DNA of 64,000 nt from Desulfurococcus sp. (GTDB lineage Archaea > Thermoproteota > Thermoprotei_A > Sulfolobales > Desulfurococcaceae), in NCBI GenBank assembly GCA_026626905.1, contig JAPNUX010000008.1, positions 62,001 through 126,000 of the forward strand, in the 5' to 3' direction. The notes beneath the pieces were generated by a model, which saw only the letters and a program-made list of their open reading frames with translations, was not told where the DNA came from and made no database searches. Below, in pieces: positions 1-64,000 of the stretch. A program made the position numbers and the translations under genes. Within the stretch, counting starts at the first letter, position 1. Every line of letters begins with the position of its first letter.

Positions 1-2
1 TC

Positions 3-506
3 CCTCCTAGAACAGATGAAAGAATACACGAGGAGATCAATAAGAAGGAGAAGGCTGCCGCGATAGCTTCAGCTCTAGCAGCTACATCAAGAGTTGAAAT
101 GGTAAGAGGGAGAGGACATGTCTTCAGTGTTGAGAAGCTACCTGTAGTAGTCTCCGATGAAGTTGAGACAGCAGTATCCAGGGCAGCGCAGGCTAGAGAG
201 TACCTCGCGAAAATCGGCTTGTGGAGTGACGTGGAGAGAGCTGCAAGCGGCACAGGTATTAGAGCAGGTAGAGGGAAAATGAGGGGTCGACGGTACGTGG
301 AACCACGCAGCATTCTCTTCGTACTCTCAAGCTACAATGCTCCGCTTGCTAGAGCTGTTAGAAACATGCCTGGTGTCGACGTGGCGACCCCAGGAAACCT
401 AGGGATTATTCATCTAGCCCCGGGCGGCGTGCCTGGGAGGCTTACAGTTATATCTACAAGGGCTCTCAGCGAGGTAGCCTCGAGATTCAAGGTGGTGTTT
501 CTATGA
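3..506 (+). CDS. rpl4: 50S ribosomal protein L4 (3' part)
   Basis: C-terminal 167 codons of archaeal L4; the gene begins before the window, and the reading frame is open from base 3 through [21 protein letters not shown]4 binds domain I of 23S rRNA and lines the exit tunnel. The central [20 protein letters not shown] stretch and the [15 protein letters not shown] loop are typical of archaeal/eukaryotic L4. It overlaps the L23 start by 4 nt (ATGA), as expected in the S10 operon. An internal ATG at 99 is not the real start because the conserved sequence continues upstream of it. Confidence 0.96.
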
Positions 507-775
507 GCAGCATGGATAGACTCTACAAGGTAATAGTAAGACCTGTTCAAAGCGAGAAAGCCCTAGTCCTAATAGATAAGGAGAACACGCTGACATTCAT
601 AGTAGACTTGAAGGCTACTAAGACTGAGATAAAGAAGGCTGTAGAAGAATTATTCAATGTTAAAGTAGCTGAAGTTAGAACTCTAATAACACCTAGAGGA
701 GAGAAGAAAGCCTACGTTAAGCTTACAGCAGAGTATAAGGCGGGTGAAATAGCCTCCCAGCTAGGCTTAATCTAG
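503..775 (+). CDS. rpl23: 50S ribosomal protein L23
   Basis: A 90-aa L23, normal length for archaea. It binds 23S rRNA at the tunnel exit, where SRP docks. The N-terminal [20 protein letters not shown] and the later [19 protein letters not shown] are family hallmarks. The ATG overlaps the L4 stop by 4 nt, implying translational coupling, and L2 follows after a GGTGG Shine-Dalgarno site. Confidence 0.97.
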
Positions 776-785
776 GTGGTTGAGT

Positions 786-1502
786 ATGGGTAAGAGAATA
801 ATACCTCAGAGGAGGGGTAAGGGGTCACCAGTCTACAGGACACCAGACCACCTGCATATAGCTCCAGCTAGATACCCTCCCCTAGACCCGGGTAGAACCT
901 ACAAGGGTATTATAGAAAACCTAGTACACGACCCTGGGAGATGGGTGCCGCTAGCAGAGGTGAAACTTGAGACAGGCCAGGTATTCTACATGCCAGCAGT
1001 TGAAGGAATGTATGTAGGCCAGGTGATAGAGATAGGTCCTGAAGCCAAGCCAGTAAACGGTAACATCCTCCCAGTTGGATTAATACCTGAGGGAATGCAG
1101 GTAGCCAATGTAGAGAAGAATCCAGGCGATGGAGGGAGATACGCTAGATCCAGCGGGACGTACGCTCTAGTAGTCGGGAGAAGCGGTGATAAAACCCAGA
1201 TACAGCTACCCAGCGGTAAGATAGTAGAAGTTTCAAGCAATGCTAGAGCAACCATAGGAGTAGTCAGCGGTGGAGGCAGGCTCGAGAAACCCCTACTCAA
1301 AGCAGGCGCAGCATTCTACAAGTGGAAGGCTAAGAGCCGTGTATGGCCTAAGGTGAGAGGTGTAGCAATGAACCCAGTTGACCACCCGCATGGAGGCGGC
1401 AGCCACCAGCATGTAGGCAGGCCTACAACAGTCGCGAGGAATACACCGCCTGGAAGAAAAGTGGGTCATATAGCCGCCAGGAAGACTGGCAGAGGGAGGT
1501 AG
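786..1502 (+). CDS. rpl2: 50S ribosomal protein L2
   Basis: A 238-aa L2, needed for subunit association and the peptidyl transferase centre. The C-terminal NPVDHPHGGGSHQHVG motif holds the invariant His of the family. The frame also opens at TTG 780, but GGTGGT (775-780) is a Shine-Dalgarno site overlapping that codon and well spaced for ATG 786, so I chose 786. T-rich sequence follows the stop (about 1528-1534), then two non-ribosomal genes before S19. Confidence 0.96.
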   Translation: MGKRIIPQRRGKGSPVYRTPDHLHIAPARYPPLDPGRTYKGIIENLVHDPGRWVPLAEVKLETGQVFYMPAVEGMYVGQVIEIGPEAKPVNGNILPVGLIPEGMQVANVEKNPGDGGRYARSSGTYALVVGRSGDKTQIQLPSGKIVEVSSNARATIGVVSGGGRLEKPLLKAGAAFYKWKAKSRVWPKVRGVAMNPVDHPHGGGSHQHVGRPTTVARNTPPGRKVGHIAARKTGRGR

Positions 1503-1566
1503 CTTCACCCCTTTGCCCTCCAGCTGTTATTTTACAGGGGTCTACTAGTTTCATGGGTTAACATGA

Positions 1567-2484
1567 ATGCACCTGGATACAACTGACCCGATCGTGAGGA
1601 AGGTATACGAGATATATGGGCCTGTTGTCGAGACTAGGCAGCCGGTTAGAGACCCTGAGGAGATGATCAGGGTTCTAAGAGAAGAGTTTAAGCTTATCGT
1701 TAAACCCTATGTTGTCTACATAACGTTATCTGCGTTCATAAATAATAGACCTGTCCTCTACGAGGGCCCCCCGGGAACCGGTAAAACTGAGATTGGTGAG
1801 GCAATACTATACTTGTGGAGCGGTAAGAAGCCCTTTGTACTACCCTGCAGTGAGAACTACGATGAGTACAGGGTTATAGGAGACTTCCATCCAGCTATGG
1901 CTATGGCTAAGGGATTCAATGAGGAGAGCTTTATACCTAGGCCTCTACTAGCAGGGCTGATAATGGAGGCAGGCGTCCTAATAGATGAGATCAGGAGGAG
2001 TAGCGAGGAGTTCCAGAACCTCCTCCTGGATATAATAGATAAGAGGAGGATCATTATACCGGAGCTCAAGAAGGTATACTATCAGAGCGGGATGGGATTC
2101 CAGGTAGTATTTACCAGCAACCCCTACGATATAGCTCAAGGAGAGTTGAGCGATGCCTTCCTCAGGAGAGTTGTAAGAGTAGAATTCCACTACCCGTCTA
2201 TACAGGAGGAGTACGAGATACTCAAGCTTAAGCTAGGCGATTTAAGCAGGAGGCTTGACGACAACATAGTCTTCAAGGCGCTCGAGGTAGTCAATAAGCT
2301 GAGGAGTAAAGCAGTCTACAAGCCAGGTATCTCCGAGACTGTTACATGGCTGACTCTTACAGCTTTAATCTCAGATATGAAGGGTAGGGAGAAAGCAAGC
2401 GAGGAAGATCTGCGCGAGGCGGGTAAAGCCGTCCTCTACAAGAACCCGGAGGATAGAGAGCTTGTCGAAGAACTCCTCGAGTAG
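1567..2484 (+). CDS. MoxR-family AAA+ ATPase
   Basis: 305-aa MoxR-type AAA+ ATPase. Seen: Walker A GPPGTGKT (residues 67-74), Walker B GVLIDEI with the following RRSSEEFQNLLLDIID, a sensor-1 region VVFTSNPYD, and SDAFLRR as the probable arginine finger. MoxR ATPases act with VWA-domain partners as chaperone-like remodelling pairs (RavA-ViaA, CbbQ-CbbO, NorQ-NorD). The next gene is such a VWA protein and overlaps or nearly abuts it, so the two should form one system. It stands between L2 and S19 inside the ribosomal operon. The client is unknown. Confidence 0.9.
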   Translation: MHLDTTDPIVRKVYEIYGPVVETRQPVRDPEEMIRVLREEFKLIVKPYVVYITLSAFINNRPVLYEGPPGTGKTEIGEAILYLWSGKKPFVLPCSENYDEYRVIGDFHPAMAMAKGFNEESFIPRPLLAGLIMEAGVLIDEIRRSSEEFQNLLLDIIDKRRIIIPELKKVYYQSGMGFQVVFTSNPYDIAQGELSDAFLRRVVRVEFHYPSIQEEYEILKLKLGDLSRRLDDNIVFKALEVVNKLRSKAVYKPGISETVTWLTLTALISDMKGREKASEEDLREAGKAVLYKNPEDRELVEELLE

Positions 2485-2488
2485 CAGT

Positions 2489-4378
2489 ATGGATGCGAGA
2501 AGCCTAGTTGACGAGGCTATCTCAAGAGAGATAGAGGCTTTAAAACCCAGGTTGAGCGAGCTAAGAGAGACCCCGGTCGACAAGCTTGTACTCTACGTTA
2601 AAATGAAGCTTGCACTTAAAGCACTAGCAAGAGATGAAGGCATCTTAGCTAGCCTAGAGGAGGCTCTAGCTGAGTCACTAGGCTTAAAGCTAAAGCATCC
2701 CGGGGGCTCCAGGGAGGGTCTTGTAGAGTACTTCCAGCCTGCAGAGAACCTCTGGAGAAGGCTGGGTAGAAGCCGTCGTTTAACAGCCAGCAGGCTGCTT
2801 AGTGAATCCTCTTCGAGGGATGAAGTGCTCACGTACATATGGTTGAGAAGAAGCGGAGTGCTTAAAAAGCGGTCTGATGGCTCGCTGATAGCGAGTAGAG
2901 TAGAGGCGCAGCGCTCTTTAAGCAATGAGAGGTGCGAGGTAGCCTTAGAGGATATAAGCCGCTACCTTAAAGAAGTCTCCAGTAGCCTCTGGAGTAAAGT
3001 GATAACTAGAAGCCTCCTCGAGAATGCTAGTACAAGCGAGCTTGTATCCCTAGCTGGAGAATACTACGGGTTTAATGCTAGTGTTGACGCAAGGATCACA
3101 GAGGAGTTAAGAAAACGGATTCTAAACGGGTGGAAGCCGGCTCCAAGCGACGCTAGAAGACTTGAAGACGCATTAAGAGATGCTCTTAAAGGAGTAACCG
3201 GCGTGGAAGTCCCCTTACATCTACTACCCTACATTGACACAGTAGAAGAGTACGTGGCTGCGAGAAGAGAGAGGCTAGCGAGAGAAATTGAGAGGCTGCC
3301 GTTAAAGGAGAGGTGGAGTATTCTGAGAAGCCTGAGAAGGAAGGTGAGAGACCCCGGCTTCTACGAGAGCTTAAACCCTATCACTCTAATGGATCTTAAG
3401 GGTCTCGGAGGCTTAAGCGAACCATTAGCAGGGAAGGTGGCTCTCGGCGAGGCCATAGGAAGCTATCTCGAATACCTTTTAACCGGGGATGCATCCTACA
3501 AGACTTACGCTCTACACGTAGCTGAAAGAATAGATGCTTCAATACTAGACCCCAGGTACAAGCCGATCCTTGAAAGCATAATTAACGGTGACGATGGAAG
3601 ACTTCTCTTCCTGCTTGGAAGGGAGATGAGTCTTGATGCACTCGAGTTAATATCGATTAAGCTTGGCGATGAGTACTCGAGGAGAGGGATTCTGGATCCA
3701 GTTCTAGTCAAGAAGGCCGTGGTACTAGGCCTAAGGCTCTTAAACTACATGAGGAAGAAAGCTGGCCTCCCGCAGAAGCGTAAAGCTGTAGGCGTGAAGG
3801 GGAGGCTGGAGGTCAGGGAAACCATGTATAAGTGGGTGAGATTCAACTACAATTCAGTCTTCAAGGGGCGGGTGAAGCGGAGGAGGCTTATAGGAGTAGT
3901 TGATGTCAGCGGTAGCATGGCTAGGTTCTCACTATGGTCTATTCTCTCACTTGCATTCACTCTACCTGCTACATCGCATGTAGTAGTCTTCAGCGAGGAG
4001 GCACGGGTCTACAAGCTTCCCTCCAGGAAGACTGTGGCTGTTCTCGCGGGATTCCTCGAGAAGCTTTACACTGAGGGCTTTAAGGGGTACACGAATATCT
4101 CTAGAGCGCTTAGAGTAGCCGGCGAGCTAGCATTGAAGACAGGCTCGAAAACCCTGCTCTTATTCAGCGACCTCAAGCAGACAGTGCCCGGCGAGGAGCC
4201 CTGGAGTGTTGCAGGCAGCCTGACTAGTAAGGGGTTAAGGATAGTAGCGTTGACACCCTACACTACTAGCGATGTAGTAGCAGAGAAGTACAGGAGTGCG
4301 GGATGCGATGTTGTAGCTGTAGAGAACCCCGAGAGCATACCGATTATTTTAAAAAGGAAGATTAGTCTTAAAAAATGA
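2489..4378 (+). CDS. VWA-domain protein (CoxE/ViaA-like), partner of the MoxR ATPase
   Basis: About 629 aa. A long helical, charged N-terminal region (roughly residues 1-460) has no fold I can name. A C-terminal von Willebrand A domain follows, with the complete metal site: DVSGSM near residue 472, Thr in KGYTNISRAL, and Asp in LLLFSDLKQT. The layout matches ViaA and CoxE-like partners of MoxR ATPases. The frame is also open from TTG 2462, 23 nt inside the ATPase gene; ATG 2489 lies 4 nt after the ATPase stop and is preferred. About 55 nt separate it from S19. Target and cellular role are unknown. Confidence 0.85.
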   Translation: MDARSLVDEAISREIEALKPRLSELRETPVDKLVLYVKMKLALKALARDEGILASLEEALAESLGLKLKHPGGSREGLVEYFQPAENLWRRLGRSRRLTASRLLSESSSRDEVLTYIWLRRSGVLKKRSDGSLIASRVEAQRSLSNERCEVALEDISRYLKEVSSSLWSKVITRSLLENASTSELVSLAGEYYGFNASVDARITEELRKRILNGWKPAPSDARRLEDALRDALKGVTGVEVPLHLLPYIDTVEEYVAARRERLAREIERLPLKERWSILRSLRRKVRDPGFYESLNPITLMDLKGLGGLSEPLAGKVALGEAIGSYLEYLLTGDASYKTYALHVAERIDASILDPRYKPILESIINGDDGRLLFLLGREMSLDALELISIKLGDEYSRRGILDPVLVKKAVVLGLRLLNYMRKKAGLPQKRKAVGVKGRLEVRETMYKWVRFNYNSVFKGRVKRRRLIGVVDVSGSMARFSLWSILSLAFTLPATSHVVVFSEEARVYKLPSRKTVAVLAGFLEKLYTEGFKGYTNISRALRVAGELALKTGSKTLLLFSDLKQTVPGEEPWSVAGSLTSKGLRIVALTPYTTSDVVAEKYRSAGCDVVAVENPESIPIILKRKISLKK

Positions 4379-4442
4379 ATCTAGTATGCTGTAATACTGA
4401 GTGCTTAACAGGTTTAAAGTGAATTAGGAGGGGTTGAGTAGC

Positions 4443-4877
4443 TTGGCGCTAAGCCCGCAGGAGATACCGGTTGAATGGAGGAAGTTTAAGTATAGAGGCA
4501 GGAGTCTAGAGGAGCTCTTAAGCATGTCCATGGATGAGCTAGTAAACATTCTTCCAGCGAGACAGAGGAGGAGTCTTAAGAGAGGTTTAACTAGAGCCCA
4601 GATAAAACTACTAGCAAAGATCAGGAGGATCCTCAGGAACCCCGAGCTAGCTAAGAAGGCTGTCATAAAGACTCATGTGAGAGACATGGTTGTGCTTCCA
4701 GAAATGGTTGGGCTTACTATAGCAGTCTACAATGGAAAGGAGTTCGTGCCTGTTAAGATCACCCCTGAAATGATAGGGCATTATCTGGGAGAGTTCAGTC
4801 CAAGCACGAAGAAGGTTACACATGGAGAGCCTGGGTTGAAGGCTACCAAGGCGAGTCGATTCATAGCAGTGAAGTAG
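4443..4877 (+). CDS. rps19: 30S ribosomal protein S19
   Basis: Archaeal S19, about 144 aa; it contacts the head of 16S rRNA near the A-site finger. EEIPVEW-type N-terminus, the [15 protein letters not shown] block and the [14 protein letters not shown] tail are diagnostic. Two TTG starts are possible. GGAGGGG (4427-4433) touches TTG 4434 but is 9 nt from TTG 4443, so 4443 is preferred. The gene resumes the canonical order L2-S19-L22-S3 after the MoxR-VWA insertion. Confidence 0.94.
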
Positions 4878-4888
4878 GTGGGTGTGCA

Positions 4889-5362
4889 ATGCCTACATGG
4901 CACTACTCTGTTAAATTCGAGGATGAGTCAAAGATTGCTAAAGCAGTTAGATACGATATACCTGTTTCAATCAAGTACATGCGTGAAATAGCCTATACGC
5001 TTAAAGGAATGAAGCTCAGCGATGCTATAAGATTCCTCGAGGAAGTCATCAAGCTGAAGCAGCCGGTGCCGTTTAGAAGGTATCACGGGAAGCTAAGCCA
5101 TAAGAGGGGGCTAGCTGACAGGTTCAAGTGGCCTTCTGGAAGATACCCTGTCAAGGGAGCTAAATACGCTCTTGAAGTACTGAGGAATGTTGAAGCTAAC
5201 GCTGAGAATAAAGGACTGGATAAAAGTAAGCTAGTCATAATCCATATAGCAGCTCATAAAGGCTTAACTCTGAAGAGGTATATGCCTAGAGCCTTCGGCC
5301 GGGCAACACCCAAGTACCGTAGGATGAGTCATCTAGAAGTCATTGTAGGCGAGGTGGAGTAG
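4889..5362 (+). CDS. rpl22: 50S ribosomal protein L22
   Basis: 157-aa L22 of the archaeal/eukaryotic (L17e) type, a tunnel-wall protein. Seen: WHYSVKFEDESKIAKA at the N-terminus, the RYHGKLSHKRGLADRFKWPSG loop region, and the HIAAHKGLTLKRYMPRAFGR C-terminal signature. The ATG follows a GGTGGG Shine-Dalgarno site. It sits 11 nt after S19 and 2 nt before S3. Confidence 0.97.
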   Translation: MPTWHYSVKFEDESKIAKAVRYDIPVSIKYMREIAYTLKGMKLSDAIRFLEEVIKLKQPVPFRRYHGKLSHKRGLADRFKWPSGRYPVKGAKYALEVLRNVEANAENKGLDKSKLVIIHIAAHKGLTLKRYMPRAFGRATPKYRRMSHLEVIVGEVE

Positions 5363-5364
5363 GC

Positions 5365-6030
5365 TTGGTTGGACCACGCGTTAAATCATACTTCCTAAGC
5401 TACGGTTTGAAGAAGCTAATGGTGGATGAAGTATTAGCCAGCTACTTCAAGGATGCAGGGTACGCTGGCGTAGAGCTCTATAGAACTCCCACAGGCCACC
5501 GCGTGGTGATATACGCAGAGTACCCGAGCAGGCTGATAGGTAGAGGTGGAAGCGTAATAAAGAAGCTGACAGCCATCATGGAGAATAGATTAGGACTCGA
5601 AAACACCAGCATAACAATATCACCTGTAGTCGACCCAGACTTAAACGCGAGGGTTGTAGCCTTCAGAATAGTGAGAGCTCTAGAGAAAGGGATGCACTAC
5701 CGTCGCGTAATGATGTACATGCTTAGAAGGATAATGGAGGCTGGAGCAGTAGGCGCAGAAATAGTTGTAAGCGGTAAGCTTAGAGGTGAGAGAGCAACAT
5801 ACGAGAAGCTGAAGGCTGGGAGAGTCTACAAGACCGGCGAGCCAGTAGAATACATTGTTGATAGAGCAGTAGCTAAAGCCCTCCTAAAACCAGGAATATA
5901 CGGTGTTGAAGTAGTCATAGTTAAACCAGGCGTAAGGCTACCAGACCAGGTGACCTTGAAAACCCCTAGCCCCCAGGAGCTAGAGGACCTCAAGCCTAAA
6001 GTCCAGCAGGGTGGTAGTAGTGAAGGCTAG
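5365..6030 (+). CDS. rps3: 30S ribosomal protein S3
   Basis: 221-aa S3. It contains a type II KH domain with the loop [12 protein letters not shown] (about residues 52-63) and the S3 C-terminal domain ([29 protein letters not shown]). It sits at the mRNA entry side of the 30S subunit. It starts with TTG after GAGGTGGAG. Its 3' end overlaps the L29 start by 11 nt. Confidence 0.96.
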
Positions 6031-6226
6031 TGAGATAAGAAAGATGAGCCCCGAGGAGAGAGTGAGAAAGCTTAACGAGCTGAGATTAGAGCTAGTGAAG
6101 CTAAGACTACAAGCTAGAATGGGGACTCTAACTAATACAGCTAGGATTAGAAACGTGAAGCGGGATATAGCTAGGATACTAACAGTAATACGGGAGACTA
6201 GTGGAGCTAGAGGTGCAGGAGAGTGA
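6020..6226 (+). CDS. rpl29: 50S ribosomal protein L29
   Basis: 68-aa L29, a two-helix protein near the tunnel exit. [20 protein letters not shown] and [19 protein letters not shown] fit the family. The frame opens at GTG 6011, but the GGTGGT Shine-Dalgarno (6010-6015) favours GTG 6020, giving the usual M-K-A-S-E-I start. Its stop overlaps the next start (GTGA). Confidence 0.93.
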
Positions 6227-6495
6227 GGAGAGCTAGTACTATTAGACACGATTTAATTGGATTGAAAATTAGAGTCCTCGAGTACCCGGATCGTAAGCTC
6301 GTAGGGCTTGAAGGCGTAGTTGTCGATGAAACCCTCAAGACTATTCTAGTTGAGACAGCTGACGGCAGGAGGGTAAGAGTCTTCAAGTTTAACGGTTTAT
6401 TCGAGTTTACCATGCCCTCCGGCGAGACCATTGTTATTAAAGGGTGGAAGATTGTTGGGAGACCATGGGAGAGATTAAAGAGTGCTTTGAGGTAG
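6223..6495 (+). CDS. rnp1: RNase P protein component 1 (Rpp29/Pop4)
   Basis: 90-aa archaeal Rpp29, an Sm-like barrel subunit that helps RNase P RNA process tRNA 5' ends. Family features: [38 protein letters not shown] and [18 protein letters not shown]. Its place between L29 and S17 is conserved in archaea. It starts with GTG overlapping the L29 stop by 4 nt. A second RNase P subunit gene (Rpp21) lies at 34339. Confidence 0.93.
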
Positions 6496-6501
6496 ATTAC
6501 T

Positions 6502-6852
6502 ATGAGTCAGGTTAAAGTAAACAATATCGGGATACCAGGTGTTCAGCCACCTGAGAAAACGTGTAGTGACCCTAAGTGCCCGTGGCATGGGAACCTTAAG
6601 GTTAGAGGAGTTATTCTGACAGGCGTAGTCGTCAAGAAGAGAATGCACAGGACAGTTGTAGTTAGACACGAGTACCTCCACTACGTTAAAAAGTACATGA
6701 GGTACGAGAAGAGGCATAAGAATATTCACGCTCACCTACCCCCATGCATAGATGTCAGCGAAGGGGATACAGTCATTATAGGTGAAACAAGGCCTCTAGC
6801 AAAGACGGTTTCATTTGTTGTCTTAGGTGTGGCTAGAAGAGGTGGTGAGTAA
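6502..6852 (+). CDS. rps17: 30S ribosomal protein S17
   Basis: 116-aa archaeal S17 (S11e type), an OB-fold 16S rRNA binder. Features: [20 protein letters not shown] with a Cys pair, [20 protein letters not shown], and [19 protein letters not shown]. The stop TAA shares its last A with the ATG of L14 (TAATG). Confidence 0.96.
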
Positions 6853-7280
6853 TGGGTGCGAAGAGAGCTGTAGCAGGCAAGCCAGCTATCTCCAGGAGGA
6901 GGATTAACACAGGCCTCCAGGTAATGTCGAGGGTTAAGGTAGCTGATAATAGTGGTGCCAGGGAAGTCTTAATTATAGGTGTCCCAGAGTACCATGGAAG
7001 ACTGAGAAGAGTTCCACCAGCTGGTGTAGGAGACCTCGTTGTCGTCAGCGTGAAGAAGGGGACACCCGAGATGAGGAAGAAGATTTTTAAGGCGATAATA
7101 GTACGGCAGAAGAGGCCTTACAAGAGGCCCGACGGCACCTGGGTAGCCTTCGAGGATAACGCAGTCGTCATTCTAACACCCGAGGGGACACCTAAAGGTA
7201 CCGAGATACGTGGGCCTATAGCTAAAGAGGCTGCTGAGAGATGGCCTCAGATAGCGAATCTAGCCTCAATAATAGTCTGA
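6852..7280 (+). CDS. rpl14: 50S ribosomal protein L14
   Basis: 142-aa L14, which sits at the subunit interface near helix 95 of 23S rRNA. Features: [39 protein letters not shown], and [20 protein letters not shown]. It overlaps S17 by 1 nt. Length matches archaeal and eukaryotic homologues. Confidence 0.97.
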
Positions 7281-7295
7281 GAGGTGGAGTAGACT

Positions 7296-7694
7296 ATGCC
7301 GCTTACAAGCTCAGCTAAGCCGAGCAAGCAGAGAAAGCAGCTTGTAGAGATGCCACTCCACTTAAAGCACAAGCTCTTCAACGCTAAGCTATCCGAGGAG
7401 CTAGCAGAAAAACTGGGTGTTAAAAGGCTGCCGGTCAAGCAGGGGGATACCGTGAGGATTATGAGAGGCGAGTTCAAGGGGCATGAAGGTAAGGTTGTAG
7501 AAGTAGATTTAAAGCGTATTAGAATACACGTAGAGGGAGTTCAGAGGAAGAAGGCTGATGGAACCCCTATCTACGTGCCGATACATCCAAGTAAAGTCAT
7601 GATTATAAAGGCTGATTTAAGTGACAAGTGGAGGCTTAACATAGTAGAGCGCAGGAAGACCAGTATAGTCGAGCAGGCTGGAGAGGCTGGTTGA
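7296..7694 (+). CDS. rpl24: 50S ribosomal protein L24
   Basis: 132-aa archaeal L24 (L26e type) with a KOW motif: VKQGDTVRIMRGEFKGHEGK. It is an early 50S assembly protein. The N-terminal SSAKPSKQRKQLVEMPLHLK is typical of the archaeal form. It starts with ATG about 8 nt after a GGTGGAG site and is followed after 1 nt by S4e. Confidence 0.96.
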   Translation: MPLTSSAKPSKQRKQLVEMPLHLKHKLFNAKLSEELAEKLGVKRLPVKQGDTVRIMRGEFKGHEGKVVEVDLKRIRIHVEGVQRKKADGTPIYVPIHPSKVMIIKADLSDKWRLNIVERRKTSIVEQAGEAG

Positions 7695-7695
7695 A

Positions 7696-8457
7696 ATGGG
7701 TAGCATGGGTGGAAGTAGGCATTTAAAAGCGCTTAGCGCGCCTAGATACTGGCCTATACTTAGAAAGGAGTATAAGTGGACTGTTAAGCCTTCCCCGGGA
7801 CCCCACGCTATTGAGAGATCCATACCGCTGCTTATACTTGTAAGAGATATCCTGGGGTACGCTAAGACAGGTAAGGAGGCTAGGAGGCTCATAGCTGAAG
7901 GACACTTCAAGATTGATGGGAAGACTAGGAGAGACTACAAGTTCCCGGTTGGAGCAATGGATGTAGTTGAAGTAGTAGATACAGGCGTATTCTACAGGGT
8001 TATCCCTGTGCCTACAAAAGTCTTAGATTTAATAGAGATCTCAAGGGAGGAGGCTTCATTCAAGCTGTGTAGGATTGAAGATAAGACAACTGTGAAGGGA
8101 GGGCACATACAGTTAAACCTTCACGATGGCCGAAACCTCCTTGTGAGAGTCAACGATCCAAGAAACCCTGTTGAAGACATCTATGATACACTAGGCACTG
8201 TAAAGATATCTATTCCAGGCCAGCAGCTACTAGACTACATCCCATTAAAGGAGGGCGTGATAGCCATAATCTCCGGTGGTAGAAACATTGGGAGGGTAGG
8301 TAGAATAGTATCCATTCATAGAGGTATGAGGAGGTATAGAAGCATAGTCACCCTTGAAGACGCGAATGGTAGTAGATTCCAGACAAGCCTTGACTATGCA
8401 TTCCCAATAGGCATTGATAAGCCGTTAATAAAGCTCCCAGAGGGTGCCTGGCGGTGA
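7696..8457 (+). CDS. rps4e: 30S ribosomal protein S4e
   Basis: 253-aa S4e, found only in archaea and eukaryotes. N-terminal [20 protein letters not shown], an S4-like RNA-binding domain ([20 protein letters not shown]), a central domain and a C-terminal KOW-like segment ([18 protein letters not shown]). ATG 7705 is a possible second start. Its stop overlaps the L5 GTG by 4 nt. Confidence 0.96.
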
Positions 8458-9017
8458 TAGCTCTTACAAGCGAGGTTGAAAAAGAGATTCTTGAGAAGTG
8501 GAGTAGAAATCCAATGCTTAAACCATTCATAGCTAAGGTCACCGTTAACATAAGTGTTGGAGCTGAGACTGAAAGACTCCCGAAAGCAATACGAGTCCTC
8601 GAGGAGCTAACAGGGCAGAAGCCTGTTCCCAGGAGGGCTAAGAGAACAATCAAGGACTTCGGGATCAGGAAGGGCGAGAATATTGCCGCCAAGGTGACCT
8701 TAAGGGGGGAGAAGGCTTTAGCATTCCTCAGGAAGGTCTTCGAGACTGTAGGCTACAGGCTGAAGGCTTCAAGCTTCGATGATCATGGAAATGTCAGCAT
8801 CGGCATCAAGGAGCACATCCACATGCCTGGAGTCAGATACGACCCGGAGATAGGGATATTCGGCATGGATGTAGCGGTCACCATTGAGAGACCCGGGTAC
8901 AGAGTAATGAGGCGGAAGCGTGCTAGAACTAGTATTCCTAGAAGGCACAGGGTAAGCAAGCTTGAAGCAATGGTTCTATTAAAGCAGTTGTTTGGTGTTG
9001 AAATAGTAGAAGGGTAG
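8454..9017 (+). CDS. rpl5: 50S ribosomal protein L5
   Basis: 187-aa L5, a 5S rRNA-binding protein at the central protuberance. Features: [40 protein letters not shown], and [19 protein letters not shown]. It starts with GTG overlapping the S4e stop (GTGA). Standard spc order S4e-L5-S14. Confidence 0.96.
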
Positions 9018-9027
9018 GTGACTTCTT

Positions 9028-9192
9028 ATGGCTAAATTCAAGCCTCCAAAAATGAATAAGTATGGCCGTGGCACTCAGGTCTGTGTTAGATGCGGGTCGA
9101 GAGATGCAGTTATACAGGCTTACGGTCTTTACCTCTGCAGGCAGTGCTTTAGGGAGGTTGCAACAGTCATAGGCTTCAAGAAGTACGATTAG
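9028..9192 (+). CDS. rps14: 30S ribosomal protein S14, zinc type
   Basis: Short 54-aa gene between L5 and S8. Reading: [20 protein letters not shown], then [20 protein letters not shown]. The four cysteines (CVRC...CRQC) form the zinc site of the short archaeal/eukaryotic S14 (S29e). The length and the L5-S14-S8 order are both canonical. The ATG follows GGTAGGTGA. Confidence 0.95.
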
Positions 9193-9202
9193 GTGGTTAG
9201 TA

Positions 9203-9604
9203 ATGGTGGTCATGGATACTCTCGCAAACGCCCTCTCAGCGATATACAACGCTGAGATGAGAGCTAAGAAGGAGGTTGTAGTCTGGCCGGCATCTAAGCT
9301 AACTCTTAACGTGCTGAAAGTCCTCCAACGGGAGGGATACATAGGGGAGTTCGAGTACATTGATGACGGGAGATGGGGTAAGATAAAGATACAGCTACTG
9401 GGGAGAATCAATAAGATAGGCGTCATTAAGCCTAGATACCCAGTCAAGTACAAGGAGCTCGAGGAGTTCCCAGACTGGCTTAAACGGTATCTCCCAGCAT
9501 ACAATATAGGAGTAGTAATAGTCTCGACTCCCTACGGCGTGTTATCCCACAAGGAGGCTGTAGAGAAGCATACAGGCGGGGTACTCCTAGCATACTGCTA
9601 CTGA
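9203..9604 (+). CDS. rps8: 30S ribosomal protein S8
   Basis: 133-aa S8 (S15Ae type), a primary binder of the 16S rRNA central domain. Features: [40 protein letters not shown], and the C-terminal [17 protein letters not shown]. It starts at ATG 9203 after GGTGGTTAG; a second ATG lies 9 nt later. Confidence 0.96.
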
Positions 9605-9615
9605 GGTGGTAGAGC

Positions 9616-10170
9616 TTGGCCAAGATGCTCTATGTGGCTGAGAAGGTGAGGATACCAGAGGGCATAGCAGTCGAAGTAGATGGCTTAAAGGTTACAGTTA
9701 GAGGCCCGAAGGGCTTTATAACCAGAGACTTTAGCCACGCTAGAGGCGTCATCGTGAGACTTGAAGACGACTCAGTAGTAGTTGAAGCCTACAGAGCTGA
9801 CAGGAAGCTTAAAGCTCTCGTAGGATCCATTGCAGCCCACATACGCAACATGATTACAGGTGTCATGAGAGGCTACAGGTACAAGCTTAAAATCATATAC
9901 TCGCACTTCCCTATGAGCGTCACAGTAGACGAGAAGAACAGGGTTGTCAGGATAAAAAACTTCATGGGTGAAAGGTCAGATAGAATTGCGAGAATATACG
10001 GGAACGTTAAAGTGTCAGTTAAAGGCGATGAAGTAATAGTTGAAGGAGTAGACATAGAGGAAGTCGGGCTTACAGCTGCATCTATTGAGAGAGCCACTAA
10101 GGTTACAGATAGAGATAGAAGGATCTTCATGGATGGAATATACATCTACGAGAAGGGTGAGGCCTCATGA
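9616..10170 (+). CDS. rpl6: 50S ribosomal protein L6
   Basis: 184-aa archaeal L6 (L9e type), bound near the sarcin-ricin loop. Features: EKVRIPEGIAVEVDGLKVTV, RGPKGFITRDFSHARGV, and AASIERATKVTDRDRRIFMD. It starts with TTG after GAGGTGGT. It overlaps L32e by 4 nt (ATGA). Confidence 0.95.
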   Translation: MAKMLYVAEKVRIPEGIAVEVDGLKVTVRGPKGFITRDFSHARGVIVRLEDDSVVVEAYRADRKLKALVGSIAAHIRNMITGVMRGYRYKLKIIYSHFPMSVTVDEKNRVVRIKNFMGERSDRIARIYGNVKVSVKGDEVIVEGVDIEEVGLTAASIERATKVTDRDRRIFMDGIYIYEKGEAS

Positions 10171-10577
10171 ACCCTGAGATTGAACGCCTCCTTAAACTAA
10201 GAGAGATTATGAAGAGGAGTAGGCCAGACTTCTACAGGTACGAGTGGTGGAAGAAGCCGAAGTTTAAGAATAATCCTGCCTGGAGGAAGCCAAAGGGTAT
10301 AGACAACAAGATGAGACTCCAGCTTAAAGGATACCCGCCTCTAGTTAAAGTAGGCTACAGGAGCCCCAGGCTTGTAAGAGGTCTTCACCCTACAGGCTTA
10401 GAGCCTGTGGTAGTATACAGTCCCGGAGACCTTGAGAGCCTTGATGCAAGCAGACACATAGTGTACATTGGCGGAAGCGTCGGCTTGAAGAAGGCTATAG
10501 AGATATACAAGGCAGCTGTCTCTAAAGGCTTAAAGGTAGCTAATCCCCCTAGAATACTAGAGTCCCAGGGTGCTTAG
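10167..10577 (+). CDS. rpl32e: 50S ribosomal protein L32e
   Basis: 136-aa L32e, an archaeal/eukaryotic-specific 50S protein. Features: FYRYEWWKKPKFKNNPAWRK, PKGIDNKMRLQLKGYPPLVK, GYRSPRLVRGLHPTG. Start ATG overlaps the L6 stop. L19e follows after 2 nt. Confidence 0.95.
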   Translation: MNPEIERLLKLREIMKRSRPDFYRYEWWKKPKFKNNPAWRKPKGIDNKMRLQLKGYPPLVKVGYRSPRLVRGLHPTGLEPVVVYSPGDLESLDASRHIVYIGGSVGLKKAIEIYKAAVSKGLKVANPPRILESQGA

Positions 10578-10579
10578 AG

Positions 10580-11038
10580 ATGAGCGATCTATCACTTCAG
10601 AAGAAGCTTGCAGCCGAGATACTGGGGGTAGGAGTTTCAAGAATATGGATAGACCCCTCTAGAGTAGAAGATGTAGAGGCTGCAATAACCAGGAAGGATG
10701 TGAAAAAGCTGATCAATGATGGAGTAATAAGAGTTAAACCTGAACACGGGATCGCAGGCTACAGCTCTAAAGTGAGACAGAAGCAGAGAGTTAAAGGCAG
10801 GAGCAGAGGGCACGGTAAGAGAAAAGGGAGTAAGAACGCTAGGAGCAATAGTAAAGAGGAGTGGATGAACAGGATTAGAAAGATTAGAAGATACCTGAGA
10901 AGCCTGAGGGACCGCAAGCTCATAGACCGCAGGACTTATAGAAGACTTTACATGCTCGCTAAAGGCGGCCAGTTCAGTAGTCTTGCATCCCTGAAACTCT
11001 ACCTCAAGGAAAACAATATACTAAGGGAGGTTAGATAG
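10580..11038 (+). CDS. rpl19e: 50S ribosomal protein L19e
   Basis: 152-aa L19e. Features: LQKKLAAEILGVGVSRIWID at the N-terminus, the basic GRSRGHGKRKGSKNARSNSK linker, and IRKIRRYLRSLRDRKLIDRR. It spans 23S rRNA domains and bridges to the 30S subunit. Start ATG after TTAGAG; L18 follows after GGTGGT. Confidence 0.96.
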   Translation: MSDLSLQKKLAAEILGVGVSRIWIDPSRVEDVEAAITRKDVKKLINDGVIRVKPEHGIAGYSSKVRQKQRVKGRSRGHGKRKGSKNARSNSKEEWMNRIRKIRRYLRSLRDRKLIDRRTYRRLYMLAKGGQFSSLASLKLYLKENNILREVR

Positions 11039-11047
11039 GTGGTTTAA

Positions 11048-11647
11048 ATGGCTAGAGGACCCCGCTACAAGGTTCCAAGAAGGAGGAGGAGAGAAGGGAA
11101 GACCAATTACCGTAAGCGCTACATAATGATTCTCTCAAAGCACCCTAGGTTCGTTGTAAGGAAGACATTGAACTATATCTGGGTTCAAGTAGTAGAGGCA
11201 AAGCCTCAGGGAGATGTAGTTATAGCAGCAGCTCACTCCAGCGAGCTTAGAAAGAAGTTTGGGTGGAAAGCCGGCACGAGTAACACGCCTGCAGCCTACC
11301 TGACAGGCTTGCTTGCTGCTCTCAGAGCCCTTGAGAAAGGTGTTAAATACGCTGTGCCAGATATAGGGTTGCACCGTCCAACCAAGGGCTCCATTGTATT
11401 CGCGGCTATAAAAGCTGCTAATGAAGTAGGACTTAAAGTACCTGCTAGCAGTGAAGTATTTCCTTCAGAGGAGAGAATTAGAGGCGAGCATATAGCATCC
11501 TACGCTAAAGTATTAAGGGAGGCGGGTTTACTCGAGAAGAGGTTTTCCAGGTATCTTGCAAGCGGCCTGCAGCCGGAAGACCTCCCAGCCCACTTCGAGG
11601 AGGTTAAAAACAGTATTTTAAAGCACTACGGGTTTAAGCAGGGGTGA
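11048..11647 (+). CDS. rpl18: 50S ribosomal protein L18
   Basis: 199-aa archaeal L18 (L5e type), a 5S rRNA binder. Features: [40 protein letters not shown] and [21 protein letters not shown]-like sequence. The long C-terminal extension is normal for archaea. S5 starts 1 nt after its stop. Confidence 0.96.
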
Positions 11648-11648
11648 T

Positions 11649-12296
11649 ATGTTGTCGGCAAGCGCAGTCGATAAGGAAGCCCTTAGTAAGTGGGTTCCCA
11701 GGACGCGTGTAGGCAAGATGGTATTAGAAGGCAAGATAACAAGCCTCAAAGAGATATTCGATAAGAACCTACCCTTACTGGAACCAGAGATCGTAGACTA
11801 CCTGCTACCAGACCTAGTCTACGAGAGAATAGATACCAAGATAGTCCAGAAGATGACTGATGCAGGCAGGAGAACAAAGTTCCTAGTAGTAGTCGTCGTA
11901 GGCAACGGGAACGGCTTCGTCGGTGTAGGGACAGGTAAAGCCAAGCAGTTCACTGATGCACTGGCGAAAGCACTTAGAAACGCTAAGCTGAACATAAGGC
12001 CTGTTAGAAGAGGATGCGGTAGCTGGGAGTGCAGGTGCGGTGAACCCCACAGCATCCCATTTACAACGCGCGGTAAAAGTGGTAGTGTTGAAGTAGTGTT
12101 AAAGCCTGCTCCACGCGGGACAGGACTAGTTGCAGGAGATGCAGCTAAAGTAGTATTAAGACTAGCTGGTATCAGAGACGTGTGGACTCAAAGCTTCGGG
12201 GAAACTAGGACCACACTAAACTTTGCTAAAGCAGTTGCAAACGCGCTCAGCAACACCTACAAGTTCACAACCCCGCTAGACTGGGTTAAAGCCTAG
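11649..12296 (+). CDS. rps5: 30S ribosomal protein S5
   Basis: 215-aa archaeal S5 (S2e type), involved in decoding accuracy. The dsRBD-like motif [20 protein letters not shown] and the C-terminal [20 protein letters not shown] are diagnostic. [17 protein letters not shown] with clustered Cys is typical of the archaeal form. Confidence 0.96.
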
Positions 12297-12307
12297 GTGA
12301 CCAGGCT

Positions 12308-12796
12308 ATGAGCAAACTCTACGCTATTATAAGGTTGAGGGGACAGGCTGACACACCCCCGGATGTCGAGTACACTCTGAAACTTCTGAGACTCCATAAA
12401 AGATACCATCTAACACTATACCCGTCAAGTCTACCGGGACTGCAGGGCATGCTCGAGAAGATCAAGGATTGGGCTGCATGGGGCGAGGTTAGCAGGGAGA
12501 CCCTAGTGAAACTACTTAAAGCTAGAGGGAGAGGGCCAGGAGGTAGAAGACTCACAGACGACTACATAGCCAGTAATCTAGGCTCCCAGGGAGTGAAAAG
12601 CCTGGAGGATCTAGCTGACGCACTACTAGAGGGAAGAATATTACTCCATAAGATAGATAACATCGTGAAACCAGTCTTCAGAATGCATCCCCCTAGAAAA
12701 GGATTAAAGGGCTCAGTGAAGAAACCCACCGGTCAAGGCGGCTGGCTGGGTTACAGCGGGGAGAAGATAAACGAGTTAATTGAGAGAATGCTGTAG
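12308..12796 (+). CDS. rpl30: 50S ribosomal protein L30
   Basis: 162-aa archaeal L30 (L7e type). Features: [33 protein letters not shown], and the C-terminal [21 protein letters not shown]15 follows with a GGTGG site 10 nt before its ATG. Confidence 0.96.
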
Positions 12797-12806
12797 GTGG
12801 TTTACT

Positions 12807-13256
12807 ATGACGGTGAGAAAGAAGAAGAAATCCAGAAAGCTCCGTGGTAGAACTAGAACCATGGGCTGGGGGAGGGTAGGCCAGCACAGGAAGAGCGGGT
12901 CCCGCGGAGGCTTCGGGGCAGTGGGATTCCATAAGCATAAGTGGACGTGGATTCTAAAGCACGCTCCAAACTGGTATGGTAAGCACGGCTTCCTACCCCG
13001 CAGTAAAATCGAGGAGAAGGCAGTGATTAATGTAGGCGAGCTCGATGAGATAGCATACAAGATGACTCTCACAGGTAAAGCTGTAGTAGAGGATGGATTA
13101 ACAGTCTTAGATACCGTGAGCATGGGTATAAGTAAAGTACTAGGATCAGGTAGAGTCACCAGGAGGCTCAAAGTTATCGCTAAGGAAGTAAGCGAGGATG
13201 CCAGAAGAAAGATAGAGGAAGCGGGCGGTATAGTGGTAACCCCAGGTAGCAGCTAG
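12807..13256 (+). CDS. rpl15: 50S ribosomal protein L15
   Basis: 149-aa archaeal L15 (L27a type). [20 protein letters not shown] and [20 protein letters not shown] are hallmarks. The frame extends upstream to 12780, but those codons overlap L30 and are not conserved. ATG 12807 follows TAGGTGGTT and is preferred. A gap of about 100 bp with an AT-rich stretch (around 13277-13293) follows, likely holding a separate promoter for secY. Confidence 0.96.
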
Positions 13257-13357
13257 GAGAGGCTGTAAGATAGGATTATTAAGACTAATTATTTTAATCT
13301 CTTTCACCCTCTACAAATCTAGCTTCAAGTACACAGAGTTAACGAGCGGATCTAGAG

Positions 13358-14782
13358 ATGGGGTTACTTAACCTGCTTGCTAGGGTAGCCGACTACATAC
13401 CTACAGTAGCGAAGCCTAAGACCAAGCCATCGATGTACGAGAGGTTGTTCTGGACTGGTGTAGCCCTAGTAGTCTACATGATCATGGCTAGCACGCCTCT
13501 ATACGGTATATCCTACGCTGGCCCCCAGCAGATAATGCTAATACAAGTGATATTCGCGTCGAGCAGAGGAACTCTAATGGAGCTAGGCATAGGCCCTATA
13601 GTCACAGCAGGCTTAATAATGCAGATCCTCGTGGGAGCAAAGCTCGTGGACCTGGATCTAACAGACCCCGAGAACCGCCGAGTCTTCACTATGGCTCAGA
13701 AGACTCTCGCCATAATACTAGCAGTCTTTGAGTCAGCAATGTACGTTCTCTCATGCCGCTACTGGACTCCACTCGGTAACCCTATAACAAGCTGTAGCGC
13801 CACGTGGAGTACACGCTTAATTGTCGGGCTTCAACTCTTCATAGCATCCTACATGGTTATCACGCTCGACGAGATGATACAGAAGGGGTGGGGTATCGGT
13901 TCAGGCGTATCCCTGTTCATCCTAGCAGGCGTGGCGACAACAATATTCTGGAATACATTCAGCACTGTAACCTATCAAGGCGAGTACATAGGCTTCATTC
14001 CCTACCTCATTCAGCACTTATCGAGCGGAGGGAGCTGGAGCGACCTGCTGGTGAGAGCAAGGGGAAGGGATCTCGTAGGCTTAATTGCAACTATAGTCAT
14101 CCTCCTGCTACTCGTATACCTTAACAGCATGAAGATAGAAGTCCCGGTTACCTCGCCGAGACTCCATGGTGTTAAAACGAAGATCCCCTTGCAGTTCCTC
14201 TATGTGACTAACATACCGGTTCTATTCATAGGCATACTGTACTCGAATGTTTTAATCTACGCGATGATCCTGAGGAATTATCTTGCTACAGTAGTACCTG
14301 CAAGCATAGCTGACCTTCTAGCAAAGTATGATGAAACTGGACGGCTTATAGGAGGCCTTGCATACTACCTCTCATCTCCCAGCGGCTTGTATAGTGCTCT
14401 AGCCGACCCCATGCACCTAGTAGTATACAGTCTTCTAGTACTAGTGTTCGCAGTGCTCTTCGGAGTTATGTGGGTTGAAGTAGCAGGGTTAAACCCGGCT
14501 GCGCAAGCAGAGCAGTTGATTAGCAGTGGCTTCGAGGTGCCAGGGTTAAGGAGCAACCCGAAGATCCTCGAGCGTATTCTAGCCAAGTACATATACCCGC
14601 TGACAGTGCTCTCAAGCCTTATAGTAGCAGGGATCTCAATTGTAGCGGATACTCTTGGAGCGTATGGTACAGGTATAGGTATCCTGCTCGCTATAGGTAT
14701 TCTCTACCAGTACTACGCTATGATAGCGTACGAGAGGACTCTTGAAGCATACCCGTTACTGAAGCGCTTGGTGGGAGAGTAG
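13358..14782 (+). CDS. secY: Protein translocase subunit SecY
   Basis: 474-aa SecY, the channel-forming subunit of the Sec translocon in the cytoplasmic membrane. About ten hydrophobic segments; typical archaeal blocks are IPTVAKPKTKPSMYERLFWT, IQKGWGIGSGVSLFILAGV and PLQFLYVTNIPVLFIGILY. The partner SecE is at 38657. The stop TAG shares its G with the GTG of the next membrane protein. In many crenarchaea adkA follows directly; it does not here. Confidence 0.97.
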   Translation: MGLLNLLARVADYIPTVAKPKTKPSMYERLFWTGVALVVYMIMASTPLYGISYAGPQQIMLIQVIFASSRGTLMELGIGPIVTAGLIMQILVGAKLVDLDLTDPENRRVFTMAQKTLAIILAVFESAMYVLSCRYWTPLGNPITSCSATWSTRLIVGLQLFIASYMVITLDEMIQKGWGIGSGVSLFILAGVATTIFWNTFSTVTYQGEYIGFIPYLIQHLSSGGSWSDLLVRARGRDLVGLIATIVILLLLVYLNSMKIEVPVTSPRLHGVKTKIPLQFLYVTNIPVLFIGILYSNVLIYAMILRNYLATVVPASIADLLAKYDETGRLIGGLAYYLSSPSGLYSALADPMHLVVYSLLVLVFAVLFGVMWVEVAGLNPAAQAEQLISSGFEVPGLRSNPKILERILAKYIYPLTVLSSLIVAGISIVADTLGAYGTGIGILLAIGILYQYYAMIAYERTLEAYPLLKRLVGE

Positions 14783-15213
14783 TGTTTTTAACACTAATAA
14801 TAGTGCTATCAGCCATGCTCTCAATACTAGTATCACTACTCGTGAAAGCTGTTAGAAGCCACCCCTACTTTGCTGAAGCAGTCAAGGCTTTCACCTCCAT
14901 TCAGGTACCTGAGAAGCCTAGAAGTAAAGGTGATATTAGAAGGCTGAGGAAGTATAGAGCCCTCTATAAGTCCGTGAGGAAAAGAATTATTCTACTCTTA
15001 GCGTTAAATTTCACTGTATTCACGCTAGTCTACGTTCTAATGATAGTCCTAGTGACAGTGTTATCCGGCGGGGAGGCGTGGATTACTATACCAGTAGCTA
15101 TACCCCTCCTCTCGTATGCGAGTAATGGAGTCTACATGACACATGTCTACGTGGTAGCACTCCTTGGCTTCATAATACCATTCCGCTTAATCTCGAAGAA
15201 TGCTAGACTCTAA
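14782..15213 (+). CDS. EMC3/TMCO1-family (DUF106, YidC/Oxa1-like) membrane protein
   Basis: 143-aa membrane protein with a hydrophobic N-terminal segment (about 1-22), a basic cytosolic part (KPRSKGDIRRLRKYRALYKS), and two further hydrophobic stretches (about 69-92 and 118-137). Layout and position between secY and L34e match archaeal DUF106 proteins, distant Oxa1/YidC relatives thought to assist membrane insertion. The assignment rests on topology and context more than on a strict motif. It starts with GTG overlapping the secY stop by 1 nt. Confidence 0.7.
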   Translation: MFLTLIIVLSAMLSILVSLLVKAVRSHPYFAEAVKAFTSIQVPEKPRSKGDIRRLRKYRALYKSVRKRIILLLALNFTVFTLVYVLMIVLVTVLSGGEAWITIPVAIPLLSYASNGVYMTHVYVVALLGFIIPFRLISKNARL

Positions 15214-15280
15214 TACTTAAGCTCTTTTAATCCCTGCACTAATTTTAGCTAGAACAGTGCCTGCTTAGGGTGAGTGTAGT

Positions 15281-15559
15281 ATGCCTAGACCAATGTATAG
15301 GAGTAGAAGCTGGAGGAGAGTTATTGTTAGAACACCTGGTGGAGAAGTGAAGGTACACTACGAGAAGAAGCCTCCAAGCACAGCTAAATGCGCTATATGC
15401 GGGAAGCCCTTAAACGGGGTTCCAGCTCTCAGGCCAAGCGAGCTCCGCAAGCTCGCTAAAACAGAGAGAAGGCCGGAGAGACCTTACGGAGGCTACATAT
15501 GCCACGAGTGTCTTGCACGCGGGCTCAGAGAAGCTGTTAGAGCCCAGCTACGCTTGTAG
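15281..15559 (+). CDS. rpl34e: 50S ribosomal protein L34e
   Basis: 92-aa L34e with a zinc-ribbon-like cysteine set: CAICGKPLNGVPALRPSELR and ICHECLARGL. The N-terminal PRPMYRSRSWRRVIVRTPGG is typical. Gene order L34e-cmk-L14e-cbf5 is conserved among crenarchaea. Confidence 0.95.
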   Translation: MPRPMYRSRSWRRVIVRTPGGEVKVHYEKKPPSTAKCAICGKPLNGVPALRPSELRKLAKTERRPERPYGGYICHECLARGLREAVRAQLRL

Positions 15560-15574
15560 GCTAGCGTGATCTAA

Positions 15575-16120
15575 TTGGTTAGAATAGTTTTAAGCGGCCC
15601 GCCCGGGAGTGGTAAGACAACACAGGCTAAACGCCTAGCCTCATACTACGGCTTCAAGTACTATTCAGCTGGCTCAGTGTTCAGAGAGTATGCTAGGATG
15701 AAGGGGTTGACACTAGAGGAGCTTAGCAGGCTAGCCATGGAGGATCCATCAATAGATATGGAAGTAGATAGGCTAACACTTGAAACAGTTAAGGCGAGCG
15801 ACAACATAGTTGTAGACGGGCATCTAGCAGCATGGATAGTCTCCGATATCGCTGATCTAAAAGTGTATGTGACAGCTCCGTTAACTCTTAGAATCCTGAG
15901 AATAGCTGGACGCGACAATAAATCACTAGGGAAAGCTCTCTCAGAGACGCTTATAAGAGAGTACTCACAGAAGAAGAGATTCATGGAGTACTACGGGTTC
16001 AACGTAGATGACACATCATTCTTCGACATAGTTATAAATACAAAGCTCATTGGTGTAGAAGAAGCATTCAGCATTATAAGAACAGCAGTAGACAAGATTT
16101 TAAAAGAGAGGAGTAGTTAA
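15575..16120 (+). CDS. cmk: Cytidylate kinase
   Basis: 181-aa archaeal-type cytidylate kinase, transferring phosphate from ATP to CMP/dCMP. P-loop GPPGSGKTTQAKRLA (about residues 8-22), a substrate segment with YYSAGSVFREYARMKG and VVDGHLAAWI. It starts with TTG. Conserved neighbour of L34e and L14e. Confidence 0.93.
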   Translation: MVRIVLSGPPGSGKTTQAKRLASYYGFKYYSAGSVFREYARMKGLTLEELSRLAMEDPSIDMEVDRLTLETVKASDNIVVDGHLAAWIVSDIADLKVYVTAPLTLRILRIAGRDNKSLGKALSETLIREYSQKKRFMEYYGFNVDDTSFFDIVINTKLIGVEEAFSIIRTAVDKILKERSS

Positions 16121-16158
16121 AACGGATCCGTAGCATGATGGCTTAAAGGGTGGTTAAA

Positions 16159-16449
16159 GTGCCAGCCATAGAGATTGGAAGAATATGTGTTAAAGTAGCA
16201 GGTAGAGAAGCAGGTAGAAAATGTGTCGTAGTCGATATAATAGACGAGAACTTTGTTCTCATCACAGGGCCTAGAACCCTTACTGGGGTAAAGAGGAGGA
16301 AGGTTAACATAAAGCATATAGAACCCACGGAGAAATCTATTAGGATACCTAGGGGTGCAAGCGACGAGGAAGTCTTAAAGGCTATAGGTGAAAGCGGCTT
16401 AGTAGACTACATGAAGGAGGTTGTTAAGCCGAAGCTAACACCACTATAG
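16159..16449 (+). CDS. rpl14e: 50S ribosomal protein L14e
   Basis: About 96 aa. [20 protein letters not shown] is the classic N-terminus of archaeal L14e, an SH3-like KOW protein. GTG 16150 is also in frame, but the GGGTGGT Shine-Dalgarno at 16148-16154 fits GTG 16159, which yields the usual M-P-A-I-E start. Cbf5 follows after about 78 bp. Confidence 0.93.
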
Positions 16450-16476
16450 CAGGCTGTAGCTGGAAGACTAGAAGGC

Positions 16477-16502
16477 ATTATAACCCCGAAGATTTTCTTT
16501 TC
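16477..16502 (+). promoter_or_regulatory. Possible cbf5 promoter and T-rich run
   Basis: ATTATAA at about 16477-16483 lies some 45 bp before the cbf5 ATG, and a pyrimidine run (16493-16502) follows it. This fits a TATA box plus a weak terminator for the upstream gene; composition alone supports it. Confidence 0.35.
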
Positions 16503-16527
16503 CATATAGGAGAGAGGCGTATTCATC

Positions 16528-17587
16528 ATGGGGTTAGCAGAGAAAGGATTATCCTTCATAGACTACCTGACAGCAAGAGCTGGGTACAGGAATGAGTGGA
16601 TTGTGGTGAGAGAGGCTGATACATCCTCCGACTATGGTGTTCTACCCTACGAGAGAAGCATTAGGGATCACATAAGCTATGGAGTCTTAAACCTTGATAA
16701 GCCGCCAGGGCCCACCAGCCATGAAATCGTTGCATGGGTTAAGAGGATGTTCTCTGTGAGAAGAGCCGGTCACGGGGGTACCCTAGAACCCTCCCTCGGG
16801 GTGGGGAGACCCCAAGGTGACCGGTGTCCTGCCAGTTGGCTTAGAGAACAGTACTAAGGTCATTGGAAGCGTGGTGCACAGTATTAAGGAATACGTTATG
16901 GTTGTACAGCTACATGGAGATGCATCGGAGCAGGATGTAAGAAGGGTAGCCGGGTACTTCAGGGGGGAGATATACCAGAGGCCTCCGGTGAGATCTAGTG
17001 TTAAACGTGCTCTTAGAGTTAGGAGAATCTACGAGATAGAGGTTCTCGAAGTAAGAGAAAGGCTCCTTCTACTCAGAGTTCTAAGCGATCCAGGTACCTA
17101 CATGAGGAAGCTAGCCCACGACATGGGTTTAATGCTAGGTGTTGGAGCCCATATGAGGGAGCTCCGGAGGACTCGTACAGGGCCGTTCAGAGAGGATGAG
17201 ACTCTGGTAAGACTCCAGGATGTCAGTGAAGCTCTAGCTTTATGGAGGGAGAGAGGAGATGAAAGATACCTTAGACGTATTATTCTACCTGTCGAAGCCT
17301 CTATAGTCCACCTCCCGAAAATAATGATCCTTGACACAGCTGTAGACGCTATAGCTCACGGTGCAAGCCTAGCTGCACCCGGTGTAGCGAGGCTGACAAG
17401 TAATGTTGCAAGAAATAAAACCGTGGCTATTCTAACACTTAAAGGCGAGCTAGTAGCCCTCGGGCAAGCCCTCCGTGATGCTAGTGAAATAGCCAGGATG
17501 AGTAAGGGTATAGTTGCAAGAACTCGTAGGGTTCTAATGCCGCCTGGAGTATACCCTTCAACGTGGAAGAAGGGATCCCAGCTGTGA
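16528..17587 (+). CDS. cbf5: tRNA/rRNA pseudouridine synthase Cbf5, intron-containing gene
   Basis: Catalytic subunit of H/ACA RNPs and of RNA-independent tRNA Psi55 synthesis. Exon 1 (16528-16786) encodes [20 protein letters not shown] and RRAGHGGTL; exon 2 (16809-17587) continues [31 protein letters not shown] and the PUA-like C-terminus. Read straight through, the frame shifts right at the catalytic motif. Joining 16786 to 16809 gives [14 protein letters not shown], restoring the catalytic Asp, and a 345-aa protein of normal length. A BHB-like fold surrounds both junctions. Crenarchaeal cbf5 mRNAs are known to carry introns at this place, so this is a spliced gene rather than a pseudogene. 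Confidence 0.93.
16787..16808 (+). other. 22-nt archaeal pre-mRNA intron in cbf5
   Basis: Removal restores frame and the GTLDPKVTG motif. Exact ends are ambiguous by up to 3 nt because AGA precedes both junctions. Pairing seen: exon CCCT 16781-16784 with GGGG 16803-16806 (central 4 bp, one U.G); intron ACCC 16788-16791 with GGGT 16799-16802 (inner helix); exon GGGGT 16775-16779 with ACCCC 16809-16813 (outer helix). AG/A sits at each cut. This is a relaxed bulge-helix-bulge, the substrate of the tRNA splicing endonuclease. Confidence 0.85.
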
Positions 17588-18165
17588 CCCACTACTTTAA
17601 GCCAGGGGAGCCGGGTGAAAGAAGGCTTATACCGTTAGCGATCCACGGGTATTCATTCGAGTTCCTCTCCTATACAAGCTTATTCTCCGGTTCAACCATA
17701 GACGAGGGGACGAGGCTCCTTCTTGAGAACATAGAGGTGCCTGAGAGCGGAGTAGTCTTAGATATCGGCTGCGGCTACGGGGTTATAGGGATAGTTATCG
17801 CTACTCTCAATCCTTCACTGAAAGTCTACATGACAGACATTAACCCTTTAGCCGTCAAGGTAGCCCGTTTAAACGCTAGGAGGAATAGAGTTGAAGACCG
17901 CGTGGTTGTCTTAGAGGGAGATAGGTATAAGCCTGTAGAAGGCTTGAAGTTTAATGCAATATACTCCAATCCCCCGATCTCAGCAGGCATGAATATAGTA
18001 GAAGAAATAGTTCTAGGGGCGAGAGAACACTTAACTGAAGACGGCTTCGCGCAATTCGTGCTAGCGAGAGGCGGTCATAGCCTAGCCAATAAAGCTAGAA
18101 GAGTATACAGTGATGTAAGAGTTAAGAGTAAAAAAGGTTATATCCTCCTATACCTTAAACCATGA
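17584..18165 (+). CDS. RsmC-like class I SAM methyltransferase
   Basis: 193 aa. SAM-binding motif I VVLDIGCGYGVIGI (about residues 59-72), motif II YMTDINPLAV, and NPP in AIYSNPPISAG, the catalytic motif of exocyclic-amine methylases such as RsmC (16S G1207). The frame opens at GTG 17563, but GTG 17584 overlaps the cbf5 stop as GTGA and is preferred. Coupling to cbf5 suggests an rRNA modification role; the target base is not shown by the sequence. Confidence 0.85.
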   Translation: MTHYFKPGEPGERRLIPLAIHGYSFEFLSYTSLFSGSTIDEGTRLLLENIEVPESGVVLDIGCGYGVIGIVIATLNPSLKVYMTDINPLAVKVARLNARRNRVEDRVVVLEGDRYKPVEGLKFNAIYSNPPISAGMNIVEEIVLGAREHLTEDGFAQFVLARGGHSLANKARRVYSDVRVKSKKGYILLYLKP

Positions 18166-18172
18166 GAGTAGA

Positions 18173-18256
18173 GCCGGGGTGCCCGAGCGGCCTAAGGGGC
18201 TGGCCTGGAGAGCCAGTGGGCTCACGCCCGCGCGGGTTCAAATCCCGCCCCCGGCG
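18173..18256 (+). tRNA. tRNA-Ser (GGA)
   Basis: Acceptor GCCGGGG pairs with CCCCGGC, discriminator G. Anticodon loop CTGGAGA between CTGGC and GCCAG, anticodon GGA. Long variable arm (TGGGCTCACGCCCGC) typical of serine tRNA. T-loop TTCAAAT. No encoded CCA and no intron. Confidence 0.95.
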
Positions 18257-18319
18257 CTCTAATCTTGAATACTCTGGTCTTGGTGATTGACGCAGAAGTC
18301 CTCCAACCTCTACTAAAGA

Positions 18320-18327
18320 TTTATAAA
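18320..18327 (+). promoter_or_regulatory. TATA box for the subtilisin gene
   Basis: TTTATAAA preceded by purine-rich AAAGA, 36 bp before the ATG at 18363. Spacing fits a transcript starting near 18350. The promoter looks intact although the reading frame below it is broken. Confidence 0.6.
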
Positions 18328-18362
18328 CTCTCCACTTGCTTCCCTATTTAGCTAGTGGGAAC

Positions 18363-18606
18363 ATGGTGCCTAGGAGAAATATACTGATATCTGAAATATA
18401 CTGATATCTGAAGTAGTAATAGTAGTATTACTTGTAATCCCACTAGTATTCATGATAGAGGCTGAAGCCCTACCAGTTACAGCTGGTACCAGTAAGGTTC
18501 GAATAGTCATAGGGTATAAGGATGAATCATCCAAGCTAGGTATTTTAAAGCTCTCGGTGTAAGCCCGTTAAAGGAGATCAAGGAGATAAAAGTCATCGTA
18601 GTAGAG
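18363..18606 (+). pseudogene. Disrupted signal peptide and propeptide of the subtilisin
   Basis: ATG 18363 opens a frame ending at TGA 18402. Deleting one copy of the 17-bp tandem duplication (18377-18410) gives MVPRRNILISEVVIVVLLVI, a hydrophobic signal sequence, then SKVRIVIGYKDESSKLG, a propeptide (I9 inhibitor) start. A second shift then falls near 18530-18555: the frame hits TAA 18560, while the -1 frame continues FKALGVSPLKEIKEIKVIVV directly into the protease. Two independent frame breaks make this region non-functional as written, unless they are sequence errors or are bypassed. Confidence 0.75.
18377..18410 (+). repeat. 17-bp perfect tandem duplication
   Basis: AAATATACTGATATCTG occurs twice head to tail (18377-18393, 18394-18410). 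It inserts a non-multiple of three into the signal-peptide codons and brings in the TGA at 18402. Confidence 0.95.
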
Positions 18607-19620
18607 GTGCCTGAAGCGCTCGCCAAGCGTATTAAGAATATACCTGGAGTTAGATACGTAGAGAGGGATGGCGAGGCCCGGGCACTCGGGTGGACTAGCT
18701 ACTATAGCGATATAAAGTGGAATATGTACATGATTGGTATAACTGATGTCTGGGAATCCTACTACGGATACTATGGTAGCTACGTCTTCGGACGTGGTGT
18801 TGCCGTAGCAGTACTAGATACAGGCATAGACTATACTCATTCAGACCTCTACGGAAGGGTCGCTTACTGTATTTACACTGTGGGCACTAAAACATATAAA
18901 GGTACAAACCTAAAGAACTGTGCTGACAGAAACGGGCATGGAACACACGTCGCTGGCATTATAGCTGCATCAGTAAACAACGCTGGTAGTGCTGGAGCTG
19001 CCCCTAATGTCACCCTAGTTGCTGTTAAAGTACTCTCGGATTCAGGTAGCGGTACATACACTGATATTACTGAAGGTATTGTTGAAGCCGTAAAGGCTGG
19101 AGCATACATACTAAGCATGTCTCTTGGAGGCCCGAGTGATAGCAGCGTGTTAAGAGATGCATCCTACTGGGCCTACCTGCAGGGTGCTGTACAGGTGGTT
19201 GCAGCAGGTAACAGTGGTGATGGAAACCCCTCAACAAATAATGTAGGCTACCCAGCACGCTATCCATGGGTGATAGCTGTAACAGCAGTGGATTCAAGCG
19301 GTAACACTCCCACGTGGAGTAGCGACGGCTCGGAGGTAGATGTAGCAGCCCCGGGTGTCAACATATACTCCACGTACCCGAACAAGAGGTACGCTTATCT
19401 CAGCGGTACATCTATGGCTACACCCCATGTATCAGCTGTAGTAGCTGTAATAGAGGCGTTAAGATACGCAGCTGGTAAGAGCTGGCTTGACTTCGACGCA
19501 ATCTACGATGTTATTACATCCACAGCCATAGATCTGGGGCCACCAGGCTTCGATGTCTACACAGGATACGGGTTGATCGATGCATATAGTGCAGTGAGGT
19601 ATGCCTTAAGCCTACCCTAG
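18607..19620 (+). CDS. Subtilisin-like serine protease (S8), catalytic part
   Basis: 337-aa open frame with an intact S8 domain: catalytic Asp in VAVLDTGIDYTHSDL, His in NGHGTHVAGIIAAS, oxyanion Asn in VAAGNSGDG, Ser in YLSGTSMATPHVSA. Known relatives are secreted thermostable proteases made as prepro-proteins. Here residues 1-30 still hold the end of the propeptide (IPGVRYVERDGEARALGW), but the signal and first half of the propeptide lie upstream in other frames. GTG 18607 is only the first in-frame start, not a plausible native one. No membrane anchor or C-terminal extension is seen. Confidence 0.85.
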   Translation: MPEALAKRIKNIPGVRYVERDGEARALGWTSYYSDIKWNMYMIGITDVWESYYGYYGSYVFGRGVAVAVLDTGIDYTHSDLYGRVAYCIYTVGTKTYKGTNLKNCADRNGHGTHVAGIIAASVNNAGSAGAAPNVTLVAVKVLSDSGSGTYTDITEGIVEAVKAGAYILSMSLGGPSDSSVLRDASYWAYLQGAVQVVAAGNSGDGNPSTNNVGYPARYPWVIAVTAVDSSGNTPTWSSDGSEVDVAAPGVNIYSTYPNKRYAYLSGTSMATPHVSAVVAVIEALRYAAGKSWLDFDAIYDVITSTAIDLGPPGFDVYTGYGLIDAYSAVRYALSLP

Positions 19621-19704
19621 TTTTCCCTCAATCTATTCTACCTTATAGAGAAAAAGTCATGTAGCTAATTCTAGAAATCTATTTAGGCTTCTAAACTACT
19701 CAGC

Positions 19705-21030
19705 TTATACTGGCGTCGTGAAACCCCACTTCTCTAGTGCTCTCGCCAGCTCTCTGTGCTCTTTAGCGTATACGTCGAGCGGTATCCCCTTTACTATAGC
19801 GTCAAGGGCTTGCCTGACAGCAGCTGCACCTGCTCTAGGTCCGTCGGGGTGCCCGACTACACCGCCTCCTATCTGTAGTACTAGTTCTCTCCCAAGAGCG
19901 TCGATAACTACAGGGAGGTTGCCTGGGTGTAGTCCTCCCGATGAGACAGGCATTGCCGGCTTAATGTGGTGCATTGGCTGCTCGAGGTGGAATATATCGT
20001 TTGAGTCAGGCTTGAAGTGGGTGTCTCTTAATATCCTGGCGTATGCTACTACATCCTGTTTTCCTCCCTCAAGCTTCCCTGCTCCAGCTGTACCCACGTG
20101 TAGCTGGTCTACTCCTATGATCCTGTAGAGTTTTGCCAGCACGTACATTGAGATACCATGGTAGGGATTCCTCGTGAATGCTGCATGCATAGCTCTATGG
20201 GCATGTATAGCTAGCCCGTACTCCTCGGCGAGATCCCTAATGTAGGTTAGAGTGCTCCACCCTGTGATCACAACGTCAACCATTACATACGGGTTACCGT
20301 AGTCTGCAACTAGCTTGAGCCTCCTCTCCATCTCGCGTATATCGGATGTAATGTTAGCAAACCAAGCCTTCCTCTCACCTGTCTCTTTTTCAACCTTATC
20401 TATAACCCTCATGATCTCCTTTGCTCTAGCTTCAAACCTGCAGAAGCTGGGGCTAGTCAGGTTCTCATCGTCTTTAATGTAATCTAATCCACCGCCTAGT
20501 AGCTCTAAAGCTAGCTTTCCAACCTCCTCTGGCGAGTACCCTTCCTTGGGTTTCGGCACAGTCCCCACTATCGGTCTATCCTTAACTCTAAAGATCTCTC
20601 TAACACCCTCGATACCTTTGCTGGGACCCTTGAACCCCTTGAGAAACTCCTTTGGGAGGTATAAGTCTTCTAGCCTCAATCCTTCAACACGCTTCATGCC
20701 GAATATATTTCCAGCCAGCGATGCGAGAAGTCCAGGCATATTTCCTTCTTCGAACAGCTCTACTGGGTATGCTATTCTGATAAGCCAGGAGCCGTCGCCG
20801 AGATCCCTGAAGTAGTATGCCCTCCCGTTCAGCCTTCTAACTCTCTCTACATCGTACCAGTTGTAGAGGCTTGTCCACGTACCAGTGCTACTCTCTGCTG
20901 CTACTCCTCCAGCTGCATCCTCAATTGTGAAGCCTTTAGCTGGTTTAACTCTATATACTGCTATTACATGCTTTTCAGGGTCGGGGGTGAACCCTTTATC
21001 AACGTACTCATGGTATACCTCGAACTCCAT
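19705..21030 (-). CDS. rbcL: Ribulose-1,5-bisphosphate carboxylase, form III
   Basis: 441 aa. Active-site elements: GTVPKPKEGYS (substrate Lys), YIKDDENLTS (carbamylated Lys plus metal Asp and Glu), HAHRAMHAAF, loop 6 GTAGAGKLEGG, and SSGGLHPGN. Overall it resembles Thermococcus-type form III enzymes, which in archaea use RuBP made from AMP (with AMP phosphorylase and ribose-1,5-bisphosphate isomerase) and feed 3-phosphoglycerate into central metabolism; neither partner is in this window. The frame extends to GTG 21051. ATG 21030 matches homologue N-termini better, and an AT-rich TATA candidate lies near 21061-21070. Confidence 0.95.
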   Translation of the reverse strand: MEFEVYHEYVDKGFTPDPEKHVIAVYRVKPAKGFTIEDAAGGVAAESSTGTWTSLYNWYDVERVRRLNGRAYYFRDLGDGSWLIRIAYPVELFEEGNMPGLLASLAGNIFGMKRVEGLRLEDLYLPKEFLKGFKGPSKGIEGVREIFRVKDRPIVGTVPKPKEGYSPEEVGKLALELLGGGLDYIKDDENLTSPSFCRFEARAKEIMRVIDKVEKETGERKAWFANITSDIREMERRLKLVADYGNPYVMVDVVITGWSTLTYIRDLAEEYGLAIHAHRAMHAAFTRNPYHGISMYVLAKLYRIIGVDQLHVGTAGAGKLEGGKQDVVAYARILRDTHFKPDSNDIFHLEQPMHHIKPAMPVSSGGLHPGNLPVVIDALGRELVLQIGGGVVGHPDGPRAGAAAVRQALDAIVKGIPLDVYAKEHRELARALEKWGFTTPV

Positions 21031-21051
21031 TTTCCCGCTCAAAGACAACAC

Positions 21052-21111
21052 CTTGAGCGAATAAATATGATTGAAACCTTATATTTCTTTAGTTAGGCAT
21101 TAGGTGTCTTC
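21052..21111. promoter_or_regulatory. Divergent promoter region, rbcL and archease
   Basis: A 60-bp spacer between divergent genes. CTTATATTT (21078-21086) lies about 30 bp before the archease ATG, and ATAAATATG (21061-21069) reads as a minus-strand TATA-like box for rbcL. A GGTG Shine-Dalgarno precedes the archease ATG. Confidence 0.5.
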
Positions 21112-21579
21112 ATGGAGAATAAGGTGGTGTACTCTAGGAGTGGTAGATTCGACTTCCTAGAACACATGAGTGATATCTACGTTAGAGCGTATGGTAGCAG
21201 TATACTAGAACTCTACGAGAATGCTGGGCTGGCACTCTTCGACTCCATGGTTAACATCGACCATGTAAAGCCAGAGGTAGTGAAGCATGTAGAAGTAGAG
21301 GGATTCGACTTAGAAAGCCTCCTCTACAAGTGGCTTGAAGAGCTCCTAATCCTCTACTACACAGAGAGACTTATGTGTAGCAGCATCAATGTCGTGGAGT
21401 TTAGAGTAGAGGAGAGTGGCGGGGAAGCAGTCCACAGGCTGAAGGCTAGGGTTGAATGCGAGACATTTAATCCGGCAAGACATGAAGCTAGAGTTGAAGT
21501 TAAATCACCAACATACAGTTTAATGAGGATACTAAAGCATGAACATGGATGGGAAGCTTACTTCGTGCTAGACATATAG
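21112..21579 (+). CDS. Archease
   Basis: 155-aa archease, the cofactor that speeds guanylylation and turnover of the RNA ligase RtcB and is thus linked to tRNA splicing, fitting the several spliced RNAs here. Features: FDFLEHMSDIYVRAYGSSIL with the conserved His-x-x-Asp, ELYENAGLALFDSMVN, and the C-terminal LMRILKHEHGWEAYFVLDI. RtcB itself is not in the window. The 3' end overlaps the convergent archaemetzincin gene by 22 nt. Confidence 0.92.
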   Translation: MENKVVYSRSGRFDFLEHMSDIYVRAYGSSILELYENAGLALFDSMVNIDHVKPEVVKHVEVEGFDLESLLYKWLEELLILYYTERLMCSSINVVEFRVEESGGEAVHRLKARVECETFNPARHEARVEVKSPTYSLMRILKHEHGWEAYFVLDI

Positions 21580-22133
21580 TGTTTAATAGCCAGCGAGCAC
21601 TTCTCGCAGAAGAATCTGGATTTACTGTCAACCCCCAGGATATCATTGCTGTAGTTCATGACGCAGCCGGGTGTAATGCAGTGGTCTAGTCCTGCTAGAT
21701 GGCCGAGTTCATGCACGCACTCCTTCACAAGCCTCTCAAAATACAGGTTGAAGTCGGGGGGTTGACCGTAGAATTCAGGCTTAAGCCTCTTAGTGAAGAC
21801 TACTGCTGTACGAGTATTCTTTAAAGCCAAGCCGAAAATAAAGTTGAAGTCTTCTTCAAACCCGTCGAGATACCCGATCCCGAGGATCACTGTGTCATCG
21901 TCTACACCGGCCAGCCTGATAGTAGAGTGCAGGTAGTCAGCTACACAGTTAGCTAGATACTGCCTCCTCTCCCAGCTGAAGCATTTAATCGGGGGTTTTA
22001 CAACCTCACTCCACGTGGTTAACTCTACTCTCACACCACTCTTCTCGAAAGCTTCTCTTATAGCCTCGGAGAGAGCATCCAGGTATTCCAGTACACCGTA
22101 GCTTGTTAACGGAACCAGTATTATTCTAGTCAA
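21558..22133 (-). CDS. amzA: Archaemetzincin, zinc metalloprotease
   Basis: 191 aa. Metzincin signature HELGHLAGLDHC (zinc ligands H, H, H and general-base E) followed by CVMNYSND and the FFCEKCSLA Cys pair, which bind a second zinc in archaemetzincins. N-terminal RIILVPLTSYG. Cellular substrates are unknown. It is convergent with and overlaps archease. Confidence 0.93.
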   Translation of the reverse strand: MTRIILVPLTSYGVLEYLDALSEAIREAFEKSGVRVELTTWSEVVKPPIKCFSWERRQYLANCVADYLHSTIRLAGVDDDTVILGIGYLDGFEEDFNFIFGLALKNTRTAVVFTKRLKPEFYGQPPDFNLYFERLVKECVHELGHLAGLDHCITPGCVMNYSNDILGVDSKSRFFCEKCSLAIKHYMSSTK

Positions 22134-22184
22134 GACCTAGCACCGAGGGGAATAAAGAGCTCGGTATAATATAAGTGTTAGCAA

Positions 22185-22257
22185 TGCCGCCGCGGGGACT
22201 CGAACCCCGGACCCCCCGGTCTTCAGCCGGGTGCTCTCCCAGCTGAGCTACGGCGGC
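22185..22257 (-). tRNA. tRNA-Phe (GAA)
   Basis: On the minus strand, acceptor GCCGCCG/CGGCGGC, discriminator A, anticodon loop with GAA flanked by CCGGC/ACCGG-type stem, T-loop TTCGAGT. No intron and no encoded CCA. Confidence 0.95.
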
Positions 22258-22318
22258 CTCTAGAGTTATGATGAGAGTTCAGGGTTTATTAGGCTTTCTC
22301 CTCAAGGCTATTAAAAAG

Positions 22319-22324
22319 TTATAA
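22319..22324 (+). promoter_or_regulatory. TATA box of the nucleotidyltransferase-dcd operon
   Basis: TTATAA preceded by AAAAAG, about 40 bp before the start codon, with a GAGGTGGG Shine-Dalgarno between. Position fits a crenarchaeal promoter. Confidence 0.5.
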
Positions 22325-22361
22325 TACATCTTCGAGAGTAAGAGTATCCGAGGTGGGATGC

Positions 22362-23072
22362 TTGCTAGCCGTAATACTTGCTGGCGGGTATGGTAAGAGG
22401 CTCAAGCCGTTTACTGATGAATTACCGAAGCCCCTGGTACCTGTTGGCGAGAAACCAATCCTCGAGTGGCAGATTACATGGTTGAAGATGCATGGCTTCA
22501 AGGAGGTGGTACTGCTAGTCGGGTACAGGAAGGAGAAGATCATAGAGAGCATTGGAAGTGGATGCAAGCTCGGCGTTAAAGTCACCTACGTAGTCGAGGA
22601 TGAACCACTAGGTACAGGCGGGGCAATAAAGAACGCTGAGCACATACTCTCCAAGGTGGATTCATTCCTAGTAGTCAACGGCGATATAATAACTAATTTA
22701 AACCCGTTAAAGCTCTTCGAGACTCTTGAGAGAGATAAGTACCTGGGTGTAATAGCTTCAATACCTCTACCAAGCCCCTACGGAGTCTTGGAGATAGAAG
22801 GCGAGAACAAGGTTAGAGGATTCATTGAGAAGCCTCAGCTCAGCGACTACTGGATTAATGCTGGAGTATACGCTTTGAGATCAGAGTCCCTCAAGTACTT
22901 CCCTGAGAAAGGGGATCTTGAGAAGACAGCTTTCCCCGCTATGGCTAAGGATGGCGTGCTAGGAGCTTACAGGTATACAGGCGTCTTCTGGAAGGCTATA
23001 GATACATTCAAGGAGCTAGAGGAGGCTTCTAGAGCAGTCAACGAGATATTCAAGCGGGTGGAGCAGCATTGA
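22362..23072 (+). CDS. Sugar-1-phosphate nucleotidyltransferase
   Basis: 236 aa. The nucleotidyltransferase signature LAGGYGKRLKPFTDELPKPL (near the start), then VNGDIITNL and FIEKPQ. It is a short single-domain enzyme of the mannose-1-phosphate guanylyltransferase/glucose-1-phosphate thymidylyltransferase type, making NDP-sugars for glycans. The sugar and nucleotide cannot be told from sequence. GTG 22353 is also in frame, but GAGGTGGG (22349-22356) fits TTG 22362 better. The dcd gene overlaps its stop by 4 nt. Confidence 0.88.
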   Translation: MLAVILAGGYGKRLKPFTDELPKPLVPVGEKPILEWQITWLKMHGFKEVVLLVGYRKEKIIESIGSGCKLGVKVTYVVEDEPLGTGGAIKNAEHILSKVDSFLVVNGDIITNLNPLKLFETLERDKYLGVIASIPLPSPYGVLEIEGENKVRGFIEKPQLSDYWINAGVYALRSESLKYFPEKGDLEKTAFPAMAKDGVLGAYRYTGVFWKAIDTFKELEEASRAVNEIFKRVEQH

Positions 23073-23599
23073 TTCTCAGCGACTGGGATATAAGAGTATA
23101 CATTGAGAAAAAGCTACTAGTAATTAACCCGCTACTAGAAGACACGATTAGAGAGAATGGTGTAGACTTGAGATTCGGTAACGAATTCTGCAGATTCAAG
23201 AAGACGAATACAGTGGTCGATACATTGAGAAGCAGCGTGGATGATGTCTTAGAGTGCTTTAAGGTTGGGGGAGAAGGCTTCGTAGTAAACCCTCTCGAAC
23301 ACGTTCTCACGACAACACTAGAGTACGTTGAATTCCCTAGCGATCTAGTAGGCTTAGTAAACTTGAGGAGCACTTTCGCTAGGTACGGGCTTTACATACC
23401 CCCCACAGTAATAGATGCAGGATTCAAAGGTAATATAACAATAGAGCTGGTCGGTAGCACTATACCTGTAAAAGTCTACCCGGGTCAGAGATTCCTCCAC
23501 TTAATCCTTGCTAGAACAAGCAGTCCAGTCTACAGGCCGTACTCAGGTAAGTATCAGGGGCAAACGGGGGTAACACCACCGAAGCCAGATGAGCTGTAG
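23069..23599 (+). CDS. dcd: dCTP deaminase
   Basis: 176 aa. Converts dCTP to dUTP and ammonia on the path to dTMP. Features: LSDWDIRVYIEK, NGVDLRFGNEF, the NLRSTFARYGLY motif and IDAGFKGNITIEL with the catalytic Glu; tail KYQGQTG. TTG start overlaps the previous stop (TTGA). It complements thyX at 29718, which uses dUMP. Confidence 0.93.
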   Translation: MILSDWDIRVYIEKKLLVINPLLEDTIRENGVDLRFGNEFCRFKKTNTVVDTLRSSVDDVLECFKVGGEGFVVNPLEHVLTTTLEYVEFPSDLVGLVNLRSTFARYGLYIPPTVIDAGFKGNITIELVGSTIPVKVYPGQRFLHLILARTSSPVYRPYSGKYQGQTGVTPPKPDEL

Positions 23600-23632
23600 C
23601 TACCAGCTACACTGGTCTTCCTGTTAAAGTAG

Positions 23633-23740
23633 TGCCGCCGCCGGGATTTGAACCCGGGTATCCCGCACCCGCCAGCTGCAGGCCTAGGGTGTCACGGGCT
23701 CGAGAGGCCCGCATACTTGACCGGGCTATACTACGGCGGC
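23633..23740 (-). tRNA. tRNA-Glu (CTC) with one intron in the variable region
   Basis: Acceptor GCCGCCG/CGGCGGC, anticodon arm CGGGC-CTCTCGA-GCCCG, anticodon CTC, T-arm CCGGG-TTCAAAT-CCCGG, discriminator A. The T stem follows only after 33 extra nt, removed as an intron (+ strand 23660-23692) at about tRNA position 45/46. The spliced tRNA is 75 nt. Confidence 0.92.
23660..23692 (-). other. Intron of tRNA-Glu, non-canonical position
   Basis: 33 nt. On the RNA strand, exon CCCG pairs with intron CGGG (4 bp), with three-nt bulges UG/A and AU/A, an inner helix CACCC/GGGUG and an outer helix CUCGAG/CCCGGG with one mismatch. This is a standard bulge-helix-bulge and predicts a join of ...GCCCGTG to ACCCGGG.... 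Confidence 0.85.
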
Positions 23741-23846
23741 TTAACTAGTGAATAGGATTCCAATGGAAGGCTTTTAAAGTTTCTCCCTCCTTGTTCCCTA
23801 CTGATATCTACATGGTTAACCCCCCAGTCTTCTAGGTGAACACGGC

Positions 23847-24848
23847 TTGAAAGCCATGGTTCTCTACAAGCCTGCACCAGCTGAAACAAAGCCTCTTAGA
23901 TACATGGATGTAGATAAGCCGGAACCGGGGAGAGACGAGGTCTTAATCAGAGTGCTTAAATGCGGTGTCTGCAGGACAGACCTCCATATAGTTGAAGGCG
24001 AGCTTAAACCAGTCAAGCTTCCACTAATACCTGGACACCAGGTCATAGGTGTAGTAGAGGACGTAGGTGAAGGTGTAACAGGTGTCTCCAGGGGTGAGAG
24101 AATTGGTGTACCCTGGCTCTACTATGCTTGCGGGGAGTGCAGGTACTGTAGGAGAGGCTTAGAGAACCTATGCGAGAAAGCATTATTCACAGGATACAGC
24201 GTGGATGGAGGCTACGCTGAATACATGCTTGCAAAAGCCGACTTCATTCACAGAATACCTAGCGGTATAGACGATCTTCACGCAGCTCCTTTAATGTGTG
24301 CTGGTGCAGTAGGCTACAGGTCGCTTAAGCTAACAGGTCTCCTAGGCGTGGAGAATGCTACTCTAGGCCTCTTCGGCTACGGGTCAGCAGCCCACCTAGT
24401 CTTACAGATAGCTAAGAAGCTAGGGTTAAACGTGTATGTTTTCACGGGGAGCAAGTGGAAGATTGAGAAGGCTCTCGAGAATGGTGCTGACTGGGCTGGC
24501 CTTACAAGCGAGGAACCGCCGAGAAAACTTGATGCTGCAATAGTGTATGCTCCAGCCTCCCAGGTCTTCGTGGAAGCCTTGAGGAAGCTGGATAGAGGTG
24601 GAAGAGTAGTGCTAGCTGAAATATACATGACACCTATTGAGAGACTCGAATACAGCCTCCTCTGGCATGAAAGAGAAGTTAAGAGTGTAGCTAATGTGAC
24701 GAGAAGAGATGTAAGAGAAGTCCTCGAGATAGCAGTAAAATACGGCGTGAAACCTGAGGTGAAAACCTATAGTCTTAGTGAAGCAAACGAAGCACTCTTA
24801 GAGTTGAAGAAAGGGCATCTCGGCCAGATAGTACTCGATACTACTTGA
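23847..24848 (+). CDS. Zinc-dependent alcohol dehydrogenase (MDR family)
   Basis: 333 aa. Catalytic zinc Cys in CGVCRTDLHIVEG; PGHQVIGVVEDVG carries GHQ instead of the commoner GHE, as in the CAD2-like subgroup; structural zinc cysteines in CGECRYCRRGLENLC; Rossmann GLFGYGSAAHLVLQIA. TTG start with a TTTTAAA box at 23772-23778, about 70 bp upstream. An NAD(P)-dependent oxidoreductase; substrate unknown. Confidence 0.9.
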   Translation: MKAMVLYKPAPAETKPLRYMDVDKPEPGRDEVLIRVLKCGVCRTDLHIVEGELKPVKLPLIPGHQVIGVVEDVGEGVTGVSRGERIGVPWLYYACGECRYCRRGLENLCEKALFTGYSVDGGYAEYMLAKADFIHRIPSGIDDLHAAPLMCAGAVGYRSLKLTGLLGVENATLGLFGYGSAAHLVLQIAKKLGLNVYVFTGSKWKIEKALENGADWAGLTSEEPPRKLDAAIVYAPASQVFVEALRKLDRGGRVVLAEIYMTPIERLEYSLLWHEREVKSVANVTRRDVREVLEIAVKYGVKPEVKTYSLSEANEALLELKKGHLGQIVLDTT

Positions 24849-24866
24849 GACTCTGCAGGGAACCCC

Positions 24867-25274
24867 TTACTCTATGCTAGAACTAGAGCATGGTATACCT
24901 CGAGCTTTAAACTGGGTGAATCTAAGTAAACCCTTCAATTCCCGCCTCCAGAGCACAATAAGAAGGAGTAGTAGCACTTGTCCTAAGTCTACAGATATGC
25001 TTCCCCCTCTACCACTTATCTCCAGTAGGATAAATGGGTATATCAGGATCTCCTCATACCTTGACATTACGTAGATTACAAAGTAGTGAACAGCTATTAA
25101 GGTAGTGGAAAATGCTGTTACAATAATCCTCGCAGCTCCCTTCAGCTCGAAGAGAGAAGCTAAAATAATTAAGAGTATTATGAGGAGTCCAGCCAGGGAG
25201 CTGAGAGCGTAGACAGAAGGATCCAGCATTAACATAGTTTCCCTCAACCCCTGCTCCACAGTCATCGAATCCAT
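24867..25274 (-). CDS. Small hypothetical membrane protein
   Basis: 135 aa with three to four hydrophobic segments (about residues 20-42, 47-68, 76-86 and 96-108) and a basic C-terminus. I do not recognise the family. A TATA-like TTTAAA at 25286-25291 on the minus strand would place the transcript start near ATG 25265 (residue 4), so translation may be leaderless from there. It is convergent with the alcohol dehydrogenase. Confidence 0.6.
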   Translation of the reverse strand: MDSMTVEQGLRETMLMLDPSVYALSSLAGLLIILLIILASLFELKGAARIIVTAFSTTLIAVHYFVIYVMSRYEEILIYPFILLEISGRGGSISVDLGQVLLLLLIVLWRRELKGLLRFTQFKARGIPCSSSSIE

Positions 25275-25354
25275 TTATACATGCAGTTTTAAATATTGGT
25301 GAAGAACCAACAAGGCTTCCCCGCTTCCCGATACATCTCTACCTGCAGTAATAA

Positions 25355-25404
25355 TCAGATGTTCCGGCTTATCTCACCGCTCAATAGACCCTCTTCTTCA
25401 TCAT
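25355..25404 (-). ncRNA. Candidate C/D box sRNA
   Basis: On the minus strand: C box ATGATGA (25398-25404), 13-nt segment, D'-like TTGA, GCG, C'-like GTGAGAT, 12-nt segment AAGCCGGAACAT, D box CTGA (25355-25358). The 50-nt core and two-guide layout match archaeal 2'-O-methylation guides. D' and C' are degenerate and flanking pairing is weak. No rRNA or tRNA target was checked. It lies in an otherwise empty 267-bp gap. Confidence 0.4.
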
Positions 25405-25541
25405 CTAAACTTAGACCTATCTCCTAAGATACTTAAATCCACTTCTTCGGTCTTCTCAGACCACCTCAATCCGCTTAGCAGCAGGTATACACCTGAAATA
25501 TTTTTTACTCTTACTCTTTTATACACTTAGGTTGTAGTGGA

Positions 25542-25617
25542 GCGGCGGTCGTCTAGCCTGGACTAGGACGCCGGCCCTCCAAGCCGGAGATCCCGGGTTC
25601 AAATCCCGGCCGCCGCA
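25542..25617 (+). tRNA. tRNA-Gly (TCC)
   Basis: Acceptor GCGGCGG/CCGCCGC, anticodon arm CCGGC-CCTCCAA-GCCGG, anticodon TCC, T-loop TTCAAAT, discriminator A. No intron. A T-rich, TATA-like stretch (about 25500-25525) precedes it. Confidence 0.95.
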
Positions 25618-25643
25618 CTCTTCTCATTGAACCCCAGTTGAAT

Positions 25644-26276
25644 TTAATGAGAAGTTGCTACCAGGAGTACTTTAATGTCTTTCAACTTCTCTAGCTTCTT
25701 GAACTCTAGGTACTCGCCGAGTGCATCAGTGACGTATACTACAGTATTTCTCTCGGAGAGCTTCTCTAGTACAATCTTTTTAACTGGTATTCTAACCTCG
25801 CGGGCTACATAGTAGCCTTGACTTGAAAGCTCAGATGCTATAATAGCTTTGAAGTGTAGCTCCCTGTATTCAGCGAATGATTCTATAATCTGCTTGAATC
25901 CATTTGAGAGGACTACTACATCGCTTAAATTAACTTTTAATGCTTCAAGGACTCTGAGTAAATTACTATTGAAGGTAAGGCTTCGAGACGCCTGCTTAAC
26001 ACACTCCTCAATACTCCTAGAATTCAGGAATCCTGCAGTCACTGGAATCACTAGGAGGCGCCTGGAGTCTGATACATCGAGAAGTTTATCCAGGATGCGG
26101 AAGAATCTATCTGTTAAAGCTGCTAGCTTAGTGAACAATAAGGCTAGAAGCAGGTGTTTCAGGAGCCTACTATCTAGCTTAGACACCAAGCACTTCTCGA
26201 AAACCCTAGTCGAGTTCTCAGCGATAATTGTGCCATCGAAGTCTACTACAACTAGTAGTTTCCTAGGGGATTTCAC
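25644..26276 (-). CDS. HAD-superfamily phosphatase
   Basis: 210 aa. Motif I VVVDFDGTIIAE (nucleophile Asp and general acid Asp), motif II VVVLSNGFKQ, a Lys in PVKKIVLEK as the likely motif III, then VTDALGEYLEF at motif IV. The fold resembles SerB-like phosphatases with a helical cap (about residues 25-100). The motif IV acid pattern differs from GDxxxD, so the substrate is uncertain. A TATA-like GTATATAAATAC lies upstream around 26329-26341. Confidence 0.75.
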   Translation of the reverse strand: MKSPRKLLVVVDFDGTIIAENSTRVFEKCLVSKLDSRLLKHLLLALLFTKLAALTDRFFRILDKLLDVSDSRRLLVIPVTAGFLNSRSIEECVKQASRSLTFNSNLLRVLEALKVNLSDVVVLSNGFKQIIESFAEYRELHFKAIIASELSSQGYYVAREVRIPVKKIVLEKLSERNTVVYVTDALGEYLEFKKLEKLKDIKVLLVATSH

Positions 26277-26345
26277 CTGGAGGACACCCGGCTTACCGAG
26301 TAGCTATTACGCGTAGTAATTGATCTACGTATTTATATACCTCGA

Positions 26346-26360
26346 GTTAAATATATTTTA
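26346..26360 (+). promoter_or_regulatory. TATA-like element before the membrane protein-glycosyltransferase pair
   Basis: TTAAATATATTTTAC centred about 22 bp before ATG 26375. This spacing would place transcription start at or beside the ATG, implying a leaderless message. Confidence 0.45.
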
Positions 26361-26374
26361 CTGGTGTACCATTA

Positions 26375-26998
26375 ATGATGTTAAACCTGCAGAGTATTGA
26401 CTGGTGGGGCATTCTCGTAGACATCGCTATAGCAGTCCTAATAGCTGTAGTAGGAGTTAACGGCGGCTGGATCGCTAGGTGGCTGATAAACTACCTCCTA
26501 GGGAAGATAGGAATCAACGACTGGTTCAGGAGGTTTAATATTGGAAGAGCTATCATGAGAAGCGGGTACGCGCCAAGCGAGCTCTTCGGGCTCATCGGTT
26601 CATGGGTCATATACCTGTTAGGCTTCCTCTATGCTATACTATACCTCACGCAGTACCCGTCGCTGCAGCCACTCCGCGAGCCTATATCACTCGTAATAAG
26701 CTTTATATACGGCTTTGTAAAGGCCTTTATAATCATAATTATAGGCGATATACTAGTAGACACATTCATAGGCTACATTTACAAGTCGGAGAGCACGAGC
26801 CAGCTGGCATCCCTGGTTCCAGCAGCCGAGTACCTGAGAATAATATTCTACATCGTGGTAATGGTGTACGCTCTCCAGCTGGGAGGCCTTCCAGTTGAGA
26901 TACTATGGGGGCTTATCACACCAGTGATCTGGGGTCTTACAATCATAGTAGTAGTTCTAGTGGCTAGTGAAGCCGTGAGAAGGGTTAGAACACAATGA
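26375..26998 (+). CDS. Multi-span membrane protein with conserved-TM-helix repeats
   Basis: 207 aa with about four to five hydrophobic spans (residues roughly 10-35, 65-90, 100-130, 150-170, 175-202). The repeated pattern of a long TM helix followed by GKIGINDWFRRFNIGRAIMR resembles the conserved TM-helix modules fused to some MscS-type channels, but the MscS beta domain is missing. It ends 4 nt inside the following glycosyltransferase gene, suggesting co-translation. Function unknown. Confidence 0.65.
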   Translation: MMLNLQSIDWWGILVDIAIAVLIAVVGVNGGWIARWLINYLLGKIGINDWFRRFNIGRAIMRSGYAPSELFGLIGSWVIYLLGFLYAILYLTQYPSLQPLREPISLVISFIYGFVKAFIIIIIGDILVDTFIGYIYKSESTSQLASLVPAAEYLRIIFYIVVMVYALQLGGLPVEILWGLITPVIWGLTIIVVVLVASEAVRRVRTQ

Positions 26999-28239
26999 AC
27001 TTCTTCTCAGTGATGTATCAAACCTCTAATTCTAAGGGTCAGGAACGTGTAGCTCAAGGCATGGTTAAGTGGGCTGCTAGACTAGGGTATAGGGCGTGGC
27101 TTGTCACCAGTATATACCATGATGGAACACCTGTTGTATCAGAGATAGAGTTGTCGAGAAGTGAGAAAGGATATCTCGTATACGAGAAGGATGTTTACAC
27201 TGGTATACCCGTCATCCGTGTTAGCAGTGTTAGAGTAATGTGGCCGCCCCGCAGGATAGCATTCAGAGACTTCATTCCAGTACTGAGAGCACTTGATAGA
27301 GAGCTTGGTGTAGACTTCATTGTAACACACTCAACACTCTGGAACGGCCCCGAGGAAGCCTCAAAGTGGATTATGTGGAAGAGACTCATGAAAACCTTAG
27401 GTGAGAATGTAGGGGTAACAGTCTACGCTCACATGTCTCACTATCAGCCCCCAGACCCTACGAGGTACTCGATCATTGAAAGAACGTATAGAATGTCCTG
27501 GAATACCCTTGTTTTACCCTCGATATTCAAAGCTGCACACCTAGTGCTGTGTTTAACAGGCGTGGAAGCTGAAGACATGATTGCCATGGGTGCTAGACCT
27601 GAGCAGATACACTTATTCCCTGGAGGCATAGATGATGATGTTGCAGCACTAATAGACCAGGCTAAACCAGACCTCTTCAGAGAGAAGTATGGGATCAGTG
27701 AGGATAAACTGATAGTAGCCTACGTGGGCACTATTGAGGAGCGAAAGAACCCCCTCAACGTTGTAAGGGTAGCAAGAAGACTACAAGGTGTTAAAGACTT
27801 AGTCTTCGTGATCGCTGGGAAACCAGGAGATCAATGGGAGGAGGTTATCAGAGAGGCGAGAGGGCTAAGCAACGTCGTGGTGACAGGAGAACTCAGCGAG
27901 GAGTTAAAAGCCTCCCTAATAAAGGCTTCACACCTAAACATAATACTCTCGAGAATGGAGGCCTTCGGGCTCACGCAGCTAGAATTCATGTACGCGGGTA
28001 AACCAGTTGTAACCAGCGGGGTGTACGGGCAGAAATGGCTTGTAAGAAACAACATGGATGGCCTGCATGTAAACGGGCCTGACGATATCGAAGGAGCTGC
28101 TAAAGCCATTTTAACTCTAACAAGGAACAGTGAAAAATACGAGGAGTTAAGTTTGAACGCGAAGAACAGGGCTGAATCCTTCAAGCTATCAATACTAGTG
28201 CGGGAGCTAATCGAGAAAGCTAAATCCCTCTCAACATAG
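26995..28239 (+). CDS. GT-B glycosyltransferase, family 4 type
   Basis: 414 aa. Two Rossmann halves; the C-terminal half has VAYVGTIEERKNPLNVVRVA, then SRMEAFGLTQLEFMYAGKPV with the E-x7-E donor-binding motif of GT4 retaining transferases. Predicted to transfer a sugar from a nucleotide-activated donor, perhaps to a lipid or S-layer glycan. ATG overlaps the membrane protein stop by 4 nt. Confidence 0.88.
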   Translation: MNFFSVMYQTSNSKGQERVAQGMVKWAARLGYRAWLVTSIYHDGTPVVSEIELSRSEKGYLVYEKDVYTGIPVIRVSSVRVMWPPRRIAFRDFIPVLRALDRELGVDFIVTHSTLWNGPEEASKWIMWKRLMKTLGENVGVTVYAHMSHYQPPDPTRYSIIERTYRMSWNTLVLPSIFKAAHLVLCLTGVEAEDMIAMGARPEQIHLFPGGIDDDVAALIDQAKPDLFREKYGISEDKLIVAYVGTIEERKNPLNVVRVARRLQGVKDLVFVIAGKPGDQWEEVIREARGLSNVVVTGELSEELKASLIKASHLNIILSRMEAFGLTQLEFMYAGKPVVTSGVYGQKWLVRNNMDGLHVNGPDDIEGAAKAILTLTRNSEKYEELSLNAKNRAESFKLSILVRELIEKAKSLST

Positions 28240-28457
28240 CATTCTAGAACGCTCAGCTTGACATACATGGTGATCAAGGTTCTCTTGAAGCAGGTAGCGG
28301 CTTCCTCAGTGCTCGACGATAACTATAGTAGCTGAAGGAAAGCCTGGAAGCCTTAGCAACATGATGGAGGCGTGGATAGCGGGTTTGTGATACTAAAATA
28401 AACGTGTAAGCCTATTGAGATAACTACCGAGGTTGAGTAATACGAGGTCTACTGACT

Positions 28458-29702
28458 ATGCTTGGAAGAGAGATAGCTAAAGCTCGCAGCGCTCTCAAAG
28501 CCTATGTAAGAGAGTTAAGGAGTATACTCAGAGGAAATGTAGGTGTTATGGCTTTATCATGGTTTCTCTTCTCGCTGACTGGTAACCTGGTGAACCCGTT
28601 CCTAGCTAAGTATGCCGAGGATCTAGGTGCTAGTGAAACCGATGTAGCATTCATGCGTAGTATTGGCTCTATCGCTCTAGCACTCTCAATTATACCTGGT
28701 GGATTAATTACAGACTACATGGGGAGGGTTAAACCCATAATAGTAGGTACTGGGCTTGTAGCCGTAGTTCAATTCCTGTACGGCCTGGCACCAGATTGGA
28801 GAACACTGACAGCCGTTTACGTTATCGACATGGTATCACACTTCTACCAGCCGGCTCTTACTTCAATAGTAATGGACTCTCTTCCAGTTGGCATGGAGTT
28901 CAAGGGGTTCCTGGTGCTGAATGTCATCAGCAGTATACCCGGCCTCATGGTTCCTGTGTTCGGTGGAGTACTATACGATGTCTACGGCGTGAGAGGCATG
29001 AGATTAGGGTTTATTGCCCAAGGGATTGTAGCTCTCATAGTACTATTACTACGTATTAAGATGTTCAGGGAGACCTTTAAACCCAGTAATAAGGATTTCA
29101 GCAAGTTGATCTTCGAGCTAGCCGGGTATAGAGCTGTTCTTTCGAAGGCTATTGGAGTATATGTTTCCCAGACGCTTCTATCTCTATCGATGGGTGTATT
29201 AGGCACCTACGGGATACTCTACGCGATAAACGTGCTCGGCTTCTCTAAAGCCCAGTGGGGTCTTATCAGCGTGGCTTCAACCATAGGGGTGCTTATAGCA
29301 TCCTTCGGATACATGAATGCAAGATTGAGGATTGGGAAGACCATAGTCTACTCGTCGATTACTCTAGCTTTATCACAGTTTATCATAGCGTTACTATACT
29401 ATGCGCGCTCTTACTCCCTGATCCTCCTCTTCCTTGTAATGATTGCTATCTCAATAGCACAGTACATCTATAACTCGGCTGTTTCAGCAGTCCTCACTAG
29501 AACACTACCAGTAGAGATACGGGGCAGGGCAACCGGAATACAGGGGATTATAGGTAACCTTAGCTCTTCAGCTGCATCAGCGCTTGCAGGAGTACTCTAC
29601 ATTACACTAAACTATAATGGAGCCTTCGTGGTCTCAGGGTTGATAGGAGTCTTGAACGTAGTCTACCTTATCGTATACCTGAAAGCCTGGCGTCTCGAGT
29701 AG
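28458..29702 (+). CDS. Major facilitator superfamily transporter
   Basis: 414 aa with about twelve hydrophobic segments. MFS loop 2-3 motif GGLITDYMGRVKPIIVGTGL is clear, and the segment after the central loop repeats the pattern (NARLRIGKTIVYSS). Substrate unknown. A 218-bp gap before it holds no gene I can see. It is convergent with thyX. Confidence 0.87.
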   Translation: MLGREIAKARSALKAYVRELRSILRGNVGVMALSWFLFSLTGNLVNPFLAKYAEDLGASETDVAFMRSIGSIALALSIIPGGLITDYMGRVKPIIVGTGLVAVVQFLYGLAPDWRTLTAVYVIDMVSHFYQPALTSIVMDSLPVGMEFKGFLVLNVISSIPGLMVPVFGGVLYDVYGVRGMRLGFIAQGIVALIVLLLRIKMFRETFKPSNKDFSKLIFELAGYRAVLSKAIGVYVSQTLLSLSMGVLGTYGILYAINVLGFSKAQWGLISVASTIGVLIASFGYMNARLRIGKTIVYSSITLALSQFIIALLYYARSYSLILLFLVMIAISIAQYIYNSAVSAVLTRTLPVEIRGRATGIQGIIGNLSSSAASALAGVLYITLNYNGAFVVSGLIGVLNVVYLIVYLKAWRLE

Positions 29703-29717
29703 CTAGTATTCAATCGG

Positions 29718-30626
29718 CTAGTCTACTTCAAGGCTCATCGAAGCGCGCACGCATTCCACGATTTTATCTCTTGGAACCAGCTCCGGGCACCTCTCTATCA
29801 CCGGCTTGCATGTACCGTTAAAATAGTCGCTTAGAGTACAGGGTTCTACTCTAACCCTGTTATCCTGTAGCAGGCACCTTGGCCCCGAGTACTTGAATAG
29901 AGCTGGCTCGACTCGGTTAAGCTCCTCAAGAATCTGCCAGGCAATACTTCTAATCTCCCACTGAGCCCTTCTGCAGGTTCTTAAAGGCAGGAATACCTCT
30001 ATCAGTTCTCTAGCATTCATGGAGACGAGGAGTCTAGTTTTAACCGCCTGTGGTAGAAGGAACCTAGCGTCCTCGAAGGGTACACCGGATGAGACAACCT
30101 CATAGAACTGCTTGACGCCAGCTACCAGTGATTCAAGGAACATTTTATTCCTACCTCTAAGGACTGACGGAGGAACTATGAATGCCTCACCTGCTACATC
30201 GAGGAGAACCTCGTAGTCTGGGCTTGACTCTAGAAACTTCTCTAGTAGGGTGACGTAGTAGCTGTAATCCTCTCGGTACTGGAGGCCTAGGTGCTCGCAG
30301 GCTCTCCTGACGAGGCTCCTTAAGTATCTGTCACTATACCTCTGCGAGAGCTGTGAGAACGATGCATGCCTATGCCTAACCAGCTGGTGGCTGCACACTC
30401 TGCTACAAGCCACCTCGAAAATAAATATAGAGTGCTCGAGTGGCGAGCCATGGCCGCGTCTCACAAGCTCCTTAATCCACGCTTCAATTTTCTCCTCGCT
30501 CATCCCACTGCTTATATCAATGAAATCTTTTGGTGAGAGTGTAAGCTTGGATGCTGAAGCCACTATCCTCGAAGACCCGCTGAGATAAGCTATCAGCCTC
30601 GCCTCAGGGAGATACTTGGCTTTCAA
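29718..30626 (-). CDS. thyX: Flavin-dependent thymidylate synthase ThyX
   Basis: 302 aa. The ThyX motif is RHRHASFSQLSQRYS, with VRRGHGSPLEHSIFIFEVAC before it and ARFLLPQAVKTRLLVSMNAR after it. Methylates dUMP using FAD, NADPH and methylene-tetrahydrofolate or the archaeal equivalent. Last gene of an operon nrdD-nrdG-thyX; its start overlaps the nrdG stop by 4 nt, so dNTP supply and dTMP synthesis are co-expressed. Confidence 0.94.
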   Translation of the reverse strand: MKAKYLPEARLIAYLSGSSRIVASASKLTLSPKDFIDISSGMSEEKIEAWIKELVRRGHGSPLEHSIFIFEVACSRVCSHQLVRHRHASFSQLSQRYSDRYLRSLVRRACEHLGLQYREDYSYYVTLLEKFLESSPDYEVLLDVAGEAFIVPPSVLRGRNKMFLESLVAGVKQFYEVVSSGVPFEDARFLLPQAVKTRLLVSMNARELIEVFLPLRTCRRAQWEIRSIAWQILEELNRVEPALFKYSGPRCLLQDNRVRVEPCTLSDYFNGTCKPVIERCPELVPRDKIVECVRASMSLEVD

Positions 30627-31390
30627 CGAGGCACCTCTTTAACCACGGTCTTAAAGCCTAGCTCCCTGAAGACTTCTGCAATTTCTCTGAGCTCGTCTTC
30701 CTCGGGCATACAGAATCTTGAACACCAGTCAGGGTTTCGAGGGTCTACTAGAGGCTTTGTAAGCAGCGGGTTCACTATAACTACTGTTTTATCAGTGAGC
30801 TTATCTATTACCTCGTGGAGCGCTTTCACTACATCCCTAATGACTTCCACCGTCAGCTTTCTTGCAACAGGCACCCTTAACTCTAAGGCTATATTCTTTT
30901 CTGCAATGAGCTTCAGGGATGACTCGTAGAGCCTGAATAGTGTGCTGGCACTTCCTTCTGGAACCCCTGTTAGCTCTGTGAACGGGGCTTTAAGGTCTGT
31001 TGCTACATGATCCACTAAGCTGTCTTCCAGAAGCAGTTTAAGCGGCTTGTAGATTGTTAGATTAGAGTTAAGGCTTACAGGAACACCTTTACTCTTAGCA
31101 GTCTTGAAGAGCTCTACTAACCCCTTGTACTGTACTAGGGGTTCACCACCTGTGACATGAAGGTAATCTATGAACCCCTTGCTAGCTTCTAGCTCCCCCA
31201 TCAACTTACCTATATCTAGCGGCCCGCACACCTCTCTGCTTCTATCAGCAAGCCTCCAGTTGTGGCAGAAAGGGCATCTAAGATTACATCCACACAGCCA
31301 TAGAGTAAATGTCACGGAGCCGTAGACGTCAACTAGGCTAATACTCTTCCAGCCTGAACCTATAAGCAGGATGTTCATCGACGCCACCAA
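30623..31390 (-). CDS. nrdG: Anaerobic NTP reductase activating enzyme (radical SAM)
   Basis: 255 aa. Radical SAM cluster motif in WLCGCNLRCPFCHNW (C-x3-C-x2-C), followed by a GGEP-type segment HVTGGEPLVQYKGL. Generates the glycyl radical on NrdD. The frame starts at GTG 31390; ATG 31378 (MNILLIGSGW) is an equally likely start. It lies 30 nt after nrdD and overlaps thyX by 4 nt. Confidence 0.92.
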   Translation of the reverse strand: MVASMNILLIGSGWKSISLVDVYGSVTFTLWLCGCNLRCPFCHNWRLADRSREVCGPLDIGKLMGELEASKGFIDYLHVTGGEPLVQYKGLVELFKTAKSKGVPVSLNSNLTIYKPLKLLLEDSLVDHVATDLKAPFTELTGVPEGSASTLFRLYESSLKLIAEKNIALELRVPVARKLTVEVIRDVVKALHEVIDKLTDKTVVIVNPLLTKPLVDPRNPDWCSRFCMPEEDELREIAEVFRELGFKTVVKEVPR

Positions 31391-31420
31391 GGAAAAAACA
31401 AGGTATCTAAGCAGGAAGCA

Positions 31421-33337
31421 TCATAAATTATAGTGGTGTCTCGTCCAGAACTCCCTACGCCTCTGGGGATTCCAGTTCTTTAACGGACGGTAGTAACCGA
31501 TGATCCTGCTCCAGACTTCGACATCACTGCTACCACACTTAGGACACGACTTGTAGAGTCCTGTGAACGTTCTCCCGCAGTGCGGGCAGTACGTGAGCGC
31601 CGGCGTGAAGCTCCAGTACACTACATCTGTCTCCATGATCCTCTTTGCCAGCTTTGCTAGAGCCTCAGGCTCCGGCTCCTCGTTGAGGAATAAGTGCATC
31701 ATAACTCCACCGGTAAAGTGCTTCTGAACCCTCGCCTCTACTTCAATCCTGTCTGGTAACTCCATTTCAGTCGCGTAGTATGGGGCAATACTTGTTGAGT
31801 AGACTGGGTTATCGGGGTCGGGCAGGTACTCTACTAGCTCTGGATACCTCTTCAAGTCTATTGAAGCCATTCTAGGTGATGCTGACTCAGCTGGAACCTC
31901 CTCGACATTCCATGGGACGCCAGACTCCATCATCCACTTTATCGCTGTCTCAGTTGCATGAGCGACCATCTTCCTCATGACTTCTGCAGCTCTCAACCAG
32001 TCTGCTCTATTACCATCCAGCCATAACTTAGGTTCCTGCATGAGTATTGCTGCTGCTTCAGGCAGCCCTATAAGCCCTATAGTATTGAAGTGTGAGCTGG
32101 GGAATTCAGGCATATACTCGGTGATCATGTAGTAGAAGCTAGGGTGTTCTTTGAGTATTCTAACATACCTGTTCCTGAACCAGTCGACGGCTTCTCTAAC
32201 TAGGCTTAGAGCTTCATCATAGAGCTCCCAGAATCTTGATTCATCACCTCTTGCCTCCAATGCTAGTCTCGGCAGGTTGACATCAGCTACGTTGACACTT
32301 CCCGTTATGTCAGGCATGGCCCAGAGCCCGCCGAACCTCTGCCTCTCAATCTTACTCCAGTACTCTTCTCTCAGGGATTCAACATCCTTCTTTAGACTCG
32401 AGAGCGAGAACTTAGAGTTCCTGTAAGCGTAGGTTAACTCCTCCATTTGAATAGTTAACCTGCAGCACATCGCGTAGCTTGCATCAGGGTCTACAACCCT
32501 AGTGTTCAGCCAGTAGAAGCTTCCACGTTTAGCAGCAGTCTTGAAGACTGCTTCAAAGACCTCTGGATCCTCCCATAGCATTTTAGATGTAGTCATTAAT
32601 GTAGGGATAGGGAATGTAAACGGCTGGCCGACACTATCTCCCTGCATATAGTTCTCGAAGAGAGCTAGCAGGAAGATCCTCGCCTCTTTCTCGTACTCAC
32701 CGAGCGGGGCAGTCTTCCTGCCGTCGTAGACAGCGTAGTCGCCTTCAAGAGCCTTCTTCGCTGCATCCATGATAACAGTGAAGTTAGTGAATGGTGTTTG
32801 AAGCCCTATTCTCGTCGGATAGTTCAAGTTGTAGAGAAGCCGTTGTATCTGCTGCTTTACATCCTTGAAGCTAAGACCATCGTTTCTAATGAAGGGGCCA
32901 GCATACCACTCAACACTAGAGAACGCTTGAGCCCCAGTAAAGTAGTGTTGAAGTGTTATCAGGTAGTTCGCTACATGGTCGACGAATGTATCGAAGTGTC
33001 TTGCCGGGCGGGATATAACAGTAGGGGTCTTCAAGCCTTTCTCTAGTAGTCTTGCAATACTATGCCCACTACAGTAGGGTATGTAGATACTGTGGGGGAG
33101 CTTGTGGATATATATTAATCCATCCCTGTGAGCTCTGAGCAGGTGGCTCGGGATGAGATCCAGGAGATCCTTCTTCATGTAGTCTTCGAGCAGGTAGCTG
33201 AAGAAGCTGCCAGGCCCAATATACTTGTTCGCGTTCTCGTTTACATCAAGGCTACTCCACTTAATGTACTCTTCAAAGGGGTCTTTTTTACCGGTCCCGC
33301 CTCCACCAGGAGCTTCACGGATCTTCGAAATAGTCAT
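31421..33337 (-). CDS. nrdD: Anaerobic ribonucleoside-triphosphate reductase
   Basis: 638 aa. Class III reductase: barrel segments QTPFTNFTVIMDAAKKAL and SVNVADVNLPRLALEARGDE, C-terminal zinc ribbon CPHCGRTFTGLYKSCPKCGS, then RIIGYYRPLKNWNPQRRREF with the glycyl radical Gly. Converts NTPs to dNTPs without oxygen. No N-terminal ATP-cone domain is evident (the first 40 residues are a short Gly-rich linker), so allosteric control may differ from long NrdD forms. Confidence 0.95.
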   Translation of the reverse strand: MTISKIREAPGGGGTGKKDPFEEYIKWSSLDVNENANKYIGPGSFFSYLLEDYMKKDLLDLIPSHLLRAHRDGLIYIHKLPHSIYIPYCSGHSIARLLEKGLKTPTVISRPARHFDTFVDHVANYLITLQHYFTGAQAFSSVEWYAGPFIRNDGLSFKDVKQQIQRLLYNLNYPTRIGLQTPFTNFTVIMDAAKKALEGDYAVYDGRKTAPLGEYEKEARIFLLALFENYMQGDSVGQPFTFPIPTLMTTSKMLWEDPEVFEAVFKTAAKRGSFYWLNTRVVDPDASYAMCCRLTIQMEELTYAYRNSKFSLSSLKKDVESLREEYWSKIERQRFGGLWAMPDITGSVNVADVNLPRLALEARGDESRFWELYDEALSLVREAVDWFRNRYVRILKEHPSFYYMITEYMPEFPSSHFNTIGLIGLPEAAAILMQEPKLWLDGNRADWLRAAEVMRKMVAHATETAIKWMMESGVPWNVEEVPAESASPRMASIDLKRYPELVEYLPDPDNPVYSTSIAPYYATEMELPDRIEVEARVQKHFTGGVMMHLFLNEEPEPEALAKLAKRIMETDVVYWSFTPALTYCPHCGRTFTGLYKSCPKCGSSDVEVWSRIIGYYRPLKNWNPQRRREFWTRHHYNL

Positions 33338-33567
33338 GAGGTTTCAACCCTATGGGTAGTATATGCCAGTGGTAGTAATATACTTACCTGTAGACTTTAA
33401 AGCCCAGGGTGTTAATAATTGATGGAACCCACTCAAGTATAACAGACTTATCAAGTAGTACATTCCAGGCACGGTATTTTACTAATGCCTCAAGGGTCTA
33501 ATAGGTGTTAGCACGCTTCACTCTGTAGTATCTTCGAGTGAGCTATTATAGTGCCCCCTAGTAGAGT

Positions 33568-34263
33568 CTAGGAGAGAATACCAAGTTTTCTCTCAGCTTC
33601 AGCTATGATCCTCGATACTACGATCCATGTTGCAAGCGGCTCATCGTATATGGAGTAGCATTTAGTAGAATACTTTAGAGTCTCCTCCTCAAAGTCGCCG
33701 TGGGGGAACCCTCCGACCCCTACAGCTAGATTGCCGTCTAGAGCTTCACCTACAATCTCCTTGATGCCGGCGTGCTCGCATTCCTCTCTCAGCACAATTA
33801 ATCCTTTAACGTTAATGTCTTCAAGTAGCTCGGGGAGCCTCATGGTTTTAATGTAAAGTAGGGGGCTGGGTGAACCTGGTGGAACCCGCCCCTCCTTGAA
33901 TAACTGCTCCATTAACCCTACAAACCTGTTGTAGTTTCTCGGTATTCTAGTAGAGGAGTCTATGAAGATAACGTGTCCCTGCAGTGTGTGAACATATACT
34001 TCTAAACTCTTCTCCTTGTTAAGGGGGCTTTCAAGTGCCTCTAAGAGGCTTACATGAATAATGTCAGGCCTCCCCCTCTTATGCTTTAAAGGTAGTTTTT
34101 TCATTGCATGGTAGTGGAGGCTTACATCAAGTAGCATATCCAACGGGCTCTTACCCCTCTTCCCAGCAGTCTTGAGAACAGCTGGATGCGATGCTATAGC
34201 TGGAGGAATAGTTTCAAGCGCTGACTCAAGCAGTATAATCTTAAGCTTCTTCAGTTCACCCAC
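33568..34263 (-). CDS. nep1: rRNA pseudouridine N1-methyltransferase Nep1/Emg1
   Basis: 231 aa. SPOUT-family methylase of the hypermodified pseudouridine in helix 35 of 16S rRNA, required for 30S assembly. Features: KKLPLKHKRGRPDIIHVSLL, EVYVHTLQGHVIFIDSSTRI, PRNYNRFVGLMEQL, and the SAM-binding knot VGVGGFPHGDF. Divergent from rnp4. About 230 bp separate it from nrdD with no further gene. Confidence 0.93.
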   Translation of the reverse strand: MGELKKLKIILLESALETIPPAIASHPAVLKTAGKRGKSPLDMLLDVSLHYHAMKKLPLKHKRGRPDIIHVSLLEALESPLNKEKSLEVYVHTLQGHVIFIDSSTRIPRNYNRFVGLMEQLFKEGRVPPGSPSPLLYIKTMRLPELLEDINVKGLIVLREECEHAGIKEIVGEALDGNLAVGVGGFPHGDFEEETLKYSTKCYSIYDEPLATWIVVSRIIAEAERKLGILS

Positions 34264-34338
34264 CCGTTTAACACTCTAAGAGTGGGCTGGATATAAGCCT
34301 CTAGTTCTCTAGAGACTGTAAGGTTAACGTGGTGTAGC

Positions 34339-34677
34339 TTGAAGATGAAGCGGGATGCGAGGAGGATTGCCAGGGAGAGAATAGTACTACTCTACAATCT
34401 CTCTCTTGAGAGAGCTAGAAGAGGGGACTACGAGCTAGCTAGAAGGTATATTGAAGTCATGTTGAGAATCGCTGGTAAAACCGGTGTAAGACCCCCTAGG
34501 TATATTAGGAGGGGTTATTGTAGGAGGTGCTACATACCGTTAATACCGGGTTTAACCCTAAGTGTCAGGGTAAGAGGTAGAGGTAAGGCTTCTAGAGTAG
34601 TCTACAGGTGTCTGGAATGCGGTTGGGTGAGAAGGTATCCCGTGAAAGCCTTAAAGAGAAGATTAAGGAGAGAGTAG
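34339..34677 (+). CDS. rnp4: RNase P protein component 4 (Rpp21)
   Basis: 112 aa. Basic N-terminal helices (DARRIARERIVLLYNLSLER) and a C-terminal zinc ribbon with CRRCYIPLIPG and YRCLECGWVRRYPVK. Pairs with Rpp29 on the RNase P specificity domain. Starts at TTG 34339 after GTGGTG; ATG 34345 also possible. Its 3' end overlaps the next frame. Confidence 0.92.
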   Translation: MKMKRDARRIARERIVLLYNLSLERARRGDYELARRYIEVMLRIAGKTGVRPPRYIRRGYCRRCYIPLIPGLTLSVRVRGRGKASRVVYRCLECGWVRRYPVKALKRRLRRE

Positions 34678-34934
34678 CCGGTAAAGTGGATGTTCAGCTA
34701 GGTAAAAACGGGGTTACAGAAGGCTTCATCGAGGAGGTTAAACTGAGACTTGAAAAACACGGCGTAGTTAAGATAAGAGTCCTCAAGTCGTATAGAAGTG
34801 GACGTGAGGTGAGCGTAGAGGAGCTGGCTGCGAGAATAGCTGCTGCAGCCGGCGGGAGATTCTACGAGACCAGAGGGTTCACGATAATCCTAGTTAAAAC
34901 CGGGTCTTCTAGAAGAGGTATTTTAAAGGATTAA
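34617..34934 (+). CDS. YhbY/CRM-domain RNA-binding protein
   Basis: About 105 aa. The CRM signature VDVQLGKNGVTEGFIEEVKL with LRLEKHGVVKIRVLKSYRSG is clear; YhbY proteins bind pre-ribosomal RNA. The N-terminal helix needed for the fold requires a start inside rnp4 (GTG 34608, ATG 34617 or TTG 34623), overlapping it by 55-70 nt in another frame. GTG 34686 would avoid the overlap but lose that helix. Confidence 0.82.
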   Translation: MRLGEKVSRESLKEKIKERVAGKVDVQLGKNGVTEGFIEEVKLRLEKHGVVKIRVLKSYRSGREVSVEELAARIAAAAGGRFYETRGFTIILVKTGSSRRGILKD

Positions 34935-34980
34935 ACTAATCTGTATTCAAGTATCAAACCAGGTTTAACGGTGAGATAGC

Positions 34981-35460
34981 ATGGTTACAGCGCTTGAGGC
35001 TCCAGCTAGCAAGCTGATTGAAAAGCTAGCTGAGTACTTGAAGAAGGAGGTTCCAGAGGTTAAGCCACCCGAGTGGAGTATCTTCGCTAAGACAGGCCCG
35101 CATAAGGAGAAGCCACCAAGCAACCCTGACTGGTGGTATTATAGAGCAGCCAGTATTCTCAGAAAACTCTATAAGGCTGGCGAGCCTGTAGGCCTCACGA
35201 AGCTGAGAAGAGAGTATGGGGGGAGGAAGAACAGAGGGGTACGCCCAGAGAGGTCAGTAGAGGCATCGGGTAAAGCGATAAGAGAGATATTAAAGCAGCT
35301 TGAGAGAGCACAGCTTGTCAGGCGGACCAGGAAGGGTAGGATTCTAACACCACAGGCTAGATCCCTAATGGATAGGCTTGCATTCGAGATCATGGTTGAG
35401 GAGAGCCGAGAGAACCCGGAGCTCGCTAAGTACCTCCCCGCCCAGGTAATACGCAGGTAG
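34981..35460 (+). CDS. rps19e: 30S ribosomal protein S19e
   Basis: 159-aa S19e, an archaeal/eukaryotic winged-helix ribosomal protein. Features: [54 protein letters not shown], and [15 protein letters not shown]. Start ATG after GGTGAG. Followed 14 nt later by the PDCD5-like gene, a conserved pair. Confidence 0.96.
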
Positions 35461-35474
35461 CTGGGGGTCTCCCC

Positions 35475-35819
35475 GTGCCAGCTGGAGATGAATACGGTAG
35501 CGAGTATGATGCAGAACTCGAGGAGTTGAGGAGGAGGAAGCTCGAGGAGCTACGGCGGCGCATGGAGGAAGAGAAGCAGAAGCGTGCAATCATAGATGCA
35601 ACTCTAAGAAGAATACTGACACCTGAGGCTAGAGAAAGACTCAACAACTTGAGGCTCGTGAAGCCAGAGCTTGCAAGCTTGCTTGAAGAGCAACTGATAA
35701 ATCTAGCGCAGAGCGGTAGAGTAAGAATACCTATAACAGATGAGTTTTTAAAGAAGCTTCTCTCAGAAATATACCAGCAGACTTACAGGGAGCCGAAGAT
35801 AGAATTCAAGAGGAAATAG
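35475..35819 (+). CDS. PDCD5-like DNA/RNA-binding protein
   Basis: 114 aa. Strongly charged coiled-coil N-terminus ([20 protein letters not shown]), then the PDCD5 core [20 protein letters not shown] and [20 protein letters not shown]. Archaeal members lie beside S19e and L39e, suggesting a ribosome link, though the biochemical role is unresolved. Starts with GTG. Confidence 0.9.
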
Positions 35820-35830
35820 GTGTTAGAGAA

Positions 35831-35989
35831 ATGGCTAGATTTAAGCATGTAGCTAGAAAGCTCAGGCTTGCAGCAGCCTTCAAGTCAAATAGCCCGATAC
35901 CCGTATGGGTTACAATTAAAACGCGTTTAAGAGCTAGGAGAGGATTCAGGCTGAGAAACTGGAGGAGGAGTAAGCTTAAGAACATTTAG
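35831..35989 (+). CDS. rpl39e: 50S ribosomal protein L39e
   Basis: 52-aa basic protein beginning MARFKHVARKLRLAAAFKSN, followed by PIPVWVTIKTRLRARRGFR and a NWRRSKLKNI tail. These are the L39e hallmarks (AxxxxPVPxWV and HWRRsKL-type end). It lines the exit tunnel. Order PDCD5-L39e-L31e-aIF6 is conserved. Confidence 0.95.
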   Translation: MARFKHVARKLRLAAAFKSNSPIPVWVTIKTRLRARRGFRLRNWRRSKLKNI

Positions 35990-36002
35990 GGGGATATGAG
36001 CT

Positions 36003-36284
36003 ATGAGTGAGTCAAAGCAGGTGGAGAAGACAGTACACGTAATACCCTTAAAGAGAGTGTTCTTCGGGCGGAGATCCAATAGGGCTGATAGAGCTATTAG
36101 ATTGATAAGAAGGTATGTTGCCAGGCACTTCAAGGAAGCTGAGAGAATAATAATAGATCCAAGCGTTAACAGATATGTTTGGTCGAGGAGCCGTGAGAAG
36201 CCTCCGCGACGTGTACCTGTTGAGATTAGATTCGACAGGGAGAATAAGACTGCTAGAGTACTCTTGAAGAGAGTGAAGACTTAG
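36003..36284 (+). CDS. rpl31e: 50S ribosomal protein L31e
   Basis: 93-aa L31e. Features: TVHVIPLKRVFFGRRSNRAD, RAIRLIRRYVARHFKEAERI, and DPSVNRYVWSRSREKPPRRV. It sits near the tunnel exit. aIF6 follows after a short gap with a GGAGGGTGG site. Confidence 0.95.
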   Translation: MSESKQVEKTVHVIPLKRVFFGRRSNRADRAIRLIRRYVARHFKEAERIIIDPSVNRYVWSRSREKPPRRVPVEIRFDRENKTARVLLKRVKT

Positions 36285-36348
36285 CAGTAAACTTGTTATT
36301 TTAGATGCAATGTAAACACCATTTATAATGGATTGGAGGGTGGTTTTA

Positions 36349-37038
36349 TTGGAGATAGTGAGGATGAGCTTCCACGGCAACTCTAATATAGGTGTCTACG
36401 CTTACACTAATAATAAGGTGCTACTGCTACCTCCAGGCGTGGGTAGAAGCGACGTAGAGGAGCTTGTAAGCGTTCTAGGCGTTAAAGCAGCCCTTGAATC
36501 AAGGATTGCGGGAACTCCTTTGAATGGAGTTTTTATCGCTGGAAATGATAACGCGATAATACTACCTAGAATCGTGTTCGAGGATGAAGTAGAGTACCTG
36601 CGCAGCCAGCTGAAGGATCTAGGCGTCGACATAGCAGTACACGTATCCCGCTCACGCTACACAGCGCTGGGAAATCTTCTCGCATGCAATAACAAGGGTT
36701 GTATAGCCAGCCCTCTAATGGATAAAGAAGACTTGGAGGAAATCCGCAGTATAGTTGGAGTAGAGGTTATTCAAGCCCGCTTAATGAACATGGATATACC
36801 TGGAAGCATACTCGTTGTAAGTGATAGAGGTGGAGTAGTACACCCTGATGTAGACGACCAGAGCTTAGAGTCCATTCAAGAGATCCTCGCTGTGAGAGTT
36901 GAACGCGCAACAGTTAACGCCGGCATCCCCTTCGTGAAGAGTGGTTTATTAGCTAATAATCACGGTGTAGTCGTAGGAGGAAATACAACCGGACCCGAGA
37001 TACTTAGAGTGCGAAGAGGCTTCGGGGGTGGAGAGTAA
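36349..37038 (+). CDS. Translation initiation factor aIF6
   Basis: 229 aa. Anti-association factor that binds the 50S subunit; the fold is a five-fold repeat, visible as recurring NIGVYAYTNNKVLLLPPGV, GVFIAGNDNAIILPRIV, GCIASPLMDKEDLE, SILVVSDRGGVVHPDV. The frame opens at ATG 36328, but GGAGGGTGGTT precedes TTG 36349, which gives the standard MEI start. Overlaps L18a by 1 nt (TAATG). Confidence 0.94.
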   Translation: MEIVRMSFHGNSNIGVYAYTNNKVLLLPPGVGRSDVEELVSVLGVKAALESRIAGTPLNGVFIAGNDNAIILPRIVFEDEVEYLRSQLKDLGVDIAVHVSRSRYTALGNLLACNNKGCIASPLMDKEDLEEIRSIVGVEVIQARLMNMDIPGSILVVSDRGGVVHPDVDDQSLESIQEILAVRVERATVNAGIPFVKSGLLANNHGVVVGGNTTGPEILRVRRGFGGGE

Positions 37039-37298
37039 TGGAGGTTAAAACCTACAGGGTTACAGGCTACATGCTGGTGAGCCATGATAAATACCCTACA
37101 TGGCAGAAGTTCACGAAGGAGCTGAGGGGGATTAACGAGAAGGAGGTTCTCGAGAAGCTCTACTCGATACTAGGCAGCAACCACAAGTTGAAGAGGTATC
37201 ACATCAGAGTTGAGAGAATAGAGGAGATTGACCCGAGTGAAGCGAGAAGCCATTCTATAAGGCATATACTAAGCTTGGAGAGGATTGTAAAGCCATGA
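37038..37298 (+). CDS. rpl18a: 50S ribosomal protein L18a (L20e/LX)
   Basis: 86 aa. YRVTGYMLVSHDKYPTWQKF, TKELRGINEKEVLEKLYSIL and NHKLKRYHIRVERIEEIDPS are the LX hallmarks. Start ATG shares an A with the aIF6 stop. Prefoldin alpha overlaps its end by 4 nt. Confidence 0.93.
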   Translation: MEVKTYRVTGYMLVSHDKYPTWQKFTKELRGINEKEVLEKLYSILGSNHKLKRYHIRVERIEEIDPSEARSHSIRHILSLERIVKP

Positions 37299-37756
37299 GC
37301 GAGGATAGGAGCAAGGGGACTATCTCACTTGAGGAGATAGCTGCTAGAATCAACGAGCTAAGGGAGTACGCTAACATGCTGGCGTCAACTATTAACACCT
37401 ACGTCTCCCAGCAGAGGGAGCTCCAGCTAGCACTTGAAACCCTAAAGAACATGCCTGATGAAGGCGGATCGGGCTACGTGGTTATAGATCGGCTGTCAAC
37501 AGCTATGATACCAGCTACTATAAGTGAGGGCTGGAGTAAAAGCATCCTAGTACACCTGGGGCTAGGGTACTACTTGAAGACAGATAAGACGAGTGCATCT
37601 GAAATAATCTCTAAGAAGAGTAGTAGCCTCGAGAAGCTTATAGCTGAGCTTCAGAGAAGATATAGGGTAGTCGTAGAGGAGCTTGAAAAACTGCAGAGCA
37701 TTTTAACCCAGCTTACAGCTGGCGGGAGCAGGCTCGAGGAGACTAGTGGAGGATAA
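37295..37756 (+). CDS. pfdA: Prefoldin subunit alpha
   Basis: 153 aa. Two coiled-coil arms (residues about 8-50 and 105-145) around a beta hairpin region SGYVVIDRLSTAMIPATISE and SKSILVHLGLGYYLKTDK. Hexameric chaperone that hands unfolded proteins to the thermosome. The beta subunit is not in the window. ATG overlaps the L18a stop. Confidence 0.91.
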   Translation: MSEDRSKGTISLEEIAARINELREYANMLASTINTYVSQQRELQLALETLKNMPDEGGSGYVVIDRLSTAMIPATISEGWSKSILVHLGLGYYLKTDKTSASEIISKKSSSLEKLIAELQRRYRVVVEELEKLQSILTQLTAGGSRLEETSGG

Positions 37757-37762
37757 GGATAA

Positions 37763-38656
37763 TTGTTCAAGAAGCTTAAAGCTGTTTTCTCCAGGTTCAT
37801 TGAGACTGCATCAAGCTTCATATCCTCGAAGGAGAAGCTTCTAGAAGCTGTAGACGAGTTAAAACTAGAGCTTCTAGCAAACGATGTAGCCTACGAGGCA
37901 GCTGAGGATATAGCGTTAAAGCTAGCTAAGCTTATAGAAGAAGGCTCTATCAAGCGGAAAGAGGATCTCGTGAAAGCATTGAAAACCATACTCCTAGGGT
38001 ACTTTGAGGGGCTAGGCAACCTGGACCTGGTATCCATGGCTGCAGCAAGACCCCCACTTAAAGTAGTCTTCCTCGGCGTGAACGGGGTCGGCAAGACCAC
38101 AACGATCGCTAAGATAGCAGTCTACATGCGTGACAACGGGTTTAAACCCTTAATGATTGCTGCTGACACTTTCAGAGCCGGGGCTCAGGAGCAGCTTAAA
38201 GTACACTCTGAGAGAACAGGGATACCTGTGTTCACAGGCAGGTATGGCTCAGATCCAGCTGCACTAGCATACGATGCAATCAAATACGGGTTGAACAGGG
38301 GCTTCAACGTCTTCCTCGTGGATACTGCTGGTAGAATGCACGTAGACGTGGATTTAATCGGGGAGTTGAAGAAGATTGTGAGAGTAGTAAAGCCCGACGT
38401 GAAGATCCTGGTTGTAGACGCTTTAACAGGTAATGATGCATTAGAGCAAGCTAGATTCTTCAATGAAGCCGTCGGGGTAGATGGTGTTGTGGTAGCGAAA
38501 GTCGACGCTTACGAGGAGGGCGGGGTTCCATTAAGCATAGCTTACATCTTGAGAAAACCCATAATCTTCATCGGTGTAGGCCAGGACTACAAGGATTTAA
38601 AGCCTTTTAATCCATCCGAGTATGTCGACAGGATCATCTCTGCTTACAGCGAGTAG
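37763..38656 (+). CDS. ftsY: Signal recognition particle receptor FtsY
   Basis: 297 aa. N domain (residues about 1-85) then SRP-type GTPase: G1 LGVNGVGKTTTIAKIA, G2 region DTFRAGAQEQLKVHSERTG, G3 VFLVDTAGRMHVD, G4-like VAKVDAYEEGG, and closing loop IFIGVGQDYKDLKPF. It lacks the long acidic A domain, as usual in archaea. TTG start, 6 nt after prefoldin; followed immediately by secE. Confidence 0.96.
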   Translation: MFKKLKAVFSRFIETASSFISSKEKLLEAVDELKLELLANDVAYEAAEDIALKLAKLIEEGSIKRKEDLVKALKTILLGYFEGLGNLDLVSMAAARPPLKVVFLGVNGVGKTTTIAKIAVYMRDNGFKPLMIAADTFRAGAQEQLKVHSERTGIPVFTGRYGSDPAALAYDAIKYGLNRGFNVFLVDTAGRMHVDVDLIGELKKIVRVVKPDVKILVVDALTGNDALEQARFFNEAVGVDGVVVAKVDAYEEGGVPLSIAYILRKPIIFIGVGQDYKDLKPFNPSEYVDRIISAYSE

Positions 38657-38845
38657 GTGTTTGAATTGAATCTTAGGGAGCTAGTAGACTCGTGGAGGAA
38701 GATTTTAGCTATTGCTGTGAAGCCTGAGCCAGACGAGTACTTAACTATACTGAAGATTAGCCTTCTAGGCCTCGCTCTAGTTGGAGGAATAGCTTTCGCT
38801 ATAAGAATGATATTCTACACGTTCCTCTATCCCTACACGGGGTGA
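38657..38845 (+). CDS. secE: Protein translocase subunit SecE (Sec61 gamma)
   Basis: 62 aa (59 if TTG 38666 is the start). Amphipathic N-terminal helix LRELVDSWRKILAIAVKPEP followed by one TM span (about residues 33-56), the Sec61-gamma layout. A GGTG site at 38656-38659 favours TTG 38666. Position before Spt5 and L11 is the common archaeal arrangement. Confidence 0.93.
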   Translation: MFELNLRELVDSWRKILAIAVKPEPDEYLTILKISLLGLALVGGIAFAIRMIFYTFLYPYTG

Positions 38846-39342
38846 AGCTTTTGGCTGAGCAGGAGGGCCAGGATACCAGAGAAGTTAAGGTGTACGCTGT
38901 GAGGACAACTCTAGGTAGAGAGCTCGATGTAGCTTTAATCATGAGCACTAGGGTTGAAGAGAAGCTTTCAAGAGGCGAGGAGACTAGTGTCCGAGGGATA
39001 ATTATACCTCCAGGTGTTAGAGGCTACGTGTTTATAGAGCTGGAAAAACTTAGCGAGCTCTACAGTCTAATAGCAGACATAAAGTACGTTAAAAGCGGGA
39101 GACCGGTGAAGGTATCCTTCGAGGAGCTTGAGAGAATGCTTAAACCTAAACCCGTCATCGAGGAACTTAACGTCGGGGATGTAGTCGAGATAACTAGAGG
39201 CCCCTTTAGAGGAATGTATGCTAGAGTATCTAGTATAGATAAGAATAAAAACATGCTCACAGTGAACATTTTAGAGGCTGCTTTCACAATACCCATAACT
39301 ATTCCAGGTGATTACGTGAGGAAGACAAGTAAGGGTGCGTAG
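38842..39342 (+). CDS. spt5: Transcription elongation factor Spt5 (NusG)
   Basis: 166 aa (163 from TTG 38851). NGN domain (KVYAVRTTLGRELDVALIMS, GVRGYVFIELEKLSELYSLI) then a KOW domain (NVGDVVEITRGPFRGMYARV). Binds the RNA polymerase clamp and promotes elongation. GTG 38842 overlaps the secE stop by 4 nt. L11 follows after 2 nt. Confidence 0.94.
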   Translation: MKLLAEQEGQDTREVKVYAVRTTLGRELDVALIMSTRVEEKLSRGEETSVRGIIIPPGVRGYVFIELEKLSELYSLIADIKYVKSGRPVKVSFEELERMLKPKPVIEELNVGDVVEITRGPFRGMYARVSSIDKNKNMLTVNILEAAFTIPITIPGDYVRKTSKGA

Positions 39343-39344
39343 AA

Positions 39345-39857
39345 ATGGTGGAGAAGACTATAAGAGTCATGGTGGAAGGAGGGCGGGCGACACCAGGGCC
39401 TCCACTAGGCCCTACTCTCTCCCCATACAAGCTGAATATTCAAGAAGTTGTTAAAGCAATCAACGATGCTACAAGAGACTTCGAGGGGCTTACAGTCCCA
39501 GTAGAGATAGTAATCGATACTGAGACGAAGAAGTTCCAGGTGCGAGTCGGGATACCTACAACTACAGCCCTCTTAATGAAGGAGGCTGGCGTCAAGCAGC
39601 CTACAGGGGATCCAGGCCACCAGAAGATAGGTAATATAAGCTTCGAGCAGGCGGTGAAAATCGCTATACTCAAGAAGGATTCACTGACAGCTAAGACACT
39701 TAAAGCGGCGGTTAAAACTATTCTAGGATCGGCTAGATCAATCGGGATAACTGTTGACGGAAAGGATCCAAGAGAAATACAGAAGCTGATTGATACTGGT
39801 GCATACGATGAAATACTCTCAAAGTACGAGGAGGAGTGGAGTAAAGGTGGTGGGTGA
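39345..39857 (+). CDS. rpl11: 50S ribosomal protein L11
   Basis: 170 aa. MVEKTIRVMVEGGRATPGPP with LGPTLSPYKLN, then KEAGVKQPTGDPGHQKIGNI and VKTILGSARSIGITVDGKDP. Forms the GTPase-associated centre with 23S rRNA. First of L11-L1-L10-L12; the stop overlaps the L1 ATG by 1 nt. Confidence 0.97.
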   Translation: MVEKTIRVMVEGGRATPGPPLGPTLSPYKLNIQEVVKAINDATRDFEGLTVPVEIVIDTETKKFQVRVGIPTTTALLMKEAGVKQPTGDPGHQKIGNISFEQAVKIAILKKDSLTAKTLKAAVKTILGSARSIGITVDGKDPREIQKLIDTGAYDEILSKYEEEWSKGGG

Positions 39858-40498
39858 TGCCAGCCTACACGCGTGAAACCATAGTGAACGCTATAGAGAA
39901 AGCCTTAAAGCTAGGCGGAGAACGGGGATTCAAGCAGAGCGTGGAGATGGTAGTAGTGCTTAAGGATATCGATGTTAAAGGGCAGGCTGGGAGAATAAGG
40001 GAGTACGTAGTGCTACCTAAGGGTAGAGGGAAGGAGAGAAGTATCTGTGTTGTAGCAGACGGCGAGATAGCTGTGAAAGCCCGTGAAGCCGGGGCGAGAA
40101 TCGTGCTGACAAGCCAGGATCTACAAGGTTTAACCAAGAAGCAGGCTAAGAAGATAGTGGATCAATGCGACTGGATACTTGTAAGAACAGACTTAATGTC
40201 CCTGGTGGGGCGCACTCTAGGCCCAGCAATGGGTCCAAGGGGGAAGGCACCAGTGCCTCTACCAGCATCAGCTGACATAGCTGGATTAATCAAGAGGTAC
40301 GCTAATACAGTTGTTGTTAGAGTCAAGGATCAACCCCAAGTAATGACTTCAATCGGTGCAGCAGATATGAGTCCAAGCGACCTAGCTGATAACGCTCTAG
40401 CAGTACTCTCCACTCTAGAGTCAAAGCTACCCTCAGGGGTAGCTAATATTCGTAAAGTAGTATTCAAGACTACAATGGGGATGCCGGTGGAGGTGTAG
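39857..40498 (+). CDS. rpl1: 50S ribosomal protein L1
   Basis: 213 aa. L1 stalk protein. KGRGKERSICVVADGEIAVK, GRTLGPAMGPRGKAPVPLP and the C-terminal SKLPSGVANIRKVVFKTTMG are diagnostic. GTG 39854 is also in frame; ATG 39857 overlapping the L11 stop as TGATG is preferred. Archaeal L1 often represses its own message; no obvious mimic was seen in this short junction. Confidence 0.96.
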   Translation: MPAYTRETIVNAIEKALKLGGERGFKQSVEMVVVLKDIDVKGQAGRIREYVVLPKGRGKERSICVVADGEIAVKAREAGARIVLTSQDLQGLTKKQAKKIVDQCDWILVRTDLMSLVGRTLGPAMGPRGKAPVPLPASADIAGLIKRYANTVVVRVKDQPQVMTSIGAADMSPSDLADNALAVLSTLESKLPSGVANIRKVVFKTTMGMPVEV

Positions 40499-40502
40499 TT
40501 CC

Positions 40503-41501
40503 ATGAAAGCTTTAACAAGGGAGCTGCCTGAGTGGAAAGTCAAGCTTGTAGACGAGCTCGCAGAGCAGGCTAGGAGGTACAGGACTATACTAATAGCTGA
40601 TGTGACAGGGATACCGGCAAGCCACATACAAATGCTGAGGAAGAAGCTACATGGGAAAGCTGTTCTAAAAGTCGTTAAGCCTAAACTGCTAGGAATAGCT
40701 TTAAGGAAAGCTGGAATAGACTCGAGCTTATTCGAGGGTCACTTAACAGGCCAGCTTCTAGCCATATTCACAGATCTCAATCCATTCGAGCTGACACTAA
40801 TGATGGATAAACTTGTGACGAGAACCTACTTTAAGCCCGGGGAGAAGACTCCCGTAGATATCGTTATACCAGAAGGTAATACTGGTATCCCGCCCGGCCC
40901 AATGCTAAGCGTGTTCGGGAAGCTGAAGATACCGACGAAGGTTCAAGGCAACGTCATCTATGTGGCAAAGGATACTACGGTAGCTAAGTCAGGCGACGTA
41001 GTCTCTAGTGAGCTGGCAAGCCTCCTCCAGAAGCTCGGCTTAGCTTTAAAGGAGATAAAGCTGAGACCTAAGCTCGCTTATGATGGAATCCTGATACCAG
41101 GCGATAAGCTGATATTAAACCTAAAGGAGTACGAGGACGAGGTAGCCTCAGCCCACCTCGATGCATTAAAGATAGCTGTTGAAATAGCGCTCCCAGACCC
41201 CGCGGTCCTACCGTTAACTATAAGCAGGGCTCACAGGCAGGCAGTAGCATTAGCTGTGGAAGCAGGCTTTACAACACCAGAGACCATTGAAGCCGTGCTG
41301 CTGGCAGCTATTGCGAAAGCAAACGCTTTAGCTGCTGAGGTAGCCAGGCTCTCCCCGGAGCTAGGTATTGAGGTGAAGCAGGCTCCAGCTACACCCGCTG
41401 CTTCAACTACCAGCAGCGAGAAGAAAGGGGAGGAGAAAGAAGAGTCTAAGGAGCTTAGTGAGGAAGCACTCTCAGAAGGCTTCTCAGCACTCTTCGGTTA
41501 G
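40503..41501 (+). CDS. rpl10: 50S ribosomal protein L10 (P0)
   Basis: 332 aa. Stalk base protein: N-terminal 23S-binding domain (YRTILIADVTGIPASHIQML, FKPGEKTPVDIVIPEGNTGI) and C-terminal helical spine binding L12 dimers, ending in the acidic SEEALSEGFSALFG tail. The last 72 nt before the stop are identical to the 3' end of the L12 gene. Confidence 0.96.
   Translation: MKALTRELPEWKVKLVDELAEQARRYRTILIADVTGIPASHIQMLRKKLHGKAVLKVVKPKLLGIALRKAGIDSSLFEGHLTGQLLAIFTDLNPFELTLMMDKLVTRTYFKPGEKTPVDIVIPEGNTGIPPGPMLSVFGKLKIPTKVQGNVIYVAKDTTVAKSGDVVSSELASLLQKLGLALKEIKLRPKLAYDGILIPGDKLILNLKEYEDEVASAHLDALKIAVEIALPDPAVLPLTISRAHRQAVALAVEAGFTTPETIEAVLLAAIAKANALAAEVARLSPELGIEVKQAPATPAASTTSSEKKGEEKEESKELSEEALSEGFSALFG
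41429..41500 (+). repeat. 72-nt segment of L10 identical to the 3' end of L12 (41858-41929)
   Basis: From GGAGGAGAAAG to the first two bases of the stop codon, both genes are identical at every position, including third bases; ten more bases match upstream beyond one mismatch. Encodes the acidic tail that recruits translation factors. Identity at silent sites suggests recent gene conversion. Confidence 0.9.
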
Positions 41502-41569
41502 AAGCCTCTCTGCCCTCCGCCTTAACACCACTACTCGCTTCATTGAAGCTTTAAAAGTCCCTTTTAAGC

Positions 41570-41577
41570 TTATAATA
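41570..41577 (+). promoter_or_regulatory. Internal promoter (TATA box) for L12
   Basis: TTATAATA preceded by TTTTAAGC, about 37 bp before the L12 start codon. It would give a transcript starting near 41599, just before the GGTGGTGAGGT ribosome site, letting stalk protein be made in excess. Confidence 0.5.
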
Positions 41578-41609
41578 CGCCAGTGCTTTAGTTGGGGAGG
41601 TGGTGAGGT

Positions 41610-41930
41610 ATAGAATACATATATGCATCCCTACTACTGTACAAGGCTGGAAAAGAGATAAGCGAGGAGAACGTGAAGAAAGTGCTCGAGGCAGCTGGAG
41701 TTCAAGTCGATGAAGTAAGAGTTAAATCTCTTGTAGCAGCAATAAAGAACATTGATATAGCTAAAGTACTAGAGCAGGCATCTATAGCACCTGTAGCAGC
41801 AGCCCCGGTTCAAGCTGCACCAGCGGCGGCAGCACCTGCTGGCGGAGAGAAGAAAGAGGAGGAGAAAGAAGAGTCTAAGGAGCTTAGTGAGGAAGCACTC
41901 TCAGAAGGCTTCTCAGCACTCTTCGGTTAA
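41610..41930 (+). CDS. rpl12: 50S ribosomal protein L12 (P1), AUA start codon
   Basis: 106 aa. N-terminal dimerisation region read from ATA 41610: (M)EYIYASLLLYKAGKEISEEN, then VKKVLEAAGVQVDEVRVKSL, an Ala-rich hinge and the SEEALSEGFSALFG tail. The conserved crenarchaeal start MEYIYASLLL requires codon ATA; the in-frame codons upstream are GGT and a TGA stop (41604-41606). The strong Shine-Dalgarno GGAGGTGGTGAGG at 41596-41608 is placed correctly for 41610. The first ordinary start, GTG 41673, would remove the first 21 residues of the dimer domain. Confidence 0.88.
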   Translation: MEYIYASLLLYKAGKEISEENVKKVLEAAGVQVDEVRVKSLVAAIKNIDIAKVLEQASIAPVAAAPVQAAPAAAAPAGGEKKEEEKEESKELSEEALSEGFSALFG

Positions 41931-42030
41931 ACCACTTGGAATCCAGCTTGGTTTAGCTATTAATGTTTTTATAGCTACTTACGTTGAATCACAGTGTAAT
42001 CTGGAATCCATTGGTTAAGGGTTTTTGATC

Positions 42031-44751
42031 ATGAGTGATGCAAACTTAGAGTATCTACGAAGATATGGCTTCGAGAGGTATAAGTGCAGGAAGTGCGAGG
42101 GAGTAATATGGAGCAGGGTACCGAGGGAGACGTGCCCTGACATACCCTGCAGTAAATACGAGTTTCTCTACAAGGACTACAAGCGTGTGAGGCCTTTAAG
42201 CCTCCAGGAGGTTAGGGATAAATTCATAGGGTTTCTTAAATCAAGAGGGCATGGTGTAGTAGACCCCTACCCTGTTCTAGCTAGGTGGAGGAACGACTTA
42301 TACCTCACTATAGCCTCAATAGTAGTCTTTCAGCCAGCGGTCACAGACGGCATAGTTGACCCGCCGTTCAATCCGCTCGTCATAATCCAGCCTTCTGTGA
42401 GGCTCAGCGATATAGATAACGTGGGGTTGACTTTCGGAAGACATTTAACAAGCTTTGAAATGGGGGGTATGCACGCTTTCAACAAGCCGGGTAAATTCGT
42501 CTACTGGTCTGAGGGAATACTCGAGAATACAGTAGACTTCTTCACAAAGGAGATAGGCATAGACCTAGACGACCTGGTCTTCAAGGAGGGCTGGTGGGAG
42601 GGGGGTGGCAACGCCGGGCCAGCTCCCGAGGTACTAGTAGATGGCATGGAGCTAGCTACACTAGTACACATGAAGTACAAGGTTGTAGACGGCAAGTATA
42701 TTGATAACCCTGTCCTGGTAGTCGACTGCGGCTACGGTATTGAGAGAATAGCCTGGTTTACTCAGAGGACTCCTACAGGCTTCCACGCTGTGTACGGGAG
42801 GTTAGTCAACGAGTACAAGAATGTGCTTGGAGTCGAGGAGCCAGACTACGATCTACTGAAGAAGACAGTCTACATGCTCAGCGATAGAGAAGTGAAGAGC
42901 ATTCAGGAGTACGAGAGGCTTATACGGGAGCTCGGCTTCACCGATAATGTCGGTGAATTCGTTAAAACAGTATACTTGTACAGCACGCTGGATCACGCGA
43001 GGACAATAGGCTTAATGCTCTCTGATGGCATTGTACCCTCGAACACCGGGGAAGGGTATCTCGCTAGACTAGTAATCAGAAGAATGCTTAGAAACCTCGT
43101 GAAGCTCGGTGTTGAGCCCAGCCGGCTCGTAGACGTAGCCCAGGAGCTGCTTGACAGGCAAGTGAAGTACTGGAAGGGCGACTACATCTACGGTAAGCTT
43201 GAAAAGCATAGAGACTACATTACTGATGTAATAGCTGTTGAAGCAGGCAAGTTTATTGATGCAGTAAGCCGTGGTATAGATGTCGTGGAGAGACTTCTGA
43301 AGAAGGGGAAGGGGCTTTCAGCAGACGACTTGATAACAATCTACGATTCCTACGGTATCCCGCCTGAACTTGTAGCCGAGAAAGCTGGAGAACACGGTAT
43401 TAAAGTAGAGGTACCCGGAGACTTCTACTCTAGGATAGCTCAAAGACACTCTTCACCCTCAACACTTGTAAAAGAAAAAGAGCACGAGCTCCCAGCTGAT
43501 GTAGTTAAATGGGCTTCAAGTTTCCCTGCAACACGTAGAATCTTCCATGAGAACCCGTATCAAACCACATGTGAGGCTAGAGTTCTAGGAGTCATGGGGA
43601 GGTACATAGTACTGGATGGAACCGTAATGTACCCGTGGGCTGGCGGGCAGGACCATGATACAGGCTTCATAGAGGTGGATGGCAGAAGGTATACTGTCGA
43701 GTACGTCGGTAAGGTCGGCGATGTAATAGTGCATGTATTAAAGGAGCCCCCTGAGATCACGGAGGGCAAGGTAGTGAGAGTCCTAGTAGACTGGTATAGA
43801 AGGTATAGGTTGATGAAGCATCACACAGCAACACACATAGTGCTTGCAGCAGCCCGTGCTGTTCTAGGCAGCCATGTATGGCAGGCTGGAGCTGAGAAGA
43901 CTGTTGAGAAGGCTAGACTAGATATCACTCACCACAAGTCTCTTACACAGGAGGAGGTAGAACGCATAGAGGACTTAGCTAACAGGATCGTGGAGGATAG
44001 AGTAAACCTAGTCTTCCACGAGATGAATAGGTTTGAAGCTGAAGCTAGATACGGGCTTAGAATATACCAGGGTGGAGCCACGTACACCCCGATCCTCAGG
44101 ATAGTGGAGATACCTGGCTGGGATGCACAGGCGTGCTTCGGTACTCACGTATACAATACAGCAGAGGTCGGGGGAATCAAGATAATCAACGCTGAGAGAA
44201 TACAGGATGGTGTTATAAGACTAGAATTCACGGCTTCAACCAGGCTTGTAGAGCAGATGCGGCTGCAAGCCGAGGAGAGAAGAAAAGTACTGTCAATCCT
44301 AGGCAGCAGCCAAGGTGATCTAGTCTCAGCTGCAGGCAAGATAGCCAGGGATTACGCTGAATCCAGGAGGCTCTTAGACGAGTATAGGAGTCTACTGGCT
44401 GGAATACTCACTTCTAAAGCTCTATCAAGTAGAACCGAGATATGCGGTCTAGAAGCCGTGTATCTAAAGCTACCACTAGTAGATGAGAAGCTTGTGAGAA
44501 AGCTTCTCGAGGACCTCTCACTAAAGCACGGCTTACTCACAGTAATAGAAGCAGGGGATTTAATTGAGATAGCCGTGAAACCAGAGAAAGCATTAGAGAG
44601 AAACCTGGATCTAAGAAGAACTGCTAGGAAGCTAGTAGAGAAGGGTTTAAGAGGAGGAGGCAGGCAGGATCATGTAGCCTTAAAGAAGACACGTGAACTC
44701 AGCGAGGAGGAGATTCTAAGCGAGCTGAAAGCCTCACTGTGCACCACGTAA
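42031..44751 (+). CDS. alaS: Alanyl-tRNA synthetase
   Basis: 906 aa (TTG 42025 is also in frame). Archaeal form: N-terminal CRKCEGVIWSRVPRETCPDI with Cys pairs, class II aminoacylation domain (HLTSFEMGGMHAFNK, KEGWWEGGGNAGPAPEVLV), editing domain zinc ligands in HHTATHIVLAAAR and ACFGTHVYNTAEVGG, and a C-Ala region ending KGLRGGGRQDHVALKKT. A TTTTTATAG box at about 41966-41974 suggests its own promoter. Confidence 0.96.
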   Translation: MSDANLEYLRRYGFERYKCRKCEGVIWSRVPRETCPDIPCSKYEFLYKDYKRVRPLSLQEVRDKFIGFLKSRGHGVVDPYPVLARWRNDLYLTIASIVVFQPAVTDGIVDPPFNPLVIIQPSVRLSDIDNVGLTFGRHLTSFEMGGMHAFNKPGKFVYWSEGILENTVDFFTKEIGIDLDDLVFKEGWWEGGGNAGPAPEVLVDGMELATLVHMKYKVVDGKYIDNPVLVVDCGYGIERIAWFTQRTPTGFHAVYGRLVNEYKNVLGVEEPDYDLLKKTVYMLSDREVKSIQEYERLIRELGFTDNVGEFVKTVYLYSTLDHARTIGLMLSDGIVPSNTGEGYLARLVIRRMLRNLVKLGVEPSRLVDVAQELLDRQVKYWKGDYIYGKLEKHRDYITDVIAVEAGKFIDAVSRGIDVVERLLKKGKGLSADDLITIYDSYGIPPELVAEKAGEHGIKVEVPGDFYSRIAQRHSSPSTLVKEKEHELPADVVKWASSFPATRRIFHENPYQTTCEARVLGVMGRYIVLDGTVMYPWAGGQDHDTGFIEVDGRRYTVEYVGKVGDVIVHVLKEPPEITEGKVVRVLVDWYRRYRLMKHHTATHIVLAAARAVLGSHVWQAGAEKTVEKARLDITHHKSLTQEEVERIEDLANRIVEDRVNLVFHEMNRFEAEARYGLRIYQGGATYTPILRIVEIPGWDAQACFGTHVYNTAEVGGIKIINAERIQDGVIRLEFTASTRLVEQMRLQAEERRKVLSILGSSQGDLVSAAGKIARDYAESRRLLDEYRSLLAGILTSKALSSRTEICGLEAVYLKLPLVDEKLVRKLLEDLSLKHGLLTVIEAGDLIEIAVKPEKALERNLDLRRTARKLVEKGLRGGGRQDHVALKKTRELSEEEILSELKASLCTT

Positions 44752-44919
44752 ACCACCCCATTAGAATAACCTCTTATTTCTCAACTAGAAGCCACCCTCT
44801 TCTCTACCTCCAGCTAAGTCAAGTCGTGGAAAGACCCAAGTTAATCCTCCAGCCCGACTCCCCCAGCGCTAATAAAATAAAATATAATACCCTCACGTAT
44901 TAATTACAATACCTACCAG

Positions 44920-44994
44920 GGGCCCGTCGCCTAGCCAGGATAGGGCGCCGGCCTTCTAAGCCGGAGGCCCGGGGTTCGAATCCCCGCGGGCCCG
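44920..44994 (+). tRNA. tRNA-Arg (TCT)
   Basis: Acceptor GGGCCCG/CGGGCCC, anticodon arm CCGGC-CTTCTAA-GCCGG, anticodon TCT, T-arm CGGGG-TTCGAAT-CCCCG, discriminator G. No intron. Upstream 167 bp contain only an AT-rich stretch (AATAAAATAAAATATAATAC) likely serving as promoter. Confidence 0.94.
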
Positions 44995-45138
44995 CTACCC
45001 CCTCCCCCTTCTAGTAGAATAAACGCTTAGCTAGAGCTTCCACACGCCTTCTTCTACAGCTAGCATAGCTTGTAGAGAGAATTAAAGCCTTAATAGATAA
45101 GTACTCGTAGATGTATAAGAGGCTAGGGTTAAGGGGGC

Positions 45139-45957
45139 ATGACTACTGTAGGAGCTGAAAGCGATAAGATATTCTTTAAGTCTAGTGATGGACGAATAAT
45201 AATAGTGAACGATGACTTTCTATCAACAAGCTTGATCCAGCCGAATAGTGTTGACTTAATAGTTACATCTCCACCATACAATGTTGACATTCACTATGAA
45301 TCTTTTAGAGACAATATACCGTACGAGAAGTACCTTGAGTTCACTGAGAAGTGGTTGAGGAAAGCTCTCAGCCTTGTGAAACCCGATGGAAGAATGTGCT
45401 TGAACATACCGCTTGATAAGAGCAAGGGGCGCAGGGAGGAGGGATTTCACAGCGTCTACGCTGACATCGTGTATATCGCTAAGAAGGTCGGCTGGAAGTA
45501 CTTTAGCACGATCATATGGAATGAAGGCAACATCTCAAAGAGGACTGCATGGGGGTCTTGGCTTAACGCTAGAGCACCCTACGTTATATCCCCGGTTGAA
45601 GTAATAGTAGTATTATATAAGGAGACATGGAGAAAGCAGAAGACTGGTAAATCCGATATATCTAGAGAAGAGTTCATAGAGTGGACTAACGGGGTATGGG
45701 TATTCCCTGGTGAAAACCGGAAGAAAATAGGGCATCCCTCTCCATTCCCACTGGAACTCCCAAAGAGATGCATCAAGCTCTTCAGCTACGTAGACGACCT
45801 TATCCTAGATCCATTCCTCGGCAGCGGGACTACTCTTATCGCGGCAGCACTACTGAATCGGAGAGGTATAGGAGTAGAAATCAGCCGAGAATACTGCGAG
45901 CTCGCGAAAAAGAGATTAATAGAGGAAGGTAGAATCCACCAGAAGAAGCTAGTATAG
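45139..45957 (+). CDS. Site-specific DNA methyltransferase, beta class (N4-cytosine or N6-adenine)
   Basis: 272 aa. Catalytic motif IV VTSPPYNVDIHYESF near residues 36-50 and SAM-binding motif I DPFLGSGTTLIAAALLNRRG near the C-terminus: this order (IV before I) is the beta class. SPPY is commoner in N4-cytosine enzymes. No endonuclease or specificity gene is adjacent, so it is an orphan methylase. It follows tRNA-Arg and precedes a 400-bp gene-free gap, a setting seen with acquired genes, though composition does not stand out. Recognition site unknown. Confidence 0.88.
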   Translation: MTTVGAESDKIFFKSSDGRIIIVNDDFLSTSLIQPNSVDLIVTSPPYNVDIHYESFRDNIPYEKYLEFTEKWLRKALSLVKPDGRMCLNIPLDKSKGRREEGFHSVYADIVYIAKKVGWKYFSTIIWNEGNISKRTAWGSWLNARAPYVISPVEVIVVLYKETWRKQKTGKSDISREEFIEWTNGVWVFPGENRKKIGHPSPFPLELPKRCIKLFSYVDDLILDPFLGSGTTLIAAALLNRRGIGVEISREYCELAKKRLIEEGRIHQKKLV

Positions 45958-46358
45958 TAGATGGAGATGCTTCGAATTGTAAAAAGTTAACCTATTCAGC
46001 TATAGACTGCAATCCATTTATCTAAAGCGTAGATACCCAGTTTCTAAATCGCATACGGCTTCAACCGTAACCAAAATCTACCAAAGCGTAGACAGAATCA
46101 ACCCTAGAATTATCATGTACTTCTAGAGTTATCATTAAAAATACATGCCTTCTCGACTCTCTCCTAGAAAGCTTACAACTGGCGGCTACATGTCTTCTAA
46201 AAGCGCAGTAGCTACTAGTAGCGGCTAAAGCTTGAATATATCTGTTGTAAAGCAGGTGGAAGGATTAATCAGCTTCTAAGAACCTGTCTCCCCGCGGATA
46301 AGTTAGCTGGGAATATTATTATCCTTGCTACGTGTACTCCTGTAACTGGTGGTTGGTA
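45958..46358. other. Gene-free stretch with short direct repeats
   Basis: No open frame or RNA gene is supported. Two short repeat pairs are seen: AAAGCGTAGA at 46024-46033 and 46083-46092, and CTAGARTTATCAT at 46104-46116 and 46123-46135. The downstream end holds the GGTGGTTGG ribosome site of the next gene. Confidence 0.6.
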
Positions 46359-46859
46359 TTGATAGAGAGGGAGGAGATTGTAAGGAATGCAGTCCGCCCT
46401 ACCGCTGAACTCATGGCTGCCTCCGCTATAACTGCACCTAAAGCTAGAGGAGTCGATAACATCGAGGTGAAGATACTCGATGAGAGAGCAGAGCTAGAAG
46501 CACTAGCCAGCAGGATGGAGGAGCTTGCACCACTATACGGGGACTTCTTTAAGCGTGATGCAGGCAGCGTTAGAAGCTCTCATGCAGTACTATTAATCGG
46601 CTGCAGGATAGTTGACTTCAATCTACGAAAACCAGAAGACTACCCACTAGACCCCAGCATTGTATGCAGCCTGCTAAACCTAGGTATAGCTGTAGGCTCC
46701 GCGGTAAAAACAGCTTCAAACCTCAACATTGATAACAGGGTAATGTATAGTATAGGAGTTGCAGCACGAAGCCTAGGACTAATGAGCTCTGATATAGTTA
46801 TAGGTATACCGTTAAGCATCCACGGGAAGAACATATACTTTGATAGAAAAGCGGTATAA
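46359..46859 (+). CDS. DUF2148 protein (ferredoxin-domain-like)
   Basis: 166 aa. EREEIVRNAVRPTAELMAAS, ITAPKARGVDNIEVKIL, and the DAGSVRSSHAVLLIGCR and SLLNLGIAVGSAVKTASNLN segments match the DUF2148 family, annotated as ferredoxin-domain proteins of unknown function in anaerobes. Only two Cys remain (in IGCR and VCSLLNLG), fewer than a 4Fe-4S site would need. The frame opens at 46332, but GGTGGTTGG favours TTG 46359. Confidence 0.75.
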   Translation: MIEREEIVRNAVRPTAELMAASAITAPKARGVDNIEVKILDERAELEALASRMEELAPLYGDFFKRDAGSVRSSHAVLLIGCRIVDFNLRKPEDYPLDPSIVCSLLNLGIAVGSAVKTASNLNIDNRVMYSIGVAARSLGLMSSDIVIGIPLSIHGKNIYFDRKAV

Positions 46860-47095
46860 ATGACTTGATGCAGGCTATACGTAGGCTTAAGTAGCTTCCA
46901 CCACGCCGAGGAATATTAAACCACTATTCAATCGCGAACAGTACTCTATGCGAGGGTACAAGTTTACTGAAGACTTAACGAGAAGTTGAATTCTATCCTA
47001 CAATACTGCTATCTGATCTCACCGCTGAGAAGCTTAGCTTTATTTTATTTCCTTCCTCTAGGAATAATGGTTTATGTTACTTCAGGGGGTAATCT

Positions 47096-48550
47096 ATGAG
47101 AGTACTAGTACTGCTTGCTGATATTTCAAGCCTTATAGTTGTGCTCGGCTTAATGATGCTGAGTGTCCCTTTAGTTGACTTTATATTCAGTGAACCTATA
47201 TCCTTGTACTTCGTGTATTCATCGCTGGTGTATACTTCGAGCGGTCTCCTCGCGGTGCTACTGTTGAGGAGAGTGGGGAGGGTGGGGGAGACAGGCTTTA
47301 TGGAAGCCTACTTAGCTTCTGCTCTCTCATGGCTTCTCATACCGTTTCTCGCAGCGATACCGCTCCACCTTGAGATAGGAATACCGTTAATTGACGCATT
47401 CTTCGAGAGTGTTTCAGGCTTCACGGGCACCGGTCTCACTGTTATCAGCGACTTAGATCACCTTAAGAAGAGTATTAACTGGTGGAGGGCACTCATGCAG
47501 TGGAGCGGCGAGTTAGGCTTCGTAGTGTTCGCTATGACTATAATACCGTTCTTCTGGAGGTACGGCTACATACTCTACAGTATTGAGAGACCTGTGAGAG
47601 TAATGCACTCGCTGAGGCAGACAGCGAAGAGGATTGCAGGGATCTACGTGTTCTTCACTCTACTCGGCGTAGTCCTCCTCTACTACTCTGGTGTCAACCT
47701 CTACGACTCGGTAATACATACTATGACAGCGATAGCTACAGGCGGCATGAGCAACTACAACCTCAACTACGAGGCTGTATACGACTACGCTCCTCTCAGT
47801 GTTATCCCTGCAATACTAGTCATGGCTGTAGGCGGCGCGAACTTCCTCGTGCTCAGCCAGCTAATGGACTTCAAGTTTAAGGAGGCTTCTAGAAGCGAGG
47901 AGTTAAGATACTATACTATAGTAATGGCTGCTCTCTCAGCTGTTACTACCCTACTCCTAGCTATCCATGGAGTACACTATACTACACCCCTCGTGCTCGG
48001 CGTATTCAATACTGTATCAGCAATGACTACCACAGGGTTCAATATAGGTAATGTAGGCGGCTTCCCAGCGGATGTGAAGATGATGCTAATACTAGCCATG
48101 TTTATTGGTGGAATGACTTTCTCAACAGCTGGAGGAATTAAAGTCTACCGGCTCGTCATTCTACTAAAGAAGCTGAAAGCCTATAGCATCTCAATGCTAC
48201 TACACGGGAGAGTGAGCCCGCATGTCACAGTAGACGGTAAGATTATTGATGACGAAGAAGTATCAAGCGCCCTCCTCCTAGTGATCCTCCATGCAACCGT
48301 AGTAGTTGCAACAGCTTCAATCGTGAAGATAGCTATGCCTGAAGCAGACTTCCTTGACGCTTTATTCGAGGCTACATCAGCCACCAGTGATGTCGGGCTT
48401 TCAGCAGGCTTAACATCAGCTTCAATGCCGCTAGCAGCTAAAGCAGCATTAATAGCTGGAATGTACATTGGGAGACTCGAGCATCTCCCAATACTCATTC
48501 TAGTAGGCTACACTGCAGGTAGAAGCATATATAGAGCCTTTAAGAGCTAA
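47096..48550 (+). CDS. trkH: Potassium uptake protein TrkH/KtrB
   Basis: 484 aa with about ten hydrophobic segments. Filter-like P-loops: SGFTGTGLTVISDLDHLKKS, MTAIATGGMSNYNLNYEAV, MTTTGFNIGNVGGFP and SATSDVGLSAGLTSA, the four pore repeats of SKT transporters. Pairs with a TrkA-N regulator; the likely partner lies at 54722, about 6 kb away on the same strand. Confidence 0.93.
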   Translation: MRVLVLLADISSLIVVLGLMMLSVPLVDFIFSEPISLYFVYSSLVYTSSGLLAVLLLRRVGRVGETGFMEAYLASALSWLLIPFLAAIPLHLEIGIPLIDAFFESVSGFTGTGLTVISDLDHLKKSINWWRALMQWSGELGFVVFAMTIIPFFWRYGYILYSIERPVRVMHSLRQTAKRIAGIYVFFTLLGVVLLYYSGVNLYDSVIHTMTAIATGGMSNYNLNYEAVYDYAPLSVIPAILVMAVGGANFLVLSQLMDFKFKEASRSEELRYYTIVMAALSAVTTLLLAIHGVHYTTPLVLGVFNTVSAMTTTGFNIGNVGGFPADVKMMLILAMFIGGMTFSTAGGIKVYRLVILLKKLKAYSISMLLHGRVSPHVTVDGKIIDDEEVSSALLLVILHATVVVATASIVKIAMPEADFLDALFEATSATSDVGLSAGLTSASMPLAAKAALIAGMYIGRLEHLPILILVGYTAGRSIYRAFKS

Positions 48551-48760
48551 CCTCAGCTATGCGGACCTCTCAGCATCAATTTAAGCTTATACCCGGATTC
48601 CATCTTCATCGGCTACTAGTAAAACACACCCTAGAACACCTATTTTAAAGAATCCATTGAGCTGCCATTAGAGAAACTGATGGGGATTCAGGCGGGTAGT
48701 TGCCTCAGGCTTAGAGTAGGCTGCTAGCTATGAGGGAACCAGCTCTCACGTGGAGTATAT

Positions 48761-49399
48761 TTACTCTTCCTCTCCACGCCTCCAAGTTTCCTCAGGCTTA
48801 TACTCCTTCATCCATAGCTCGCGTGCTCTACGCTTCTTAATAGTATATATTTCTCTTTCAACGTATCTGTATACTGATGAGTGGGTTCTACCTTTAATGA
48901 GCATTTCTACTGCTGTACGGGCTACTTCAGCAGACTCGTAGTCTCCTATAATAGCGATATACGGCTCGTAAACTGAGATGTATGTTCCTGTGACCTCTTC
49001 TAGAACCCTGCGAGCTCTTCCTTCTTCTCCTATGACTCTCCCAAGCACCCTCTTAATGTGGTTTGGCTTATCGCCAACATACTGCCTGGTATCCACAACC
49101 TCTAAGACTTGATCCTCCTCTAGAAGCCGGAATGCTCTTTCAGGGCTGAAACCATATGCAATGGCTCTTACCACGTCTCTAGCCTTCATTAACTCCAGTA
49201 CTGTTGTCTCAGGGAGAGCTGGCTCTATTATAACTCCGCCTCCCTCAGAGTCTATAGTTATAACTGTACGCGTACGCTCCTCCAGCTCTCTTTTAACTCT
49301 ACCGTTAGAGCCTAGTAAAACCCCAATCCTCTCTAATGGGATCTTCTCGTAGAGCCTGGTTACACCTGGAAGAAATCTTCCTTCTCTATCCCTCTGCAT
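48761..49399 (-). CDS. KH-domain ribosome assembly protein (Pno1/Dim2-like)
   Basis: 212 aa. Two KH-like units: IPLERIGVLLGSNGRVKREL near the start and GRVIGEEGRARRVLEEVTGT about residues 115-134. Archaeal Pno1/Dim2 helps 16S 3' end maturation with Rio1 and Nob1. ATG 49399 is the only usable start and lies 40 nt inside rio1 in another frame. Last gene of the aIF2beta-to-Pno1 operon. Confidence 0.88.
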   Translation of the reverse strand: MQRDREGRFLPGVTRLYEKIPLERIGVLLGSNGRVKRELEERTRTVITIDSEGGGVIIEPALPETTVLELMKARDVVRAIAYGFSPERAFRLLEEDQVLEVVDTRQYVGDKPNHIKRVLGRVIGEEGRARRVLEEVTGTYISVYEPYIAIIGDYESAEVARTAVEMLIKGRTHSSVYRYVEREIYTIKKRRARELWMKEYKPEETWRRGEEE

Positions 49400-50178
49400 T
49401 CCTTGACGACCCCTAGAGTTTCCTCAAAGCTTAGTGTTTTCAGACCAGCCTCACTACTGAAAAACCTGTTAATATTCCTTATATCTCTCGCCAGCAAGTC
49501 CTCGGCGTTCGGGTGGGATAAGTCTACTGCCTGCCCAACGTCTATTACTACTACCCTGAGGTCGGGTGTCACCATTATATTGTACTCTGAGAGGTCCCCG
49601 TGAACCAGCCTTGCTTTACAGTATATTTTAACGAGCTCAGTGATCACTTGATGGTAGATACTTTCAAGGTCGGCTGCCTCGAGATCCCTGTAGGCTTCTA
49701 TGAGTAGAGGGTATCTGACGCCTTCTACACCCATAAACTCCATTACAACAACATTATTCTTGAAGGCTATGGGTCTAGGTACTCTAACCCCAGCATCCCA
49801 CATTCTCTTCAGGTTACCGTACTCCTTTCTCGCCCACGCGTAGATCAGGTCCCGTGTGCTCCTAGCCTTCAAGCCTGTGAAGCGGGGGTCTCCTCTAATA
49901 TACTTGTAGATGCCTTTCTTGAATTCAGCTGTACTCGTATAGTATATCTTGAGGGCTAGGTACTCGTCGCCGAATCCTCTAGCTAAGTATACTCTAGCTT
50001 CTTTTCCAGCACTTATAACCCCGCTTATTCTTCTAATAATCTTCTTTCTCATCAACTCGAGGATACTAGCTACTGTCGCCATGTCGAATACTTCTTCAAC
50101 AGTCTCGAAGAGATCTCTATCCTTCTCTAAAGGCTCGTCTCTCCTCCCTAGAAGCCTGTCTACGTCATCTCTACTCAT
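49360..50178 (-). CDS. rio1: Serine/threonine protein kinase Rio1
   Basis: 272 aa. RIO kinase: nucleotide loop GVISAGKEARVYLA, VALK-type Lys in YLALKIYYTSTAEFK, catalytic loop RLVHGDLSEYNIMV, metal site VVVIDVGQAVDLSHPNA. Rio1 acts as an ATPase switch in late 30S maturation. Overlaps aIF1A upstream by 4 nt and Pno1 downstream by 40 nt, so translation is coupled to both partners. Confidence 0.95.
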   Translation of the reverse strand: MSRDDVDRLLGRRDEPLEKDRDLFETVEEVFDMATVASILELMRKKIIRRISGVISAGKEARVYLARGFGDEYLALKIYYTSTAEFKKGIYKYIRGDPRFTGLKARSTRDLIYAWARKEYGNLKRMWDAGVRVPRPIAFKNNVVVMEFMGVEGVRYPLLIEAYRDLEAADLESIYHQVITELVKIYCKARLVHGDLSEYNIMVTPDLRVVVIDVGQAVDLSHPNAEDLLARDIRNINRFFSSEAGLKTLSFEETLGVVKECRGIEKEDFFQV

Positions 50179-50522
50179 ATTAGTTCACTTATAGCATCAA
50201 TGAACTCTTTTGGGACCACGCCTTTCTCAACGAGCTCGGCTATCTCGCTTCTCTCATACCTGTGGATGACGTCAGCTTTATCGGATGTGTGATCCCATAA
50301 GCCTACTAGTACTATGTCGCCTTCGGTTATCCAGATCTTCCTCCTCATCTTGCCTGGTATCCTCGCCTTCCTGTCAGCGCCGTCAAGGCATTTTACTAGA
50401 AGGTATCCTCCGCCAAGCTGCTTTACAACCCCGCATATCATTGTTCCCTCCTCGGGGCTGGGTAGAGGTATCTCCTCGCGTCTCTCTACGTTTTGATTAC
50501 GCTTACTACTCAGATTCCCCAC
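50175..50522 (-). CDS. Translation initiation factor aIF1A
   Basis: 115 aa. OB fold with EGTMICGVVKQLGGGYLLVK, CLDGADRKARIPGKMRRKIW and ITEGDIVLVGLWDH, as in eIF1A. Occupies the 30S A site during initiation. GTG 50522 overlaps the nmd3 end by 17 nt; no other start exists in the N-terminal region. Confidence 0.94.
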   Translation of the reverse strand: MGNLSSKRNQNVERREEIPLPSPEEGTMICGVVKQLGGGYLLVKCLDGADRKARIPGKMRRKIWITEGDIVLVGLWDHTSDKADVIHRYERSEIAELVEKGVVPKEFIDAISELI

Positions 50523-51585
50523 CTCTATTAAGCTTCAACAATACTTCTCTATCACCACTACTAACTATTATAACTCTATCCCCGGGCTTTAACAGATAGC
50601 TTCCAGGGTCTAAACGATGCTCTCTAACCTCCCCGGTCTCCTCGCTCAGCAGGTATACTGTCGACTTATCTACAGCTGTCACAGTGTAGGCTTCTCTACT
50701 AACTGATACTCCGCGGGGCTTTTTGATCAGGCTGCTCCAGTAGCCTGATAGCGGGGCTTTAACCTCTACGCCTGACTCCAGGAGAAGTATTCTAAGGTAT
50801 CCGTCTGCAACCTGCTCGACGACCCCAAGCTTCCCGTTATACTCGATTATATCTCCTTCCTCTATGACGGGTATTCTAGCAGATATTGTTAGCACGCCAC
50901 TCCACCTCCCTCTCCTTGAATCATACCTCACGCTCTTGAATGACTCGGTTAGCTTAGCTCCAAACTTTCTTTCAAGAGTACCGGCGTATCTCCTAGCTGA
51001 TACTATATCCTCGAACTTAGCGTCGAAGCCATCCTTCAATTCTTCTACTTCCACGAGGCTGCTGGTTAACCCGAGATCCTGGAGCAGTGAGTATACTCTC
51101 CTGTAGAGGCTGGAGGGCTTCCCGGCTGGGTCGAATCTTACTTGAACGAGGGCTTCATGCCTGCCAGTACTTCTCCTCAAGCATCTATCGCAGACCCTGT
51201 AGGCGAGTTTAACTTCAACTGGCTCCTCGACTTCAATACTATGCCTTCCCACCTTGAGTGATAGACGGGCTCTTACAGTTCCCCCGCTTAAATCTGCTTC
51301 TGAATCATATTCTGGTTGAACATCTACTAGCTCGACCTCTTCATTGAGGAATCTGCGTAGAGTATCCAGTAGTATTCTTCTCAAGACTTCTCTAGTGTCA
51401 GCGGGCGGGTGCCATGCCCCCTTGAAGTACCAGGAGCCGCATTTAGGGCATACTACTACTTCTACTCTAGGCTTGCTTTTGAAGACTCCATGGTACTTCA
51501 GGTAGCAGTCTATACAGTACCCTCTAACCAGGTCTTCACCAGGTACTTCTCTACCGCACTTCACGCAGAAACGCTTGCCGCTCAA
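50506..51585 (-). CDS. nmd3: NMD3 family 60S/50S biogenesis protein
   Basis: 359 aa. Two N-terminal zinc ribbons (FCVKCGREVPGEDLVRGYCI then CIDCYLKYH; VVCPKCGSWYFKGAWHPPAD) and a later CDRCLRRSTGRHEA pair, followed by OB and SH3-like segments (IEEGDIIEYNGKLGVVEQ). Eukaryotic Nmd3 is a 60S export adaptor; the archaeal role on 50S is presumed related. TTG start. Confidence 0.92.
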   Translation of the reverse strand: MSGKRFCVKCGREVPGEDLVRGYCIDCYLKYHGVFKSKPRVEVVVCPKCGSWYFKGAWHPPADTREVLRRILLDTLRRFLNEEVELVDVQPEYDSEADLSGGTVRARLSLKVGRHSIEVEEPVEVKLAYRVCDRCLRRSTGRHEALVQVRFDPAGKPSSLYRRVYSLLQDLGLTSSLVEVEELKDGFDAKFEDIVSARRYAGTLERKFGAKLTESFKSVRYDSRRGRWSGVLTISARIPVIEEGDIIEYNGKLGVVEQVADGYLRILLLESGVEVKAPLSGYWSSLIKKPRGVSVSREAYTVTAVDKSTVYLLSEETGEVREHRLDPGSYLLKPGDRVIIVSSGDREVLLKLNRGGESE

Positions 51586-51611
51586 GTGGAAGAGCCTCCG
51601 TTGATACTCAC

Positions 51612-51926
51612 CTAGATTCTCGTGAACATGGCTACAGGTACTCCTTTAACTCTTAGAACAGCCTCCGGGTGAACTAGGCCTCTATCAATAGCGATTCTCA
51701 CAATGTTCTCTCCTGCGATATTACCGATTGTAGCGTTACTTAAGACTTCAACAGCTTTCTCGATGTCGACTAAATCCCCCTTGTAGAAGCGTGGATCAAT
51801 ATCTAGGACTACGTTAGCCTCTTGATCCACGAGGCGTAGTCCCAGCACGTCTTCATCGCATGCTGCAACTACTACTTCACCTTGAACCTCGTATCTCTTA
51901 ACGTATACTCTCACCCGGCTACCCAC
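51612..51926 (-). CDS. DUF424 protein
   Basis: 104 aa. VYVKRYEVQGEVVVAACDED, LDIDPRFYKGDLVDIEKAVE and the central ATIGNIAGENIVRIAIDRGL match the archaeal DUF424 family, of unknown function. It is embedded between aIF2beta and Nmd3 (17 nt from the former, about 26 nt from the latter), which suggests a translation or ribosome assembly role. Confidence 0.85.
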   Translation of the reverse strand: MGSRVRVYVKRYEVQGEVVVAACDEDVLGLRLVDQEANVVLDIDPRFYKGDLVDIEKAVEVLSNATIGNIAGENIVRIAIDRGLVHPEAVLRVKGVPVAMFTRI

Positions 51927-51943
51927 GTGAAAGCACCTTTAAC

Positions 51944-52369
51944 CTAGAAGGCTGGGAGGGTTGTCTCAGCGCCACAGGCATCGCATCTAAGCAGGAATAC
52001 CTTCCCCTTCTTAATGAGCCTTGTGTGCATTGACCCGCAGGTACTACACCTCACGTACATGTTGGCGAATCTAGATAGCAGCTGGTTGATAGCAGAGGGG
52101 TTGAATCTTCCTTTCAACTCCAGCTGGCCGGCTGGATTAATAGAGCTGGGTACATTCAGCTCCTTCATAAAGTACCTTCTCAGTAAGTCTTCATCCCTGT
52201 TCAAGACGTTAGCTATCTGCTTAAAGTTCTGTATAATCGTTTTATCACCAATTACTAGCACGCTTGCCTGGGGTATCTCAAATACCTCGCTACTGCCACG
52301 TACTCCACCAAGCTTCCTGTAAGCTCTCTCAATGAGCTCCTCGTAGCTAGGCAGCCTGCTTGAACTCAT
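51944..52369 (-). CDS. Translation initiation factor aIF2 beta
   Basis: 141 aa. Helical N-terminus, core IQNFKQIANVLNRDEDLLRR, ELNVPSSINPAGQLELKGRF, and a C-terminal zinc ribbon VRCSTCGSMHTRLIKKG with LRCDACGAETTLPAF. Part of the aIF2 heterotrimer delivering Met-tRNAi. First gene of the minus-strand ribosome operon. Confidence 0.95.
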   Translation of the reverse strand: MSSSRLPSYEELIERAYRKLGGVRGSSEVFEIPQASVLVIGDKTIIQNFKQIANVLNRDEDLLRRYFMKELNVPSSINPAGQLELKGRFNPSAINQLLSRFANMYVRCSTCGSMHTRLIKKGKVFLLRCDACGAETTLPAF

Positions 52370-52458
52370 ACAGCATGCACCAAGCTATTGATTAACATTT
52401 TCAAGGCTAATATACACGGGATATTAAGGGGGTTACAGTTAAGCGGAACCCCGGGTGC

Positions 52459-53808
52459 ATGGATGTGAGAGTATACATTGAGAGCTACGGGTGCTCGCTG
52501 AATAAGAGTGATGAAGCATTAATGGTAGAGGAGATACTTAGAAGAGGGCATTCACTAACCAAGAGCATTGAGAATGCCGATGCTATAGTAGTAAACACCT
52601 GCATAGTAAGACTTGACACAGAGCAGCATATGATTAAACGGATAAGAGAGCTACACGAGGTCTCCGTGAAAACTGGTAAGAAGCTCATTGTAGCAGGCTG
52701 TATGGCTAAAGCAGAACCGTACACTGTTGCAAGGATAGCTCCAAGCGCTAGCTTAATATCACCTCAAAATGCACCCCTAGTAGCTGAAGCCCTCGAATCC
52801 CCGGGCAGGGTAGTCCTACTAAATGGGTTAAGGGAGAGAGATAGAATAGGCGTGTACTTCGAGGGTAGAGTGGCCCCAATCCCTGTTCAGGAGGGATGCC
52901 TAGGTAACTGCAGCTTCTGTATATCCAAGCTGGCTAGACGGGTGCTAGTAAGCCACAGCATTGACGCTGTAGTCAAAGCTGTAGAAAAGGCTGTAGAGAA
53001 GGGGGCAGTAGAAATACAGTTAACAGGGATGGACTTAGGTACCTACGGTATAGACTTGTATGGCTCGAGAAAACTGCCTACTCTAATAAAAGAGGTTACT
53101 AGAAGAGTCGAAGGAAACTACATGGTTAGAGTAGGTATGTTGAATCCAGAGCACCTTCGATACATTATGGATGATCTAATAGAAGCTATAAGCGAGTCAA
53201 GCAGAGTGTACAGGTTCCTCCACATACCCCTGCAGTCAGGGAGTAACAGGATCCTCAAGCTTATGAGACGCAACTACACTGTCGAAGAATACGTAGAGCT
53301 AGTTGAGGAAGCGAAGTCGAGAATACCTGATCTAAGTGTTGCAACAGACATTATAGTAGGCCACCCCATGGAGACTGAGGAGGACTTCAACGAGACTCTC
53401 AGAGTAATAGAGAAGCTTGAATTCGAGAGAGTACACCTCGCATCCTACAGTATAAGACCACTCACGTACTCCGCTTCCCTGCCGCAGCTACCCACAAAAG
53501 TCAAGAAGGAGAGGGTTCTAAGAGCTCTCAGATTAATCGAGGAGGTAGGATTAAAGGGTAAATCAAGGTATAAGGGGACGCTACAGGACTGCTTTATCAC
53601 AGAGTACACTAATACCTGGATATGCCGGCTTGCAAACTACATACCAGTAGTCTTAAACCCTGGGTACGAGGATGGTGGACTCGACTACGGGATGTGGGTT
53701 AAAGTACACGTGGATGAGTCAACATTCTTTGATCTAAGAGGCCGTGTGAGCCGGCTGCCAGCTCCCCCTGGAGATGGTAAAGTACTTCTTCACTCGGCAA
53801 CCTCATAG
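52459..53808 (+). CDS. tRNA t6A37 methylthiotransferase (Cdkal1/MtaB-like)
   Basis: 449 aa. UPF0004 domain (YIESYGCSLNKSDEALMVEE, NTCIVRLDTEQHMI, IVAGCMAKAEP) with three cluster cysteines, radical SAM motif EGCLGNCSFCISKLARR, then FLHIPLQSGSNRILKLMRRN, and a C-terminal TRAM-like region. Archaeal members convert t6A to ms2t6A in tRNAs reading ANN codons. Convergent with mscS; stops overlap by 6 nt. Confidence 0.93.
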   Translation: MDVRVYIESYGCSLNKSDEALMVEEILRRGHSLTKSIENADAIVVNTCIVRLDTEQHMIKRIRELHEVSVKTGKKLIVAGCMAKAEPYTVARIAPSASLISPQNAPLVAEALESPGRVVLLNGLRERDRIGVYFEGRVAPIPVQEGCLGNCSFCISKLARRVLVSHSIDAVVKAVEKAVEKGAVEIQLTGMDLGTYGIDLYGSRKLPTLIKEVTRRVEGNYMVRVGMLNPEHLRYIMDDLIEAISESSRVYRFLHIPLQSGSNRILKLMRRNYTVEEYVELVEEAKSRIPDLSVATDIIVGHPMETEEDFNETLRVIEKLEFERVHLASYSIRPLTYSASLPQLPTKVKKERVLRALRLIEEVGLKGKSRYKGTLQDCFITEYTNTWICRLANYIPVVLNPGYEDGGLDYGMWVKVHVDESTFFDLRGRVSRLPAPPGDGKVLLHSATS

Positions 53809-54591
53809 GACAGCAACATGCACGTCTACTACGCGGTCTTGAAGCTCCTTTAGGAGCGTGCTCCTGAGGTCTACTACCAGTCTCCTCAAGCTGTCTTTCC
53901 TTACTGGTATCGAGATAGGGTAGAATACTACTCTAAACACGAGCTCGCTTCCAGAAGCTCTAACCACGCTGACATCTTTAACATCCTTGAAACCCGGGTA
54001 CCCGTACTCCTCGAGCTTTCCCGCTATAGCTTCCTCGAGCTCTACGAGATCCAGGCTACCGCCCCCCGGTAATCTAACAGCCACCTCGAATACTACTCTA
54101 GGTGTGTAAGGCTTGAGAACAGAGCGTGCTAGCTGAGCATTCGGCACGTAGTGGATGACACCGTGCTCGTCTTCAACGATTGAATGGTAGATTGTTGAGT
54201 CAACTATTCTACCGTGCAGGGACTTAGAGGATCCAGGCAGGAGGATCTCGTAGAATCTACCCTTTAATTGAAACCTCATTTGAAGGGCTACAATCGCTAT
54301 GTAGGATGATACAGGGTATATTAATAGGAGCAGTATGGTTAAGCCTAGTAATCCTAGTACCGCTAGAATACCCCAGTACTGGGGTATGAAGATTATTGTA
54401 GCAGTACCAACCAATATAATGATTACCGCTATATCAAGGATCTTCAGGGTCACCTCGCGGATGTTCACGGAGATAGAGCCCCTTAAAACCAGCTCGTTTA
54501 ACAGCCTCGATACAACTATTCGCACTATGATAACAGTTAATGCGACCACTATCACCAAGCTTACGTTCTCAGCTGTTACCGTGGATACCAT
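53803..54591 (-). CDS. MscS-family mechanosensitive channel
   Basis: 262 aa. Three to four N-terminal TM spans (about residues 8-28, 48-70, 72-100), then a beta domain with GRFYEILLPGSSKSLHGRIV, HYVPNAQLARSVLKPYTPRV and a ferredoxin-like C-terminal part. The TM3 Gly/Ala pattern is less regular than in E. coli MscS, so gating may differ. Likely osmotic safety valve. Confidence 0.82.
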   Translation of the reverse strand: MVSTVTAENVSLVIVVALTVIIVRIVVSRLLNELVLRGSISVNIREVTLKILDIAVIIILVGTATIIFIPQYWGILAVLGLLGLTILLLLIYPVSSYIAIVALQMRFQLKGRFYEILLPGSSKSLHGRIVDSTIYHSIVEDEHGVIHYVPNAQLARSVLKPYTPRVVFEVAVRLPGGGSLDLVELEEAIAGKLEEYGYPGFKDVKDVSVVRASGSELVFRVVFYPISIPVRKDSLRRLVVDLRSTLLKELQDRVVDVHVAVL

Positions 54592-54721
54592 TCTAACCCT
54601 GCCTCCACAAGGTGTTACGCCTGCTGAAGTCTCTAATAAGAATTTCGTGTAACCTATAAGACCTGGTTGACATTAATAACTTGATATGGTATTAAACTGG
54701 TAGCCTGTGGGTGTAAACTTT

Positions 54722-55378
54722 ATGGCTGGCTTGAAGATACTGGTAATTGGTGGCGGCAAGGTATCCGAGCACTTATTCAAGATTTTCAGAGTGCAGGATG
54801 AAGCTGATGAAGTAATAGTCGTAGATAGAGAGAGGGAGAGAAGGCAGGTCTTCGAGAACCTCGGCGACGTATTATTCCTGGAGGGGGATGCAACAGATAT
54901 AAAGCTGTATGATGAGGTGAACATGAGGGAAGTAACAGCTGTGCTCGCTTTAACTAATAGTGATGAAACAAACCTCCTGGTTCTCGCTATAGCTAAAACG
55001 TTTAACGTACCGATTAGAATCGGCAGGTTCACGGAGCCTGAGATCGCTGAGCTAGTAGTAAAGCTAGGGCTCGGGATACCCGTGGTACAACCTGTTGTAA
55101 TAGCTAACGTCATTGCTCAAATGCTTACATCCATAACTAATGGGAGAGAGTTAGGAAGTGTTAACGACGAGAAGATCATCATGGTGACTATTAGCGAGTC
55201 TGATCCAGTTGTGGAGAATAGGATCGAGGAGATCAATTTAGGGGATGAAGGCAGGATAATACTATTATTTGACGGCATGAAGTTTAAGATACCTGAACCA
55301 GGGGATATCGTTAAGCCTGGAAACCTACTCATAATTGCAGCTAGAAACAGTGATGTCGTGAGGAGAATAAAGGGTTAA
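54722..55378 (+). CDS. trkA: TrkA-type K+ channel regulatory protein
   Basis: 218 aa. RCK domain: LKILVIGGGKVSEHLFKIFR Rossmann start, VVDRERERR, LFLEGDATDIKLYDEVNMRE, VLALTNSDETNLLVLAIA, then a TrkA-C domain (IMVTISESDPVVENRIEEIN). Binds NAD(H)/ATP and gates TrkH. GTG 54707 is also in frame; ATG 54722 after GGGTG is preferred. Confidence 0.92.
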   Translation: MAGLKILVIGGGKVSEHLFKIFRVQDEADEVIVVDRERERRQVFENLGDVLFLEGDATDIKLYDEVNMREVTAVLALTNSDETNLLVLAIAKTFNVPIRIGRFTEPEIAELVVKLGLGIPVVQPVVIANVIAQMLTSITNGRELGSVNDEKIIMVTISESDPVVENRIEEINLGDEGRIILLFDGMKFKIPEPGDIVKPGNLLIIAARNSDVVRRIKG

Positions 55379-55418
55379 CTAGCTCCACCTATTTGGAGAA
55401 TTAGGGCTTAGAGGCTAG

Positions 55419-55688
55419 CTATATGCGGCTAACATACTCTATTTCAACAGAGCTTACTCCTTCAACCTGGCTGATCAAGTTTTCAAGGGTTTCAGTACCG
55501 CCTTCAACATCCTCGGGCATTATTATAGCTAGCCTGAGAGCCTTTAACCCGAATGCTACAGGCTCCTCCTCCCACATTCTCAGCTCGTAGCCTTGAGGGA
55601 GGGTTTTAGCTATATCTTCCCTCAGCTTCTCTAGAGATACCTCGATGCCTTCAGGTAGTATCCTAGCGACAACGAGTAGCTGGCCCAT
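55419..55688 (-). CDS. Translation elongation factor 1-beta
   Basis: 89 aa. MGQLLVVARILPEGIEVSLE, LPQGYELRMWEEEPVAFGLK, and LENLISQVEGVSSVEIEYVS match archaeal aEF1B, the nucleotide exchange factor of aEF1A. The frame extends further upstream, but ATG 55688 matches the family start. It follows the zinc-ribbon gene by 10 nt, a common archaeal pair. Confidence 0.93.
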   Translation of the reverse strand: MGQLLVVARILPEGIEVSLEKLREDIAKTLPQGYELRMWEEEPVAFGLKALRLAIIMPEDVEGGTETLENLISQVEGVSSVEIEYVSRI

Positions 55689-55698
55689 ACTAGACACC

Positions 55699-55920
55699 TC
55701 ACGGACCTCTGAAGCCGCAGCTAGGGCATGTGTACTCGACAACCAGCTCTCTGCATCTCTCGCATCTCCTTATCAGGACTTTCCCGCAGTTAGGGCAGAA
55801 GAATTCCACGCCGTGCTCTCCAGGCTCCATTAGCCTATGGCAGCTGCTGCATACTGGTGGTGAAGCAGCTTCATCTATCTTTAATTCTATTCCACTCGGC
55901 TTAAGCACGTAGCCAGCCAT
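55699..55920 (-). CDS. Small zinc-ribbon protein (COG2888-type, predicted RNA-binding)
   Basis: 73 aa. Four Cys pairs: PVCSSCHRLMEPGEHG, FFCPNCGKVLIRRCERCREL and YTCPSCGFRGP, giving two zinc fingers. ATG 55920 follows GAGGTGGGTGGG; the longer frame upstream lacks a ribosome site. Homologues precede aEF1B in many archaea; a translation-related RNA-binding role is presumed. Confidence 0.88.
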   Translation of the reverse strand: MAGYVLKPSGIELKIDEAASPPVCSSCHRLMEPGEHGVEFFCPNCGKVLIRRCERCRELVVEYTCPSCGFRGP

Positions 55921-56016
55921 CCCACCCACCTCGCTAAAAGCATAAAGCTCCTTAACGACCTTAACGATTATAATGTAGGGGATTAAAAACATTGAGAGCT
56001 GCTGGTGTGCTAGTCG

Positions 56017-56364
56017 ATGAAGCAGGTTATAGTTGTTAGAAGCGACTTAGAGATCAGTAAGGGCAAAATAGCCGTCCAGGTAGCCCACGCCTCTGTAATT
56101 GCAGCTTTCGAAGCCTTCCATAAGCGTAGAGAGTGGTTTGAAGAATGGTGGAGTAGCGGGCAGAAGAAGATCGTGGTTAAAGCTAGCGGGGAGGAGGAAC
56201 TAGTTAAAAGATACAGGGAGGCTGTTTCAAGAGGGCTACCGGCTTCAATTGTAAGGGATGCTGGGCTCACAGAGGTGCCACCTGGAACACTGACAGCCAT
56301 CGCTATAGGTCCAGCACCAGATAGAGATGTAGATGCTTTAACAGGCGACTTAAAGCTTCTCTGA
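56017..56364 (+). CDS. pth2: Peptidyl-tRNA hydrolase, archaeal type
   Basis: 115 aa. KQVIVVRSDLEISKGKIAVQ with VAHASVIAA and the C-terminal VRDAGLTEVPPGTLTAIAIG and GPAPDRDVDALTGDLKL are Pth2 hallmarks. Frees tRNA from drop-off peptidyl-tRNA. Followed 24 nt later by truD. Confidence 0.96.
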   Translation: MKQVIVVRSDLEISKGKIAVQVAHASVIAAFEAFHKRREWFEEWWSSGQKKIVVKASGEEELVKRYREAVSRGLPASIVRDAGLTEVPPGTLTAIAIGPAPDRDVDALTGDLKLL

Positions 56365-56388
56365 AACCATGGTTTCAGCGTGTGAGAG

Positions 56389-57489
56389 TTGACTAGGGTA
56401 GTCTACCCTCACCCACTAGACTATACTGCAGGCATGAAGTACTCTCTCACGAGACTCAAAGTTGACTACGAGTACAAGCCGGGCCCGGAGAACTTTGCAG
56501 TGCGCGAGGTAGTTGATCACGCTCTTATCTCGAGGAGCGCAGAGCAGGCTGGTAGAGACAGCTATATTGTCATAAGGGTCGTGAAGAAGGGTGTTGATAC
56601 TCTAGAAGCACTGAGAGTACTATCAAGAAGGCTGGGCCTCCCCCCTGAAAACATATACTTCCATGGATTGAAAGACAAAAATGCTACAACCACCTCATAT
56701 TTCTACGTGAGAAGGCTGCTTATAGACGAGAAGATACTACCATTCGAGGAAGGTAATGTTTCATTCAGAGTTGAAGGCTACCTTGAAGCAAAGCAGAAAG
56801 GGCTGCTTAAAGGCAATGAGTTCGAGGTCACATTAAAGGATGTTAAAAACAGTCTACCCGAGGCTATTAAAAAGATAATGTACTTGATTGAAAGGCACGG
56901 CCTCCCAGCATACTACGGATACCAGAGATTCGGTGCTAGAAGGCATAACACGCACATACTCGGGAAGCTTATTATCACAGGGCGCGAGGATCTCTTCGCT
57001 ACATGGCTGCTTAAAGCCATATACCCTCTAGAGGACCTCGATGCAACCGTGAGGAGGTTGGAGGGCAGCTATAGGAACCTATACTATGAGAGCCTCTACA
57101 CGGGCTCAAGGTATAGTAGTCTAGGATTAAAGAGATTTGCGAGATCACTACACGGTTTAGCTGTAGACGCGTACGCCAGCTACCTCTTCAATCTCCTGCT
57201 AAACAGTATTATTGAGAGAAGAGGCTACTTGAAGCTCGATAACAGCTATCCAATGCCTGGCTGCAGTAGCGCTGTGGAATTATACAGGGAAATACTGAGA
57301 ATTGAAGGAGTGAGCGTAGAGAAGATAAGACTTCTCCCATGCTTCTATAGAAAGGGGATGTTCAAGCCATTGAACACTGAATTAACGTGTAACGGGGGTG
57401 TATGCAGGCTTAAATTCACGTTAGAGCCAGGTCAGTACGCTACAGTAGTGTTAAGAGAATTGTTTAAGGATAACCTAGTCCTCAGCTAG
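56389..57489 (+). CDS. truD: tRNA pseudouridine synthase TruD
   Basis: 366 aa. Catalytic motif FHGLKDKNATTTSYFYVRR (Asp nucleophile), PENFAVREV near the start, and AYYGYQRFGARRHNTHILGK with the TRUD domain. Makes Psi13 in tRNAs. TTG start, 24 nt after pth2 with GTGAGAG upstream; the pair looks like one transcript. Confidence 0.93.
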   Translation: MTRVVYPHPLDYTAGMKYSLTRLKVDYEYKPGPENFAVREVVDHALISRSAEQAGRDSYIVIRVVKKGVDTLEALRVLSRRLGLPPENIYFHGLKDKNATTTSYFYVRRLLIDEKILPFEEGNVSFRVEGYLEAKQKGLLKGNEFEVTLKDVKNSLPEAIKKIMYLIERHGLPAYYGYQRFGARRHNTHILGKLIITGREDLFATWLLKAIYPLEDLDATVRRLEGSYRNLYYESLYTGSRYSSLGLKRFARSLHGLAVDAYASYLFNLLLNSIIERRGYLKLDNSYPMPGCSSAVELYREILRIEGVSVEKIRLLPCFYRKGMFKPLNTELTCNGGVCRLKFTLEPGQYATVVLRELFKDNLVLS

Positions 57490-57493
57490 GAGG

Positions 57494-57991
57494 CTACTCA
57501 AAAACTATCCGGGTTTTAACACCGAGTAGTGTTGACAATAGGTTCTCGTACTCTTCTCTACTCTTCTCTAGTATTCTTCGATCCCTCCTAGAGATCCTCA
57601 CGTTGAGTATCTCCGTGCCTCCAGGTAGCCAGACCTGGTTGACTCCTATTAGAGATGCAGGTGCTATCAGCTGCTCTATTAATCGCTTAGAGTCTCCCGC
57701 TTCAACAACTACTTTAACCCTCGTATTAAGAGCCTGAGATAACTCTCTTTCAAGCTCATCTATCTACTCAGGCTCGAAGCCATCTCTGATCATCACTATC
57801 AAGCGGTCCCTCAACCTGTAAGTTTTAGAGTAGCTCCCCTTCCTCAAGAACTTCAACTTCTCTTCTAAATCCATGAGCACTCTCATAACTGGTATCTCAT
57901 CCTCTCTAACCACGCCTTCCTCAACCTTCCTCTGGCAGCTCGGGCAGAGCACGCCGCTTTTAACGCATATCCTATCCAGCGGGTACTTCAA
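57494..57991 (-). pseudogene. Zinc/KH-like RNA-binding protein gene with one in-frame TAG
   Basis: Codons 1-75 read MKYPLDRICVKSGVLCPSCQ with three Cys, then RLRDRLIVMIRDGFEPE, and stop at TAG 57764-57766. The same frame continues for 89 codons (IDELERELSQALNTRVKVVV, GVNQVWLPGGTEILNVRIS, LLGVKTRIVFE) to a second TAG at 57494. The whole 165-codon frame looks like one conserved archaeal protein with a Cys-rich head and a KH-like NusA-type tail. No start codon follows the TAG closely. It may be a nonsense mutation, a sequencing error or read-through. TTG start with GGTGATG upstream. Confidence 0.7.
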
Positions 57992-58188
57992 GGCTTCATC
58001 ATCACCGCTGCATAGTTCTCCATGCTGTAAAACACCAATATCATACTAGAGTTTCCTAAACTCCCTTTAAATATAGCGTTTAAGTTTAAGCCTAGTACTA
58101 CCCGGAAAGACTTTATAACTCCCTTAGCTTATGTGATAAAAATGAATGACTGGTAGTGGGCCCGTAGCTCAGCCAGGCAGAGCGGCGG

Positions 58189-58208
58189 ACGCCGTAGAGG
58201 CGGCCGAT
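58189..58208 (+). other. tRNA-Trp intron 1 (position 30/31)
   Basis: 20 nt. Bulge-helix-bulge: exon CGGC pairs with intron GCCG (4 bp), bulges GG/A and AU/G, inner hairpin CGCC-GUAGA-GGCG. The outer helix GAG/CUC is short (3 bp), so this is a relaxed motif that may be cut after intron 2 removal or need the crenarchaeal heterotetrameric endonuclease. Confidence 0.8.
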
Positions 58209-58215
58209 GCTCCAG

Positions 58216-58267
58216 ATCTCTACGGGTCGGAGTGACCATCCCGGGATGACTGTGATCTGGAGGAGCG
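58216..58267 (+). other. tRNA-Trp intron 2 (position 37/38)
   Basis: 52 nt. Exon CUCC pairs with intron GGAG next to the 3' junction (4 bp), bulges AG/A and CG/A, outer helix GCGGG/CCCGC formed with the anticodon stem. A competing 9-bp pairing CTCCAGATC/GATCTGGAG is also possible. Confidence 0.85.
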
Positions 58268-58407
58268 ACCCGCAGGCCGGGGGTTCGAATCCCCTCGGGC
58301 CCACTACTATCCTTCTTAATACACAATGATATCAAGATTAAACTAGTATGCTACTTTAAACATGGATTCTACAATAATATTTAAAGCCTAATAATACCAG
58401 GTATAGG

Positions 58408-58414
58408 TATAAAT
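58408..58414 (+). promoter_or_regulatory. TATA box of the MalK-type ATPase gene
   Basis: TATAAAT 43 bp before ATG 58457, with GAGGTGTGGG as ribosome site in between. Transcript start expected near 58439. Confidence 0.5.
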
Positions 58415-58456
58415 AATCTTTAGAGCCGGTATCCGGAATGAGAGGTGTGGGCTTAG

Positions 58457-59605
58457 ATGCCGAGTGTTAGATTAGTTGATGTCGTGAAAAAATACGGCAG
58501 GGTTACAGCCGTAGACAATGTTTCTCTAACTATAAATGATGGTGAGTTCTTCGCGATCTTAGGTTCATCAGGCTGCGGTAAGACGACTACGCTGAGACTT
58601 ATTGCAGGATTAGAGTATCCTGATGAAGGCAGAATATTCATTGGTGACGAGGATGTAACAGAGCTGCATCCTAAGGACCGTAATGTCGCAATGGTGTTCC
58701 AGAACTATGCTTTATACCCGCATATGACAGTCTATGAGAACATAGCTTTCCCCCTTGAAATTAGAAAACGTGAGTTAAAGTTAACTAGTGATGACATTAA
58801 AAGGATGGTTTTAGAGACAGCTAGGTTTCTAGGGATAGAGGGACTACTGGATAGAAAGCCTGCTCAGCTTTCAGGCGGGCAGCAGCAGAGAGTAGCTTTA
58901 GCTAGAGCACTAGTTAGGAAGCCTAAGGTATGGCTTCTCGACGAGCCATTAAGCAATCTTGATGCTAAGTTAAGGCTCACAATGAGGACTGAATTAAAGA
59001 AGCTTCAGAAGACGCTCAACATAACGACAGTATACGTGACACACGACCAGATCGAGGCTTTAACTATGGCTGACAGGATAGCTGTCATGGATAAAGGGAG
59101 AGTAAAGCAGGTTGGAACACCCAGCGAGCTATACTATAAGCCAGCTGACATGTTTGTAGCCGGCTTCATAGGAGTACCCCCAATAAACTTCATAAGAGCA
59201 TCGTTCAGGAAGCTTAGCGAAGCCATTAAGTCTGAGAGAGGCATCGGGATAACTCAGCCGGTTAAAACATTCTACATGCTTGAGGCACATGGATTAAAGG
59301 TTCCGGTCGACCCGAAGATAGGCGAGCTAGTAGAAGCAAAAGGGATATCACAGGTGGTAATAGGGATAAGACCACAGCAGGTTAAAATAGCTGGAGATAC
59401 CACTATAAGCGATACAGAAGGAGAGGTAGTTGTAGCAGAGCCCACAGGCTCAGAGACCATAGTGACAGTAAAGCTAGGCGAGGAATACGTGAGAATACAC
59501 GTTCCAGGTAGCCTGACAGTAGAAATGGGCTCTAAAGTAAAGCTTAGTTTTGAGTGGGATAAAGCACTGATATTCGATGAGAAAACAGAGAGCCTTATAG
59601 CTTAA
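58457..59605 (+). CDS. ABC transporter ATP-binding protein, MalK/UgpC type
   Basis: 382 aa. Walker A LGSSGCGKTTTLRLIAG, Q-loop VFQNYALYPHMTVYEN, signature LSGGQQQRVALARAL, Walker B VWLLDEPLSNLDAKLRL, H-loop VTHDQIEAL, and a C-terminal TOBE-type domain (about residues 240-382). It energises sugar or related uptake in CUT1 systems. No permease or binding-protein gene is adjacent, so it may be shared by several transporters. Confidence 0.93.
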   Translation: MPSVRLVDVVKKYGRVTAVDNVSLTINDGEFFAILGSSGCGKTTTLRLIAGLEYPDEGRIFIGDEDVTELHPKDRNVAMVFQNYALYPHMTVYENIAFPLEIRKRELKLTSDDIKRMVLETARFLGIEGLLDRKPAQLSGGQQQRVALARALVRKPKVWLLDEPLSNLDAKLRLTMRTELKKLQKTLNITTVYVTHDQIEALTMADRIAVMDKGRVKQVGTPSELYYKPADMFVAGFIGVPPINFIRASFRKLSEAIKSERGIGITQPVKTFYMLEAHGLKVPVDPKIGELVEAKGISQVVIGIRPQQVKIAGDTTISDTEGEVVVAEPTGSETIVTVKLGEEYVRIHVPGSLTVEMGSKVKLSFEWDKALIFDEKTESLIA

Positions 59606-59621
59606 CATTTACGTAAGCAAG

Positions 59622-59696
59622 TGGGCCCGCGGGGACTTGAACCCCGGGCCTCCGCCGTGTCAGGGCGGCGTCCTAACCAGGCTAGACGACGGGCCC
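59622..59696 (-). tRNA. tRNA-Val (GAC)
   Basis: Minus strand: acceptor GGGCCCG/CGGGCCC, anticodon arm CCGCC-CTGACAC-GGCGG, anticodon GAC, T-loop TTCAAGT, discriminator A. No intron. Convergent with the ABC ATPase. Confidence 0.95.
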
Positions 59697-59775
59697 TGCT
59701 ATGAGACAGAAACCTTCTAAGACTAATAAATTTTAGGTCTTGTAGCCTAAGCCTCTACTGGCTGGAGTAGGGTGC

Positions 59776-60072
59776 TTGCCAGTGGAGGAGCAGCTAGACC
59801 CCCATGAAGTAGCACATACAAGGCTTTTAACAGGTGTTTCGAGGATACTAGCCTTAATGTACCTCGGTGCGAAGCGTAAAGTAGACTTCATTAGGGCAGG
59901 ACTGGGAGCCAGCACGCTATACCATAATTTAATACTACTGGAGGAGGCTGGATTAATTGTTAAGAGAGGCGATGAATATCTTCTCACAGAGAAGGGAGCT
60001 AGGCTTGCTGAAGCCATATACAAGCTTCTAGTTGAAGCTAAAAGCTTGCTTGGAGACCTCCTCCAGCAATAG
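59776..60072 (+). CDS. Winged-helix transcriptional regulator
   Basis: 98 aa. LTGVSRILALMYLGAKRKVD, FIRAGLGASTLYHNLILLEE and AGLIVKRGDEYLLTEKGARL form a helix-turn-helix with wing, like small archaeal MarR/PadR-type regulators. TTG start. C-terminal helix (about 78-98) may dimerise. Targets unknown. Confidence 0.82.
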   Translation: MPVEEQLDPHEVAHTRLLTGVSRILALMYLGAKRKVDFIRAGLGASTLYHNLILLEEAGLIVKRGDEYLLTEKGARLAEAIYKLLVEAKSLLGDLLQQ

Positions 60073-60115
60073 TGAAGTATTCCAGCATACTATCCTCCAC
60101 GCGGGAAGATAGTAG

Positions 60116-60484
60116 TCAGCTATGCCCGGAGCCCCCGCCTCCTCCGGAATCTCGAGTTGAAGGTACCTCGGAAACCTCGCCTCCAGGCTCGATAACAATC
60201 CTCTCCCCGTATAAGAGGGCTCTTACAAGCTTAGCTCGAGCTCCTACTAGAAGCCTCCATACAGTACCCCTACCCACCCCCATTAATGCTGCCGCCTCAT
60301 CTAGATTCAAGCCGTCTAAATCCACTAGCTTTAAAGCCTCAAGCTCGGGAAGTATTAAGCGTTCTTCTCCGCTTCCAGCAGGATCCGGCGTGAAAACTCT
60401 TACCACTGGGGGTAGCGTCAGGAATAACGGTTTAGGTGGCCTGCCGGGACCCCACTTCCTTCTCCTCCAGCACCATCGAGGCAT
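60116..60484 (-). CDS. DUF134 HTH DNA-binding protein
   Basis: 122 aa. ILPELEALKLVDLDGLNLDE with AAALMGVGRGTVWRLLVGAR is the sigma-like HTH of DUF134, and VNGKx-type ERIVIEPGG follows. The N-terminus is unusually basic and Trp-rich (MPRWCWRRRKWGPGRPPKP) and the tail Gly-rich. ATG after GAGGGGT. Divergent from a small Trp-rich protein with a palindrome between them, so autoregulation is likely. Confidence 0.82.
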   Translation of the reverse strand: MPRWCWRRRKWGPGRPPKPLFLTLPPVVRVFTPDPAGSGEERLILPELEALKLVDLDGLNLDEAAALMGVGRGTVWRLLVGARAKLVRALLYGERIVIEPGGEVSEVPSTRDSGGGGGSGHS

Positions 60485-60512
60485 TCCACTACCCCTCTAC
60501 CTAGATATTTTT

Positions 60513-60549
60513 GGGAAATATTTAAAAACCCTTTTTTGAGAATATTCCC
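60513..60549. promoter_or_regulatory. Imperfect inverted repeat around a divergent TATA region
   Basis: GGGAAATATT (60513-60522) faces AATATTCCC (60541-60549), an inverted repeat with a one-base difference. It encloses TTTAAAAA (60521-60528), which can serve both divergent genes. Candidate operator of the DUF134 regulator. Confidence 0.4.
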
Positions 60550-60565
60550 GGAAAGGTGAGCGAAA

Positions 60566-60841
60566 ATGGCTTGGTGGAAGTGGGGATGGTGGACGAGTAG
60601 AGGCCCATGGCCTGGTAGAGGACCATTCAGCCACCTACCCCCCTGGGAGAGGCCTGGATGGCTCCTCTACGGGGCACGCCCATGGTATCCTTGGAGTCTA
60701 GTAGCATCTGTAGAAGCCGAGAAAAACTGGCTTAACTACAGGAAGATAATGATCGAGAATACCCTGAAGATCTTGAACGATGAGCTGGCTTACATTGAGA
60801 GAAGGCTTAAGGAGTTAGAGTCAGCAGGGCAGAAGCAGTAG
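60566..60841 (+). CDS. Small Trp/Pro/Gly-rich protein (DUF5320-like)
   Basis: 91 aa. N-terminal half is rich in Trp, Pro and Gly (MAWWKWGWWTSRGPWPGRGP; nine Trp in the first 45 residues), then a charged coiled-coil tail NTLKILNDELAYIERRLKEL. The layout resembles DUF5320-type proteins that accompany DUF134 regulators in anaerobes. Function unknown. ATG after AAAGGTGAG. Confidence 0.7.
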   Translation: MAWWKWGWWTSRGPWPGRGPFSHLPPWERPGWLLYGARPWYPWSLVASVEAEKNWLNYRKIMIENTLKILNDELAYIERRLKELESAGQKQ

Positions 60842-61006
60842 ACCCTTGCTTAAAGCTATTTTTAAACCACGTTTCTCTTCTATATATGGCTGAATCTTTC
60901 AGATTCAACAGGTAAGAATACCCTGCACATCAATAGAAGCTTTTATAGGGCTTTAAATCTTAGAGTCAGATTAGATGGGTGTTTTCGCGAGGTATAAAGG
61001 GATTAA

Positions 61007-63211
61007 ATGGGGGTAATCTTGGCCAGGATACGTTTAACGGTTCTCGAGGCTGATTCAAGGGATTACGGTAAGGGTTTAGCTAGACTTGACCCTGATGTAA
61101 TGGAGAAGTACGGTATAATTGAAGGAGACATGCTTCTAATTGAAGGGGGATCTGAGACTGCAGCTTTAGCTGTTCCAAGCGGTGAGCATGATAGAGGCAT
61201 GGGTGTGATAAGACTGGATTCTTTGACAAGGCTTAACGCTGGTGTTGATGTAGGCGATACTGTATACGTGGAGAGAGTTGAACGCAGATATGCTACTGTA
61301 GTGAAACTGGCTCCAACAAACTATCGTGCACCAATAGAAGGCTACGTGCTGGACAGCATTAAACACAAGCTTATAGGCTACCCTGTCATGGAGGGTAATA
61401 GCATACAGATAGTTATAGCTGATATGCCTGTCCCCTTCAAGGTAGTCTTGGTTAAACCATACGATCCAGCGATAATATCGGATGAAACCGAGGTCTACGT
61501 GTTCGAGGAGCCAGTGGATGAAATACCTCATGTAACCTACGATGATATAGGAGGCCTCAGCAGCATAATAGAGAAGATAAGGGAGACTATAGAAATCCCA
61601 TTAAAATACGGGAAGGTCTTCAGGAAGCTTGGTATCGAGCCACCGAAGGGTATACTACTCTACGGGCCGCCAGGCACAGGTAAGACGCTACTAGCTAAAG
61701 CTCTAGCAAACGAGGTTAACGCTTACTTCATCACCATCAATGGCCCGGAGATAATGAGCAAGTATTATGGTGAGTCAGAGCAGCGGCTCCGAGAAGTATT
61801 CAAGCTAGCTAAGAGGAAGGCTAAGAAGAACCCTGCAATAATATTCATTGATGAAATAGATGCTATAGCACCGAAAAGAGATGAAGTAGTCGGCGAGGTA
61901 GAAAGAAGGGTTGTAGCCCAGCTGCTAGCTTTGATGGATGGATTAGAGAGAAGAGGAAACGTGATAGTTATAGGTGCCACCAACAGGCCTAATGCTCTAG
62001 ACCCGGCTTTAAGAAGACCTGGTAGATTCGACAGAGAGATAGAGATACCAATGCCTGATAAGAAGGGGAGGTATGAGATACTCTTAATACACACAAGGAA
62101 GCTTAGAGAGCTGAGGGTACTAGCCCAGGATGTCGACTTAGCCAAGATAGCTGAGATAACCCACGGATACACTGGTGCAGATATAGCCGCGCTAGTCAAG
62201 GAGGCTGTTCTACACGCTATCAGAAGACAAGTGAATTTTGATAGAATAGATAAGTGGCCTCCACCAGACGAGCTACTCTCAAACCTCAAGGTTACGCGAG
62301 AGGACTTCCTCTCAGCGTACAGAAGTATAGTGCCGAGCGGGCTACGCGAGATCCACGTTGAAGTACCAGATGTAAAATGGAGTGATATAGGCGGACTCGA
62401 GGATGTTAAGAGGACTCTAAGAGAGAGCGTCGAGCTGCCATTAAAGCATCCTGAAGTCTACGAGAGATTCGGCATCAAGCCGCCTAAAGGAGTACTATTA
62501 TACGGGCCTCCTGGATGCGGTAAAACCCTGCTCGCAAAGGCTGTTGCAACAGAGGGCGGAGCAAACTTCATAGCTGTTAAAGGCCCTGAGATCATGAGTA
62601 AGTGGGTTGGAGAATCTGAGAAAGCTATCCGCGAGATCTTCAGGAAGGCTAGGCTCTATGCTCCAGCAGTAGTATTCTTCGATGAAATAGATGCTATAGC
62701 TTCGCTGAGAGGCTTTGAAGCAGACTCAGGAGTCTCCGAGAGAGTTGTAACCCAGTTGATAACAGAGATGGATGGAATCCAGAGGATGGAGAATGTTGTG
62801 GTTCTCGCTGCAACTAATAGACCCGACCTACTCGACCCAGCACTACTAAGGCCGGGTAGATTCGATAAGCTAGTCTACGTGCCGCCACCAGACTATAATG
62901 CGAGACTAGAAATACTTAAAGTCCACACGAGAAGCGTGCCTCTAGACGTAGATGTAGATTTAGCTAAGATAGCTAAGATAACTGAAGGCTATAGTGGAGC
63001 AGATATTGAAGCCCTCGTTAGGGAAGCTGTTATGGCTGCTTTAAGAGAATCCCTATTCATAGAGAAAGTCAGCGAGAGGCACTTCATGACAGCCCTAGAA
63101 GTAGTAAAACCTAGTATAAACGACTCAATGGTAAAATTCTACGTTGAATGGGGGATGAAGGCTAGGCAGTCACTCCCCAGACAGATTGTTAAGCCAAGCA
63201 TATACACGTAG
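61007..63211 (+). CDS. cdc48: Cdc48/VCP-like AAA+ ATPase
   Basis: 734 aa (730 from TTG 61019, which gives the usual M-A-R-I-R-L start). Cdc48 N domain (residues about 5-180), D1 with [18 protein letters not shown] and [17 protein letters not shown]2 with [19 protein letters not shown] and [17 protein letters not shown]2 Walker A has Cys where D1 has Thr. Arg fingers in [10 protein letters not shown] and [10 protein letters not shown]. Hexameric unfoldase feeding proteolysis. TTTTATAG at 60941-60948 is the likely TATA box. Confidence 0.96.
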
Positions 63212-63226
63212 CGGAGGTGTTCTACA

Positions 63227-63484
63227 GTGAAGTATACACCAGGGTACTGGAGGATCACCCCGCTCTTCAGAGTAATGCTAGAGATCCTGGCTTCAAAACC
63301 CGAGGGAATATATGAGAGCAGCCTTGAAGAACTGTTGAGGAAGGAGTATGGTTTAACACTGAGCAAGCCTGAGTTATATCACACCCTAATGAAGCTAGAG
63401 CTCTCCGGGCTCATACAGGTTGAATCAGTAGGCAGAGAGCTCTTCATAAAGCTCTCTCCTAGATTCTACGAGTATGTAAGGTAG
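63227..63484 (+). CDS. Small winged-helix protein downstream of cdc48
   Basis: 85 aa. FRVMLEILASKPEGIYESSL, LSKPELYHTLMKLELSGLIQ and VESVGRELFIKLSPRF form a short winged helix. GTG start after GGAGGTG, 15 nt after the cdc48 stop, so likely co-transcribed with it. Exact family unknown; it may regulate the operon or act as a small adaptor. Confidence 0.75.
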   Translation: MKYTPGYWRITPLFRVMLEILASKPEGIYESSLEELLRKEYGLTLSKPELYHTLMKLELSGLIQVESVGRELFIKLSPRFYEYVR

Positions 63485-63579
63485 CATAGCGGCTTAAACC
63501 ACGCGGCTGATCCACGCCTGGATCCTCCATGCTAAGATATTAAAGGCCATGATCAAAATACTCTCTCCTGGTGCAAGTA

Positions 63580-64000
63580 ATGGGTGTTAATTTAAAGGAC
63601 CTCATACCCGATGAAGCTAGATCCATTCTCGAAGATTTAAAGATTCTAAGAGGTAGAATTATAGCTATTGATGCATACAACGCTCTCTACCAGTTTCTCG
63701 CTGCAATTAGACAGCCTGATGGAACCCCTCTACTCGACAGTAAGGGAAGAGTAACCAGCCATTTAAGTGGCCTCTTCTACAGGACAATAAACCTTGTGGA
63801 AGCCGGCGTGAAGCCAGTCTATGTGTTCGACGGGAAGCCACCTGAATTGAAAGCTAGAGAAATAGAGAAGAGAAGAGTTATCAGGGAGGAGGCTGCAAGA
63901 AAATACGAGGAGGCAGTACAATCAGGTGATTTAGAGCTTGCAAGACGCTACGCAGCCATGGCTGCCAAACTGACAGATGAAATGGTGAAGGATGCTAGGA
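63580..64000 (+). CDS. fen: Flap endonuclease FEN-1 (5' part)
   Basis: First 140 codons; the gene runs past the window. [20 protein letters not shown], the N-region metal Asp in [18 protein letters not shown], and [19 protein letters not shown] match archaeal FEN-1. Removes 5' flaps at Okazaki fragment ends with PCNA. ATG overlaps a TAATG context after a short leader. Confidence 0.96.

Follow-up and report, generated by a model that had tools for sequence, protein, structure and literature searches.

The locus described here raises the question of why a MoxR-class AAA+ ATPase and a VWA protein should be encoded in the midst of a run of archaeal ribosomal protein genes. In the window (the whole stretch of 64,000 nucleotides of Desulfurococcus sp. 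DNA that was analysed), the ORF list and Pfam identify an L4 fragment (positions 3-506) and L23 (503-775), followed by uL2 (780-1502; Pfam Ribosomal_L2_C, 155.8 bits), a 305-residue ATPase (1567-2484; Pfam AAA_5), a VWA/MIDAS adaptor protein of 629 residues from its ATG (2489-4378; Pfam VWA_CoxE) and uS19 (4434-4877; Pfam Ribosomal_S19, 116 bits), all on the + strand. Downstream of uS19 lie L22, S3, L29, Rpp29 and S17, identified in the same way and again all on the + strand; L14, L24, S4e and L5, further along this strand, were assigned from position and similarity to relatives.

An earlier, sequence-only reading had placed the pair on one strand between L2 and S19, with a 4-nt gap between the two genes and some 60 nt on either side, and the measured distances bear this out. 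A 64-nt spacer (1503-1566, +; 76-106 nt in close relatives) separates uL2 from the ATPase gene, 4 nt separate the ATPase stop codon from the adaptor ATG, and a 55-nt spacer (4379-4433, +) ending in the Shine-Dalgarno-like sequence GGAGGGG leads into uS19. An alternative TTG start for the adaptor at 2462 would overlap the ATPase gene, and ATG 2489 is the likelier start. The same reading called the surroundings the S10 operon: the ribosomal protein operon is there, but uS10 itself lies outside the stretch read, and we therefore refer to the archaeal S10/spc cluster. The insertion is conserved in relatives rather than peculiar to the window genome.

The ATPase and its VWA adaptor

The ATPase scores 59 bits against Pfam AAA_5 (cut-off 22), and its alignment with orthologues (A1, 37 sequences) has a mean column identity of 62%. 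This alignment places the Walker A motif GPPGTGKT at residues 67-74 (1765-1788, +; invariant in the family), the Walker B motif LIDEI at 138-142 (1978-1992, +) and the sensor 1 motif TSNP at 183-186 (2113-2124, +), all of them invariant or nearly so across the family; FLRR at residues 198-201, after sensor 1, marks a candidate arginine-finger region. With an H2-insert-type AAA+ domain, Walker A and B and sensor 1, the ATPase and its partner belong to the broad kind of MoxR-class AAA+ proteins with a VWA partner. In other settings, AAA+ (COG0714)/VWA pairs have been described as forming a functional module of their own (a 2015 study, PMC5898192).

No NCBIfam family passes its curated cut-off for the ATPase. 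The best match, the MadB family (NF047784), reaches 85.4 bits, far under the cut-off of 475, and was rejected, as was GvpN (TIGR02640; 39.9 bits, cut-off 266.8). CbbQ_C (PF08406) is absent from the 11 Pfam families reported up to E = 1. The best single-domain PDB matches are NorQ and CbbQ, at about 30 bits. Midasin heads the PDB list because the bits of its several AAA domains sum; no single domain of midasin scores more than 19 bits, compared with about 30 for NorQ, and we do not regard it as a specially close relative. A defence system was likewise set aside, the one PADLOC match (mad8, 15.7 bits) being weak.

The adaptor matches VWA_CoxE (PF05762) with 47.8 bits (cut-off 26.4), a match that covers residues 440-618 as numbered from the TTG start. 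Its VWA domain (residues 467-629; 3887-4375, +; alignment A2, 40 sequences) carries the MIDAS residues D472-x-S474-x-S476 (3902-3916, +), T535 (4091-4093, +) and D561 (4169-4171, +), invariant in all 40 sequences. The active-site residues of the ATPase and the MIDAS residues of the adaptor are intact, and in the inspected loci a VWA gene with a complete MIDAS adjoins the ATPase gene in the same orientation. In one genome (G063, L071:5530-8572) the VWA frame is broken by a single in-frame TAA alongside an intact MoxR gene; sequencing error, frameshift and early decay are possible causes. The adaptor evolves fast overall: homologues from other genera share 17-38% identity with the window protein, the corresponding range for the ATPase being 52-86%. 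Codon usage places the ATPase gene (0.715) in the ribosomal protein range; the adaptor gene (0.655) lies below the median of the other window genes and is not ribosomal protein-like.

AlphaFold monomer models of the window adaptor and of an Aeropyrum homologue (mean pLDDT 69.6 and 84.1) consist of a helical N-terminal region, a strand-helix-strand segment and a VWA core. In the window protein the fast-evolving helical region is predicted to span residues 1-425 (2489-3763, +). The segment at residues 426-466 (3764-3886, +), just before the VWA core, contains the pattern GRLxVRxT...R... (R443 conserved in 97% and R451 in 95% of sequences) and belongs to the better conserved stretches of the adaptor. 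A finger of NorD, residues 403-448, enters the NorQ pore (PMC13036017), and this finger-in-pore binding mode has been proposed for MoxR/VWA couples in general and extended to Rea1 (PMC9976466). By positional analogy, the conserved adaptor segment, which occupies the place of the NorD finger, is a candidate pore-insertion finger.

Comparison of the VWA domain sequence with the PDB gave no useful match; by structure, Foldseek found the MDN1 MIDAS and NorD VWA domains among the matches. The top Foldseek match of the Aeropyrum adaptor model (L080:8145-10127) is Ro60 (E 8.4e-6, TM about 0.3, 12.5 Å rmsd), which combines helical repeats with a VWA domain and is found in a complex with misfolded pre-5S rRNA. 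At this TM score we did not accept Ro60 as a homologue.

Of the characterised systems, NorQ/NorD, a nitric oxide reductase activator, resembles the pair in its adjacent ATPase and VWA genes, in adaptor size (638 residues in NorD, 629 here) and in adaptor layout, with an N-terminal domain, a pre-VWA finger segment and a C-terminal VWA domain with a DxSxS-T-D MIDAS. However, where NorQ has the H2 motif GRXLL/IXXXXT (PMC13036017), inspection finds GDFHPxxA instead, invariant in the 37 orthologues, the ATPase has no CbbQ_C match, and the setting is ribosomal, with no NOR gene adjoining. RavA/ViaA and CbbQ/CbbO share the two-gene MoxR/VWA layout but show no specific sequence match and have other neighbours. 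Actinobacterial relatives of the MadB family are likewise ATPase-VWA neighbours, but they are non-archaeal and are paired with far shorter VWA proteins, most of them ORFs of 300-450 residues. Rea1/Mdn1 (midasin), the eukaryotic pre-60S remodeller, offers another kind of likeness, an AAA_5-type ATPase combined with a MIDAS VWA domain and a link to ribosomes, here through ribosomal protein genes. Yet it holds six AAA domains and the MIDAS in one polypeptide, whereas the window encodes a single-AAA protein and a separate VWA protein, and it acts on the pre-60S particle, whereas the window pair is linked, by genomic association, to a small-subunit protein. Elsewhere in the phylum, single-polypeptide MoxR-VWA fusions of about 600 residues (L253:4593-6389, L257:5687-7567, L258:4314-6164 and L259:3040-4833) form a prokaryotic parallel to the one-chain Rea1.

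In the literature on MoxR/VWA proteins, NorQD structures and archaeal ribosome biogenesis, as far as the accessible portions of these sources extend, we found no description of the pair, an absence that is not proof of novelty. The pair forms a MoxR/VWA clade of its own, anchored beside uS19 and seemingly undescribed in the searchable literature.

Distribution and the link to uS19

A profile built from the 37 ATPase sequences of A1 was searched across 229 genomes of the class. It recovered full-length or near-complete orthologues in 97 of them, single-copy apart from fragments (a tally of 99 carriers includes two fragment-only genomes), and almost all scored 475-555 bits, the next best score in the phylum (349 genomes) being 129. 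Carriers belong to families f1, f4, f6, f8, f9 and f10 of the window's order and to f12, f13 and f14 elsewhere in the class. The searched genomes of families f2, f3, f5, f7, f11 and f15 and of genera g3 (within f1) and g53 (within f6) lack the pair, which therefore does not meet a universal requirement or act as a universal assembly factor.

In the ATPase tree each family represented by several sequences forms one group (f8 with weak support), and the 10 groups require no more than the minimum of 9 changes; a clade of two genera in which the pair is unlinked has long branches. Since the ATPase groups follow taxonomy, the pair has been inherited vertically, with repeated losses. Genus g3 is nested within f1 with full support in a ribosomal protein tree, and nothing is inserted at the intact uL2-uS19 junction either in g3 (L181-L183) or in the f11 and f15 loci that were read (L188, L189). 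Thus, g3 lost the pair secondarily, and the empty junctions are natural deletions. That losses leave clean junctions implies that removal is easy.

The sequence-only reading would have been refuted by a random distribution with no link to ribosomal protein genes, and the survey did not refute it. In the 76 carriers with the ATPase and S19 on one contig and both positions listed, the two lie at most 7 kb apart in 74, across 9 families, with a median start-to-start distance of 2.85 kb; the two exceptions (G046 and G062, genus g33) have them 88-112 kb apart. Among the other carriers, 11 have the two genes on different contigs, mostly in fragmented assemblies, and 10 have no listed S19 position. 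Three genera of f6 (g33, and likewise g15 and g37) keep the pair unlinked from ribosomal protein genes. Within 5 kb of the pair in 50 inspected loci we found S19 in 46, L22 in 33, S3 in 32, L2 in 30 and L4 in 28, and no gene but uS19 lies near it in every one of the 9 families.

This proximity persists where the cluster has been rearranged. Families f6 and f10 have the pair directly before S19, L2 having moved off. The broken cluster of f8 leaves the pair 0.1-1.7 kb from S19, in either orientation, with L22-S3 about 5 kb away or further; in f4 S19 is inverted yet 1-2 kb from the pair; and in f13, where S19 stands alone among non-ribosomal genes, the distance is 3.8 kb. It is therefore uS19, not uL2, that is the constant neighbour, and the association is sharpened from the ribosomal protein operon to uS19. 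Among MoxR/VWA genes that are not orthologous, the nearest ones in the phylum, several of them single-polypeptide fusions, have non-ribosomal, unrelated neighbours. At the f13 loci (L173:13697-14116 and L175:3049-3396) uS19 lies apart from every other ribosomal protein gene searched and adjoins a thiD-like gene and other metabolic genes.

Several other genes recur beside the pair. Each is bound to particular lineages, and a universal third component was rejected. A small gene of about 110-160 codons stands head-to-head with MoxR in f8 and f4 (L050:10616-11098, +; also L054, L060, L063, L055, L064, L068, L071, L072, L053, L046 and L061), and may share a divergent promoter with it or encode a partner; neither of the two products tested matched a Pfam family above its cut-off. 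In f1 a possible, more distant relative has the same head-to-head placement, possibly at L042, L044, L074 and L075. Between uL2 and MoxR, two loci (L044:5227-5367, + and L045:5633-5773, +) encode a Cren7-like protein of 46 residues with a zinc-ribbon-like N-terminal CPxC start (Pfam Cren7, 51.8 bits for L044). In f9 this position holds a conserved protein of 80-84 residues (L052:10282-10527, L070:10158-10412, L073:5119-5364, L176:9657-9899), and ORFs resembling it adjoin ileS in f6 (L051:960-1211, L062, L066). In f6 a Cas4-like PD-(D/E)XK nuclease lies immediately upstream of MoxR, often after ileS (L051:4347-5018, L049:4642-5409, L062:10124-10813, L066:10857-11474, L177:9727-10536; assigned by Pfam on L051 and L049), with no CRISPR genes noticed nearby. 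A methyltransferase gene near the pair is confined to f8.

The uS19 hairpin

Within uS19, a hairpin at residues 95-109 (4716-4760, +) includes P106 (codon 4749-4751), which is kept in all 50 carriers examined. Loss of P106 was seen only in lineages that lack the pair: in 5 of 6 genomes of g3, 5/6 of f5, all 7 of f11 and 2/3 of g53. Other pair-lacking lineages (f2, f3, f7, f15 and one g33 genome) retain it, so that the ancestral hairpin does not depend on the pair. Bacterial uS19 has the same hairpin without the pair. Among 12 ribosomal proteins of g3, only uS19 shows several changes at sites that are at least 95% conserved in carriers (4/54, versus 2/472 in the others), and three of these four fall in the hairpin; such clustered changes may represent one event. 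Because the association between hairpin and pair comprises only 4 independent changes, it cannot reach significance (independent-pairs sign test, p = 1, without power). We therefore do not take co-evolution of the hairpin as proof, and retain as a suggestive lead that its change may be tied to loss of the pair.

Possible functions of the pair

The observations that bear on function are the conserved ATPase and MIDAS residues, the conserved pairing, the uS19-anchored synteny, vertical inheritance, and repeated losses with empty sites. As our main reading, to which we give a probability of roughly 0.4, the pair would remodel uS19 or the 30S head in the manner of NorQD or Rea1, the client being suggested by synteny. 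The MoxR-class ATPase would form a ring, plugged by the VWA protein through its pre-VWA finger, and ATP would drive the ring to twist or pull the adaptor. MIDAS and the helical N-terminus would hold the client, for which uS19 itself, or the 30S head containing it, is the likeliest candidate, and the pair might help to insert, proofread or refit uS19, or pull apart an assembly intermediate. Ribosomal protein-like codon usage in the ATPase gene and ordinary usage in the adaptor gene would be compatible with a ring that carries a single adaptor, and prove nothing. The ribosome-assembly role suggested by the sequence-only reading gains from the uS19-anchored synteny; against it stand the absence of the pair from several lineages, the three unlinked genera and the codon usage of the adaptor gene. 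In a more specific version, which we consider rather unlikely as a whole, two separate proteins would make up a ribosome remodeller of the Rea1 kind, specific to certain archaeal lineages and devoted to uS19 and the 30S head, with a uS19 hairpin constrained alongside the pair and free to change after its loss.

A serious rival, if on balance a somewhat doubtful one, is that the pair, in the usual way of MoxR/VWA systems, activates a client outside the ribosome such as a metalloenzyme, and borrows the strong, growth-linked expression of the ribosomal protein operon. The characterised NorQD and CbbQO pairs act on enzymes (PMC13036017, PMC9976466), distant relatives adjoin genes judged by eye to be of molybdo-flavo type (L260, L261) or corrinoid/methyltransferase-like (L252), and both the patchy distribution and the retention of unlinked copies in f6 fit an optional client. 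No enzyme gene, however, accompanies the pair across families, and expression alone fails to explain why uS19 is kept over other ribosomal protein genes after rearrangement, including the isolated uS19 of f13. Those same rearrangements make it quite improbable that gene order simply reflects inertia after a single insertion between uL2 and uS19. Ribosomal protein operons rearrange slowly, inheritance is vertical and uS19 starts the ribosomal protein cluster most conserved across archaea (PMC10833476), but uS19 and the pair stay close in f4, f8 and f13 even though inversion or breakage has parted uS19 from uL22-uS3, and the clean junctions indicate that the pair is easily removed.

The uS19 synteny would equally fit a pair that services ribosomes rather than assembling them, acting on mature ribosomes or translation factors in rescue, hibernation, repair of heat-damaged 30S heads or release of uS19 or uS13. 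Translation genes beside the pair in f6 (ileS, gatA/gatB and an ArgRS-like ORF, by eye) and a dispensability that matches an accessory role point the same way. So does the Ro60 match, Ro60 being a VWA protein of RNA quality control, but at 12.5 Å rmsd this match may reflect merely helices and a VWA domain, and we regard a servicing role as improbable.

MoxR/VWA systems are known mostly for activating enzymes and inserting metals, and MIDAS-linked AAA+ ribosome remodelling is known from eukaryotic Rea1. If the remodeller reading is true, the pair would be a small, hyperthermophilic two-protein analogue of Rea1 chemistry, tied to a single ribosomal protein gene across many families, and would add a candidate ribosome factor powered by ATP to a group in which few have been characterised. 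Its repeated losses within carrier families provide natural knock-outs.

Follow-up and report, generated by a model that had tools for sequence, protein, structure and literature searches.

Archaeal NusA is described in general terms as an RNA-binding protein of unclear function in the available part of PMC8116511, and the structure cited there is that of the paralogue 2CXC, not NusA2. Two PDB entries bear the name NusA2 in their titles, 9f9u from Saccharolobus solfataricus and 9fjl from Sulfolobus acidocaldarius; a literature search on these two structures found no paper. Belinky et al. (2021, PMC7918605), in the available sections, interpret in-frame stops of prokaryotic genes as readthrough where dN/dS is below 1. 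For S. solfataricus, the accessible portion of PMC8211752 reports that some interrupted genes are functional; it also relates how an apparent interruption of aIF1 proved to be full length on resequencing.

The assembly considered here (G000) comprises 1,272,001 bases in 8 contigs and is 99.92% complete. The window, i.e. the whole 64-kb stretch of DNA that was analysed, corresponds to C8:62001-126000 and carries, on its minus strand, a gene of 166 codons, present as a single copy in G000, with a stop codon near its middle. The features of this gene are as follows:

57494..57991, minus strand: NusA2-like gene with a zinc-ribbon-like N-terminus and a NusA-like KH fold; it begins with TTG, ends with TAG and is interrupted at codon 76
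57764..57766, minus strand: in-frame TAG at codon 76, a sense codon in 29 of 29 aligned homologues (Glu in 19)
57767..57991, minus strand: codons 1-75, N-terminal half, with Cys9, Cys16 and Cys19 invariant in 29 homologues
57497..57763, minus strand: codons 77-165, C-terminal half, with a KH_5-like segment (residues 83-118) below the Pfam gathering score
57494..57496, minus strand: terminal stop TAG of NusA2, the next in-frame stop being a TGA three codons later

A recheck of 57991-57494 on the minus strand gave the same coordinates, strand, frame and codon number for the internal TAG as an earlier note made from the letters of the window. The same note had described a frame continuous across the TAG and the absence of a nearby restart, and both descriptions stand: the matches of relatives span the stop position with no indel there, 89 sense codons follow the TAG in an unbroken frame, and the earliest in-frame ATG, GTG or TTG behind it is codon 131. 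No repeats of at least 14 bases were found within the gene.

The protein encoded by the interrupted gene is archaeal NusA2, which makes the previous "zinc/KH-like" label an accurate one, as judged from profile, PDB and structure matches. The NCBIfam profile NF005013 ("transcription elongation factor NusA-like protein") aligns residues 1-164 with positions 1-165 of 166 (E 1.9e-43). With X at the stop, the protein scores 148 bits, under the cut-off of 175, and the shortfall is not caused by the stop, because the intact congener protein is likewise under the cut-off (155). In phmmer searches with codon 76 written as X, the window protein matched 9f9u with an E-value of 7.2e-30 (residues 1-162) and 9fjl with one of 6.8e-28. 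The protein modelled was that of the congener (mean pLDDT 92.4); residues 1-165 of this model matched 9fjl and 9f9u with Foldseek TMq values of 0.90 and 0.89 and VIA Z scores of 21.5 and 21.0, respectively. Pfam KH_5 gave 20.1 bits, below the gathering score of 27 (23.8 for the congener), and was matched by 28 of 31 relatives at E up to 1. Codon 76 corresponds to residue 3 of a helix spanning residues 74-88 in the congener model, so a product truncated there would be without the C-terminal half.

The same searches returned a second, more distant likeness. Below NusA2 itself, the Foldseek matches of the congener model at ranks 3-50 are all ribosomes or pre-ribosomal particles by title, and the chains that recur in sequence searches carry the name eS7. 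VIA alignments with eS7 gave Z scores of 10.7-11.8 over 133-148 aligned residues (rmsd 4.1-5.4), most of them spanning residues 1-165. A profile built from 31 NusA2 sequences matched eS7 in the PDB with an E-value of 2.4e-6, about as strongly as it matched NusA1 (2cxc, 1.1e-5), and Pfam S7e (PF01251) matched 16 of the 31 members individually with E no higher than 1, the best at 3.6e-7. At the same threshold, S7e matched neither the window protein alone nor the congener protein alone, and the S7e profile had no match in G000. In both fold and profile, archaeal NusA2 thus looks like a relative of eS7, a ribosomal protein of eukaryotes, over most of its length. A limited whole-word literature search found no paper joining eS7 and archaeal NusA. 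This likeness bears on the origin of a eukaryotic ribosomal protein and could prove of greater value than the stop codon itself.

The NusA2 gene was found in 55 of the 61 genomes searched, and in 44 of the 45 good genomes (this one included). A stop inside the match occurs in this genome only and in none of the other 54 that have the gene. The earlier note had asked for an alignment of homologues; in the 29 loci returned, out of these 54 genomes, the column at codon 76 holds a sense residue throughout, mostly Glu (19), with Ile in four, Ala in three, and Ser, Val and Leu in one each. This mixture indicates a position that tolerates several residues. The codon is GAA in one of the two congeners (G001 and G002) and GAG in the other, and GAG becomes TAG in one step, by a G to T change on the coding strand. 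A second collection, the GTDB r220 contigs, provided 47 relatives that are partly the same genomes as in the first set; none of their 47 loci has a stop within the NusA2 match, although one match falls short of this column. No second assembly of this species was present among the 47 relatives (at most 57% identity to the congener query; near records may be omitted). The internal stop is thus confined to one of 55 genomes with the gene, whereas conserved readthrough calls for at least two.

The codons after the stop remain those of a protein, as proposed previously. Their dN/dS is 0.071 relative to G001 and 0.084 relative to G002, synonymous differences being close to saturation, so the open frame past the TAG is not due to chance. 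Residue changes specific to this genome number 4 in 75 columns before the TAG and 2 in 89 after it; those specific to the two congeners number 3 and 4 before the position and 3 and 6 after it. The downstream half is as constrained as the upstream half, and decay is not visible. Purifying selection on the downstream half is evident from these values, but dN/dS is measured here between species, so it mostly predates the stop. As the distances cover the whole time since the species split, they point to a recent stop, a false one or one that is read through, with no choice among the three on these grounds.

The NusA2 lesion is not alone, which was invisible from the window by itself. The 1,173 ORFs of G001 were compared with 708,538 of the 1,272,001 bases (56%) of this genome; 510 had a match at 50% identity or more, and 26 of these ran into at least one stop in the DNA of this genome. 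Four of the 26 were kept by eye as mid-gene interruptions and 22 were dropped as N-terminal extensions, match ends, or antisense- or non-coding-looking ORFs. Borderline among the latter are an AbrB/PhoU-like gene (TAG at G001 codon 10, opposite Glu) and a 2-oxoacid oxidoreductase beta-like gene (TAG at codon 3), both of which may start downstream. Four conserved genes thus have one internal stop each, TAG in NusA2 and Nob1 and TAA in a PAPS-reductase-like and a CYTH-like gene; the three beyond NusA2, found in 56% of the genome, are new here. Their positions, with that of a frameshifted gene, are:

C8:129972-130463 (L042:9972-10463): Nob1-like PIN/zinc-ribbon nuclease with an internal TAG; GAG in G001, G002 and G019
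C8:43810-45741 (L038:3810-5741): PAPS-reductase-domain protein with one internal TAA; Ala in three relatives
C4, about 81575-82213: CYTH-like gene (named by eye) with an early TAA
C5:50105-51503: symporter-like gene, frameshifted at a T5 run

The Nob1-like gene matches Pfam PIN_6, the name Nob1 being our own assignment. It is present in 40 of 41 genomes (this one included), in one copy here, and lies about 10 kb from NusA2 in this genome and in G001, G002, G007, G019 and others. Two distant, weak Nob1-like matches, in G044 and G048, also meet stops. Past the stop, the gene has no changes specific to this genome in 109 columns, as against 2 and 5 in the congeners. The available part of PMC8339473 links archaeal Nob1, in vitro, to maturation of the 16S 3' end. 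Full-length orthologues of the PAPS-reductase-like gene elsewhere are without a stop, and four weak partial matches do have stops. Past its own stop, this gene has 9 changes specific to this genome in 192 columns (7 and 3 in the congeners), so that there may be some relaxation; the branch of this genome is long throughout, with 1059 unique changes versus 621 and 571 in the congeners. The symporter-like gene is the one clear frameshift counted, from the one frameshift row inspected out of six. In the reverse comparison, 30 of 507 proteins of this genome meet stops in G001 DNA, as raw rows of which one was inspected for stops and two for frameshifts; most are unclassified, so the stop rates of the two genomes are not comparable. 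G001 seems to hold a broken NucS-like gene (named by eye), with a TAG, partly aligned in one frame and matched by C4:9193-9996 of this genome.

The tRNA complement was surveyed in the whole genome. Rfam gave 44 tRNA matches, to each of which ARAGORN assigns an anticodon; CUA, UUA and UCA are absent from these 44, on assignments by a program that can misread intron-bearing genes. ARAGORN adds two tRNA genes, a tRNA-Cys and a spliced tRNA-Trp beside NusA2:

58158-58304, plus strand: tRNA-Trp CCA gene beside NusA2, with two introns of 20 and 52 nt placed by eye

The same tRNA gene adjoins NusA2 in both congeners, and all three, once spliced, read as tRNA-Trp CCA; unspliced, they are misread by ARAGORN as agc, ctg and agt in the window and the two congeners. 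Two ARAGORN calls of tRNA-Tyr were considered as a possible natural UAG suppressor and rejected, because one is tRNA-Tyr GUA and the other, read by eye, has GUG and is a tRNA-His; G001 has counterparts of both genes. No internal stop was seen in aRF1.

Several explanations can be given for an internal TAG at a position where relatives have an amino acid. That the TAG is itself read as one, by amber reassignment or as pyrrolysine, fits its alignment with a residue and is the least probable of all. Within 708,538 bases of G000, the 473 genes supported by homology end with TAG in 204 cases, TAA in 154 and TGA in 115, TAG is the commonest stop in the window (35 of 73 ORFs), and NusA2 itself ends with it; these counts speak against genome-wide reassignment, and TAG is not reassigned in this genome. 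Of the four options listed in the earlier note (recent nonsense mutation, sequencing error, readthrough and amber recoding), the last is thereby left without support, whereas the remark made there that pyrrolysine use is unlikely agrees with the absence of a PylS match above the cut-off from this genome (30.8 bits against 178.15; 13 of 14 control genomes likewise give matches, one of them above the cut-off) and with the lack of a CUA anticodon among the tRNAs found. The possibility of two genes, or of a family naturally ending at codon 76, is also very remote: no point in its favour was found, the other 54 genomes are all without a stop in the match, homologues ending here were found in neither collection, no start codon precedes codon 131, and the stop would fall at the third residue of a helix. 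Readthrough by a near-cognate tRNA at UAG and the other internal stops, yielding enough full-length protein at a lowered dosage, is a more serious proposal but an unlikely one. It would accommodate the low downstream dN/dS and the presence of a TAG in two single-copy, nearly universal and otherwise intact genes, but with the stop confined to one genome, selection after its origin is not measurable, and the internal stops include TAA besides TAG. Folding of three of the four stop contexts gave no structure better than shuffled sequences (z -0.66, 0.03 and -0.23). No tandem-stop enrichment was found behind TAG in the 473 genes, the median distance to the next in-frame stop being 9 codons after TAG, 9 after TAA and 8 after TGA; a suppressor tRNA was not found among the tRNA genes and aRF1 is without an internal stop. 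A more specific version, with context-dependent readthrough of UAG and UAA without a dedicated suppressor tRNA, and with NusA2 and Nob1, about 10 kb apart, both made at reduced dosage through UAG at a conserved Glu, is more doubtful still.

The company of three other genes with single stops favours base errors in the assembly or very recent nonsense mutations. NusA2 and Nob1 are both single-copy and nearly universal, with one stop each and otherwise undamaged, which makes old pseudogenes hard to accept. A real and very recent nonsense mutation, shortening NusA2 in the sequenced strain to its first 75 codons, with the KH half gone and decay not begun, is a tentative alternative, supported by the one-step change from GAG, the absence of any further lesion, the constrained downstream codons and the other interrupted genes in this genome, and apparently also in G001. 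It would, however, remove a single-copy gene present in 44 of 45 good genomes, and the same must hold for Nob1 (40 of 41) with its implied part in 16S maturation; two losses without decay need both to be extremely recent. We favour, at about even chances, a consensus base error or minor-variant base in the assembly: a functional NusA2 gene would show, in one assembly, a single-base nonsense change from Glu GAG to TAG, the base at codon 76 being probably wrong or unfixed, and the living population would mostly retain a sense codon and make full-length NusA2. Base errors or a minor variant account for all cases at once; recent real mutations come next, and readthrough is less likely. The nonsense share of single substitutions in 81 such genes is 4.4%, which, with four stops, corresponds by estimate to roughly 90 wrong bases in the sample, or about 2-3 such errors in every 10 kb of coding sequence by our own estimate. 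Against base error, stops outnumber clear frameshifts in the assembly, which is not the usual long-read error profile, and G001 seems to hold a broken gene too. A G-to-T damage signature is not clear on the branch of this genome: at first and second codon positions, the share of G-to-T changes is mildly raised (4.2% versus 2.8% and 2.0%), and so are those of some other transversions.

Real stops would mean that two thermophile genes, both single-copy and nearly universal, depend on UAG readthrough or are newly lost, and the locus would then offer a clean natural experiment on stop suppression in this lineage of archaea. If the stops are false, the estimated error rate given above would apply to the assembly, and its apparent pseudogenes are not to be taken at face value.

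Among described systems, the in-frame stops covered in the available sections of PMC7918605 resemble that of NusA2 in being single, in an intact frame and with purifying selection downstream, but they occur in two or more genomes, and this one in a single assembly. The archaeal recoding dealt with in the accessible portion of PMC8211752 (Sec, Pyl and -1 frameshifting) does not fit the NusA2 stop, whereas the interrupted archaeal genes described there are alike, each a conserved thermophile gene with one interruption. The window protein matches the NusA2 of 9fjl and 9f9u through both halves, and its gene differs from theirs in the in-frame TAG at codon 76.
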